Positions 1 to 64,000 of a stretch of 64,000 nt of DNA are shown here, one piece after another. The notes beneath the pieces are model-generated. The model saw only the letters and a list, made by a program, of their open reading frames with translations, was not told where the DNA came from and did not search any database. The stretch is from Branchiostoma floridae (taxonomy: Eukaryota; Chordata; Leptocardii; Amphioxiformes; Branchiostomatidae): assembly GCF_000003815.2 (NCBI RefSeq), contig NC_049997.1, positions 8,064,676 to 8,128,675 on the forward strand. The letters are read 5' to 3'. Positions within the stretch are counted from its first letter, which is position 1; the number at the start of each line of letters is the position of its first letter. A program made the translations under genes and the position numbers.

Positions 1-110
1 AGAGTTCACACCTTGCAGTCAGGGTCATGACTCGTCGTAATTTAGAGCTGGCAGCCTAGTCGTCCGATCGATTTTCGCTACATGTGAGGAGGTTATTACA
101 GGATAGCGAG
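1..110. repeat. Fragment of an inverted-repeat DNA element
   Basis: CGTCCGATCGATTTTCGC followed by an (A)TGTGA...GGTTATTA end recurs at about 29147-29185, where it forms the right end of a complete inverted-repeat element. Confidence 0.5.
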
Positions 111-427
111 TGTAAGAAGCCCCGGTAGAAATAGGATGTTATCCAGGCTAGATATTCACGTCTAAGCGACGTCTGATTAACATCAGACTGTTGTTAGAGT
201 CCCATAGCTGATCAACAGGACATGCATTGGTCATTCGTCATCGGCCGCAGGACTGAGGTTCAAGGGCCTGTCAAAATTTCCCCAAGTCTGGCCAAGCACT
301 CCGGGCCACTCCTGCTTTTCTCGGTACAGCTTGAGGTCCAGTGTGAGATCACATTGAACACGTAAAAGAACCCACCGCACCGAAAAAGAGTAAGCGTCTA
401 TCTTTGTGTGAGTGCATCAAACCAGCT

Positions 428-622
428 GTCACTTACGTATGGCCTCCATAGCAGGCCCTCTGAGCCTTTTTTTGCTCAAAAGAGACTTTTGCTGGCGATT
501 TCCGAACTGGGTTGCACAAGCGTTAGTACAAAAAGAAATGGCCAGCAAAAGTGTTGATTTTTTAGCCAACGACAAGACGAAAAAATAACAAGAGAGCTTG
601 CTATGGAGGCTAACCGTTACAC
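428..622. mobile_element. MITE with GCCTCCATAGCA inverted ends
   Basis: The left end GCCTCCATAGCAGGCCCTCT pairs with the right end AGAGCTTGCTATGGAGGC. An inner TTTTGCTGGC/GCCAGCAAAA pair extends the fold. About 190 nt, no coding capacity. Confidence 0.6.
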
Positions 623-737
623 CTAGATTGTCGATATGTCGTTATACCTTGTGTGCAAAACTGGTGTATTACACATAAAGGCGGTTTATGGCCGGTTATG
701 CTGAACAAACCATGTTGCAGGTGCAACCTACTGATGA

Positions 738-870
738 TGCAATGCTTATTCTCCAAGCAGAGGTTGAGTCGCGGAGATATAGTAGTAGTCGGGATTCTTA
801 CCGACTCGCTCCTCTAAAATCCCGACTACTATATCTCCGCAACTCAACCTCTGCTTGGAGAATAGCAATG
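738..870. repeat. Long near-perfect hairpin element
   Basis: Arms of about 47 nt (748-796 and 818-863) are reverse complements apart from one mismatch and a 3-nt indel; the loop is about 20 nt. The end motif CTCCAAGCAGAGGTT recurs near 4371, 6821, 11669 and 33879, which marks a dispersed family. The apparent frames across it are an artefact of the palindrome. Confidence 0.75.
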
Positions 871-959
871 CTACATATCGTGACAATTTTGCTGAACATT
901 CAACCCTTTTGCACATTGTTACGTAACCCATTAATCAACCCACAAAGCAGAACTACTTG

Positions 960-1750
960 ATGGACACTTTATAAAATTTCAATGGCCGAGTAGTTAACAA
1001 ACAATGTGAACCCACTTGTGTAAAAGCTTTTGAGCAAAAAAAGCGAGAAAGACCAAAAACGGAACAAGAGGGAGTTCTGGTAAGTGACTCCCAATTGTTT
1101 AAGTTCAATGACAGTTTTCTATACGTTAAAGAAAAACTATTCAGGTGCGTGTACTCAGCCGGCCACGCGTGGTGGCCAATGAAAGAACTCGTTACATCTC
1201 CCACCGGAAAGGACGTGTTGGTTCAGGCTTCGGGCTGGAGTGCTGGTTTTTGTAAGAAGCGATTGTGACAAGACTCAGGAAAGACTGTATCTTTTGTTTG
1301 AAAAGACTTGCCATGAAAGGGAGAAAAGACGAGTCCTCTGTTTGAGCGTAAAGGGGAGAAAGGCATAATGGTAATAAATCTAGTTAAGGACTTCTCAAGT
1401 TCATCTAAATTTAGACTTGTTGCTATGTAAGGAATATCATGCTTTTCGTGCCATTTCGGAATTTAGGGGTCTTCACAGGCTAGATACTTTTTATACGTCG
1501 AAGATCAAGTAAGTAAAATATCTTTCAAGAGTTCGTAAAGTTGTCTCATACATGTGTGATGACATAGTCATTAATTGTCCTCATCATCATGGCAGCTTTC
1601 AGTTACCCGGATGAACGACATCTCGTGACCTTATAAAACTTCGCAAAATGCAGCTACACAAATACATGTAGATCAGAAGGTACACGTTTCATGCAACTTG
1701 CCGATTCTTTGCTTGGCTCGGAGCTCCTTTGAATGAAGCACCCTTGAAGG
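960..1750. other. No recognisable feature
   Basis: Unique-looking AT-rich intergenic DNA; short frames only, without codon bias or known motifs. Confidence 0.5.
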
Positions 1751-1992
1751 CCCCCTTTCCACTAGACGGCGATCGCTCTGCGCTCTCACTGCGACCTAAA
1801 TAGGATATGTGTAACCTTCGCTTTCACACTGGGTATATCATACAAAACGTAAAAGTATGACTGGGAAGACAACAAAACACACAAAGTGTAAAAAGATTCG
1901 TTTCTTTTCTGTAGAATTCGTTGAGCGATATATCAAATTTTAGGTCGCAGGAAGAGCGCGGCGAGAGCGCCATCCAAGTGGAAAGGGGGTAT
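1751..1992. mobile_element. MITE with CCCCCTTTCCACT inverted ends
   Basis: The left end CCCCCTTTCCACTAGACGGC and the right end (reverse complement CCCCCTTTCCACTTGGATGG) pair, continuing to TGCGACCTAAA. The middle part (CGTAAAAGTATGACTGGGAA onward) is related to the elements at 9913, 30386 and 36829. Confidence 0.65.
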
Positions 1993-2149
1993 AAGCGTTG
2001 TTATAAAAGCATCCCGTGCAATACTCACACTGCAAACCGCTTTCATCATGCCGCAGGTCCTTTCTTTTTACCTTTGACGGTTGGTCACTGTGATCTTCTA
2101 TCATAAAAAGAAGTTGAACGTTCATTGAAGTTCATTCATATAAAAATAG

Positions 2150-2260
2150 ACCGTAAGGAGAATGGTGGAGAAGTGAACGGGAGGGAAAGGGGAAGAGAAG
2201 TTGGGGATGGGGTGGGATGGGATGGGAAGCTGAGAGGTAGGGAGGAGAGGTGTAGAAAAA
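2150..2260 (+). repeat. Purine-rich tract
   Basis: About 100 nt of G/A-rich sequence with GGGATGG repeats; simple-sequence DNA. Confidence 0.6.
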
Positions 2261-2800
2261 GTTTTGGGTGTGGGCAAAGCGGTTTGCATCATTCTTTTGC
2301 AAAATGTTTTATTCATCTTTCTTCGTCGTATTCTATCACATTTGATCTCTTCCCAATATTCACCTTAGCTTATTAGGCTTCTACATAGCGGACTCTTGCA
2401 GATTGGTAATGGTGAGCTTCTTTTGGCCCTATAGTGGCAGGAGAAAAGGAACGGAGACTCCCGCATGCTGTGATTTCTAGGTCATCCATGCGACCTATCC
2501 TACGACAGAACACCCAACCGTCGATGAATCATTTTACACATCTAATCTACAGGACCCATCAGTGACGCCCCACCGGCGGTGTATCAAACACTTCACGGGC
2601 CAGCAGGTGTCTGTACAGGTGTAACAAGGTGGGCCTTCCGGTTCCCAAACACGGTGTCTATTATATCAGCACACCTGAGTGGCGACAGTGTACGGGGTTT
2701 ACCTGTGAATAGCTTGACCAGTGATAAGCGGTGTAGCGACCTTAATGGGTGAAGTCAGATGAATAACGGTTCTGTTGAACGGGCAAGGCTCCAACTGTGT
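2260..2800. other. No recognisable feature
   Basis: Intergenic DNA with no supported gene or repeat. Confidence 0.45.
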
Positions 2801-2801
2801 G

Positions 2802-2823
2802 TGACGTCACAAACTATAAATAG
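2802..2823 (+). promoter_or_regulatory. Orphan CRE + TATA promoter-like cluster
   Basis: TGACGTCA (2802-2809) is followed after 5 nt by TATAAATAG (2815-2823), a compact core-promoter arrangement. No convincing coding frame follows; a GGGTTGGAGAG minisatellite begins about 15 nt downstream. It could drive an unannotated noncoding or first-exon transcript, or be chance. Confidence 0.35.
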
Positions 2824-2835
2824 AAGCCGCGATTT

Positions 2836-2938
2836 GGAGGGTTGGAGAGTTTTTAGGGTTGGAGAGTTTTTTTAGGGTTGGAGAGTTTTTAGGGTTCGAG
2901 ACTTTGAAGGATTGGAGATTTTGAAGGGTTGGAGAGCT
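2836..2938 (+). repeat. Minisatellite, GGGTTGGAGAGTTTTTA unit
   Basis: About six copies of a 17-22 nt unit with variable T-runs. Confidence 0.75.
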
Positions 2939-2939
2939 C

Positions 2940-4080
2940 CGAGATTTCGACCGGTCTGATTTGAAAGCACACACAGGTGTGTAGAGAAAGGAAAGAATCG
3001 TTCATTAGTGATGTGCTCTCTTGATACAAATTTATAACGAAATCATTCAGTAGCGAGAGAAATGAATTTCGATAACTGTAAATGAAGATTATCTTAGGCT
3101 TAATCCAAGTTCTGTGTGTTAAACCATAGGAAGCAAGCGTCACTGCAAAGTGCATATTCTGATACGGCGTAGGGTACGGAAAAAGCTATCCATTCTCTCC
3201 AAGGACAGTTGATTTCCAACGTTGGGGCAACCCGGTTTTAATCACGGGAGATGCAATTGCAACGTTTCCTTGTTAAATAAGAGGTAGAAAAGGGTGGCAA
3301 TTAGTCTAGAAGTAGATTTTAAGGTTGGAAAACAACAAGATCTTCGCTAGGTCACAAGATGTAGAACCTGTCCTTGGCCCGGTCCTGTCTGAGCCGTCTG
3401 CCTTGTACAATCCATGAGTCATGATTTACAAACATGTCTCTTTTTTCAGGCGTTATACGTTATCTCTGTGTCAAAACGCCGTTCCTGGTCGGATGTATCA
3501 AATAATACGAGGCAAACTTCACGTCTTTACACGACGGCAAACTGTCATAGTCAACAATGGCTGATCATTCATCGATGCCTGTGTGGTAGGTTTTGTCTGA
3601 CTCAGGGACTAAATGACTCAGCGACAATCTAAGTATTATCATACGTTAGTTGACATCAAATCAATTACTAGTATTCCTTTATCAATCTCAACTCCTTTGG
3701 CTAGGCCGGCTTAACTTCTTTGTCAGTTTTTGATACTATCTTATGCTCATGACCACTGTCTAACAAACTTAAACCAAGTCGACGCCTAACCTTTGCTTGA
3801 AGAGCAAAAAGCACATCCAAACAGACGTACAAATGATGATGTTCAAAACTAGTCGAAACACTGCACATCTCCTTGTACATGTAAGAGATAGTCTCTCCCG
3901 GACTCCCGCCTGGCCGAAAAGCAATAGGGGACTTTGGCACAGTTAGGAATAAAAGTCTTGTAGTCAATTGGTGTGAACTGATAGCTGGATAGACAGCAAA
4001 AGACTGACTGAAAGCCCATAACAACTTATTTGTCCCAATGTGGCCCTTCTTTAAATCCAGCTGACACGTCTGCCTGGAGA
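2940..4080. other. Intergenic DNA with one MITE end
   Basis: No gene. A 155-codon - strand frame (3701-4168) has no family signal. TTTGATACTATCTTATGC near 3726-3744 matches the right arm of the element at 49916-50083. Confidence 0.4.
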
Positions 4081-4103
4081 CTAGTAGGACATGGCGCGCC
4101 GCA

Positions 4104-4260
4104 TGACCCAACTTGGTCCCCGACTGTGTGGTCCAGACACAGGTGTAGAAGGAACTTAAAACCACCACGAACAGTCAGAAATGGACGGCCTATGATCCAT
4201 TCCGACGTGACCCAACTTGGTCCCCGACTGTGTGGTCCGGACGCACGTGTAGAAGCAACA
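4104..4260 (+). repeat. Local direct duplication
   Basis: A 50-nt block starting GACCCAACTTGGTCCCCGAC occurs at 4104 and 4209 with two or three differences. Between them CTTAAAACCACCACGAACA matches the interior of the MITE at 45954. Confidence 0.6.
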
Positions 4261-4829
4261 CGTGTCTGATGTACAGGTTTGTTCTCGTATGTCAATAACC
4301 TGTCCGCTACCACCTGGCGTACGGACAGGTGTCACCGGGGTGAGATAGGCCAGAGAACCGTCCGCTTACTCTCCAAGCAGAGGTTAGACTCCGGCTTGTT
4401 TTGGGCGTCTTGTTGTGCGATTTCTATCGGCCTCTCTCTTTTGATAGGCATTTTTTTCTGTCATTTTTTTTCTGTCAGCCAAAAAAAGGAAAACCTGACA
4501 AAATAAGCAGCCAGATCAAAACCTAAGACGTACAGAACAAGCCAGAGTCTAAACTCTGCTTTTTGGGGTCATGTGGTGTACTTGCAGCCAGTGCACGGTA
4601 CTAGTATATCCCCACTCCACCCAGGTGCAAAAATGGCTACCTGACTTCTTCTATTTGGGAGGTAAAGGCAGAGGGGGAGAGGGTTGGGCTCCTCCTTCCA
4701 ATATCGTCCAAGGTCGAAACACAGCTGTGGATAGCAACCCACTGCCCCATGACCTCAAAAAGGCTTTGAGACTACTACCTTTGCCTGCTGTCTGTCCTTT
4801 GTATATGGCACAGTTGATGACTTATAACA

Positions 4830-5084
4830 GTGTAGTGCTACATAGCGTCCTGGGCGAATGTGGCATCATTAAGACGAGCCAGGTGCGGAGTAGGTAGGAC
4901 CAGAGACAACCTACTGAAATGGGGACGGGTGAACTCAGCTGAGTGTCGTTGTGGCCACCCTACCCAAACTATGGGACACATTACAAAGGACTGCGTATTA
5001 GACCCCAACACCTCCAACCAGGACCTACTAGAAGCTAACGAGGAGGCCGTGGCCTGGCTGCAGTACTGGCACGGAACGATATGA
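4830..5084 (+). mobile_element. LINE ORF2 C-terminal relic
   Basis: The frame ending with TGA at 5084 reads ...WANVASLRRARCGVGRTRDN, then a cysteine/histidine cluster C-x-C-G-H with QTMGHITKDC. This L-R-x-G-x-G-R...C-x-C-G...QT-x-x-H-I-x-x-x-C pattern is the zinc-binding end of many non-LTR retrotransposon reverse transcriptases. No start, polymerase core or endonuclease is seen upstream, so this is a decayed 3' fragment. Both flanks are unrecognised. Confidence 0.65.
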
Positions 5085-5099
5085 AGATGAAGACAACAT

Positions 5100-5860
5100 T
5101 TCATAATCTGTTAAAATGACACTATTGAAAAACGAGCAATGTAATATACTACAGTGACCACTACAGCTGGGCTTGTAATTGGGTATCAGGATTTGAGACG
5201 GACCAGTACAGGGGTGGACAGGTGCAGCGTTTGGGCAGTGTCAAGGGCACAGCGGTACCGGACACAACCGACCCATGATAGTCTGAGAATTGAGATGTGC
5301 GACATTTTTAGCTTGAAGCCATATGGATGTCAAGCCTCTAATTCTAAATTGGTATCTTTATTTCCTTATTTCGGGTATGAAAACCCATAGTCATAGAGCA
5401 CACAACACCAAAGGACACAGATACCTACATATCCTTAAAATGATGACTTATATATAAAAGTATGATTATGAATATTTCTGTCCTCTTTCGCAAAGGAGTT
5501 AACACATTTATGATATCATAATCCATTTAAATATTACTTTAAAACTTACAATATCCTGACACTATAATCCTATATTCTGTTTTCCTACACATTTCTGACA
5601 AATTCGTCCGTGTGAAAAATACGTTTATACAGTCAATACCACGTTGATAAATATACAAATACCAGACAGATATACCAAGCGTGTTCTTCCCACGGGAAGA
5701 ATGGAAACCTTGAACCTATCCCGTCCTGATATTTCAGACATTAAAAACCTCCAGGCCGGCGGTGTGGACCTGTGATCTGACGTCTGCTCCTGGTTTAGAT
5801 CTACCGGTGGAACGCGTTGTTTCATGTCGGTGTGGACCACCTTGGGGCGGGAAAGACCGC
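5100..5860. other. No recognisable feature
   Basis: AT-rich intergenic DNA. Confidence 0.45.
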
Positions 5861-5867
5861 CGCTGTG

Positions 5868-6155
5868 GGGTAATATGTTCGGAGAAATAGGAGAACCTAA
5901 CCTTGCACGTGCAGAAACGGTGTCAGTAACATGCTCTGGATATACAGACAATCGTGGAGGATGGAGTAAAGCTTGGACAGGTAAAACAGAAAGAATACAA
6001 CGAAAGAAATTAGAAAGGAGGGAAGCCTAAAAGACTACCACCATGAGGTAAAATGTTAGGAGAAATAGGGGAACCTTGCAGGTGCGAAAATGGTGTCGGT
6101 CCGATCTGGATATACGGACAATCATGGAACAAGTAGATGGTAGAAAAGCTTGGTT
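5868..6155 (+). repeat. Diverged direct duplication of about 105 nt
   Basis: The block from about 5870 (AATATGTTCGGAGAAATAGG) to AAAGCTTGG reappears at about 6050-6155 (AAATGTTAGGAGAAATAGGG) with roughly 20 percent difference. Confidence 0.6.
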
Positions 6156-6399
6156 TTCATTTGTCCGACCCCTATCCACCTGCTATTAGACATCCACAGC
6201 TTCTCGAGTAATACTGCCCACATAGGCAAAACGGCCCATAAAACATAACATTCTTGGCGAAGGTCACACTGAGAGGTAAAAATGTGTCGGCAACGTCGTC
6301 ATGAAATGGATAGACGAACTGTCATCGGCCTCCGTCCTTCTTGATCAACTATGAACACAATATGTTATAACAAATATGTAATATGGAACCAGTGGATCT

Positions 6400-6545
6400 A
6401 CTGAAGAAGGCAATAGATCGATGAAAGAAAGGAGAGAAAGATGAGAGGGAAAATGGGAGGTCAGGAAGAAAGAGGGGCAATAACAGGAAATAGAAAGAAG
6501 AAAACAAAGAAGAGTAGAAGGAGAGAGGAAAAAGTGGGAACAAGT
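6400..6545 (+). repeat. Purine-rich tract
   Basis: Almost pure A/G for about 130 nt. Its complement gives the spurious Ser/Phe/Leu-rich - strand frames. Confidence 0.6.
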
Positions 6546-6549
6546 CAAA

Positions 6550-8535
6550 TAAAGTAAAAACGCAAAACAAACTTTCCGGAATGCTCAACAGTTTCATCCG
6601 GCAGGGCGTACCAATACTCCAAAATGCTTTATTTGTTTCGCTGTTTATGAACGTCAAAACGCCCCTCATGTTGGTGGGTAATTGAGGGCGAGTGTGTTGT
6701 ACTTTCTTACTCAACCGGACACGAGGACAAAGACTGGCCCCTCCCTACAGCTGACATTTGTACGGGTCTGTTTACTGATGACTGTTACTGTGGACAGAAT
6801 CAGGACACGGCTGCCGTTTCTCTCCAAGCAGAGGTACGGTTCAGGCTACGGTACTTCTTTCGGGCGTCTTTTTATACGTTTAGTAACCCTTTATCTTTGC
6901 AAGGAAAATCGGATTTAGCACATTGGTAAATGATATGTAGAGCTGAGTAACGGTTAGATTTACCAGAGATTTGTCAACATTTATCCGTCCTTTCGCAGTT
7001 TATAAAAAAAATTGAGGAAAACAAAAATTAGAAAGGCTGACAAAACGTTCAATACAAGATTGGAGAGGTGACACAACAAGCGAAATGGACGCAAATGATA
7101 TTATAGAGTATGCATACCTATACTACGGTGGTACAAATTTTTAATCTCAAGCTGATATTTGAAGGGAAGACTATGACGTTTTCCTGTGTACAACTGCTAT
7201 CACACGCTTCCCACGACAGGTGTGCGACAGTACCTTGCGACAGTCGTGAATATATTGTAGATGATTCAAATGAAAGTGAGTTTTCCCATGACCACTTGAC
7301 ACTGTTCGTCAGTGAAAAAGGGTTATAGTCTCCTCGCGATCTTTCCTTCAACTATTTGCTTGGAAATTGCAAATTGTGTTCAATTCTAACTTGCAAATGA
7401 ATAAACAGAACACCATAATTAGTGGTAAGGTGAACGAGGTGGGTGACCAACAGCTTAGGGCGTGGTCGCTGGATAGAAAGTAAATTTTGAATCGACTCTC
7501 AGTTGCAGACCGCACTACTTTGTTTAGGCCTGTTTCTGCGTAACCGGTCTTAGGATTAAGATGCAATGAAAACAAATCAGTTTCCGTCAACCACTAAACT
7601 CTTTGATACAAAAAACAAGCATGACTAATACAACTTCCTTCTGAGAAGGCTAGGTCGAACCAAGACGGTAAAAAAAACTCCACTCATTGTTGTTGTTCCT
7701 TCATCGCTTGTTGTTTGACCCCTGTCGCCACAGCAACTCCTGAAGTCATATTTCAACTGAGAAGACACATAGACATTCTAGTTGACAGTTTGAATGCGGT
7801 ATCTGGTTCCATCAGACTTTTAATTGACGTCTACCTTAACGTGGTATCTAGTCCGTGACCGGTCGCACAAAAGTGTGCAGCTGACAACCGCGTCTGTTAC
7901 AGAGAAGAGACTTGTTACCCTGTTCGGATTGCGCGCAGCCCGTTTCAGGGATTAACTTCCAATGCATGGACTTCCACACCTTAGAAAAGCGTTAAAAACA
8001 CACAAGCCATTGAATGGACTTCGTAGCAACAGTGTGCCCTTTATTATTGAAAACAAACAGGATACGTCAAAATAAACAACCATTGAATTAAACTGAAGGA
8101 GGATGAAAATTGTACAATAGAACCTTCACAATTGTCATGGGAACGGCAAGCATTGCTGTCAACAACATACAGAGTTGTATACATTTACTAAGACTTCCTT
8201 ATCTGTGGTTTCCGGATAGAAAGAGAAAGTCTTTGTTATTATGGGCGTGAGTTAAATGCAGTTTAAGTGTCTATGGTGTACCTTCACTAAGCTTTTCGAA
8301 GTTCCAGGTTGACTTTTTTGATAATTCATTCACTGCCGTTGGGAAAAAAATTAGTCGGTAGTTATATTAAAACACATTTGCAAATAACTGTAAGAAATGA
8401 AAGTTATAAAGTTTTCCGACAGGCTTACTCTTCTACCCCGGCAGAAAACCACCAATACCTTCCCCTCACATCTGCTTGTTTTTCGAGGGGATGTTTTAAA
8501 GGAAGTCTACAGGAATGAAGAAGTAGCCTAAAATC
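6550..8535. other. Intergenic DNA, nothing supported
   Basis: Only a CTCTCCAAGCAGAGGT hairpin-family fragment at about 6820; no gene. Confidence 0.45.
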
Positions 8536-8544
8536 TAGTCTCCT

Positions 8545-8632
8545 TTACTTTAAAATTCGCTTCCAAAGGTCGCTACCCTGACAACAATTGCCAAGGTAGC
8601 GGGCGTTTGAAGTGAAATAAAGCTACCAAGAG
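8545..8632. repeat. Short inverted-repeat element
   Basis: TTCGCTTCCAAAGGTCGCTACC pairs imperfectly with GGTAGCGGGCGTTTGAAGTGAA; about 85 nt. Confidence 0.45.
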
Positions 8633-8639
8633 GCAAGAC

Positions 8640-9910
8640 TGAATTCCAGGCTACTGTTGGAAGTGCACCCAAGACAAGAACGCTCGACTCCAGTCTGTAA
8701 AGGCTACCACCATGTTGCCTAAGACATGTACTATGTGCTGTGCTGTGAGACCGCGATTGCAGTGTCCGCCCTCTGTAAACAGATGATTCGGACTTTTTTT
8801 ATTTTGAAGAAATATGATAGCGAGCTAGAAAAACCATGTCTCTGGAACAACGTGTTCTCAATAGACGAGTCCATTCAACTGCACGAAAGAGGGGAGCTGT
8901 TGTCGGTTAAAATTTGAACGTCAAACATCATAATATTCATCTTGATACTAGACAAAAAGCTTGCTATGTCGTTTGAAAAGACAAACAATTCTTTCTTATA
9001 AAGATAAAACTAGAAATTTTCGCCCTTTTAGAATGATCAATCCGCCCTTGTTTTCCACCAATCCCCGTGAAGGCTCCATGTCTCGGCGGCTGTTTGTGTT
9101 GAGATAGGAAATGTGAGTAAAACGCAAACTCTGACACGGTCTTACAAACAAACAAACATACATACATGTCTTCTGTCGTGTGGCCTTGTGTCTGATGACA
9201 AACATCTTCATCTATATCTGCCGAAAATGAGCAGTTTCTACAAGACAACATAGCTAGCTAGAAATTAGTTGATTTTCCAACTGAACTCCTATGGCTGGCT
9301 CTGGCGTATCATTCAATGTCATCATCATCATCATCATTTTAAGCCAATTTCTACCACTTTCCTGCAACAACGAAGGCAGGTATAAGCTAAAACGCTTTGA
9401 CAACAGCAACAACAACAAAGACCAGGATGTTAGCATTACTAAGGAAAAATTCTATAGCAGAAAAAATGAAAATAAAAGTTTTATTTTACACAGCAAAACA
9501 TATAGAAGCCGTTCTTTGTTTCTTCAACCCAAAGTGAAATGCTTTATAGACGTATCATACACATAATCCTTTGTAATAGACGTTTTGTCTATAGGTACCC
9601 AGTTTGAAGTGATATAGAAGTGTCTGATTGTATTTAGGTAAGCGCCATTTCACCGTTTCCGGCTTAATAAGATTTGGTGTATAACCGTCCGTCGGAAGCT
9701 GTGGTATTAGATAGCCTTGTCAATAGATATGGGAGGCTTGTGGCTGAGACACAAGGCATTGTTTACAACTGCACGTGGCTTTTGGTTCCTTCCATTTACT
9801 TTCTGCCTTACTTGTTAAGATGCCCTTTCAGAATGTTTAAAGTCTAGCTATGCTACATTCTCATAGATGCTTCGCACGCAGAATTCTAAGTACATTCTAT
9901 ATCTCAATAT
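8640..9910. other. Intergenic DNA, nothing supported
   Basis: A (TCA)n run near 9318-9337; no coding signal. Confidence 0.45.
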
Positions 9911-9912
9911 TC

Positions 9913-10179
9913 ATGGCTCAATGCTCTCTTATGTTGCTATCTGGCACCGGTGCGGCAATGCGGAGTTCGAAAGATTACTCAACAAATTTCAGAGGTAAAG
10001 AACGAATTTTCTTACGTTTTATGTTTTTGTTGTCTTCTCAGCCATACTTTTACGTATCATACAGTAGCAATATCTAAACTATAAACAAAATACGCCGACA
10101 ATAACACAACAGTGCCTCAGCGAGCGGACGAACCCCGCAGTGCCGCACCGGTGCCCCAAGTGCAGTGAGATGCCACCTT
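9913..10179. mobile_element. MITE of the GCACTTGCGTC family
   Basis: GGCACCGGTGCGGCAATGCG near the left end pairs with the right end CGCAGTGCCGCACCGGTGCC. The interior GTTCGAAAGATTACTCAACA and AAAGAACGAATTTTCTTACG match the copy at 30386. Confidence 0.65.
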
Positions 10180-12900
10180 TATAAAGAATCATAACGCTAA
10201 AACATATTAACTACTTTCTACATAAAAAACGCGTAGAACGTAAAACGAAAGATCCTAATCCGTACTCCATTACAGTAATCCACTAATCCTTAACAAACCA
10301 AACCGGCCACATAATCCACGTCAGAATCAAATAAATCCAAGTCAAACAGAACATGATATGTAGATTTCACCCAATATTGCCTCATGATATCCTCTCATAA
10401 AAACCCTCAAACACCTTTTGTTGAAGATTAAGTCGTTCTAATTCAGCCTTGTTTGGCCACGAGAAAGACAGCCACCAAAGCTCTTAAGACCTTGCTCTAT
10501 CTTCCTTCACATCTTCCACGCTTCGTTAAGGACCTGCTTGCGGACTTAAGGAGGAAAGGAGACTCTTCTATGATCTTAGTGTTCTTGCTAAGACCCCGTG
10601 AAGACGTGGTTCTTTGTGAGGTGTTCTGGAGCGAAGATGTTGAAAGGATGTGTTAGATTTCATCGGATATGTCCACAGAGGCAGGGTGTGTGAGTGACAG
10701 CGGACGGGTGCGTTGACGTAGTAAGGTCTACTGTAGGGAGGGCAACCGTCAAAACAAACACACGGGGACGGTCAAATCATTTCTGTTATCACAGATAAAG
10801 TCTCTTTGAACTAGATCATGGTACAGAGACAGTGAACGAGGAGGTCGTTACCCTTTTCTGACTAATAACCGTTTCCTGAAGGTCAGGTACCAGTACCAAT
10901 TAGAAGGCAATAATTCCCTCCTTCAAGTTCTTGAAGATTATGGATGCTGTGGACAATAATAGCATTTCTGTCCTCACACGCTCCCGTTACGTTAAGAAGG
11001 TAACATTTCTGCACATAATGTCAATTTTTGTTTTCGTTGTGGGTTTGCTTCGGTGTATGATAGACTTAACTGGATTCGCGCCTCCCTAGCAGCTGCTTTT
11101 GAAATTACAACTGTTTTCAAACTGTACAAACTGCGACAATTCAGTCCTGTAGAATAAAGTACACCACGTTAACGTTAGTCCCTCCCAATCCCCCAATTTA
11201 TCTAGTCTCTACCAGACTCCCGACTGGCCGAATAAAGGGACTATGGCCAAGTTGGGAATAAAAAAGCCTAGTAGGAGTTTATTGGCCTAGGAGTGTTGGC
11301 AGGTCACAAACTGTACCCTTTGGCCATCTAACTCCTCTTGCATGTTTTCTGTCTGATTTGGCCAATTTCTACTATTTTCCAGCGACCTGTGGAGCCTGGT
11401 AGAGGCTACAACTTACCAATCAGAGAACTGTTAGCAAAAACACCATAAACTTGCATATTCAACAAAACAAGCCACTCATCTATGGGAAGTTTCCAGATAA
11501 GATTCGCTACCCAGTTTCTGAGTAAGCTTAGGGGATCTGCGGATATGATGACCGGTCACACCTTTACATAACACCGCTAGCAAAAATAAGCCATAAAACT
11601 GTCAACCTGTGATGGACTGTCCAAAATCACTGGGAGACATAGAAGTGTCTAGGAGTGTTTTGGCTGTCCTTCAAGCAGAGGTCGGGTCGAGGAGATAGCA
11701 GTGGTCGGGATTTTTACTTTCGTACGATCACAAACTGAAAGCATTCAAGGAAAGGTCGTCTTCATTGTCGGCACTTGGTTCGGTCACAGACTGCAGCTGC
11801 TTGAAAAAAAAAAATATTCACTGTAAAAATCTTACGATGGCCTACGACAAGTGTGACAGCGTCATTCAGTGAAAAGAAATGGTAGTCTACGTTTCAACGC
11901 TCTTTCCAAAATGAGTGAAGTTGTTTTCATTGTTCAATGAAGAAATGAACCTGAATCCTAATTACACGAAATGCATGGAAAAGAAAACAAGCACGAAGCT
12001 CCAATTTGTATTTAATCGTACCTTTCTAATTTTAGCGGTTGTCTCAGTTTTATAATGATTTTGGACTGGAGGCAGTGATATCATCGACTGAGACCGCTAA
12101 AAGAATCAAACATAGACCTCAGGAAATACCTGTCGAGACAGAAACGCTATGGCTACCTTACAGTAAACCTATTTGTTTTCTAGAGACTTTACTGGTGCCA
12201 GGACTACGGTTTACCAAAATCCCTCTGTTTTGAAAGAATCGCTAATCTGTTACCTTTTGGTTCACACTAATGACTACGTAAACACGTCAAGTACAAGAAG
12301 ATTGCACTTGTGTTGTAATTATTTCCTTTCCATGTTTTCATTTGGTGGCTAGCGTAATCGTTGACTTAGGGTTTCGATCATTTTCGGGCCAGGGAATTTC
12401 GATCATTTTTTGCATCAACAGTGTGGTCTACAAAAATTGAAAATATGAGTTTTACCATGTTGTAGTTATATGCGTTCCATCAAGAATGCTCAAGGATGCT
12501 GCATGTATAAACATAAAGCTAAAAGTGTTTGAAAACTCCCGCTTTTCAAAATGGTATGGCCCAGGGACTAATCAGAAACATGAGAACACGTCTCGTTCTG
12601 AGGTTTGAGTTTTGCTCATGAGCTCATGACGTCAAAGGTTACTCGAGGTCACGCCCTTTAAAAGCTCCTTGGTAAGAACCTACTAGTATTACTTAAAAAA
12701 GGAATATGAGTCATTCTGTATATATACATCTATAATTGGTGAACATTACACATGTACAACATCCTGATTGAACGTTTGGACATGGCTTTAATATAAGCTT
12801 CAAATACACAAAAGAGTAGTCAGCATCAAGACTTGCGTACGTGCGTGTTTGGATGTAGACTGTTTGGTTTGGGATGAAGTGTACTTTACTACCTGACATT
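10180..12900. other. Intergenic DNA, nothing supported
   Basis: One hairpin-family fragment (about 11669-11717). No convincing frame. Confidence 0.45.
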
Positions 12901-12903
12901 ACC

Positions 12904-13412
12904 TGGATATCGCAAAATGTAATGAAGCTTTAGACGTGTACTTTATACAAAGATATCAACGCTAAGTCCACAAGGGACCAGCCAGTATCGCCAAATATAA
13001 TGAAGTTTTAGACGTGTACGTAATACAAATTAAAGATATCAATGCTAAGTCCACAAGGGAGCAGTCGGTATCACAAAATGTAATGAAGTTTTAGACGTGT
13101 ACTTTATACAAAGATATCAAGGAGGTTAAAGAAACTTGAAAGATATCAACGCTAAGTCCACAAGGGAGCAGCCAGTATCGCAAAATGTAATGAAGTTTTA
13201 GACGTGTATTTTATACAAAGACATCAACGCTAAGTCCACAAAGGAGCATTCAATATCACAAAATGTAATGACGTTTTAGACGTGCACTTTTATATACAAA
13301 GACATCAACGCTAAGTCCACAAGGGATAAGCTAGTATGGCAAAATGTAATGAAGTTTTAGACGAATACGTAATACAAAGATAGCAACGCTAAGTCCACAA
13401 GGGAGTAGCCTA
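12904..13412 (+). repeat. Tandem array A, about 77-nt unit
   Basis: About six to seven copies of a unit containing CGCAAAATGTAATGAAGTTT, TAGACGTGTACTTTATACAA and CGCTAAGTCCACAAGGGA. One copy has a private insertion (13120-13140). Confidence 0.8.
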
Positions 13413-13499
13413 TACAAAGTCTTAGTGTACCTGGCCTAGTGTGGACTGATTGGTCAGCTCGGATCAAATCCTTCGACTACCAGACACCATACAATTCTT

Positions 13500-14690
13500 G
13501 TCATTACGCACAGAAGGTTATTAATTAAGTTTAGACATGTACACTGCGTCAAACACAAAGAAGCCGTTAGTTCAAACAAGACGTGTTCAAGGCCTTGAGT
13601 GGACTGAATAGTTTTGGATCAAAGTTTTCACCAAATATTTACTTGAATTATCTTGAATAGAAAGTAATACTCAAGTCACAATACCTCTAAATATAAAATT
13701 GAAATGGATATGTTAGAGTTTAGTCAGATATTTTGGAAACATTTGAACGTTAAACTACACAAAAATCTATTTTATGAACAAATTTCAAACATTTGTCTGA
13801 TTCTTTCTCTTAGAAATATTTGTGAATAGTTGCAGCATTTGGCAAATGGTAGATTTGAGTTATTGCCCTCATGAAGGTAGGAGTTAGTCTAGCTCCACTG
13901 TCATCCCCTGTATATATTCAGATTTCATTGTTGGACACCGGTAATACTCTTTTGTGGTGACCATGGTCAGCACAGAAATGTATTGATTTAATTTAGACAT
14001 GTACTTTAAGCCTACAAAGGTGCAGTCAGCACAAAGTCTTAGAGTACGTGTCTCCAATGGCATTATTTGTTTTAGGATCAAGTACTTTCTATTATCTGGT
14101 ATTACGTGGATATCACAGACGGCTATTAATCAAGTTCATACTTAAGTCTACAATGGTGCCAGTCTTAGCTTACGTGTCTCGTACGGTACTATTTGATTTA
14201 GGATCAAATGCTTTCTCTTAATCTTATAATACGTGATCATCACAGAAGGTTGTCAAGTTTTAGACTTGTTCTCTATAACAACGTGAAGTACACAACAGTG
14301 GTAAAGTCAGCCTAAGTTACATAGCTTACTACATGTCTCGAATGGTACTATTTGTTTTAAGATCAAATGCTTTTTGTTAATCTAGTATTACGTGGTCGTC
14401 ACAGAAGGTTGTCAAGTTTTAGACTTGTTCTCTATATAACGTGAAGAACACAATGGTACAGTCAGCCTTAGTTGCTGGTACTTGGTGTTTGGTTTAGGAT
14501 AAAGTGCCTCGTGTTATCTAGCATTACGTGGTCATCACAGAAGGTTGTCAAGTTTTAGACTTGTTCTCTATATAACGTGAAGAACACAATGGTACAGTCA
14601 GCCTTAGTGACTGGCACTTGGTGTTTGGTTTAGGATCAAGTGCTTTTATACTTCCCGGCATTACGTGAGTATCAGAGAAAGTTCGTGTTG
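13500..14690 (+). repeat. Tandem array B, about 120-nt unit
   Basis: Copies contain CACAGAAGGTTGTCAAGTTT, TAGACTTGTTCTCTATA and TTTAGGATCAA. The last three (from 14230) are close, the earlier ones diverged. Shared AGTTTTAGAC suggests descent from array A. Confidence 0.7.
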
Positions 14691-14701
14691 TGAGCTTACA
14701 C

Positions 14702-15038
14702 CAGGGCTCTAGCCAGCGTCCGTTTTTCCGCCAATTGACGGGAATTTGCTGCGTCTGACGGAAAAATTTAAAACCAATCCGTCAACCTTGACGGACAAAA
14801 ATCCTTGGTAGAAGCTACAGGCAGCTTGGGGACGCCGTCCACGGCCGTAAAAGCCATACACTTTTTTTTTGCTATTATGATTGTTTGATAATGTGTGTCA
14901 GTGCCCTTTTGCATACGATAATCTCATTAAAAACCCATTTTTCAAGATCTCAGTTCAGTCTCTCTAACTCCTGAAATGGTGTTTTCGCGACAATGGGAAT
15001 TGGCTGACGGAAAAAAAATCGAGCTGGCTAGAGCCCTG
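14702..15038. mobile_element. Complete nonautonomous hAT-type element
   Basis: 337 nt bounded by CAGGGCTCTAGCCAGC and its complement GCTGGCTAGAGCCCTG. It is flanked by a perfect 8-nt target duplication GCTTACAC (14694-14701 and 15039-15046). An 8-bp duplication and CAGGG ends are hallmarks of hAT transposons. No transposase inside. Confidence 0.85.
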
Positions 15039-15049
15039 GCTTACACAAA

Positions 15050-16690
15050 CATTGGGTGGGCAGTATGGGTTTGGGAGGGGATAGACATGGTTTTGGGACA
15101 AAACAATGGTATAGTGATAGGTTGTATTCTGTATGTACGGTAGAAGCCGTTTAATTACATTATCTCCATTTGATAATGAAATAGACATACAATAAAAAAA
15201 ACTCAAAATATTGATCATATTTGATGTGTTAGAATACAATCTTGGAATAGTGGCTGATATATAAAGTCATTAATGAAGAAACAATTTGATTAGCCGTCGT
15301 TTTCGTCCTTACTGTATACATTGATATTCTGTTTGGAATATAGTTGTCAATTTGTGTACAGTAGTATTAGTTAAAACATATTTATAATCACAGCATTCGA
15401 CTAGCACTAGTAATAGTTTCGTGTTTTTTTATGCCTATATCTAGTTCTACTTGTACAAATCCACAAACTGCGCACAACCCAGTATTCACGTGTAAACCCA
15501 CACGACAACTACTCGGCAAACTAAGCATCCATACTAAAGGCATCCCCAATAAGATTAAATCTGTCTGTGTGTACCGAGTGTTATGTTACTGACTAGGTAA
15601 CCGTTATTGTTAGAGTTCTTTCACCCCTTCACACATAGCCCTGAGTCTCGGCTACCAGACAGCGTTTGTTCTACTGTAAATAAAGTACAATAAAGAAAGA
15701 CGTCAACAGGGGTTTACGTGCAGCACTTCTACCCTTATAAATGAGTATTTTGTAAGAAAAGGAAATGAAAACGTTAGGTAACTTGTTGTGAGTGATAAGG
15801 ACAATAGAATTTAGATAACAGAACTAATTGCTACAGGGAAGACTAGTGCTGAAGAAATGTTAACGTTACATCACATGTAGGAAATATGTCTGAAAAGACG
15901 CCGCGCGTACCACAAATCATATAAGTTACGAACAAAGGTAGAGTTACAGAAATATAAAGTCGGTAATGAATCTGACTGAAGATATTCATATTCTAGACGA
16001 GGAATTGACGTCATTATCCAGTGGGCCTTTCTATTAGTTTGAAGATTTCTACGGAGGTTCACTGGTTTGCTTTCGAAAAGTGGTGCTGAAAGGTCGACAT
16101 TAAGAGGCATACACTAATATATGTAAGTACGCGTATGTCTAGAGTACTGTAACAAGTGGTAATGGAAAAGTTGATTAAAGAAAGGCATACCAGCAGCTTA
16201 GAAAAGGGCGTTATAATTTGTTGTAACGCCGACGTATGTTTACCTGAGTTATGTAACTTTGTAACAACCACCTTTACAAAATATGACAACAAAAAGCAGC
16301 GAGTCTACAATTTCAAGACCAAAAGGCTTTAAAAAGTTAAGCGATGAAAACAAATCAAGTTACGTGTTCTCTCACACATACAATAAGTGCCGAATACATG
16401 TATAGAAAATTACTCTCTCATTAAAACGGTTCGTGGTAATTTTGTGAAGAGTTTCGGGACTCAGGTGGTGCCATGTAAGCACGAACTGTCTCACAGAGGG
16501 GGAACTCAAACAAATCAAAAGATTATGGCTTCCTAATCAATCACGTAAAATACCTCTTAAAACTTACTCTATTGCCGTAGTTACTCTCCAAACTATCTCA
16601 AACAAAGTGTGGAAAAGTACTGAGAAGACGTGGGTGACAATGAGTTAAGATAAGAGTCCTTAAAGGCGTAGTTAATGTATTTAGTGGCGT
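15050..16690. other. Intergenic DNA, nothing supported
   Basis: AT-rich; small frames without motifs. Confidence 0.45.
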
Positions 16691-16792
16691 GTTGAAGGAG
16701 GGATTAAGTCGTTGATTTAGAAGTTATTTGTCATTTTGAACCATTTATGTCGCTGTGGGGGGTGACGGGACGATAAGGTGCTGTTTGGTGTA

Positions 16793-16850
16793 TGACGTCA
16801 TGACTACGTCACGTGTATGCTAATGAGGGGTAAATAAAAACTTTATAAGG
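16793..16850 (+). promoter_or_regulatory. Orphan CRE / E-box / TATA-like cluster
   Basis: TGACGTCA (16793), TACGTCACGTG with E-box CACGTG (16810), ATGCTAAT (octamer-like) and TTTATAAG near 16842 lie within 60 nt. No gene is seen downstream. Candidate enhancer or promoter only. Confidence 0.3.
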
Positions 16851-17339
16851 AAGCGGGCTTAGAGGAAACAGGAAATCTAAGATCTCATGCTTCCCTGAAA
16901 TACTGAGAGTTTCTGTGAATTTTTCATTGCCAGAGCTAAATCTTATCATGCGTTATAACAGTTGATGCTTAGCACGTTTCAAGCCTAGAGTGTCCCGAAT
17001 TGAGGTCATTGGTCTCAAGGGGCAGACCAGCTGTCCATGGACTGTGCAGCACTTCTTTCAGTAGGCTTGTGATGCTGCAGTAACTAGAAATACTGCTAGG
17101 GAGCCCAAAATTGGCTTATTTCTTTGGGACCCCAATAACTACCCTTAAACAAAATCCATACTAATCCATCAAAGGGATCTTGAGCTACATGTACAAACAC
17201 AAGATACTTGAAGCCAAGGAATAAAGAAACAGCGAAGACGTCGACCCCGCATTTTCATACGATGATACGTTGATCTGTTACCTTGGCGATGAGCTGCACT
17301 ACGGTAGAGCACTTTTCTGGACAGATATATCCAACATAT

Positions 17340-18560
17340 GTGGAAGAGGGGCAAAAAGTTCGGACCAAAAATTTGACAACATTTACCAACTTTGAGTTAC
17401 TTACCTTTTATAGAAGACAAAAAATGTGTAAAACTTTCAGAGGATTTATGATTGATTTGTTACGACGATCAATTAAAATCTAACTTGCCGTGTGGCATGT
17501 ATGGTTACGTAATACCAATACCAACTCTACGATCAAAACACTTGACGGCGATACCAAACAAGGCTATAAAAAGGCTGTATATCTTTTTGAGTTGCTTACG
17601 TGTTAGTAACCGTACTTGAAATACGTAAAGTGCAACATTTGCTTCAATAGGTCTATATTTTGAACACTTAGGCTTTGAGGTTGAGTAAATAAGGGACTAG
17701 CAACGATTTCACATTTTGAAAGCTTCCTCAAGGACGTTGGTTTCTTTGATTAAGAGCTGCAATTTATTAATATTCTTGTCAGAAATATTCAAAACGTGCG
17801 CAAAGGAATGTGTGCAAAAATTTAGACCAAAAATTTGACAACATTTTAAACTGTGCTCTTGCTAACTTTTTGTGTGGCAGAACTGCGTGAAAAAATTCAG
17901 ATGATATATGATTTTTTTATCACGCTGTTAAAATTGCATTGCATGGTTACATAACAACAGCGTCTGCGCCCTGAACAAAAAACTCCACGCCGGTACAAAA
18001 CAAGACTATAAAAAGACTATATATCTCTGGTGTATGCTTGTAAACGTGTTCGATATATGGCTGCTTACGTGTTTGTAAGAGCACTTGAGATACGCCAAGT
18101 GCATCGTTTGCTTCAATAGGTCTATATAACAGCCATATAGAGGGGTCGATGCAATTTCTAATATATTTCCAGGAAGATTTTGGGGTGAACAAAAGGAAGC
18201 GTGCATATATATATAAGAAAGGAAACTTTGAGGAAATAAGAGAATGAGACTGAATTTTAAGGTAATAGCTACTGATTCACATTTTCTATTTCATTGACCA
18301 TGAATTACAGCTGTTCACAGTTCGAGATATTTAACATGAATGCACAAATAACAACAGGGACAAATGTCAATTTTCAAACCCAAAAATTACCGCATTTGTT
18401 GTTTGACTAATGTACATGGTTTAGGAAGAGTGTAGCATGTCGCATGGTTATATATTAATAGTCATACTCGACAAATGTTTCGCTGCCAAAACACTCCACA
18501 CTAGTGACATCTTGCTGAAAACAAGAAGTCCAAACAAAACATAAAAAGCTATATATTGTC
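17340..18560 (+). repeat. Diverged tandem triplication, about 470-nt unit
   Basis: Shared landmarks in order: ACCAAAAATTTGACAACATT (17367, 17825), GCATG(T)ATGGTTAC, CTATAAAAAG followed by TATATCT, and TTGCTTCAATAGGTCTATAT (17640, 18109). A more decayed third copy spans about 18360-18560 with CATAAAAAGCTATATATTG. Confidence 0.7.
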
Positions 18561-18949
18561 GGCTAAGAATATTCAATCATCATATATCCAGAATCGTATT
18601 CAACAGAAAGTAACCAAACGATGATCATTTAATGACGAACAAAGAGAGAATCTAACAAAATCCAAATAAAAAAGTTAACAGTAAACACCATTAATGAAGT
18701 TATATGCGCTATGTAGAAAACTCTGGAACTGCAACAACGAAGCCATCTGTTATCTGACTTACTTTGGTCTATAAATAGAAGAAGACAAACTACTTAACAT
18801 TTAGATGGGACAGTCCCCCTGCACTTAACGACACAAGGTGTCCTCATTGTGTCATTACAAAGGATACAGGTACACAATTCTCGTTGTCTCTATCTCCGCA
18901 AGGGGCGCGACTGTAAACTCGTCAGGGAGGACAACATACATGGTGTGAC

Positions 18950-19175
18950 GTCTGTACAAAACACATGTATGGGTGAAAAAGTGTACAGCAGAAATCCTAC
19001 TTTTGTGGAAACAAGGGAGAGATGTGCATGCATGGTCTTGTCACCTGCCACAACTTAACCTCCTAAAAAACACATATATGAGTGGCACTGTAGAGAGTGT
19101 TGTCTAGAAATCGTACTATTGCAGAAACAAAGGAGAGATGTACGCGGTCTTGTTACCTGCTACAACTGATCTGAA
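18950..19175 (+). repeat. Diverged tandem duplication, about 106 nt
   Basis: Both copies contain ACACAT(G/A)TATG(G/A)GTG, AGAAATC.TAC and GAGAGATGT.C, ending TACCTGC(T/C)ACAACT. Confidence 0.6.
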
Positions 19176-20590
19176 CAGATATTGGGGTCTTCCTTTATTT
19201 GTTTTGCAAAACCATTAAACCTTCTTCAGTAGGTGTAACACACCAGTGGGTGCAAGCTGCGTAAGACCTTACCGTGGGGTTTGTTCTACGGGATGGGCTC
19301 CGCAATTTTCATGTACTGCAATAAATGTGCTTCTCCTCAAACACGGGACCTACTGATCTAATCCCTAGAAGATGTTGCTGACCAAAGCTAGGTACTCATC
19401 TACACCTGGGTAAAGTGAAGAAAACGGAGTGAAGTGCATTTCCCTACACGGAGGCCTGCTAGGATATGAAACCCAGAACTGTTAGATCCTAAGACAAGAA
19501 CCCTAAACCCTTTGCCTATTGTCTATTTCTAGATTTTTCTACCGTCATGGCGGGGCTAGAAAACGCTGGTACGGAGTAAATTTACGTCAGATGATGTTAG
19601 ACATGTGCAAATACCGTGTCCTTGTGGTAAATAAAAAAGTTGAAGTGATCATACAACAAATATACAAGTCACAACAATAAAGCACTTAGTCTTTTATATC
19701 CGTGCCACATTTTCTTTATCATTAAGGCTACTTTAGGCTCCTTTTAACAACACATATCAAAGAAATATAAAGCCATTGTCAGTCTTTGGTTTGGAAAAGG
19801 AAAAGAGAATGCTGCCCATAAAAAAGTGTCTACACAGAAGTGTTACATCAAATATTGTGTCTACCTCCTACAAATCGACAGCCAATTTACACTTAAAGTT
19901 TGTCTTATGTGCAATTAACGCCCCTCTTCACAATATGTGACCTTTGGTATTTATTTTCTCGGATCAGCCCGCTGTTTTAAGTACATCTTTCTTTGTGGAA
20001 AAACAAAACGTGAAAACGTCACGAAAGTGGCTGATTACCAAACAACACGTTATCGGGACAAAACACCGCAAACAAACGTAAAAGAAACAAGTTTACCACC
20101 ACTCAGAGATGCACACATGGAATGACGCTTGGTATAAAACGTTTACATGGAATAGATGTTAAAACCAGTGCTACGCTCTTTTTACAGATATTACTAATAT
20201 GATTATAATTCACGGATTATCCAGTGAAAGGATCGGCTCCAACGGCGAGCTTCTAGACCGACCTCAGACCAAACATAGACACGCTTCTGACGCTAGACGA
20301 TATTAACATAAATATCATTATGAGTTCAATCAAAAGATTCAAAAGGTATGAAAATGAATAAAGACAAAGGTGCTTTTGCAGTAACTCTTTTGTGTGCAAC
20401 TGTTTAATAAGTAAAATATATTCTGCGGTAGATAGATACATAAAATATAATAAAAGTTGCTAGTAAGTAACTATTCTTAAACAGATCTGTAGTGTGTACG
20501 ATATATGTAAAACGACAAAAGCATATACGGTATTACATAGGTATAATATATTGGTAAGTACATTGGTACCGATACAGTGGTGGTAAGACC
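19175..20590. other. Intergenic DNA with a SINE-like fragment
   Basis: About 19430-19510 resembles the antisense tRNA-like repeat seen at 36397; otherwise nothing. Confidence 0.35.
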
Positions 20591-20598
20591 ATATCTTT

Positions 20599-20662
20599 TA
20601 ACGTAGGTTTACAGAAGTGGCAATTTAGAATAACGTAGGTTTACAGAAGTGGCAATTTAGAA
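20599..20662 (+). repeat. Exact 32-nt tandem duplication
   Basis: The unit beginning TAACGTAGGTTTACAGAAGT is present twice, head to tail, without differences. Confidence 0.85.
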
Positions 20663-21789
20663 TAACAACCAAATTACATTTACCACACAAAACACCGGTT
20701 TAGATGTCTTCTTTTTTCTCATGGACGTTACAAACACTGAAGAATGTCGCTTTGTTATCGTGTAGACTCGTTTTTGTTTCCGTGTCACTGTGTTCTTTGT
20801 TTTACTCCGTCAGAAGTTTAGACATGCTTTGACAGGTAAGCTAACACAGTGGGCGCCTACACTTGTTTAGAACACCACGGGACTTAATGTCCTCTTTGTT
20901 CGCTTTAACTAGATAAGCTTGTTCTTTTGACAGAAAGGCCTTTCTTATTAACCATATTATGGGTATGGCGACGCCGAAGGATAGAAAAACACCACTTAGA
21001 GCTAAGTAGACCATGGAAAATGGAGTCTTCAGAAACTGACTTCGTTATTTCGCCAACAAACATAGCCGGAATCTATATGTATATGCACAGTATAGAAAGT
21101 TGTGCGCAACAAGAACGAAGATACTCGTAGTACAAATGCAATATCATAAGATGCGTTTTGTTGTAAATTATATATATGAAAATAGTACAGTTTTATAGTG
21201 ATGTTGGAAGATTATATTTCTCAATGCACATGCACTTATACATAGTCTATCCGTGAAAATAGATTAGGTTGAAAAGAGAATAAAGTAGGAAGATGAAGTT
21301 AGGTAAACAGAAGACCACGACTGCACAAAAAACTTAACTGTCATAGAGTTTCTAACAAAACAACCAGAGCCACATGAGAGGGTTGTTTGTGTAAAAGTGC
21401 CCGGTGTATTTGCAACCCGTTACAGCTGGACGCACTTCATAAAACGCTGAGCAAATATTTTGTACAGTCGGTACCGTTTTGTTTTATGAGCTTATTGCTA
21501 GAGCATATAGAAGCTATACATTTTGTCTCTTACCCTGCAATTCACACGAAAAAAAGCTAGGGGAGGTCAAATCTACTCCACTTTTACGAGCCCAACTGCT
21601 ATCTTTGAAAGAATATGACAATAGCATGTCCAGAACGTTCGAACACGAGATATAAACCCGAAAGTCCCGCGGCACTGACATGGAGAGTCGCCAGGGGATA
21701 CAATCTTGACTTCAACCATTTCACTTGGCCAACAACACGTACCAATATATCACAAAGGTCCATCCATGAGATCCCGAGTTATGCTGTTA

Positions 21790-21920
21790 CACAGAGAAAG
21801 AGAGATAGGTAGAGAGAAAGAGGGAGAGAGACATACACACAGACACATACAGACACACACGCGCACACACACACATACACACACACACAAACTCTCACAT
21901 ACACACAGACGCGCGCGAAA
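21790..21920 (+). repeat. Compound microsatellite (AG)n/(CA)n
   Basis: AGAGAG, then CACACA with GCGC interruptions. Confidence 0.85.
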
Positions 21921-22536
21921 ACATAACCTCCATGAAGAAGGTAACAAAAAGTTTCTGAATCAAATTAAGATCTAGAAAAGTCAACATACATTTCCTCTAT
22001 GTATCAACGTATATTCAAAGTAAAGGTATTCAGTAATGTTACGATACAAAAGTTGTGGTTTCCACGCGAAAATCTTGAAGTGGGTACACGAATACGAACT
22101 TCACTTGGCCTTTGCTGACACAGCCTAGAAGCAGTTGAAGTACTTAAAACCAATACCATGTCACTCATTTTATGTGCCAATGTTTTGCAATTCATCCGGT
22201 ATATTGCTCTCTATTCGTCTGAAGTGTTTTCGCCGGGCCGTAATGTCAACACGGCCGTACGTGTTGTGTTGAAGTTCATGTCACCGGGTAAAGAAAGGGT
22301 AAAGAAAGGGTAATCCCTTGTCACAGTCACGGACGTGGTAATCCCCTGGGATTGACGTCACTAGAAAAGTAAATAAAGGTGTACAGTGTAGATGGGTAAG
22401 GGTAAGCGATGACCTTAGTCGTGAGAAAAACTAATGCAGCAGTGTTTTCGATTCGGTAATGATAGAATAGGGTCAATAGGTAGGATTTTTATTATTCATT
22501 GTATATGTGTGCAAAAGACTACTTAAATTGTGTGTT

Positions 22537-22675
22537 TGTGAAAGAGAGAGAAAGAGAGTGAGTGAGAGAGAGAGAGAGGGGGGGGGGTGAGTGAGAGAGA
22601 GAGAGGCACGGGGGGGGAGGTAGGGAGGGAGAAAGAGAGAGCGAGACGGAGAGAGGGCCGTGAAAGAGAGCGTGA
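22537..22675 (+). repeat. (GA)n microsatellite with G-runs
   Basis: GAGAGA blocks interrupted by GGGGGGGG and GGGGGGGAGG. Confidence 0.85.
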
Positions 22676-22689
22676 GAGTTTGAATCAGA

Positions 22690-24530
22690 TGTCAAGCTCT
22701 ACACCACAAGTACACAGCAGTTAATCATCGTAAGTTCCCTCCCATCACAGTGTCTACCCTCCCCAACCAATCCTCATCATTTGGACGCACAACAAGCGAA
22801 ACGAATCTTTAGTTCATCTATGGATGCTCGCATAGAGTGTCATAGACTGTACCTCATACGCTCAGGTTTAAATATCAAGTTATCAATTCAACCTGAGACT
22901 TCAACTTACCGCCATGATGATGATGATGATAGTGATGATTTTACAGGGCCGTTGGATGGTTCCATTGCAGATGATTAGGGGTGACTAGAATCAAACTTTT
23001 TGTCCATGTCTCAAAGTTGCTTGAGAAGTTGATTTAGGTTGACTGATGGAGACTGAAGGACAGATGGACAGACAGACAGACAAACAAAAAGATACAGGAA
23101 AAAGACACGAGCGAGCCGATGGTCAGACAACCAGGCACGCAGACAGAGAGACAGAGACGTATTATCTTATAACTTATCTGTAGTGTCACTTTAGTTGACA
23201 TGTTACCTGTCACAAGCATGACTCATACGTTTGCGTTCTGCTCAGATGTTTTCTAACCATGGTTTAGGTGAGACAGGTGTTCTCCTCTGAAAAGACACAC
23301 GTTGCATTCACAGTACAGTTTTCTAGTATTGCTGAACTTCTGTTGTGAAGATGTAGTCTCTAGAATAGTAGATATTTGCCCAAGTTTCCGCTATTTCCAG
23401 CAACCTATATATGTCTGGCAGTGACTTGTGAAGACAATCAATCCTTATGCAATTTCCTTAAGAACCGTTTTATTTCTATCATTCGCAACGCGTGAACATG
23501 TTTATTGTCACGATTTCATGTATGGATGATTCAATTTCTGCAAAAACTGACATTTGTTGCTAATTTCTCTCCTTTTGTAGGTTTTTTAGGAATCACTTGC
23601 ATTGTATCTATAGATATAACCTGATTAGAAGGCTATAATGCAATGGAACTGATATGTCATAAAAACAAAAATACGGCTCGTGCAGCTAAGAAGCTAGAAT
23701 AGATAACAAAAGTACAAAACATAAAACCAATGCAATTCACGATTTGTAGTTTGCCACATTAAAGTTTGAGCATAAATGTACAATAAAGGTCTTTCATTCT
23801 TTCATCTATTCATTAAACCTACATGGGAAGTAGGTAAATACAATTCCAGCTTGACCTTTTGCTAAACGACAACTTCCAACAAACGGTTGGGTTTTAAGAA
23901 AACAGAAGACAAAGACAAGATTTGATCCCCTCCAACCATCCATCTTACTGAAACTGTCAGTCGAATCCCCGCTCTGTCTCTCGTGAACAAAGTGCCTACC
24001 GCTGGTGCGTTGGTTTACACAAAGGCGCGCCTGTGTCTGTGCTTAACACACGTGCACAGCTAACGACTCCCTTCCGGTACCTACACCAGGTGTGCGCCCT
24101 CAACTCTTCCACATCAAAGTACCCTTCGCGACCCCTTAAGGGCACGGGTGCCTCTCTTAAGGGAACACTTAAGAGTCTCTCTTCGTCTCAACTGTCTGAA
24201 AGTCTTTGTCTTAGACCGGTAAATTTCCGCTGTCGGTTACGGAGAAGAAACCCGTGAAAGCGCATCAAGTGATTCTCCGAGGCGGAAATTTGATGTAGAT
24301 AAAACACTTCCATGCCGACATTTCCGATGGGTATAGACACAAGATACACACGGATATTTGATATGCGTCTTGCTGTGTCACATTCTTTAGCGTATGAAGT
24401 TTGAAGAAAATTGAAACACAAACAATTGACCCACATATTATAGCAGAGACTGATGTTTTTATCTTGCAATGCTGCTAGCTACTAAAGGTGAAAATTTGTG
24501 TCAAGAAGGAAGTGACATTTCTAAAATTTT
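22690..24530. other. Intergenic DNA with a LINE-type tail
   Basis: CAATAAAGGTCTTTCATTCT near 23782 resembles LINE/SINE 3' tails; GAT-repeat near 22914. No gene. Confidence 0.4.
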
Positions 24531-24540
24531 TCACAACAAT

Positions 24541-24875
24541 AATACCACAAAAATTCCTAAAACTTTCTAAAGTTGTACGACAAAGTCTTTCTCTCTTATC
24601 ATAGTTCGGTAAGAACACGTGTACATTTGAAAAGCTGACAGTGAGTTGTAGCTCTTTGAACATTACCAGCTTGACCACAAAAATGTCCACACACTCCACT
24701 ATTCAGATCAAAGGTACGACAAAAATTTGTAAAACTTTCCAAAGTCGTTCGACAAAGCTTTTCTTTCTTACCTTAGTTCTATAGTGTAAAAATGCATGTA
24801 CATTTAAAAGGCCGACAGTGAGTTGTAGCTCTTTGAACATTACCAGCTTGACCACAAAAATGTCCGCAGACTACA
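24541..24875 (+). repeat. Tandem duplication, about 175 nt
   Basis: The two copies share GACAGTGAGTTGTAGCTCTT and CATTACCAGCTTGACCACAA at about 24638 and 24817; the 5' parts are more diverged. Confidence 0.75.
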
Positions 24876-24899
24876 AACGTCTGTGGTTCCGAACCCTCA

Positions 24900-27000
24900 A
24901 CGCTAATCAAATATCTTCTTACCACACATCTTTATTCATAAAAAACGAAGACTTCCGTTCCTGAAAGCTCTCTTGCCCAAGACACACTACTTCAGACCTC
25001 TTGTCCAACTTTCACACACACTTAAAGAACTCTAGACCACCGGTACTTGAAGTAAATTTGGAAGTCAAGCAGGTTTCTTCGCTTTTTGAATATGACCTCG
25101 GGCAAGACGGTCGAGAAGAGGAAATACCTTTCAGGATGAAGATATTTAACACATGGTGGTTAAATTCTGGCGTGAAGAGAGTGACATAGCACAGATCCTA
25201 CACAAAACTGTTTATTTGAAATTCAAGTTACAACCTGCTAGAGCTTTACAAATGGTCTTAAAGTAAAGATTCAACTATCTTTTCAAGAACAAGTTGTGGT
25301 GTAGCTGCCACCACAACGTACGGTTTAAAAACGCCCTCTATCGATTTCCCTTCAAAATTCAGGGAAAGTAAGCCTGCTCTCATAAGACAGGGACGCCACC
25401 AGGCGGATACACGTAAAACTGCAGGATTGTAAACTCAGCACCAAGGACATGCACCGCTTTTTGGCAGAGGTTGCAAAGGGGCGTCAGTGTTCTTTAGTGG
25501 TAAACGTATTCTTAACCTCAGTTTCGCACTTGTCTTTCCCTTCAACTCCATATCTCATGTCTCATTTCTTTTTGATAGCTACCTTTTCTAAAACTTTTTG
25601 ACCCGTCAGAGACTCTACTTGTGGTCAGTGATATAACGTTACAGGTTCATGATGGGAAGGGTGGGGGCTTTCAAGACAACTGACTTCTTGTTTAGAATAA
25701 CCAACCCTTTGCTTCTATCTGTACTGAGCCTGTGAAAAATTTAGTTTCCAAAACCAGCTATAGAGGGACTGTGACAGCTCCTAGAAGCAGGACATAAAAA
25801 CTCTCTAAAACAAGATTTCTTCAGTGTCACTGACGAAATACAACGGTTGTCTAAAACGTCTTAGCGTTTCCAAAACCATATTATCCAATTTTTTGAGTAA
25901 CTGTTTTTTTTTTCGGGGGGGGGGGTCTTAATGCTTTGCCTCAAATCCGGAGAAGGCAGGCCACAAATGAACCATGTGGGTTGTTAACGACAATATATCA
26001 TTGTATTCATTCATCGTCATATGTTTTCCTCTCAACTGTGCAAGTGTTACTTTGATGATCTACGTTTCTCATTTATTCATTCCCACTTTTCCGATACCTT
26101 GATATGCAGATTAAACACAGTATTTACAGACGGAAGGACAGAAGAGACGCCGCGTGTGGTCACCTAACCGGACACCAGGTGGCGTAAGTAAGGTCGTTCT
26201 CACTGTTATCTGGCCTGCATATACATGTATGACGCACGGAGAAACAAAATGTCAATACCTTCAGTTTTCAATGACATTATAGAAACCCTTTAAATATCCG
26301 GACCCATTTAAGAATATACCACCATTATGTAAGCCACGATGCCATTGTTTCTAGTTTACCAGGGCTTCCAATACTCGCCGCGAATCATAAAATAACTACT
26401 TGTCTTCCTTCACTGAAATGACTTGTCTTCTATGTTGACATAAATGGTACTTAAAAGATGCTACGACAGCACACAACATAGAGATGTAACGTAATGTGAG
26501 TGAAGTCGTTTAATAATTTTGCCATACAATGCATTTGGGCTTCAGTTGTATGGCCTAACCAAAATTCAACAGTGCGCTTGTTGTAACTGTTCAAAATAGT
26601 AAAGTAGCCGGCACTCTTAATGGTTGATTGACAGCCCTACGCGCTAGTATGTACATTCAAGGTGGGAGGGGGTACACATGACGCATGCACTTTTGACCCA
26701 GCGCGGGAATTTCAAAGTGTATAGCAGTATTTAACACCAGTCAGACTGTAAATGAACTCACTATACGAATGTCATATACTGGGCCCACGCACTGGGATCG
26801 TAAACTTCACGTGCACACCATACATGATTGCGTACAATCTTTATTGTCTTTTAATTACAAGTGTTATCTACACATCACTCTCCTTACGGTTATCAGTTAT
26901 ACCATGCTTGTTTTCAGCTTATATAACACTCCAAAGAAGACACAGTTATCAGATCCGCCTGGCGCTTTATCTTTCAGCAAATACGGCAATGTCCTATTAC
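24900..27000. other. Intergenic DNA upstream of the activator cluster
   Basis: A Penelope-type fragment near 25828-25905 (CTGACGA...GTTTCCAAAACCATAT) and a G-run at 25916. No gene before the first TATA box. Confidence 0.4.
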
Positions 27001-27036
27001 ACAGGACATCCTGATAAAACGGAAATCTATGGATGG

Positions 27037-27044
27037 TATAAAAA
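27037..27044 (+). promoter_or_regulatory. TATA box of activator-like gene 1
   Basis: TATAAAAA lies 62 nt before the ATG. The spacing fits a short leader with initiation near 27065. Confidence 0.7.
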
Positions 27045-27098
27045 CCAAGCTCCCGAGAACTGATGATCTTTCTTGAGACAGCACATCCTAAAGACAAC

Positions 27099-29879
27099 AT
27101 GTTGGCCTTTTTCTTCGCTACCATCGCCCTTGCGGCGGCACAGTTTGACCAAAACTACCAGTTCGGGAATCTGAACACTCCCATTAACCAGGCTCTCATC
27201 TTCGACTGTGGAAGTACGTATAGTAAAGATTAGGAGTTTGAGAGATTGTGAACTAGACTAAGTAGATGTTACAGCCTACCATATGGATTTTACTTTATAT
27301 CCTATCCTTTGTGTTCTCTAAAATGCGCTAAGGTCTAAGCAGTTGCAAGTGATATGAGCAGTTGCGAATGATGAAGGTAAAATGACTACTACAGTACTAG
27401 TTGGTAGTTTATACTTTGTCTATAAATGTTCTGTAACTTTTTTTTCATTTATTTGGATTCCAGGCAATCCCGATCGGGCTTTGAGAAACCCCAAGTTCGT
27501 TTTCAGCAGGGACGACTTGGAGTTGCCCGGTAGCTTCACTATCATAGACGCCGAGGTAGGACAGATTCAACTACCATAAATAGTTGCCATGGTAAAAATT
27601 GTCCGTTCATTTTTCACAAAAGAAGGCGCATCAGATGTGCTACAAGATAGACAGGATTGTGATAGTGCCAATTTGTATAATACAATGGTCTAATGTGCAC
27701 GTTGTCATCACAGTACCACAGTACCCCAGAGTCTTCCGGTTTCAAACGTCGCACCTAGACTGGCACCGCCATTATCTCTTCGAAGTTTAATGAATGAATG
27801 AAGACCTTTATTGTACGTTTTTGCTTTCTAACAAGCTAAGTACAGGTCAATGTGAATAGGATACATCCCCTAGTGATTCTAAGTACAATCTGTGAAACAT
27901 GTGATACATGACTGGAACTACAAAGTCTAAAGTATTCTAGTACTACTACTAGTATGTATAGTTTCAACTCTTTCTCGCTTCTTAATACAGTCGTAAATGT
28001 AGTTGCAGGTGGAGTTTAGAATACATGGTTTGTCTAATTGCACTAGAAATGGCATTCAAAAGTAACACCAACTCTCAAAAGTACACCGGATACGATGATA
28101 CCACTACATAAGAAAACAATACATGAATTCAAACTTATTTAAAGAGATGTACCAATGTAGCATTAGTAATCCTGAGGTAACGTTACAGTAACGTTATATA
28201 CACTTAATCAGATATTTAGGCGTATGAGACGGACTCTATAACATTTCTTTTCTGTGGCGGTTTTTCGGCACCCATTTGAATTACGGGAGTTGGTATTAGG
28301 TATTAGAAAATGATTAAATGAACGAAAATGACGTGGTACAAACAAGCGCATTTCTACTACGGTGATGTAACGTTAGAAATGTTCTAATTGTTCTCATATA
28401 CTTTAAATTTCTACCGTAGATCGAGGTAGCCAAGCCCATCAATAGACCATTGTACGGCAAGATAGACGCCTGGAGAACCATCTACCTGTTCGGTGGTGCG
28501 GCTTCAACTATCCAGCTGGGCTGTTTCTATCTGTCAGGCAAGGACTATGGCGTTGGAAGTTGGTGAGTTGTTTTTTTGTTTAAAGTTTATGTTCTTTGAA
28601 TTACATCTATTAGGGCATGTTCTACTTTTTCCATACCCCAGTAGTGTGCGTAAGCCCAGTAGTTTTTTTCCTCTATTCATTTCTGTTGTGTATTTTTCCT
28701 ACAGTGACTACGGGGAACTTTGCGGGCTTTTGGACCTGAACACACCAGTCAACAACATTACTGGTGAACTGACCTGTTACGAGGAGGCGATGAACCTGGG
28801 TATCCCGGAGGACCAGTGCACGTGTGAGGGGATCGCGCCCAAGGTCTACAGCCTGAGCAACTGGTACAAGGAGGTGGACCTGACCGACTTGGAGAGTGGT
28901 GTCCTCACATTCCTGGCCCAGGTAGGTCTTCAAGGATCTGTATAATACCCCTTGTCACATTATCCACGATTTTCGGGCGTATCGATGGAAGATCGGCTAT
29001 ATTTTAGATCGACAGAGGTTTGCGCGTATTTTTCACCTGAAAACCGTCCCTGTCACATATAAGCTATACTTTGTACCTTGTACAACTGTTGTGCAATAAA
29101 GTTATTATTATTACAAGCAAGGCTCGGGCGATTACCACAGAATCGTCGTCCGATCGATTTTCGCCAAATGTGACAGGGTTATTAAGCCACGCATACGTCG
29201 CATTTCCAAACCGGGGCTCGGCGGGGCTGTTTATACAAACGATAAAAAAAGAGAAATGTATACGTAAGAATATACATAACTAATGCCCATGACTATTCTC
29301 TTCACGTCTTGTGTAGTTTAAAGTCTTGATCATCATTTTCGTTCCCGAAAGCTGCCTGACCGGGTCCCGGTTTTTTAAAAATATGACGTAGGCATTACAC
29401 TACCTCTCACCGGCAGGAACTTATCGGCCTCCTAGCGGCTATAACCACTAAGTCACATGTGAGTGTTAAAATCAACATGGGGCCCGGCAACAAATTATGA
29501 AAATATCAGAGGTACCTCCGTGGTATCTAGTAGTCCACCGGGACAAATCAAAGCCCGGTCGGGCTACACCCCCTATGGGCACCATTGGAAATGGGATCTT
29601 AGCATAAGACAAAGATCTTTTAGAAACATAAACATGACAAATTGGAATAAACTGTCGTTAGATATGGCTTTAGAGCTACACTCTGCACATCATTTGAACG
29701 TTAATGTTTACTTTTATTCGTAGGGAGACTATGAGATCAAGATGACGGCCACAGACGCTAGCGGTGCGGAGCAGGCCTGTATCGGCATCAGGGTGCCGGT
29801 GAAGGAGTATGAGGACCCCAACGCCACTGACAGCGGCTGGTTCTTCGGCAAGAGGAAGCGCTCAGCAAAGTTGCTGTAA
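27099..29879 (+). CDS. GM2A-like: GM2 activator-like secreted lipid-binding protein, copy 1
   Basis: Five coding exons: 27099-27213, 27464-27555, 28420-28562, 28705-28921 and 29724-29879. All introns are GT-AG (phases 1, 0, 2, 0) and the spliced CDS is 723 nt (240 aa). Residues 1-15 form a hydrophobic signal peptide ending in AAAQ. Cysteines at 37, 104, 117, 123, 141, 155, 157 and 208 follow the order of the four-disulfide GM2 ganglioside activator, including the QCTC pair and the terminal ACIGI strand. By family knowledge this fold is a cup that lifts glycolipids from membranes for lysosomal hydrolases; the substrate here is unknown. N-glycosylation sequons are at N134 and N222. The tail after residue 217 reads DSGWFFGKRKR plus five residues, which vertebrate GM2A as I recall it lacks. 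The start codon is the first ATG about 60 nt after the TATA box and opens the signal peptide. Family call is sure; function is inferred. Confidence 0.87.
27785..27845 (-). repeat. LINE/SINE 3' tail in intron 2 of gene 1
   Basis: Reads on the - strand as GTACAATAAAGGTCTTCATT with (CATT)n, a typical retroposon end. Confidence 0.5.
28947..29172. mobile_element. Inverted-repeat element in intron 4 of gene 1
   Basis: The left end CCTTGTCACATT...GATTTTCGGGCG pairs with the right end CGTCCGATCGATTTTCGCC...TGTGACAGGG. Inside is a LINE-like tail TTGTGCAATAAAGTTATTAT. Confidence 0.5.
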
Positions 29880-29897
29880 TTTCAGCACACAAAACTG

Positions 29898-29955
29898 TGA
29901 CGTCACTGACGTCATCACAGAAAACATCGACGCCCTCTCGCGAAAGTTGACGTCA
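29898..29955 (+). promoter_or_regulatory. TGACGTCA cluster in 3' UTR of gene 1
   Basis: Three exact TGACGTCA palindromes at 29898, 29907 and 29948, two of them followed by TCACAGAA. All lie between the stop codon and the AATAAA. The motif equals the cAMP-response element in DNA; whether it acts as DNA or RNA is unknown. Confidence 0.5.
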
Positions 29956-30011
29956 TCACAGAACGTTTAGACATCTTCAGAGTAGAACGATAGTTGATGC
30001 ACTTTTGTTGG

Positions 30012-30017
30012 AATAAA
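30012..30017 (+). terminator. Polyadenylation signal, gene 1
   Basis: AATAAA about 135 nt after the stop; a second AATAAA follows near 30058 after a T-run. Confidence 0.6.
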
Positions 30018-30385
30018 CTGAATGGGAAGAACATGAAATTGTTGTTCTTTTTTTTTTAATAAAAAATCAATTAAAAGTACGAGCGATGAATGCGAAGGTC
30101 TTTATTTTTGTTGTAAGGTGGTTTTGACATGACATTGATCTAAGCTGGTACACTATGATACTGATAAAACCACTGGTGGGTGGCCTTGCCCCAGGGCGTA
30201 ATATGATTAACTTGAAAAAAGTATTTTGGACAAACAAGCAAGCTGAGGTTCATACTGTATGTATTACTGAGAAATCGTCTGGTCACCAAATGATATGAAA
30301 TGTAGACTAATGGGGGAGGGGGTAAGAGAACGGAAGGGGACCTAGTTCATCTATCCAATAACTATTATAATTCATAACCCTTAAA

Positions 30386-30633
30386 GTGCACTCTCACTGC
30401 ACTTGCGTCACTCTTGCGTCACTGCGGGGTTCGAAAGATACTCAACGAATTTTAGAGATAAAGAACGAATTTTCTTACGTACTTTTTGTGTATTTCGTCA
30501 TCTTCCAAGTCATACCTAAACTTATAACCCAATATCTAGATTATAAAAAAATCCGGAGAAAATAACAAAACAGTGACGCCGTGAACGAACCCCACGCTGA
30601 CGCAAACTTGACGCAAGTGCAGTGAGAGTGCAC
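30386..30633. mobile_element. MITE of the GCACTTGCGTC family, best copy
   Basis: 248 nt with near-perfect ends GTGCACTCTCACTGCACTTG and CAAGTGCAGTGAGAGTGCAC. Lies between genes 1 and 2. Confidence 0.75.
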
Positions 30634-31267
30634 CCTAACCCTAACACAACAGCTGCCTTAAATCACGTACTTTGTTGAGCTATATAAAGTACAGTCACTG
30701 GGGACAAAGTGCCGCTTGTGAGTGCCTCGTGCAAATGTGTGATCGGAAATCCTATCTTTTGTGAGTGATATTTTTACGCACGGCCTACGTCACACACAAG
30801 TTAATAAATACATTATAATAGACACAGTCAGACAAATGTGATCTTCGCCGGGTGAAGGACGTTTTGTTTTTGCTACCTGAAAAAATCATGAGACAAAATT
30901 TAAAATGAATTCCGAAAATGCCATATATTTTCCATGAATCAGCGACTTAACACGATCGTACGACTTATGAACGCTGATTGGTACGAAGATACGAAATGTC
31001 TTACGTATCCAAGGGCGCAGATGGTCTACATATTTGACAATTTTGACTATTTGACTACTTCTTATTTTACAAAGTAAATATATGATAATTAGATATCATT
31101 ATACTAAATCCTAATTACATTGCATCCTTTACGTTCAATGATGTGTGTACATACCGGCGCAAACTAATTTTTTGTGTAAAAATAACTCGGAAGTTTTCAA
31201 ACTGTGGGAGAAAGATGAGCTCTTGCCAGCTGTGTATACACAAGTCCTGATAGGTAAAGGTCTTCGG

Positions 31268-31276
31268 TACAAATAA
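31268..31276 (+). promoter_or_regulatory. Degenerate TATA-like box of activator-like gene 2
   Basis: TACAAATAA lies 64 nt before the ATG, the same distance as the TATA boxes of copies 1 and 4. It is probably the eroded equivalent, so initiation may be weaker. Confidence 0.4.
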
Positions 31277-31331
31277 CATGGACTAGGTCAGAAAAACACA
31301 GTCCACAGAGAGAAGACAAGTCGTTGACAAC

Positions 31332-34137
31332 ATGTTGGTATTTTTCCTCGCCACCATTGCCGCAGTGTCGGCACAGACAGTGTATGATTCTACCTACCAG
31401 TTTGGATCTCTAGCCAGTCCCATCGACAATGTCGTGGTTTTCGACTGTGGCTGTAAGTTTCATTTTCTAAATGTTGTGATAAAACATCAACATATTACTG
31501 GAATATCTTTCTTATTTCTGTCAGAATTAGGTTTGAAATACCAAAGTCATATTACGTTGATATAGATGAAACTTCGTATCCCGGAAATGTCTGAAATTGA
31601 TAGATTCTTTCACCTAGCTACTTAAGTTAAATTTGAAGCAAGTATAAGTAAGACGTGTAATTTAGTCTTACATAACAGCTGTTTATTAGATATTATATGG
31701 TTACAAATGAATCGGCTTTTGATTGTATCATGTGGTAAATTTTATTCAGCAAATCGCAAGGAAACCATCATGTACTATGTTATGCTCGTACTATATCATC
31801 TCCTTAATAATTTTATGTTTACATATTTCAGCTAATCCTGACCGCGCCTTCAAAAACTGGCAGTTCGTATTTGACAGAACTGATCTGGAGTTGCCGGGCA
31901 TTTTCACCATTATCGACTTTGATGTGAGTCATCACAACTTTTCTCACTAGAAATATATATAAGATACTATTTGTAGATGTGAGTATACTAACTCGCGCGT
32001 TTTCTGTGAATAGTAGGTGAAACGATATAGATTTGATACATGTATTGTCTTCCATTACCTTCATCTAGAAGGGTATGTTTTGGTTGTGTTTGAATACACG
32101 TTGTATGCATTCGTTTTGTCAGCATAACTCAAGAAGCCGTGGATAGATTGCCATTAATTTGGTATGTAGGTAGGTAATGTATTTTGGCCCCCTGGCGGGT
32201 TCCAAGGTACCACAGTAGAGCTTCCGGTTTTGCTATCTGGTGTCCAGAAGACGCTATGGACTTGTAGATATGTAGGTATCACTTGGGTTTGGGAGGAAGT
32301 GGCATAAGCTTGGGCCTTCAAGCAGTTTCTTTTGAACTTCAAGGGCGTTTCAGTTAGAGATCTTTAAACAGGATAAGTCAAAAAGAGTTGACATTTTTTT
32401 TCTTTCAGTCACGAATGTTGTCAAATGGTACGCAGTTTGTGGTTGAAAGTTGTAGCCTTCAAGACTATCATCAGTTCAGTTCATATGAAAATTTAACATT
32501 CTGATTAAGAATTGTTATCAATATCTGGGAATAGAACCTCCTTAATCAGGTTGTTTTCTCCTCCCTTGTAGGTTGATGTAACGAAGCAGGTTGTAGGACC
32601 TCTGTTCGCGCGGATCGAAGCCTGGCGGGCCATCTGGCTGTTCGGCGGGATCGGCACCACCATCCAGGTCCCCTGCCTGCCGGTGGACCCTGTGTACGGC
32701 GTCGGGACATGGTAAGGCTAAGGTCACATTTCCAAACCGGGGCCCGGTCGGGCAGCTTTCGGGAGCGAAAAGTATGATACAAATGCAAATATGTGATGTC
32801 CTTGACTTTGAACTTTGACTTTGAACTTCCCCGGCCTTCAGATGTTTTGAAACTCAAGTTTTAACGTTAAGTTCAAGGTAACCCTGTACAATGTCACCAA
32901 TGGTTTTCGAAAAAAAAGGGATTAGATTTTCACAAATATGACAGATTATCTTTGGTTCTTAAGATTTCTTTCATTCGGCTTCTCGGACTCGTTGTCACGC
33001 TAAAGCCAGACTACTACATTGTTGAATATTTGTGTAAAACCCTCTTCTCTAGATCTCTTCTCTTTAAAAAATGAAAGACATGCCCTTTATTACCTACCGT
33101 AGATTCCACTTGATATAGTTCACTAGTATTGCAGTAACTGAAATTGTTGTAATATAATGTATATGTGTAGTATCAGTCTGTAACTTTTATTATCTATAAC
33201 TTGTTATACATTGTCAAGTGTTGCGCAATGAATCATCATAAATCATGAATAAATCTCTCGCCAGTGAGTACGGAGACCTTTGCCAGATTCTGACAGACGG
33301 GAAGCCCTTCGACGCCATGTCTAACAGCACGGTTTGTTACGAGGACGGACTTCTCCTGGGCATCAATCCTGACCAGTGTGGCTGTGAGGGCATGGCGCCC
33401 AAACACTACGGCATCAAGGGGTGGAACAAACTCATCGACTTGTCAGGGCTGGAGTCAGGCATTCTCACCTTCCTCGCCTCGGTAACTTGTGTATTCTTTG
33501 ATACCATGAGTATTGTATTCAGTTTGTTTGTTTGTTTGTCTTGGTGTGTGTTCGTGTTTATTTGATCATGACTATTGTAGAGTGGCAAGATGGAAGTGGT
33601 CTGGCTTGTATCCAATCGTGTGGTAAAAAACTCATCGTTTGATTTCCTACTGGAGCCAAGCATTCTTCTCTTCCTTGCTTCGGTCTTCTTTTTGTAGTCA
33701 GTTTGTGTATCTATTTGTTTGTTTTGGTGTGCGCCCGCAATTATTTGAATATTTCAGAGCGGCAATATGTAAGACTGAAGTTTTGTGGTAGGATACTTGA
33801 AACGTTGGAAGTTTAGTTAAGCTAGTGTCCAAAATCCAGTCCAATGCACCATGAGTTGCGACTCTCCAAGAGAGCATAACCTCTGCTTGGAGAGTAGTAA
33901 TTGGCAAAGTTTAAATCGTACACGTCTAAGAAGGTAATTTATCAAATTGCAATGCTTATTCTGTGTTTGTTGTGTTATTATTTGTTAATATAGGGAGACT
34001 ATGAGCTCAGGGCAACGGCTACAGACGCTAGCGGTGTGGAGCAGGCCTGTATCGGTATCAGAGTCCCGGTCAAGGAATATGTGGATCCAAATGCCGGCGG
34101 CGGATGGCTTTTTGGCAAGAAGAAGCGATCCAACTAA
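31332..34137 (+). CDS. GM2A-like: GM2 activator-like secreted lipid-binding protein, copy 2
   Basis: Exons 31332-31452, 31832-31923, 32572-32711, 33265-33481 and 33994-34137 splice to 714 nt (237 aa), with the same intron positions and phases as its neighbours. Signal peptide MLVFFLATIAAVSAQ is followed by the shared YQFG motif. Eight cysteines lie at 39, 106, 118, 124, 142, 156, 158 and 209. This is the most diverged copy: the exon 4 loop is DGKPFDAMSNST instead of LNTPxxxxTG, the CxC pair is CGC rather than CTC, and exon 3 is one codon shorter than in copy 1. N138 is a glycosylation sequon. The C-terminus is GGGWLFGKKKRSN. The terminal exon shares a long near-identical stretch with copy 1 (ATDASG, EQACIGIRVPVKEY), which suggests gene conversion or recent duplication of that exon. 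It probably binds a lipid in the secretory or lysosomal compartment. Confidence 0.87.
33861..33902. repeat. Fragment of the CTCCAAGCAGAGGTT hairpin family
   Basis: ACCTCTGCTTGGAGAGTAGT in intron 4 of gene 2 matches the right arm of the hairpin at 738-870. Confidence 0.6.
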
Positions 34138-34139
34138 CT

Positions 34140-34195
34140 CTGACGTATACACACAAAGTAATGACGTCGGCACAGCATTCACTACGTCATTGAAG
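34140..34195 (+). promoter_or_regulatory. Degenerate TGACGT cluster in 3' UTR of gene 2
   Basis: TGACGTAT, TGACGTCGGCACAG and TACGTCA follow the stop codon, the same arrangement as in the paralogues but with no perfect palindrome. Confidence 0.4.
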
Positions 34196-34225
34196 AAAAT
34201 ATATGTACGAAGGTTTTTGCGGTTG

Positions 34226-34231
34226 AAATAA
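34226..34231 (+). terminator. Polyadenylation signal, gene 2
   Basis: AATAAA about 90 nt after the stop, followed by a GT-rich stretch (TGTCTGTGTTTTG). Confidence 0.6.
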
Positions 34232-35261
34232 AAGAGTCGTAAGGAACATGTCTGTGTTTTGCTTTACTTATTCACATACTGCTTTATTGCCAACAGTAAA
34301 CGCATAGAGAAATCAGAGACAATCAGGCAACCAAAGAAAATGGACAGAGTGGAGTGCAATAATTGATTGAGCTGCTAACGTTCCATGAAAAGAGTTATAT
34401 CGGTGCGAATACGAGTGCTAGTATCACATGGTACATGAATAGAAGTAACTTTTAAATGCATTTCATTCTAAACCGTTTTATATCTTGGGAGCTGGGATAA
34501 TGAATTTAAAACAGCTCAGAATTAGTAGGTACAAACGTGTGTGTTGGTTAGGCAATACTAATTGCTAAACTTTATTTCCAACACTGAATTAATATAGGGA
34601 CTTACCCTAAATTTTCGGTCAAACTCCATCGATCTTGTTCACAGAATGACCCTCTCTATCTCCAGCAGTGACGTCAGGAACACTCCACTTTTGCAGGAGG
34701 GGGTCATAAGTATCAGAAAGTCTATGTTGCCCCCCGTCTCTGTTGAGTGTGGGCCGGTGGGCTCTAATGTACACTGCAATACTAATATTGTTAAAATGTT
34801 GTATTTTGGTGTCATAGGTGTCGTAATCCGAACTTAAAGACACTAACGTTATATTGTGAAATGTCGACTTACTTATCTAGCAGCTGAGTACACAGTTGAC
34901 TTCGCACAGACTAAGAGCGAACTGTGCAAATGGCATACTATGCCCGGTTTAATCTGTACTTCATTTTTTCAATCGACGGCACAGGTTATAATCTATTTTC
35001 TTCATTATATAATGTTAAGTTTTTACAAGTTTAAAAGACAAAAATTCTGATTCGGGAATTCTTCCTCAGGTAGCATGAAACCTGCAATGATTCTAAACAA
35101 ATCCTTTCGTGAACATCACTTATAGTCTTTTTTATTTGTCTTCGGACGAGTAAGGATATTATAGCACTGCACTCAAGTTATTAACTTGTTTTGACAGTGC
35201 CACATACAGAGAAGATTAAGATAAATAACGCAAAGTTTACAATGCTACACCTGGTTGACGT

Positions 35262-35400
35262 GAGAAAAGTCGTGTTTAGTGCCTTTCCTAAGGGTCCAAG
35301 GTCGGTAGCATGACAAGATTTGAACCCAGAACCTCTGGGTTCAGAACCTCTGGGTTCAGGGGCAAAAAAACGTATACCCTGCAGTTATGCCACGCGACCC
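35262..35400 (-). repeat. tRNA-derived SINE-like repeat
   Basis: On the - strand GGTTCTGGGTTCAAATCTTG resembles a Pol III B box, followed by CCTTAGGAAAGGCAC. Contains a tandem AACCTCTGGGTTCAG pair. Confidence 0.4.
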
Positions 35401-35540
35401 CATGTCAGCTTATAGTCCATGGTCTTATCTTCTTGTTATTGTCATTCTCAACGGTTCGAACTAGAGGACAGTGAACCACTTCCGTTCTATCTTATCCACA
35501 CTTTAAAAACATGATGATGCAATATTGCATTACCCCAAGT

Positions 35541-35975
35541 TAGGCCGCACTGCCTTAATTTTATGGATGACATCCGCGCGCGCATTGATTTTCTAAAAAA
35601 AAAAGAAAAACAAAACAAAACAACAACACTAGTACTGGTCACATGTACATGTTACAAAATAGCATCCATGGCCAATCATAATGCATGTTTCGCAGACGAT
35701 ATGCTCTGTGGGGAAAAGGGGCACATGGGGCCACAGCTCCCTTGTTCCATCTTTAAACAATAATGGCAACATAGTAGAAAAGGCGACGATTATTTCTTAC
35801 AGTCTTACGAAAGGTGAGCATAAGACAAACCTAGCTTGGGAAATAATGGTCTGTATGTTTAGTCTTATGGTTAAGCAGCATTTTATTGCTGGAGTTTTCT
35901 TTTTTCTCCCGCGCGCATTAGATTTGGGGTGCCCAGAGGATGTCATCCATAAAATTAAGTCGGTGTGGCCTTACA
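35541..35975. mobile_element. DNA element with TAAGGCC...GGATGACATCC ends
   Basis: TTAATTTTATGGATGACATC at the left is matched by GATGTCATCCATAAAATTAA at the right, with flanking TAGGCCGCAC/GTGTGGCCTTA; about 435 nt. A related end lies at 54303-54360 in SLC37. Its right edge is within 20 nt of the TATA box of gene 3. Confidence 0.65.
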
Positions 35976-35990
35976 TTTCAACAGAAATAG

Positions 35991-35998
35991 TATAAATA
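35991..35998 (+). promoter_or_regulatory. TATA box of activator-like gene 3
   Basis: TATAAATA lies 82 nt before the ATG. The miniature transposon 35541-35975 ends less than 20 nt upstream, so anything upstream of the core promoter comes from that insertion. Confidence 0.7.
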
Positions 35999-36072
35999 CG
36001 TATACCTCCGGGGCATTGTGACTGCAGCCGTCAGTGTTTCACCGTTAAAACATCGACAAGGTTTGGGGCACC

Positions 36073-39000
36073 ATGCTGATACTACTCCTGTCCACGCTCG
36101 CCCTTGCAGGGGCGCAGCACTTCGACGAACACTACCCGTTCGGGCAGCTGCAACAGCCAGTCGACACGGCGTTGGTTTTCGACTGTGGAAGTAAGCTATC
36201 CGTACATGATAATGATTCATATACTTGGTAATAAGTAGCCCTTCGCCTTTTTGAGACCGTAGGGGCAGTGGGTGTTTATGTTATACATTGTGTCTAGGGC
36301 ACAGTAATGGGAGTCGAGGCGGAACCAAACCCCCTCCTTCCATCGAATTTACCACCCCACCACCCAACCGAAATCATGTACCAATTGTTACTCCTAGGTG
36401 GAGTATGGAAAATCCTGTTAATTACCTTTCCAAAGGGCACAGGGTTGATAGAATGACTGGATTCGAATCCAGGATCTCTAAAGCATAGGGTTTGGTTGAA
36501 TGCTTACGCTATTAACACTGCTACAACCATACATATCTATATGTCACTACCATTGTTTCGTGATTAAAATGAAAACCTGTTTGGTGAATTTTTAGGCAAC
36601 CCGAACCGTGCGATCAAGAACCCGAAGTTTACCTTCCAGAGTACTGACCCTAACGCGGACCCTAACCAACAAAGTCTGACGCTTCCCGGCTCTTTCATCC
36701 TCCAGGACTTCGAGGTAGGTGAAGACTTGGTGTCTCATATATTTGTGGGCATCTAGCTAGGGTTACCGACCATTGTTACACCCCTGTTTCAACACTCTCG
36801 ATACGACCATGTTCCAACACCCCTAAAGGTAGTACTATAGTATCACACTGCACTTGCGTCACGTTTGCGTTGCTGCGGGGTTCGTTAACTGCTGCACTGT
36901 TGTGTTACTTTTTCTGATTTTTTAAATACTTTAGATATTGCGTAATACGTAAAGGTATGACTTAGAAGACAACAAAATACACAAAACGTAAGAAATTCGT
37001 TCTATATCTCCTAAGTTCGTTGAGTATCTTTCGAACCCCGTAGTGACGCAAGCGTGACACAAGTGCAATGAGATAGCACCTTAAGTTACGACAGGGGAAG
37101 CTTGAAGGAATGTATCAAAGCAAGGATGTTGATTAAAGTGTAACTGGCTCCTCCCAACAGAGGAGGCTGGGCAGATGCTGAGCGGGCTGCTATAAGCAAG
37201 ATTTAATCAGGCAGTTTCATGTTATATATCACAGCTACTGTTTTTTTTCTTCTACTGTTCTAGATTGAAGTGACGAAGCCGATCGCCAGGCCCTTTAACG
37301 GGAGAGTGGAGGCTTGGAGAACCATCTGGCTGTTCGGCGGAACCCCGAGTACCGTCCAGCTGGGGTGCTTCCCACTTACCACCGACAATGTCGTGGGAAT
37401 AGACGGTCTGGGAACTTGGTAAGTCTAGGAATGTGGTTTAGTTTCCGAGAAGTTCATAAAGATCCAGTGTCCCAGCGTTTTCGCTCCTACCACCCCGTAC
37501 GTAATTTCGCTGTAAAATCGTTTTACACCTGTTTTTACAACATTCCCTGGTACACTTCTAGGATCCTCTAGCTAAGATAAGCTTACGTCGAAACCTTGAA
37601 AATTAAACACCAGAAAAAGAGTAAATTTGTGAAACACACTCACACACACACACACACACACACGCGCGCGCAACAAAAACACTGAGAATGAGCTGGGTCC
37701 TTACATCTACTTGGTGATATGATACGTCAGGACAAAACCTTTCGCTGTAAGGTATGAAAAATGATCAAAAAATTGGAATTGGTACATTGGCACTTATTGA
37801 GGGATGAAAGAATATTACTTGCTATGTTCAGTATGTTAAAAATGTATCCAGTGTCACTGACGAAAACTGGTGGATTCCAGTTGAAACGTCTGATCGTTTC
37901 CAAAATCATATCCAGTTGCTTGAGTAACTGCTTTTTGGCATAAAAATGTATCATATTCCTACAGTGACTATGGCGAGCTGTGTTCAATCCTGGACCTGAA
38001 CACGCCTATCGATGACGTCACTGGTCAGCTGACGTGTTTCCCTGAGGCGATAGCTCAGGGCATCCCGGAGGACCAGTGCACTTGTGAAGGTTTGTTGGTT
38101 TGTTGCACATAACCGGTACTTTTGGGCGTTAAGCAACAACTTTGTACAATAAAGCTAGTCTGAGATTTACCCTCTACCAGGCTCCTTGGATCGCTGGTCA
38201 AATAGAAGAAATTGGACAAATAGTCAGTCTAGCCGGCCGACTCATCCAGCTGTCGAGATGGCATAAGACAGTATCAAAGCTGGCCAAGGAGAACAGTTGG
38301 CCAAAGGAATGTCAGTCGGTCAGGTGTGGCTTTGCTCAATGACACTGAATTCACGATCATTGCTCAGGTTGTCTCTGTTGCAATCTGAATAGAATCAAGT
38401 ATGTCTCATCAGGGGAGACGCCCCTAGCGCAAACTTGATGCTCCGATTGATCGAGGAAACATATATATAATATAGGTTTTAAGTGCTTCCTCCAATAGCA
38501 CAACTTTGATTCAACCTCAGGACCTATAGATTCTAAACTGCCATAATCAAAGGACTACCTTTCCACCATGACCAGGTATCATCGCCCCCAAGGTCTACTC
38601 AGCCCCGAACTACAACAGGCTCATTGACTTCAGCGACTTGGAGTCGGGGCTGCTGACGTTCCTGGCCGAGGTGAGATAATGGTTCCATGGACATATGTCA
38701 AAAGTTCCTATGCAGTGCCATAGAAAGCCATGTGATGGTTCAAACTTGAAGCAAGAGGGACTTTTGCGGTATGTACGCATGCACAAAATATAACTGCCCA
38801 CTCACAACAGTTAAAGTACATGCCTACCCCCACGATGTACGATGGTCAAGACCTGTTAGTTCCAGGGTCACAGACTATCTCTTCTAATTCTCAATAGGCC
38901 ATTACAAGCTGATAGACTCGTAACCAGCTTAGCAGAATGGAAAAGAATATCCTGGTAAAATAAGCAGGGTGCGAAGTTGACTTCCAACCACCTGTTGCCG

Positions 39001-39299
39001 ATTCATTACGTAATACTATGAGTCCTAAGCAAAAGTATCATACACCCTGAAGAAGGCCGGAGGTCCGGTCGGAAGATTGATTGATTGAAAGTCATACTTC
39101 TAAATGGTTTGGAGATAGCGAGCCTAATAATGAAATGTTGTCGTAAATTTGGTTTGCATTTTAGGGTGACTACGAGTTCAAGTTGATCGCTGAAGACGCT
39201 AACGGAAACGAGGAGGCCTGTATCGGCATCAGGGTTCCTATTAAGGAGTACGTGGATCCCGACGCCGGTGGCGGCTGGCTTTTCGGCAGGCGGCGCTAA
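36073..39299 (+). CDS. GM2A-like: GM2 activator-like secreted lipid-binding protein, copy 3 (extra intron)
   Basis: Six coding exons: 36073-36190, 36596-36714, 37264-37418, 37965-38089, 38576-38670 and 39165-39299; the CDS is 747 nt (248 aa). Signal peptide MLILLLSTLALAGAQ is nearly identical to copy 4. All eight activator cysteines are kept. There are two private changes. Exon 2 is 27 nt longer, with DPNADPNQQ inserted before the conserved LPG strand. The exon that is single in the other three genes is split after the CTCEG motif by a 486-nt intron (38090-38575). The donor there is GTTTGT and the acceptor ACCAG, and joining them restores GIIAPK exactly as in copy 4. The protein ends GGGWLFGRRR at the stop codon. 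It is most like copy 4 overall, notably in exons 1 and 3. The family role is glycolipid presentation; the actual ligand is not known. Confidence 0.85.
36397..36535 (-). repeat. tRNA-derived SINE-like repeat
   Basis: On the - strand TCCTGGATTCGAATCCAGTC (B-box-like) then CCCTTTGGAAAGG, the same layout as 35262-35400. Lies in intron 1 of gene 3. Confidence 0.4.
36829..37082. mobile_element. MITE of the GCACTTGCGTC family
   Basis: CACTGCACTTGCGTCACGTT at the left and GTGACACAAGTGCAATGAGA at the right. Inserted in intron 2 of gene 3. Confidence 0.65.
37853..37940 (+). repeat. Penelope-type fragment with hammerhead-like core
   Basis: CTGACGA, a stem AACTGG/CCAGTT, then GAAAC resembles the CUGAUGA...GAAA core of hammerhead motifs found in Penelope-like elements, with one core substitution. 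Related pieces are at 25828, 39048, 41308 and 44240. Confidence 0.4.
38090..38575 (+). other. Copy-specific intron of gene 3
   Basis: Intron absent from the equivalent exon of the three paralogues. Both splice junctions sit in AGGT (GAAGGTTTG and CCAGGTATC). Inside, CTCCTTGGATC, TGGCATAAGACAGTATCAAA and GCTGGCCAAGGAG resemble the element at 49916-50083. Confidence 0.7.
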
Positions 39300-39308
39300 A
39301 TCAGGCAC

Positions 39309-39408
39309 TGACGTCAATACTTTGTACAATGACGTCTACACAGGATCCACTGACGTATTAAGTACTGTCGCATCGACAATGACGTCAGCACAGGATTCAG
39401 TGACGTTA
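39309..39408 (+). promoter_or_regulatory. TGACGTCA cluster in 3' UTR of gene 3
   Basis: Five TGACGT cores in 100 nt (39309, 39330, 39351, 39380, 39401). Two are full TGACGTCA, and several are followed by the CACAGGAT(T/C)CA spacer. Confidence 0.5.
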
Positions 39409-39428
39409 AACAACGCTGATCAGTTACC

Positions 39429-39434
39429 AATAAA
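39429..39434 (+). terminator. Polyadenylation signal, gene 3
   Basis: AATAAA in ACCAATAAAACGAGG, about 130 nt after the stop and just past the TGACGT cluster. Confidence 0.6.
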
Positions 39435-39439
39435 ACGAG

Positions 39440-40860
39440 GATTGTGAATCACGTGTCTATAGTATTTCATTTATGAAATTTAGGACTTGAGCTCTTGGAT
39501 ATAAAAAAGATAATTCATAGTTTTCACGTCTTGCCAAGGTTTGATATTGAAGTAAATAACAGCCTTTTGGAATAAATGTCAAATAAGGTAGTTGACCTTT
39601 ATCCGCGGGGTAACCTATATTCGTTGTTTTTAAAATCCGTATTTTGGGATATCAAGTCGACGGACAGTGGTTTCAAATCGCAATTTATATTAAAAAATAT
39701 TACTGATATCGCTGTATACCCCTCTATACAACGGATATAGGTTGCCTCTCGGGTAAATGTGAACTATCGTTAGCGACACACAGTTGCAAGATAAATCTTT
39801 TGTCATAAACCATTTCATACTGTGGACTTATGCAAATATCAAGCATTTTAGAGGGCTTGAAATGACCATAGAAGAGATGTGAATGATATGACGCCATTGA
39901 AAAAAAGGTATTCGACGGATAACTTACCTAATTGTAGTGGCTCTTTATAATCATTTGCAGATTGGGTGCAGACAAAATTAAAGAGATGTACATGTGTACC
40001 CTTGATATGTTCAATGACTATAGTGTATGAGAACAGTCACATAACAAGGTAAAAGTCACAAATATTGCTGTGACCTTACTGACAAAACTGATGACCTTAC
40101 TCTCATAACAATGTATGAGAAAATCCATAAAATTAAATTGAAATGGAAATTCATGTCAGTCATTTTACATACTTCTATGTGTCCCTGAGATAACCGGATG
40201 TAAAGTTCATATTCGTTTGTTTAAGATACTGCTAGCAAATTTTATCTTAGATTGAACACATACACACCGGTACCTGTGTGCATATTTGAACAATAGTATA
40301 CAAAAATGACTATGTGCATAAAAAATTAGCTGGTAGAAATATCGACAGTTTTTAAGTAATATGTTAGTACGTTTTCTGAGGCACCACGACACCCTCTCTA
40401 AGATTTCAACCATAGACCATATGAAGACAATGTCGATGCTCCCCAAAAATATTTGAGTTGATTATAATCGATTTTAGTAGTTCTCGTATGGGTCCGATAA
40501 CAAATCGACAGCATTCGTTAGACAGTTGTAGGTAAATATCAAATAAAATTCATCTGTATTGTTACAGAAAAGGCTGCGTTAGATCTTTGTCTGCGGTTGG
40601 TTTTATCACAGGCTGCTTGTAAATGCTACGTCGACATCAAAATTGTATGGCTGCCGGTTAATGTGTCCGCACTGTACAAAATTGCAAAGGTACCGTTAGG
40701 ATAAACTAACGGACATGTGCACATGCACTAAGTTAAGTACCTTCGGAACCTTCCGTTCCTACAAATTTATCTGTTTGCTTTAATATACAATTTTAACTTA
40801 GTTCACATCCTTTGGTAAATATTGCAAAGCCCAGGCAGAAGAGTGTCCTTGCCTGATCAA
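39440..40860. other. Intergenic DNA between genes 3 and 4
   Basis: No gene or clear repeat seen. Confidence 0.4.
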
Positions 40861-40870
40861 ACACAAGTGG

Positions 40871-40878
40871 TATATATA
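40871..40878 (+). promoter_or_regulatory. TATA box of activator-like gene 4
   Basis: TATATATA lies 63 nt before the ATG, matching the spacing in copy 1. Confidence 0.65.
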
Positions 40879-40933
40879 CCCGACGTTATGCGTGAGCAGC
40901 AGTGTTTTGCAGCCAGGACACCGTCAGGACACC

Positions 40934-43900
40934 ATGCTGATACTACTCCTCTCCACGCTAGCCCTGGTAGGGGCGCAGCACTACGACGAGCACTACCAGT
41001 TCGGGCATCTCGCCCGCCCCATTGACGACATTGTGGTCTTCGACTGTGGAAGTAAGTAATAAGAATTCTACTTTGAAACACACTAAAAAGATTTGGTTGG
41101 TAAACTTATAACTAACGTTACTACATGAACGTCGTGTGAATTGGGGTCGACATTCCTTTTCGACTTTCATTCTTTGACTTGTAGTTATTCTTCTGACAGT
41201 CATAAAATCAAGAAAGAGCACAAAGGATTCTTAAACAACTAAATTCATTCTGCGGTAACAACTCTTCGGGCTTTTGGTCACTTCTTAAAGAGTACAAATC
41301 TAATGACAAAACTGACGATCACGAAACGATTGTAGCTGAAAACCTACACTCGGGGGTTTTCGTCTTCCTCAGTCTGCTTCCAAAAGGAAGTCAGGCCCAA
41401 CCTGTTTAGCTATTAGAAATAGCCAACACTAGTATTCAATTACTCTATTTTTACAATAATGTTTATCACTATCCATTATCACATGTATGCTCCCTATGTT
41501 TCTACCATGTACTTGCAATTATCCTCTGGGATATGAACTTGCAAATAAAACTTCTTTGCAAAATTCAGTTGTCTTGTGATGGAGATGTTACCGTGCGTCG
41601 GTAATTTGTTGTGTCCTAACAGTCCCTCGCACGACGTACTCGCATCTGTGGCCCAAGAAAGAAAGTATAAGATATCCTTGCCAATACTCCTGAACCAGGG
41701 GTGCCTACCTACCTACCTAGTCCCTTGACCTCCAGGTCGTTGGGGGGACAAGGTAGCCAAGAAGATAGAGAGTTGCCTCCAGGTTCGTCTCTCCCTAGCC
41801 AGGGTTAACCTCTCCTGTAGGCTGAGGCCCGTCCAGTCAGCAATGTTATCCTGCCAAGCTTTCCGTTGTCGTCCACGCCGACGCCCTCCCTCCACCGTGC
41901 CCTGGAGGATCGTCTTGGCCAGGTTGTTGTGTCGGGTAACATGCCCGAACCACTGCAGTCTGCGTCTTTTAACTGTTGCTAGGAGTGGTTCTTGAGGGCC
42001 AACGAGGCGCCATTCGACGAGTGCTAAGCCTACACTGACTAAACTCATCAGTGACGGCCTATAGAACTGAACTGCAATTCGTACTGGACTGTAAAATTGA
42101 TGTTGACATGTTCGAACAGAGATCTACTTGTAATTGTGATAGTCCGAAACTAACATATCTATATTGATTGTAATCTAGATGTTATTTGTACATATTGTAA
42201 TTCCGTAAACAGTTTCATGTCGTATTGACAACGTTGCGCTAGTTTCACTGTATTCTAAAGCGGCGCAATTCAGTTTTTTTTACTGCAAAGCCGATTTGAC
42301 ACATGGTGTTTTTTTATCAATGCTTTGAGGCAAATTAAAGTTTTATTTCTCAATCTCCAGGCAACCCCAACCGTGCGATAAAGAACCCAAAGTTCACCTT
42401 CAGCAGGAATGACCTGGAACTGCCAGGTACCATTACCATCTATGACATGGAGGTGAGTAGGCAGCTCAATTTGCCTTTGATATTTTTTTAAAATTAGGTT
42501 CGTAGGACTTGATGTTACCATCATGAAGATGAAGAGCGGCCCATAGCGATAACTGTAGCAGCATCTCTTCTCCCTAAGTCAGAAACATCAAGCTTGGGCA
42601 AGCTTGACTTCACTGACTCAAAAGGCGAAGCAGGGGTTACGTGGGTGCTCGGGAAATTCCCTACCCCATTTGGCCGAAATGGTTTGATCCGCTTACATCG
42701 CACCATCGCACATGTGGCAGGTTCTTTTACGTGCCCGGGGTATGGCCCTCCCCAGATACGGGACCTCCAATTAACGTCCTATCCGAGGGAGGGCATTTGC
42801 ATCATTCACCTAGAGCAGGGACTCGCCCGCGGTCTATGAAATATGCCTTGGGAGGTTTTACTAAACAGGGCTGAGGTTTCCACTTTTGTAGGCGTGTCCT
42901 CTAACCAGATGTCACCCAATCAGAGAACCGCCTAATTGTTCTCTCTAGGTAAATCCGGTTCTCCGATTGGATGACAGCTGGTTAGAGGCCCGACATACAT
43001 CCATACAAAGTAGAAACCTCAGTCTGACATAGCTTTAACTCGGAGATTTTGTTGACAACATACATCATGCGATATACAGTCATGCGATATGTTTTTGACT
43101 AGATTGAAGTGACAAAGCCCATCACCAGGCCCTTCAACGGGAGGGTGGAGGCTTGGAGAACCATCTGGCTTCTCGGTGGGGCCGGCAGCACCATCCAGAT
43201 CGGCTGCTTCGGCCTCACAAGCTCCGGTACGATAGGACTGGACGGTGTGGGAACATGGTGGGAGTTATCCTCTTTTTTATATGCATCAATCATAAAGCAA
43301 ATCAGAAACATGGGTTCGAAGATGTCCTAACTCAGTGAGATGTTCAGAGTTTCACGTATGCCTTGTGAGCGCGACTAGCAAAGACAAAAAAACTTCGACA
43401 GACCGAGCGAAACCACAACTCGCCATAAATTTGAAGCTTCCGATCCTTAGTATATGACCTGGACTGCCATTTTTGATCAAAAACTATAACTAGCTAAACC
43501 ACCTCTGACCTGTACTTTCTGTACTACAACTAGTTTGCATTTTCGGTCATCTTCCCATTCACTGGATCATGTCACTTAGTCCAGGGGCATAGCTGAAAAA
43601 TTGTGAAAATTTGCCTAAAGCACCAAATTTGGCACACATGCAGTTGAATGTATTCTAAACAAAAATAGATATGGAGGCATCTCAAGTTCTACCCAGAATT
43701 GATTTTATAGCACTTTTTTGGGCATTTTTAGACCAAAAATGTATATTTTGGGCTTCTGTGCCCAGGTTTTTTTTAATCCAAATGACCTGAAATTTTGAAT
43801 GGAGGTGCCTATAGCATATAACTCAAACACTTACCAAGCCCAACTTAGGCAACTATCTCACACATGTCAAATGTAGGTGGTGGGTATCTAATTGCTGAAT

Positions 43901-44828
43901 GATCTCTATTTTCTTTTATTTCAGCGACTACGGGGAACTTTGCAACATTTTGGACCAGAACACGCCAATCAACGACACCACGGGTGAACTGACCTGTTTC
44001 GAGGAGGCGATGAACCAGGGAATCCCGAAGGACCAGTGCACGTGTGAGGGCATCATCGCGCCCAAGACCTACTCCATCACCAACTGGAACAAGGAAGTAG
44101 ACCTGTTGGACCTCGAAGCGGGGTTGATCACTTTCCTTGCGGAGGTGGGCTTAAAGATTACTTTCTTTCCACATTTAGCATGATACCAGTAAGTTACGCC
44201 TAAAGAAGTTACTCATTGACAAGCATCTAGATATGATTTGTCCAGTTCTAAATCATATCCAGTTGTTTGAGTAACTGCTTTGTGGTGCATCTTATTACCT
44301 GGATGTCTAACCTTCATCGACGTACCAGTGAGGTAGTTCTGCATTCTAAAAGGTCTTTCACATACAGTCCTCAATTTGTTTTCGGTGTGAGTGTATCTGT
44401 TTGTTTGCTTGTATACCGGTAATTATTTAGATGCAGTAGAGAACCTAGTTTTAACATGTAATCTTCGCCAGGGACACCTGCACGAAGTTAGGTCAAAAGT
44501 CCCAGAATAGGTCATCTCATTTCCTGTCTGTAGTTTCCTGCTATATTCGTGTCAGTTGCTTCAAACGGGAGTCGTTTGAACAAGTGCATTGGACAAAATC
44601 AGTGAGGACTTCAGAAAAGGAATTAAAAAAGAGAATAAGCAAGAAAAATATTTTACGGAGATATAAGAGACCTTTTTTTCTCTGTCGCAGGGTGACTACG
44701 AATTGAAGCTGATCGCTGAAGACGCTAACGGAAACGAGGAGGCCTGTATCGGCATCACGTTGGCAGTGAAGGAGTGGGTGGATCCTAACGACACTGGGGG
44801 CGGCTGGCTCTTCGGCAAGAGGCGCTAA
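40934..44828 (+). CDS. GM2A-like: GM2 activator-like secreted lipid-binding protein, copy 4
   Basis: Exons 40934-41051, 42361-42452, 43103-43257, 43925-44144 and 44691-44828 give a 723-nt CDS (240 aa). Signal peptide MLILLLSTLALVGAQ precedes HYDEHYQFG. The eight cysteines match the activator fold, including DQCTCEG in exon 4 and EEACIGI in exon 5. Exon 3 encodes VTKPITRPFNGRVEAWRT, almost identical to copy 3 at the DNA level, so these two are the youngest pair. The tail is GGGWLFGKRR and then the stop. Intron 1 is the longest in the cluster and carries an antisense LINE relic; intron 2 carries a palindromic miniature element. The first intron donor GTAAGT is strong, while exon 3 uses a weaker GTGGGA. 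It lies about 2.6 kb from the convergent SLC37 gene. Lipid-binding role is inferred from family. Confidence 0.87.
41704..42048 (-). mobile_element. Antisense LINE relic (reverse transcriptase C-terminus) with AGGT tail
   Basis: On the - strand a 111-codon frame contains KRRRLQWFGHVTRHNN, GRRRGRQRKAWQDNI and DWTGLS. This is the C-terminal region of non-LTR retrotransposon polyproteins downstream of the polymerase. It is followed on the same strand by repeats of TAGG (41704-41722), a microsatellite tail like those of RTE-type elements. Only the 3' end of the element is present. It sits inside intron 1 of the fourth activator-like gene, opposite to that gene, and is not a host gene. Confidence 0.75.
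42871..43022. mobile_element. Near-palindromic MITE in intron 2 of gene 4
   Basis: CTGAGGTTTCCACTTTTGTA at the left and TACAAAGTAGAAACCTCAG at the right, with inner CTCTAACCAG/CTGGTTAGAG and CAATCAGAGAACCG/CGGTTCTCCGATTG; 152 nt. Confidence 0.75.
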
Positions 44829-44837
44829 ACCAGGCAC

Positions 44838-44902
44838 TGACGTCAGCACAGTTTTCAATGACGTCAATTGGCGTGACGTCAGCACAGTTTTCAATGACGT
44901 AC
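44838..44902 (+). promoter_or_regulatory. TGACGTCA cluster in 3' UTR of gene 4
   Basis: TGACGTCA at 44838, 44859 and 44874 and TGACGTAC at 44895. The unit GACGTCAGCACAGTTTTCAA occurs twice, so part of the UTR is tandemly duplicated. Confidence 0.5.
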
Positions 44903-44928
44903 TTAATGAGATGGTGCTGATTAATCGT

Positions 44929-44934
44929 CAATAA
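44929..44934 (+). terminator. Polyadenylation signal, gene 4
   Basis: AATAAA in CGTCAATAAAGTACT, about 100 nt after the stop. Confidence 0.6.
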
Positions 44935-45953
44935 AGTACTACCTATGATTCATGTGTAGAGTATTTCATGAATCATTTCTAATTCACGCTGATGTCTTGG
45001 CAGGATGAAAGGATAATATGTTTTTAATAGTTTTATAAATGTTGACAGGAGACATTCAAAATGGTATTATGTTCTTGAACAAATGGTTATGAAACATTGA
45101 CATGGATTTAGTGATGTATTTCAGGTAATCACTAGCAAACGCTTGCTCTCAATGGATTTCACAATTGTAGCTACAACCAAGGGTTTTAAACTAGTCAGAT
45201 AGTCCATTTGTTCCTGGTTGTATTAAACAACAAGCCATTTTTCACGGGTCAGCTTAGAGGTAACAGGGTCCAGTCTGCTATAAGAACAGGCCTGCTTCTG
45301 TCATTCTAATTCACCTTTTGAGCAATAAAATTCAAACAAACTCCCCAGCGTACGCTAAACTGGGTGGGCAGGTAACACTTACATTATAGCATTGTAGATA
45401 AACATGTAGCTGAAATCTCATGATGGTATGGCTACAAGACCAAGTCTGAACACTTTAAAGCAATACTACCAATTAAGCTGTCACAAGTCAGTTCAGAAGT
45501 TACAACAGTAAGTGACTCCAGATTAACAAACTTTAATTTGTTTCTTAATTCCTCAAACCAATGACATACATGTATATGTACAGCTCATTAACACAAAGAA
45601 AAGTGTTCTTGTTTGTAACTTCATAACTCTACTTAATATGAAATTATTTGTCTATGATTCTCCATAACTGAGAGATCTGAATCAGATTACATGGTACGAC
45701 TGTCACCAATATTTAACATTTCTAAAGGCTGTCTGGAACCTAGTACATACACAAGAATGCTATTGTTATAATTTTTTTCAAGACATTTTAGGTTGAAGAC
45801 AGCCATTTGATTGTTCCACAGGCTTTTTTTTATAAAGAATACTAGTAATAGGTACATCTGTTTACGTCTTTGTAAGAATTGCCCATTACTAAAAAATACT
45901 ACATGTACGTGACAATTGAGTTCAGTTTCGACAATACTTTAATTTCTTATTAC

Positions 45954-46156
45954 TGTAAATGCAGAAACTTTTGTGGTGGTTTAATGTTTGCGGTTTTCAC
46001 GGTGCGGCTTCACCGCAAACTTAAAACCACCACGAACATTTTTTTTTCATGCCAGTAGAGTCTAAGATGCTTCAACATCTTAAAACCACTGCGAAAAGTC
46101 CCTTTTCCTGCTACCGCGAAATTAAATCCCCTCAAAGTTAAATGCATTTACAGTAT
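45954..46156. mobile_element. Tc1/mariner-like MITE, copy 1
   Basis: Ends CTGTAAATGCA and TGCATTTACAG flanked by TA. The interior is rich in accaccgcgaa-type inverted repeats; about 200 nt. Confidence 0.75.
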
Positions 46157-46594
46157 TCAACTATAAAGCATCACGGTTGAAGTTTCTGCTAAGCATAATC
46201 TACATGTAGTCATTGAGGCTGTTGAAAATTTTGTGGTCACAATATCTCCCTCCCTCAAGGCACTAGTTTCTTTTCCCTTTTTTCTGCCCTTACTTTTACA
46301 CAAGATGAACCATTCTCCAAATTCATACTAAAATTGCAAGTTGAACTTAGGTATTTAAAGGAAGTTTGACTTCCAGACTGGATGACTTTAAACAATAGAA
46401 TTGCAGATTCAAACAAAACAAATGGCATCCATGATGATCTAATGTTTAACCAGGATGATTACGATAAATCTCCTCCATGGTAAGGTTGCCTTTTGGAACT
46501 GAATTTTATCAGAATTTCAACAACCAATGGATTTAAAAGCAGTATCGAGGAAAAGATAGCAAAAGTTACCAAGGGCTAACGCCTATTTGCTCCT

Positions 46595-46621
46595 AATTGT
46601 AGAGACCACGTCTCTACAATT
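46595..46621. repeat. Perfect 12-bp-arm palindrome
   Basis: AATTGTAGAGAC, a 3-nt spacer, then GTCTCTACAATT. Confidence 0.8.
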
Positions 46622-47451
46622 CAGGTAAATTCAGTGGTTACAGGATTAAGCAACAGAAACAAATTATATATGAGCCTTGGCCTCACCCCTGAGGTGTTGC
46701 CAAAAAATCTGAAGTTTTGTCAGGGTAGGAATCCCAATCTGTCTGGAGTTGCCAATTCCAATGTTGCAATGGGAGTCTCCATCCACAGACTTTGATCAGG
46801 ATGCTACAAATGCGTTAGGGTGCATATGGCCTCCTTTTCATAAATCCTGACTTTCAAGTTAATCTTATTCCAAGCCTCATTTCAATAGTTGAAACTCAGG
46901 GGATACACTGAAGAAACACACCCCATAGAAGAGAATATCTCCTGTGTGTATCCTCCCTTTTTTCCCTAGTCAGAGGGTTTCCAATGTTTGTTATGGAGGA
47001 CATATATCCAAAACGTATCCTTGTTGCCAGTCTGTGATCCCTATGTTATGGCAACCAATCTCTTCTAGGAGAGCATACTGCATTTAGCAGACAGCAGGCT
47101 GGCAGGTTCTAAATTAGGTTCTAATGTGTTTCTGTGGGTGGAGTATATAGTTGGTTATGGATATTAGCTATATTTCCATTGGGTTTCACATGTGCATCCT
47201 TCAGTGCACAATTGAAATCAAAATAGAACAATGTGTCTTTAAGGAATATCTATGAATTTTGGGATCTACACATTCAGTTGAGTACAAATAGAAAATTAGC
47301 AATTTTGCCAGATTTCAATCTCTACCTTCAAAGTTGACACATATCAAAATATCCAAATCCTCTTCATGATAAAGATTAAGTCTTATTTTTGTATATAAAT
47401 CTAAGTTGCATCTGAATCTTCTTGATTTGGAAGTACGACCAACTCCAGTTG

Positions 47452-50400
47452 TCACGTAACAGTGGATGCCTCTGGTTTACAGCAACGTTCACACCAGCCT
47501 TTCATCTCCTTCACAAATAGTCTCAACAGGAACTGGAAAAAAATGGCATCATGAGTTCAATAGAGTAATGGCAACATGAGTTCAATAGAGTAAAAAAAAT
47601 GGCATCATGAGTTCAATAGAGTAATGGCAACATGAGTTCAATAGAGTAAAAAAAATGGCATCATGAGTTCAATAGAGTAATGGCAACATGAGTTCAATAG
47701 AGTAAAAAAATGGCATCATGAGTTCAATAGAGTAATGGCAACATGAGTTCAATAGAGTAAAAAAATGGCATCATGAGTTCAATAGAGTAATGGCAACATG
47801 AGTTCAATAGAGTAAAAAAATGGCATCATGAGTTCAATCAAGATAAGTCTGAGTGGAGAAGAAGGATCCATTGCGACCCGTGATGACATCCCTGATGTCC
47901 ACGTTCAAGGTTCAAGGGTTCAAGGACAACATATGAAAAGAGACGGGACCAACACACAAAATCGTGAATACACAAAGATCTGCAAGACTATTAGAAAGAA
48001 CATGGCGCGAGAGATTGCAGCCTATAATGAGAACGAGCAGCTAGAAGCACTGGAAGCCTCCAGAGGACTGAAGTCTGTCAGAAAGAAACAAGTCCTTGGC
48101 AGGAATAAGATGACAACTCTTAAGGAAGAAGATGGTACACTGATCCACGACCTTGACAGAATGGTAAAAAGATGTGAGGAATTCTACGCAAACCTGTACA
48201 GTACAAGACAAACACCTAACACCACAGGAAATACAACTAGTAATGAACAAAACACAGAACAAACACCTCCAATCATGCCATCTGAGGTACGAGCTGCCAT
48301 ACAACGGTTAAAGCTAAACAAAGCCCCAGGGGATGACAACATTACAGCAAGCATCCTGAAGGCTGGAGGAGAACCCCTTGTAAATAAGCTCACGCAGATG
48401 TTCAACAAATGCCTGAGGGAGGGCAAAGTTCCAACTGCTTGGAAAAATGCCTCCATTGTTCTCATCCACAAGAAGGGCGACACAAATGACATCAAAAACT
48501 ACCGTCCAATCAGACTGCTGTCAGTGATCTACAAAGTCTTCTCGCAAATCCTTCTGTGGAGAATGATGACGACTCTAGACCAACACATAACACGAGAACA
48601 AGCTGGATTTAGGTCTAAATTCTCCACCATTGATCACATCCAAGTTGTCAGCCAACTCCAGGAAAAGGCCAATGAATACAAAATTCCACTATGTTTTGCA
48701 TTTGTGGACTATGAAAAGGCGTTCGACTCCATCGAATTTGAGCCGATATTCACAGCACTCGAACACCAAGGTGTTGACCCAGAAATCATCACTCTTATAC
48801 GTGACCTATTAAATGGAGCAACATCCACCCTCAGACTCCATAAAGACAGTGAAAAGATCAAAATGGAAAGAGGAGCACGGCAAGGTGACAGTCTCCAGGA
48901 TGCCATCATCAACAAGATCAACTGGGAGGAAAGAGGGATAAACATTGATGGTGAATACCCGTCCCATCTCCTATTTGCAGATGACATCATCCTAGTGGCA
49001 ACCTCACCACAAGAACTGGAAGAAATGCTACAAGACATACATGATGCTAGCAAGCCAGTAGGTCTCAACATGCACCTAGGGAAGACCAAGGTGATGTATA
49101 ACAAACATGTAGACAAAGCTCCAGTAGTGATAAGTGGAGAAGGAGTAGAACAGGTTAAAAGCTACATCTACCTAGGAAGAAAAGTGTCAGAAGATGGAAG
49201 TCTCCTGCCAGAGATCAAGAGACATATCACACTGGGATGGACAGCTTTTGGAAAAGTGGACAACATCATGAAAAGCCATAAGGTGAGTATAGGACTTAAG
49301 AGAAAAGTTTTTAACCAGTACATTCTCCCAGTGATGACTTACGGAAGCGAGACATGGGCACTAACCACTACTCAGATGGAGATTCTTCGAGTTGCTCAGA
49401 GGAAAATGGAACGGGTAATGCTAGGCATCACACTCCGTGACAGGAAAAGAAACTCCTGGATCCGACTCCAGACAGGAGTTACAGACATCATCACAGCAGT
49501 AAACACAGCTAAACACCCCTGGGCAGGACACGTAGCAAGGCTACAGGACAACAGGTGGACACTACGGGTCACGGAGTGGACTCCCAGAGAATGGAGGAGA
49601 CCCAGAGGGAGGCCATGCACCAGGGGGAGAGACAGCCTGCAGAAACACCTAGGCCCCACCTGGCCACAGACTGCAAGATGCAGAAGAGTCTGGAACAGTT
49701 CAAGGGAGGGGTTCCTCAAAGAGAGCGACAATACCCTGCCATGAGTGAGTGAGTGAGCGAAAAAAAAAAATTCCGAAGACTTAATCAACCTTTGTAAGCA
49801 ATCTGCCTCATGTCAAGCTCTTATAATATAAAGACAATATTTTTTTCATGTCATTTCATCAAACTGAGAGGTGAGTTTGACAACTAGTTGTGACAGATAG
49901 ATCAATGATACACTATCTCCAAGCAGATCCTACAATGGCATAAGATAGTACCAAACTGGCCAAGGAGTGTAGTCAGTCAAGAGGTGTCCTTTTACCATGT
50001 AGCCAAACACACTCCTCAGCCGGCTTCACTCCTCTGCCAGCTTTTGATACTATCTTATGCTACCGTAGGATCTACTTGGAGATTACATGCTACACACAGT
50101 CAACTCAGATTTAAACCTACCAGACAGGCCAGTACATCCGAAGCCATGAGCATGTAGAAGACGTTGTCCCATTGGGCAGCACGTTGGCCTGCTCCTGCCT
50201 TGTTGAGGATGATACCAGCCAACAGTGGGCCAACCGCAGCACCTGTTACAAGAAGAACAAGAGGAAGAAGAACTTTATTGCGCAACGACCGTACACGGTA
50301 CAATGTATGGCAAAAAAAAGAAGAAACAAACTTATCATCCTAATTACTAAAACAAGTATCAAACTTAGTACATATGCAGATTATGAATATTGAATGAAAT

Positions 50401-53400
50401 TTGCATCCTAATTTCTAGAACAATAAGAGCTAGCCTAAATCATTGATATTGAATAACAATCGAGTGGGGCTAATTATGAGTTTCGGCATTTTTTCTTATG
50501 ACAAAGCAGTCCTTAATATATTTACCTATTTCAGCATTGTGGGAGTTACAACAGATGTTTGTTATTTCTCAACACAATATGAAGCTTCAATATGATTTTC
50601 AAAATTGCATGCATGGCAACAAATAAATTATGTGAACAATGTAGGGTTTCATTGGCCTAATTTTCCATACAGTGTACATTTACTAGACTAGCTAACTAAA
50701 AGAAACTCCATGCCAAAATTTAACATCTAATCAAACAATGATAACTTAGATATTGATAAACTCCTATCCTATCCTGTACTTACCTATAGATCCAGTTCCA
50801 TCTATAATGGCTGTAACAGTGGACAAGGCTTTGGCATTCCCCTTCAGACTTTTATGTGTTCCCTGGAGAGAAAGTTAAATGTTATTAGTACATAGCCTGC
50901 TGCAAACACATACACTGGTAGTAAATTGTTAAATCTGTACAACTAATACTAACGTTACATTGTAAAAAAATGCTGCTAAAAAGTACTGTAAATGCAGAAA
51001 TGTTCGCGGTGGATTAATGTTCGCGGTTTTCGCGGTGACCACTTCACCGCGAACTTAAATCCACCGCAAACATTTTTCTATTATTGTATTAGACTGCAGT
51101 CTATGGTGTTACCGCGAATTTAAATCCACCGCGAAAAGTCCTTTTACCCGCTACCGCGAAATTAAATCCCCGCGAACTTAAATGCATTTACAGTAATACA
51201 TTTTACGAGTTATTGTAATAACTATAGCTTGCATCAAGGCCAAAGAGGAAAAGTTTAGCTTGCTGAGGAGCTATTCTTCCAGTGTTCATGTCACAGAGAA
51301 AACAGATGAAATGCACAGTATTTACAGGTTCATCGTACTGGGAAAATTCCCCTAGCTCTTTCCAACCAGCACAATAAGCAGTAGACCACAGCTTAATGTC
51401 CCATCCTAAGGACTGCAACTCATCCAGTAGCATGCATGTCAGGTGAGCGACACAGCCAGGACTCAAATTCACGGCCTCTTGCTCCAGAGGCAAGGTTACT
51501 AACCACAGGACTACACACAGTTCAGTGCGTAGGACTACGTGGGACTATGCATACTACAGTATTACAGAGGAAAATTTGAAATCTAGACCCTCTAAAACGG
51601 CATTTCATGCATTTTGACGGGCAAATTTTGCTGCCAGACTAAGCTAAGTTTGATGGCAATTCTGTTAGAAAGACACATGGTTTTAGCGAGGGCGATGCCC
51701 ACAAAATATTTTCACGATTTCGAGTGCCGAAGGTGCGAGCTGTTGCAAGGTTGGACTTTGGAAATTTCGAAATCTGCACCCTCTGAAACGACATTTTCTG
51801 TATTTTGAGGGACAAGTTTTGCTTGCAGACTATGCTAAATGCCATTTTTGTCAAAGAAAAAGATGTTTGAGGGCGATGACCTAAGCTACCACGCACAAAT
51901 TTTCACCATGTCGTTGTGAGCGCCGGAGGCTTAAGTCATCGCTAGGGAGGTCCGGAGAAAATTTTAAATCTTGACCGTCTGAAACGTCATTTCCTGAATT
52001 TCAGTGGCACATTCTGCTTGTAAACTAAGCTAAGTACGATAGTACAATTTCTATTGGTTTAAAAGATTTTTCAGAGCAACGCTCCCGCAACATGTTGTCC
52101 TGCGTCAAAGACGCAGTCGTCACAAGGGAGGTCTGGCGAAATTTTGAAATCGGGACTCTCTGAAACGCCATTTCTTGCATTTTTAGGGGTAACCTATGCT
52201 GTTAGACTAGCTTGATTTTATGAAATTTCCATCATCAAAAAAATACACAAGGTTTCAGCTTGATTTTTTTTGGGGGGCGACGCCCCCCCAACATATTTTC
52301 CGGGGGGGCAGCCGCCCCCCCCCTGCCCCCCGGTGCCGCCGCCACTGTATTATGAGCTTGTCTTTTGTCATCAGTCTTAGTAAGACACTCAGTCATGTAC
52401 ATACCAGATCTGCAGACACAGCTGTAGTGATGAGTGCATACGGACCGTTCACCAGGAAACCCAGGGCTGCAAGCATACCTGTTGGACAGCACGGAGGTCT
52501 GAATAACTGCATATTCAGACCAAAACTTCCTATTTCAACAATTTAGAATAAATTAGCACGTAGCCATCAATCAGAAGTCCCGATTTTATATCATGATCAG
52601 TTATGATGCTGTAATGTCATAAAAAGTGCCACAAAGGGTGACTGATGAATCTCCAGTGGTCATTATTCTAAATGACCTGATTCAACATGGATGAGAGATA
52701 CTTAGGACATTGACCAATCAGAATGAAAGCCACAGGATATTGACCAATCTGAATGAAAGCCACCCGACATTGACCAATCAGAATGAAAGCCACATTGACC
52801 AATCAAATAAACAGACATATATACATACAACTAAGGGGAAGGAACAATTCATTAGCAACTACTTTTTTAAATGAATGAATTATAAGCCAATATAACTTTG
52901 CAAATACATGGCCTTTTCATACTGTGCTGGCCAAAACAAAGGACTAAAACACAATGTCCATTCAAACTCTAAGCCTGCAAAAACTTAATAAAAAAGTTTG
53001 CTGCAAATTTTGTGAGTCTCAGAACAGAGTTGCTTCAAGACTTTACAAAATAAATAAACTTACCTATAGCTGTTGAGGTGGATGGTTTAGTTTGAAAGAC
53101 AACCTGGGTAACGTAGAGCTGAAAGAAGATGAACAAATAATGTAATATCCATTATTTTTTACCAGTAGTAACTGTTTCCTTTATCTTTACATTATGATGT
53201 ATCATGTTATAGTTGTAAATTCTTTTTTTATTTCATACAAATCATTCTACTTGTGTCAAACTCATTGTTCTTTTAAATATATCTTGAAAAGTTGGCAGAA
53301 GAAAACAATTTCATAGAAAATATAGTCCTTACATAAGATTAAGAATCCTTACAATAAAACTTATAAGTCAATAATATCCCTGCACATTAGCAAGTCTGGT

Positions 53401-56400
53401 AGAAGCTGTTCTGCTAGTTGAAAAATACAGCAAAACACTACACCAAAATCACAAGAACTTTAATCCCATTAAATTGCAGTCAACTACAGATACAATGTGT
53501 GTAGCAAAACATAATGAAGAATTTTAGTCTTACCATAGGTGCCCCAAGTACCAGCATGACCACACAGCACGTGGCTCTCCCCCCTGTAAAGTCTGAAATG
53601 GTACCTGCCAAGAAACCACCTGGGGAAAATAGGTCATTAGAACATCCAAACATGAACAGCAAAACCTATCTCTTCTGTTTCTAAGTACTGAAATCTCTTA
53701 CACTAATTAGATTTACACTAAGACTTGCAGTGCCTTCAAATAAGCAAAAAACAAGTTATTAACTACTTTTACAAGTGGATACTAAGAGGGATTGGCGTTC
53801 AGTTGATACATTATACATTGTATAATCGGGAAGATGTCTTTACAGTTAAGGATACGCAGTGAAAGAACTTTGAAAAAAAAGGTAGGCAAACACAACAACA
53901 TCTTCTCTTCTTTACAATACCATATAATCCTTAAACAAAAATGAAATTAAAGTGGAGTAGTTACTGATAAAAGCAATCAATCAGGGGTACAAAGGTTTTA
54001 TCTTACTCATTTGTTATTCATGACACTAGAAATGACTCCACCTCTGAGGTGTTGCCAAAAAAAATTTTCTTTATTTTCAAACTCACCGACAATTCCTCCC
54101 ACATCGAAGAGAGTTGACATGTCTCCTGACACTGAGGGACTGTAGTCCTCTGAAAGTGATGAACATACAGTAAATGGGTTAAGGTTTCTTCTACAAGTTA
54201 ACACTACTTAAGGTGGTTCACAGTATCTTGTTTCTATGTCAGCGAAAGTTGCATATTTGTTAAAACTTAAAAGCATAAAGACCTTTTATCTAGTTTATGG
54301 CCTTAGGCCATGTTGATTTGATTATATGGATGACATCTGCACGTGCATCAATTTTTGACCGCTTCAAAAAATTAAAGAAAAAGTTTTCAACCATACCTTA
54401 CATTTTAAAATGCTTATCAGATAGCAACCTACCAACAAACTTAATACATAAACCATCCAGCCAGCTGTTCTTGGTTTATCTTGGTGACAAACAGGAAGAC
54501 AGACACACAGACCAACCCTGCCTAAAAATAACCTCAGTCTCTTTTTTTCACAGAGGCAACAAGACAATAACAGTGGGGATCACCTGGTTCACAAAATTCA
54601 AAGGCAGCACAAACCAATCAGAAATGCTGAAACAAATGCCCTTACCTTCATCCCTGATGTACTTAGGCAGCCAATAGAGGAAGGTGTAACTGACCAGCTT
54701 GGCAAAGAACAGGCACATGCTGAATTCTATTACTCCCTACAGGAAAGACAATAAGATGTAGTTAAGTAACAAGTATTGTATTTGATTCCTGTATTCTATG
54801 TATTGCATTTCTATTATAATAGGTTGAAAGAATATTCAATGGAAGTGTAATAGAATTATGCAGAATTAATGACAAAAACGTTCATAACGCATGTCTTTTA
54901 TTCTATAATATTTTATGCAATAATAAATTATGCGTGAAAAACTGTAGAAAGGAAAATATATCTGTACTTATCTATATATTTATTGGTTTGGCTGTTCAGC
55001 ACATACAACCATGTATATGAAAAGATGAAAGTTGAATCTCTACTTCTGGATAAATAATAATAATTCCTGGATGTATAATCTTCACAAACATAACCATGTA
55101 TATGGTACTTAATTAATGAAAGACCTTTTTGTTGTTGTACAGTTAGTGAACAACTTACAGGAATTTTGAGAGCACCCAAAAAACTGATGGCTTTTGGGTT
55201 TGTAGGTCCTCCTGATAGTGGCTTGATCTCTTCACCCAATAATGGCTCTGAATCGGCATGCTGAAAATAAACAAACAAACAAATAAACAAACTGTTACCA
55301 AAACAATCTAACGTGAACACAAAAACTTAACCCCATCCTCTGTAGGGTGCAAACATTTTTATTGTTTAAAAGAATGTAATGAAATAAAATAAAATAAAGA
55401 AAAATGCACACGAAATGTAGAGATAAGATGCATATGGCAATGGATCACTGGGGACATCTAGCAGCGCAGCTTTGTATTGCAGTCTGCAGAAATAAGTAGG
55501 ATTGTTTTTCCCCACATTTTTAGTCACAAAAGTCTTGAATATCAACCCCAGAAGCAGGATAGAGAGGACAGCCAACACCGTCTATCTACCACCAGTTTTC
55601 TACAACAACAACTACAACAACAACAATGGGAATATTACATCTACTGGCAACGATGCCCCCTCGTCAACCACCTCGGTAGTCTCAGTCTCAGACTCATCAC
55701 CATTGCACAGCTGCCACATGGGAATATGTTGCTGTGAGTGAGCAGTGGTGTTAATTCTGTTTACTAGACTAAGAAATTAGGACTATCATCAGAGACTACT
55801 ATTAATCATGGTGGTTCCATGTTAATATTTTCGTCGACTATCTGTCCACTGGGAATTCATGACACCATGATCATGCATTCCCAATGTATTAATACTGTGC
55901 ATTAGAGTGGCCAAACTACAAAATTCAAAACACAGAGATAACATCTTTTCCCTCCCACCACGAAATAAAACCCCTACGAAAGTAAATGAATTTGCATACA
56001 GTACTTTGCAAGAAACAAACTTATTGGACTATGAACACTTCCTGAATGTTACAGATCTAACAGATTCCCTATGATTTCTGCTCCTGGTGATAAAAATATC
56101 TGTAAGCTTACAATATACAACTGCATGTACTCATGGACAATACTGAGAAGCACATTCTAGGTGTTAGGTATATCTATCATTTTCAGATATGTCACAAGGC
56201 ACAAAAATGTATTGTTTAATACAACTTAAAGTAATCCAGTCAAAGTAGAATGAACACAAACATACCGTAGACTGCTCTGCTTGTACTGTGTAGCTGTCTG
56301 TCCTGCTCTTTTTTTCCATCACTATCCCAACTTCCTTTGGTTCTGTGAACGAACAAACATAGCATACAAGTCAACTTCAGACATGGAGCTATGAAGGAAA

Positions 56401-59400
56401 TTGCTCTAGGAACATATTTATTTCTTCATTAACACAAAATCATAACATTAATCATCTGTCAGTAAGTTAGAACATACCACATCATTGCTGCATACCAATA
56501 ATATTCAAAACAGGTGAATACACATCTCTATAGCCTAGGGTACAGAATTTCTATTCTGTTCTTTAGACGGTTGCTGTCTTTGTGATAAAATTCAGAATCT
56601 GTAAATGCAGTCTGTCTTCAGACAGAAGCTTTCTTTCTACTTGTATGCTGCTGATCATATAGATTCAGGGCTCGAAATTCATTTTTGGGATTAGGTGCAC
56701 TGGTGCACCCAGCTGAAAAGACTGGGTGCACAAAAGATTTTTTGGGTGCACCACTTTAATTTAAGTAGAATGTAAAAAAAAAAAACTAATAACAAAACTT
56801 GGTTATAAGCTATCAAATTCTTTTAATTCATTCAACAAGTAACATGACAGACATTTTTATTATCTTTCTAACACTTAGATGTCAAGAATATGATGTATAC
56901 TAGTATACTCAATATCTATCCATACATTAACCTAAGAAAATATTTGTGCACCCACTGAAAAAAAATTGGGTGCACAGTTCCAATTTTGGGTGCACCTGGG
57001 TGCACATGCACCCAGTATTTCGAGCCCTGAGATTAGTCTCTTAGATTTGTAGATACTAGTAACTCATGTAGTGCTCTGTTCTGTATGTATTGTATGTACA
57101 AGTTGCCAAACACTGTTTCCTCTACAGTTGTCGTGCAATAAAGTTCTTCTTCCTCACCTATAGCGAGGGCAAAGGTGTTCTCCAAGAGCTGCCCACTACA
57201 CTAGACATGCTGCCTCTCCCATTGGTCAAACCACTGATGTGGTGATGTTATCATTGGTTGAACTGCTAATTGTGATGGACAGTCAGGATCGACAAAACTA
57301 ACAACTCCACCCACCTGTGACTAGGAAAAAGAAGGCTATGCCCCCTATCAATCTGTCTTCAAACTGCAGAAAAAGAGGGCAATGCCACCTGTCTGACAGG
57401 TGTTCTCTATAACTTAGTATAAGCCATCTTTTGTGCTAATATTACTGATAACTCCACCCACCTGTGACGAGGAAGAAGAAGGCTATAACCCCTACAGAAG
57501 CGATGATGATGCCGGGAACAATGAAGGACAGCCCCCAGGCCTCCGACACGAACGCGGCTGCGATGAGCGAGCCCAGGATGTTCCCTACAGACGTGTGGGA
57601 GTTCCACAGGCCCATGATGAAACCTCGTCTGGAACGGGATGGTTACATACTATTATTTAATAACAATCATCTAAACGTTTCTCCCTATGACTGAATCTTC
57701 TAAACACAAGCTTTGCAGTCATGTGGTGCAGTAGCAGCTAGTTATATTGTATAATATTACACTGAACGACCTGTCGCACCTAGTCTTAACGCATCTGACT
57801 GTATGAAAGTGTTGTCGTTGTTTAAAGCTATACTACGGAATAATTTGCACTCAACTTTGAAAAAGTATAGAACATCTGTTTGTTGGAAGATCACAATTTT
57901 TATACATCATGCTTACATGGTGCTATAATGTCGCAGCATCTCTCCCTGAACATTGGTATGCAATGCTATAGGGTTGATTGAACTAACAATCTAAAGAAAA
58001 AGTAGGAAAAGCTACTTTCTGTTTTGTTCAAATATTCCGTAATATACCTTTAAAGCTATCTAGTGAGCATCCTCTTACATTACTTGGTGGCAATGAGTTC
58101 CATTCTACAATAGTAGAGTGTTATGCACTTATCTAAAAGCAGTTACAATAATTATCATTGATAAAAAGATTTGCTCTCCTTGCATCAATCTTTATGATAG
58201 CTAAGCCCAGAAGTACATCAACAGTTGACCTCTGACCTACCTGCCCTTCCTAACCAGCTGCCCACGCAGGTGACCACAGCTGGCCAGCCGGTGGCCTGTA
58301 CCACTCCTGCTACAGCCTGGGGGTGGGCAGGGGTAACAAATGAGAAAATATGACAAGTGATGCCAAAAATACATGTACGGCAGCCTTGCCGTTTATCTAT
58401 ATAAAAACAATCATATTCCATTTTTTCAATTTGTCAAAATAAATAGGCTTGTTATTTCATATTTCTTTATGAGGCTATTGTAACAGTGGTGTTCAAGTAC
58501 TGCCTATCGTCCTTGCCCAAGGGCACTAGTGCTTTTGTGGCGACAGCAATAGCAGTCGTGATTTGTGATCCGGCTGCCCGGGTTCGGCGCGGGTTCGAAT
58601 CCCGGGAGTCGGGATGTTGTTTCTTTCTGTTCTACTCGCCCCTCTGGTTGTTTCACTATGACTCTAAAATCCAAATTTAGCAGGGAAGAAATTTGAGACT
58701 TCATACTAGTCACGTAAGTAATTATAACCATGTAGGAAAAATAAATGGTTGTTGAATTTCATAGTGCTGGATTCTAAAGGTGCAAGGTTTCACTGTATAA
58801 AGTAAATGAATGAATGAGTGAGTGAGTGAGGAAATGAATGAATCATTTACTGAATGACTGAATGACTGAATGAATGAATAAATGAATGAAGGAAGGAATG
58901 AAGGAAGGAATGAAGGAACAAACAAATGAAGATGTAATACCTGTACTATAACAAAGAAGGCGACAGTGTGAATGTTCCAGTAGGGAATATGACATACCTG
59001 TACTATAACAAAGAAGGCCACAGTGTGAATGTTCCAGTAGTGAATATGTGAATATGACATACCTGTACTATAACAAAGAAGGCGACAGTGTGAATGTTCC
59101 AGTAGTGAATATGTGAATATGACATACCTGTACTATAACAAAGAAGGCCACAGTGTGAATGTTCCAGTAGTGAATATGTGAATATGACATACCTGTACTA
59201 TAACAAAGAAGGCGACAGTGTGAATGTTCCAGTAGTGAATATGTGAATATGACATACCTGTACTATAACAAAGAAGGCCACAGTGTGAATGTTCCAGTAG
59301 TACCCCAGCCCGAACAGTGCCGTCATCAGGCCACTACTGAGCATGCCCAGAACCAGGAAGTACCTCAGGTTACTGCGTTCAGCAATGTGGCCGCTGCAGA

Positions 59401-61578
59401 AAAAGTAGAAATAGTTGTAAATATACATCCTAGAAGTGAACGATTCACCTCAAGGAATCATGTGAGCAGAACAAACTGTCACCATTTTAAAATGGACATG
59501 TACTCGTACCTAACTTTAATCCAAAAAGCCTTCATACCCATCACACGGCAGGAAAACCAATAGCCAAAGAGTCTGTCAGCTCTAAATGACATTCTTAGCA
59601 GTGATACACCTGTTACTTTCAGGATTATTTCATGAAATCGCCCAGTATTGTCGGGTCCCAAGCCCCATCCAATGTGATTCCAATGGTAGATTTTCAAGTG
59701 AATAATATGCTCATCTCCCTAACGATCAACAAATATGGTCAAAACTCCCTGTATAACAGCCCTGGGGATAAGGAACACATGTACAGTATAAGATTTCACA
59801 CAATCTATCTACTGCCCCTTACAACATGTGTGCTGCATAAGGAAGGAAAGATAAAGATTATTTTATTGTCAGTGCATTAGTCACAAAAGATTTTCTAACA
59901 AACATGCTATATTTTACCTGAAGAACATGCCCCCTGCATAGGCAAACAGGAAGGCAGTGTCCAGGTCTCCAAACAGGGACTCATAGTCACTGCCATCTGG
60001 AAACACACAGGTTGCTTGTTTAAGAACAACATCACTGAAAGACACAAGATCCACTACTAGCAACACTAGTTTAGTCAAAATTGTATTATTCTTCAGCAGC
60101 TATTTTCCACATGGCACGAATGATAAAAAAACAGTGCCAGTGGCTGCGTTTTAAATTGCTCAAAACAGTTTTAACTGAAAATTGTTTACGTATTAGTATT
60201 GAAGTATGGAATATACATTTTCAATATCTATAATTATTATCACCATTGATGGTTTATTTACAAAGAGTAGAGACAAAAGATCAAACCCTTCACAAACTGA
60301 TCGCATCAGCAACAATACAAACTACAGTAGATTGTTACTCACCAAAAGGTTTCCACGAGGAACAGTTTGCTGTGGTGTTGTGGTCGGTGGTGTTACAGTT
60401 TTTATGGAGCTCGTTCTGGTGAAATAAAGAGAGAAAATTGATGTTGCAAGTTTTTGCAATAGTGTTGATTTTAAGTATTCTTAGGCAGAGCTATGATTGA
60501 ATACTGGGTACATGTAGGTACATGTGCACTAAGAAGCAACAACAACAACGAGTAAACAAAATGTTGTGTTACCTTGACGATACTGATAGGTTTCCGTGAC
60601 AGGTGGTAGCTGGTATAACACAGGAACGTCAGAAACAGGGTCCAGAGCTGGTAACTGGGGAAAAGGAGGGGGGCAATAATGATCAATGATGAAGGCAAGC
60701 ATCTTACATAGTCTAGGACTCTAGATAATAGTATTGATAGTCATTATGTGAGGCTACAGACACTAACATAACATGAGAAATACAGGTACTGAGTACACGT
60801 TCTAGTAAACGTATGTTTTGCAGTAGTACTAACTAAGGTAAGGTAATCGCTTACTATTTATTTGTGAATGTCTGAATGCAAGTGTGTAAAAACTTAATGG
60901 CATCATTTTAGGACCAGAATTCGTGCATTGATTAAGATACATTTCCATACAACATTTTAAATAATGAAGATATGACTTCTAATTCGAGAAAAAGAGAAAC
61001 TTTGACTCCATATGGTGGTACATCAATAAAGAGCATATTTTATAAGCTTAATCAACTGTGATAACGCCTTAAGTGTAGTATCAGAGGTAACATCACATCA
61101 AAACATCACTCATTAAAACTCAAAGGTCAACATGTGATTGTGAGAACAGCACTTGACCTTTGGTTTCTGTGATCATAATAAATTTATTTCTAGAACAAGT
61201 AAAATCAAAAAGATGTAGCAATGGATTACGAAAGAAAGAATTACAATAAAGTCATGGCAGAAGCAGGTATTTGGTGTTAAGTGGACAAATCTATTTCCTT
61301 GACTTCGTCTTGTACTAGTTGTAGATGTCACGTTTATGCTTGTAACATATTGTTGCGTGGGAGGGGGGCAACTTGTTGCGGCGTGTCACCGACAAATCTT
61401 CCAAAATGGGTCATCAAATGGATGTCCATTTCATCAAAACTTCGTCAAATAGTAAAACATTTTCTTAGCTACCAGAAAAACTGAGAAAGTTGTCCACTTA
61501 CACTTTCTGTCTGTCCCAACACGGCGTCAAACCGAGCCACTGCAGGAACCGAACGCCGGGTGGACCTCGGACCGCCAT
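47452..61578 (-). CDS. SLC37A1/A2-like: SLC37-family sugar-phosphate/phosphate exchanger (MFS)
   Basis: Seventeen coding exons, in transcript order: 61578-61502, 60654-60573, 60415-60343, 59996-59918, 59393-59258, 58316-58237, 57628-57462, 56342-56266, 55260-55159, 54736-54646, 54149-54087, 53619-53534, 53118-53064, 52478-52405, 50862-50784, 50242-50121 and 47532-47452. They splice to 1,524 nt (507 aa), the usual SLC37A1/A2 length. Diagnostic motifs are SYHLSRKPISIVK (residues 41-53), WNSHTSVGN in exon 7, STLFDVGG, NGPYALITTAVSADL, and the C-terminal FLLRLFVKEM. A lumenal loop rich in N-glycosylation sequons follows the first helix (residues 54-77), and a charged cytosolic loop sits around residues 232-290. 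Known members are 12-helix ER proteins that swap glucose-6-phosphate for phosphate. The exon 6 end is a choice: canonical donor CAG|GTAGGT breaks the frame, and only the next GT, 4 nt on, keeps it. Orthology to A1 versus A2 is not settled. Confidence 0.93.
47545..47828 (+). repeat. Minisatellite, 55-56 nt unit
   Basis: Units begin GGCATCATGAGTTCAATAGA at 47545, 47601, 47657, 47712, 47767 and 47822; spacing 56, 56, 55, 55, 55. Each unit is itself a dimer of a roughly 25-nt motif. The last unit runs into the reverse transcriptase start codon. Confidence 0.9.
47828..49744 (+). mobile_element. RTE-like non-LTR retrotransposon, reverse transcriptase ORF
   Basis: An uninterrupted 638-codon frame encodes a non-LTR reverse transcriptase. 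Visible motifs are KAPGDDNITASILK, the thumb-side LLSVIYKVFSQIL, domain A DYEKAFDSIEF, the GARQGD turn of domain B, and the catalytic LLFADDI of domain C. Then comes the C-terminal region with HPWAGHVARLQDNRW, typical of RTE and related elements. There is no apurinic-type endonuclease domain at the N-terminus, so the copy is 5'-truncated or internally rearranged. After GARQGD the usual short conserved block before domain C is shortened by roughly nine residues, in frame, so activity is doubtful. It ends with (TGAG)n and an A-run near 49743-49770. It lies antisense in the last SLC37 intron. Confidence 0.85.
49916..50083. mobile_element. MITE with TCTCCAAGCAGATCCTAC ends
   Basis: The left arm TCTCCAAGCAGATCCTAC and GGCATAAGATAGTA pair with the right arm TACTATCTTATGC and GTAGGATCTACTTGGAGA; 168 nt. 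Fragments occur at about 3726 and inside 38172-38345. Confidence 0.75.
50243..50330 (-). repeat. LINE 3' tail at an SLC37 splice acceptor
   Basis: On the - strand TTGCGCAATAAAGTTCTTCT followed by CTTGTTCTTCTTG is a CR1/L2-type tail. It ends 6 nt before the CAG acceptor of exon 16. Confidence 0.55.
50984..51196. mobile_element. Tc1/mariner-like MITE, copy 2
   Basis: Same ends (TACTGTAAATGCA...TGCATTTACAGTA) and interior as the copy at 45954, better preserved. In an SLC37 intron. Confidence 0.8.
51430..51520 (-). repeat. Weak SINE-like repeat
   Basis: GGACTCAAATTCACGGCCTC and GGTTACTAACCACAGGACTA resemble the antisense tRNA-like repeats at 35262 and 36397. Confidence 0.3.
51560..52340 (+). 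repeat. Tandem repeat, about 190-nt unit
   Basis: Four diverged units with CTCTGAAACG(G/C)CATTTC, AAATTTTGCTGCCAGACTAA and a gcgacgcccccacaa-type segment; ends in a G/C-homopolymer patch at 52270-52330. In an SLC37 intron. Confidence 0.75.
52703..52806 (+). repeat. Minisatellite with CCAAT cores
   Basis: ATTGACCAATCAGAATGAAA at 52709, 52739 and 52769 (30-nt period) and a short fourth copy at 52794. Confidence 0.85.
55955..56003. repeat. 3' fragment of the same Tc1/mariner-like MITE
   Basis: CACGAAATAAAACCCCTACG then GCATACAGTA is a decayed right end. Confidence 0.5.
56666..57029. mobile_element. MITE with CAGGGCTCGAAAT ends
   Basis: 364 nt; left CAGGGCTCGAAAT, right ATTTCGAGCCCTG. Flanked by AGATT on both sides (56661-56665, 57030-57034). 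Internal GGTGCAC repeats. hAT-like ends, but the duplication I can see is 5 nt. Confidence 0.75.
57303..57385 (-). repeat. Partial duplicate of SLC37 exon 7 3' end
   Basis: On the - strand GCATAGCCTTCTTTTTCCTA then GTCACAG|GTGGGTGGAG nearly repeats the exon 7 end (57462 onward), 148 nt away. A weaker third copy (GGCATTGCCCTCTTTTTC) lies at about 57366-57390. Confidence 0.7.
58512..58615 (+). repeat. tRNA-like/SINE fragment
   Basis: GCGGGTTCGAATCCCGGGAG is a good T-arm/B box, but no matching acceptor or anticodon arm fits, so it is not a tRNA gene. Confidence 0.4.
58800..58920 (+). repeat. (GAAT)n/(GAGT)n microsatellite
   Basis: GAATGAATGAGTGAGTGAG and GGAAGGAATGAA repeats. Confidence 0.85.
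58935..59300 (-). repeat. 65-nt array made of SLC37 exon 5 end plus its donor
   Basis: CTGTACTATAACAAAGAAGG begins at 58941, 58998, 59063, 59128, 59193 and 59258 (spacing 57, 65, 65, 65, 65). The last is the real exon. Each unit carries about 40 nt of exon and a GTATGT donor. Confidence 0.9.
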
Positions 61579-61589
61579 CTTGTCTTGTT

Positions 61590-63000
61590 CAACAGGTCGT
61601 GGACCCGTCCACATGTTTTTAGGGGGTGATCTGTTATACGTTTAATCATTAAATACACAAAAGACTGATTCTGAAATAAAATTGATGGAGATTTTTCTGT
61701 GATTACTTAATTTTCTATACTAAAAAGTGATATTTATTATCGTATGTGTACCATACTGTCTTCTTGTGTTTGTTAACTTTGAGGCGCCTACACCTTTGTA
61801 AAGTAAAGTGTTCTGATGACGCAACGTGTGTAGTATAGCATACTGCAGATACTAATACTATGATCATTGAATTTCATTGTGTCAAGGAGGTTGATTGTGT
61901 TGCGTGGTTTCTAACATCAACATTATGATATCAAATACAGATTTTTAACACACTAGTCTTCGAAACTGTTTCTTTTCTTTCCATTTCTGGGCCTTCCCTT
62001 TTGTTCGTTGTGAACATCATAACATTGTCACGTGTTTGTCTTGTGACGGGTCCAAAGGTAAAATCTTCAAGCAGATGTTGTGAGGGAATGTTACTGGGAG
62101 GATATCACCATTTATAGGACGCACATTATGAAAAATTGTGAATCAACGGATTAATGAATGATTACAAGTGATCAGTATCCACTGAGTTTGCATTGGAAGA
62201 CAGAGTACTGAACAGTACAAAAGTCACGGCTTCCTTTATATCGGTTTACGTGACTGATGAACCTCTTCAACTAGTCTGTGTAACGCAAACTCCGCCATCC
62301 GAAGCTGGTAGCCTGAGAAGCGCGATTAAATCAGGCTACTCTTCAACGATTTCCTTTATATCGGATTTTAATTGTGGTAACGTTACGGGTCTGTAGAGGA
62401 AAAAAGATAAATTTAGTCAATAATAGAAGGTTTGACGCAACCGTCATCATAATTAAGACTTAATGAATCATCTGTTAAGGCAAACTGAGTTATTGTTTTG
62501 AGCCAAATGGGCATAAAAAAGGGTAAACATTAAGAGCCGGAAACAAACCGGTGTTTGGAGAGTAGCTACAAACGGTGAGACCGTGTGTGACAAAAATGAA
62601 TCTAAAAAATTTAGTTGCACATTTCAACAACATGGTTATCACTCAATGCAAATGCATCCGTGAATGTTATATTCATTACTTCAACTATAAACGCAAATAT
62701 GTAAAAGTCACAGTGGTTCAGTCCCAGCTGGCTTTGTCAGTGTTGATCCTTCAAATGATGTACAAATCGCGTAGATGATCGCGTACAGAAACAAGATAGA
62801 TAGGTTGAATATGTCGTTCGCACTCATTTTTGCCGAGTATAAGTAGTTCGGTTCCAACTTGTGATGAACGCCTGGGCGGGATGCCCCTAAAAGGGGCTTT
62901 GCCCAGTACAGCATAGAAATAGAAATAGAAACGCTTGGCCATAATGATGTAACGTTACATACCGGATAACTTACAATGAATATTACCATACATCAAACAT
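61590..63000. other. Region upstream of SLC37
   Basis: SLC37 5' UTR and promoter should lie just above 61578, but I see no clear TATA. No further gene recognised. Confidence 0.4.
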
Positions 63001-63004
63001 TGAT

Positions 63005-63055
63005 AACGGATTAACCAAGGACAATATAACGTCCTTGGATTAACCAATCAATGTG
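63005..63055. repeat. Short inverted repeat
   Basis: CCAAGGAC and GTCCTTGG about an 8-nt spacer, each next to ATTAACC. Confidence 0.6.
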
Positions 63056-63090
63056 CAGCTACTATAAGAGGGTCTGCATGGGGGGGTCTT

Positions 63091-63182
63091 GGTAACGCTT
63101 AACGGTGAATTCAGGAGGCCCGGTAACGCTTAACGGTAAATTCAGGAGGCCCGGTAACGCTTAACGGTAAATTCAGAAGGAG
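63091..63182 (+). repeat. Minisatellite, 31-nt unit x3
   Basis: GGTAACGCTTAACGGTGAAT at 63091, 63122 and 63153. Confidence 0.9.
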
Positions 63183-63431
63183 TTACAGAGCATAACAGTA
63201 ACATTGACGTGCGTGCATTCCTATTTGTACAACGCTAGAGTAGTTATATCAATGGGTGAAAATATCCGACTAATGACAATGTGAGAAGAAAAATGATGCC
63301 CAGAACCCAGAGGAATGACAGGGACAATACCCATGACATCTGTAAATTGACGGAGGCAGAGTTCCCGGTCCGCCACAGAGACGGCGGCAGCAAATTTCTT
63401 ATGGGGGGATTGAACTATATTGTTCCAGTAC

Positions 63432-64000
63432 ATTGAGCGCCGAAGGCGCGACGCATCCCAGGGGGGTACGGGGGTATGCTCCCCGGGAAAATTTAAAAAT
63501 CAAGACCCTCTTAAATGCTATTTCCTGCATTTTCGGCAAATTTTGCCGACAGACTAAGCTAGGTTGATTTTGACATTTTCATCAAATTACACATGGTTAT
63601 AGCTTTGACCTCCACCCCCAGAGCCCCCGACATATTTTTACCATTTCGAGCTCGGAAGGCACGAGAAGTTGCAAGTCCGGGGAAATTTTAAATCTGGACC
63701 GTCTGAAATGCCATTTACTGCATTTTGAAGGGCAAATTTTGCTGTAAGACGAAGCTAAATTAAATGACATTTAATTTGAGAGAAAATGTTTTTTTCGGCG
63801 ACGATCGACCCACGCCCCTAACGTTATTTTCGCCATATCGTCGTGAGCGCCAAAGGCGCAAGCCGTCGCAAGGGAGGTCCGGAGAAACCTCATTTTCTGC
63901 ATTCTAGGAGTACTTTTTACCCGAAAGTTTTAAACGTTTGACACGGAAATCTGTATGAATGATAAAGTTTTTGAGGGCGACGCTTCCGCAACATATTTTA
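63432..64000 (+). repeat. Tandem repeat, about 190-nt unit, running off the window
   Basis: Three diverged units of the repeat seen at 51560-52340 (GCATTTTGAAGGGCAAATTT, GACTAAGCTAGGTTGATTT). Confidence 0.75.

Follow-up and report, generated by a model that had tools for sequence, protein, structure and literature searches.

Four tandem GM2A-like genes of Branchiostoma floridae encode a shared aromatic-Gly-basic C-terminal tail that fits an amidation or trimming signal

The window analysed here, a 64-kb stretch of the Branchiostoma floridae genome (C19:8064676-8128675), contains four tandem intron-containing genes, A to D, all on the + strand, whose spliced translations, read from joined exons, are 237-248 aa long. 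Gene A (27099..29879) has an open spliced frame of 240 aa in five exons (27099-27213, 27464-27555, 28420-28562, 28705-28921, and 29724-29879). Gene B (31332..34137) encodes 237 aa in five exons (31332-31452, 31832-31923, 32572-32711, 33265-33481, and 33994-34137), and gene D (40934..44828) encodes 240 aa, also in five (40934-41051, 42361-42452, 43103-43257, 43925-44144, and 44691-44828). Gene C (36073..39299) encodes 248 aa in six exons (36073-36190, 36596-36714, 37264-37418, 37965-38089, 38576-38670, and 39165-39299); its extra intron (38090-38575) interrupts a stretch that A, B, and D each encode in one exon. GT and AG bound every intron of the four genes. The first AATAAA lies 89-132 bases 3' of the stop codon in each gene, which, as far as sequence can tell, fits the tail-bearing exons being the last exons. 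All four N-termini show, by eye, a hydrophobic start with small residues ahead of Gln-15, and the proteins thus appear to begin with a stretch resembling a signal peptide, a prerequisite for the secretory route. Just downstream of the gene cluster, a 642-residue open frame (47816-49744) resembles, by eye, a LINE-type reverse transcriptase.

All four proteins carry an aromatic-Gly-basic tail, as a preliminary description of this DNA had claimed; the tail is encoded in frame, in the last exon, and immediately 5' of the stop in A-D. The tail of A (29835..29876, + strand) reads GWFFGKRKRSAKLL, that is GWFFGKRKR followed by SAKLL; those of B (34102..34134), C (39273..39296), and D (44802..44825), on the same strand, read GWLFGKKKRSN, GWLFGRRR, and GWLFGKRR, each with the stop codon next. 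In all four tails, three or four basic residues come after the Gly, and Lys and Arg swap among them (alignment columns 248-250); C and D end at this basic cluster, whereas A and B extend beyond it. The proposed Gly-then-basic processing signal is borne out to the extent that the tails fit Gly-[KR]-[KR], with Gly and then at least two basic residues at the end in 4/4. In full, the region beyond the conserved domain described below spans 17-24 residues and comprises a linker of Asp-Pro/Gly type, Trp-Leu/Phe-Phe, and Gly plus basic residues. An N-glycosylation sequon lies just ahead of the tail in A (NATD) and D (NDTG) and in neither B nor C.

Profile comparison identifies A-D as remote relatives of the GM2 activator (GM2A). 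Aligned by hhalign to a profile of human GM2A, mouse GM2A, and two B. floridae GM2A proteins from contig C5, they scored 61.8 (Prob 96%, E 3.1e-9) over 152 aligned columns at 28% identity, and the best of 200 column shuffles scored 21.7; a variant of this comparison with slightly misplaced C5 exon junctions gave E 1.8e-9. Against human and mouse GM2A alone, the score was 40.2 (Prob 81%, E 1.2e-5), with 26.5 for the best of 200 shuffles. Each of A-D contains eight cysteines in GM2A order, all of which align with human GM2A cysteines, and the C-x5-C and C-x-C spacings are common to A-D and GM2A, a member of the ML superfamily (PDB 1G13, human; 2AGC, which we take to be mouse GM2A). Unlike GM2A, the window proteins have a longer N-terminal stretch before the first cysteine, a longer loop between the second and third cysteines, and the C-terminal tail. 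The alignment ends at the Lys of ...VPVK, with the whole tail beyond it. The supposition that the motif is absent from vertebrate GM2A agrees with its absence from the GM2A chains of the PDB. Pfam and a PDB search both miss the relationship: none of the four proteins matches Pfam PF02221 (ML domain) at E<=1, in contrast to human GM2A and both C5 proteins (3/3), and a PDB search with the four-protein sequence profile returned no GM2A. Its only two matches (E 0.075 and 1) were judged chance.

The ordinary GM2A genes of this animal lie elsewhere. With human GM2A as the query against the genome (513 Mb, 431 contigs), all six matches fell on C5 and none in the window; they form two tandem genes at C5:19819589-19826409 (locus read, C5:19817500-19827400), the better of which is 38-52% identical to human GM2A per exon and the other 31-46%. 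The C5 proteins share the domain and cysteine pattern of A-D but terminate in ...RAELSLTK and ...ELTMSVVSS, and neither has a tail before its stop codon. The exon junctions read in the C5 genes, two per gene, do not coincide with those of A-D. A-D can therefore be ruled out as GM2A orthologues, since human GM2A matches only the tail-less C5 pair; the human matches, the tail-less ends, and the different exon junctions together argue that A-D form a separate, strongly diverged clade. The extra intron of gene C lies no more than a few residues from the second C5 junction, in a different phase, and the second C5 gene has, by eye, a GC donor at its last intron. A GM2 activator protein gene of Branchiostoma belcheri was reportedly published by Liu et al. 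in 2006 (cited in PMC3094310); by its title, it is a lancelet gene of GM2A type, and it could belong to either the C5 or the window kind.

Within this genome, the tail appears to be limited to the A-D clade, as far as our searches reach. A degenerate DNA pattern for GW[LF]FG plus basic residues, which omits CGN codons at the first basic position, matched the 513-Mb genome five times on the forward strand and never on the reverse, compared with 0 and 1 for a control pattern. Four of the five matches are the window tails; the fifth, on C6, is taken as chance because the long open frame there is a different one, rich in Gly. Within the limits of that pattern, we reject the idea that the tail is a common cassette of the genome. 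A last-exon query likewise returned five matches, four in the window and one on C13 (E 1.1), which we discarded because it looks by eye like an HYR-type extracellular domain. With a full-length query, 20/20 of the matches listed lie in the window, and weaker copies may fall below these. Within 50 kb on either side no further gene copies were found; four flanking matches (E 1.6-4.1) look like chance. Searches of the open-licence literature found neither the tail strings nor WLFamide or WFFamide, nothing on the GM2 activator together with C-terminal amidation, and nothing on GM2 activator protein as an invertebrate gene family.

The preliminary description treated the four genes as recent copies, which does not hold: the duplications are not recent, given a dS of 0.93-1.99 over exons 1-4, mostly diverged introns, and a similarity that is largely restricted to exons. 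Outside exons, short matches were found within the A-B and C-D pairs. The last exons (29724-29879, 33994-34137, 39165-39299, and 44691-44828) differ from this pattern. Before the linker, their dS is only 0.38 for A-B and 0.28 for C-D, compared with 0.56-1.24 between the pairs, which suggests partial homogenisation or gene conversion within A-B and within C-D. Owing to this low within-pair dS, the tails may represent at most two independent observations. The expectation that the motif is kept while its flanks vary was upheld only in part. The core G-W-x-F-G is invariant at 4/5 columns, but this is not significantly above the background of the protein (41% of the remaining mature-protein columns are invariant; binomial P 0.095), and 25/188 five-column windows elsewhere equal or beat it. 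The ten tail codons, a small number, give dN 0.05-0.35 and dS 0.19-1.58, with dN 0.23-0.46 in exons 1-4. Judged from these alignments, conservation of the tail is real but ordinary.

In secretory proteins, convertase cleavage followed by carboxypeptidase trimming and amidation follows established rules, and Gly followed by basic residues is the general end signal of amidated peptide precursors, as it would be in A-D. From the sequences, we infer secretion, the individual processing steps, and the function of the mature terminus as follows. A-D form an old tandem clade of GM2A-like lipid carriers, predicted to be secreted, and the basic run would most likely act as a signal for maturation. In A and B, convertase cleavage would follow the last Arg; C and D already end in the basic residues. 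Once a carboxypeptidase had removed Lys and Arg, the ends would read ...WLFG or ...WFFG, and the amidating enzyme, wherever present, would convert the terminal Gly to an amide. Both types of gene end would thereby yield one kind of mature end, an uncharged aromatic W-L/F-F-NH2 borne by the entire carrier on its flexible Gly/Asp-Pro arm; this end could insert into membranes or close off the lipid pocket of the carrier itself. Of the readings considered, trimming with amidation at the terminus of the whole protein fits the data best, although we put it at slightly less than an even chance.

Several observations count in favour of amidation. Genes that overrun the basic cluster and genes that stop at it predict the same aromatic-Gly end, a tail that depends on charge has no evident need of an invariant Gly, and the tail has been retained despite a synonymous divergence in exons 1-4 that approaches or exceeds one substitution per site. 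The only dibasic pairs of each protein sit in the tail, so the end is the one place where a dibasic-specific convertase could cut, although 40-53% of shuffled protein bodies lack dibasic pairs too. Lancelets do make amidated peptides: PQRF-NH2 peptides were identified by mass spectrometry (PMC4077772). Amidated peptide precursors, amphioxus PQRFamide included, open with a secretory start, which the N-termini of A-D resemble by eye. Counted against amidation are the unexceptional conservation of the core, the low within-pair dS of the last exons, and the type of protein concerned. GM2A is known to be either lysosomal or constitutively secreted, and is not known as typical amidating-granule cargo.

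The main rival, clearly less probable but the strongest of the alternatives, is that the tail is retained as an aromatic-plus-basic anchor, in which Trp, Leu, and Phe would lie in the membrane interface and Lys and Arg would bind anionic lipids or glycans, so that the carrier is held at the membrane whose lipid it lifts. The aromatic-basic make-up in 4/4 proteins, the interchange of Lys and Arg, and the position of the tail after the Gly/Asp-Pro linker, outside the GM2A domain, are as such an anchor would have them. Yet it leaves the invariant Gly unexplained, and carboxypeptidases of the secretory route usually remove basic residues that, as in C and D, stand at the very C-terminus. It is rather unlikely that the basic residues are trimmed and amidation does not follow, which would give a plain ...WLFG or ...WFFG end. 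This outcome has sequence signals identical to those of amidation, and a constitutive convertase and carboxypeptidase would suffice for it; however, a bare Gly is a substrate of the amidating enzyme wherever that enzyme is present. We consider it quite improbable that the tail is a neutral relic that descent, together with homogenisation of last exons among neighbours, has preserved. Low last-exon dS within A-B and C-D and a conservation not significantly above background speak for this reading, but between the pairs last-exon dS is 0.56-1.24 and the introns have mostly diverged, and the frame, G-W, F, and G persist nonetheless. Release of a small amidated peptide from the carrier, as originally suggested, is not supported, since a second dibasic site was found in 0/4 proteins when dibasic pairs only were counted.

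The predicted amidated product would accordingly differ from those of amidated peptide precursors: its precursor lacks a second dibasic site, and the product would be a folded carrier of about 216-230 residues. The tail, specific to this clade within the reach of our genome searches, fits an amidation or trimming signal on the whole protein, not on a released peptide. The mature chains of all four proteins are predicted by eye to start with Gln, which raises the speculative, and in our estimate unlikely, prospect that A-D carry caps at both termini, as peptide hormones do: pyroglutamate at the N-terminus and, on the flexible arm, a W-L/F-F-amide at the C-terminus. In such a capped carrier, the amide end could serve as a hydrophobic arm, either plugging the lipid pocket or hooking onto a membrane or a receptor. 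If amidation of the end is real, a modification best known from small peptide hormones would occur on a whole folded lipid carrier, and the animal would have a second GM2A-like branch, below Pfam detection, beside ordinary GM2A. Amidation also makes a sharp prediction, namely one kind of mature C-terminus, W-L/F-F-NH2, out of four differently ended genes.

The 3' UTRs of the four genes carry a repeat of their own. Directly past each stop, TGACGT/ACGTCA occurs in 3-5 copies, many of them about 21 bases apart, in stretches at 29898-29955 (A), 34141-34189 (B), 39309-39406 (C), and 44838-44900 (D). The full TGACGTCA is present in the 3' UTRs of A, C, and D and not in that of B. Of 47 distinct TGACGT/ACGTCA sites in the window, 15 fall in four 3' UTR stretches of about 110 bases. 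A longer unit, TGACGTCAGCACAGNNTTCA, has three exact matches in the genome, every one of them within gene C or D, and 82 when up to 2 mismatches are allowed, compared with 31 for a control pattern. These repeats are possibly a CREB/ATF-type site array or an RNA element.
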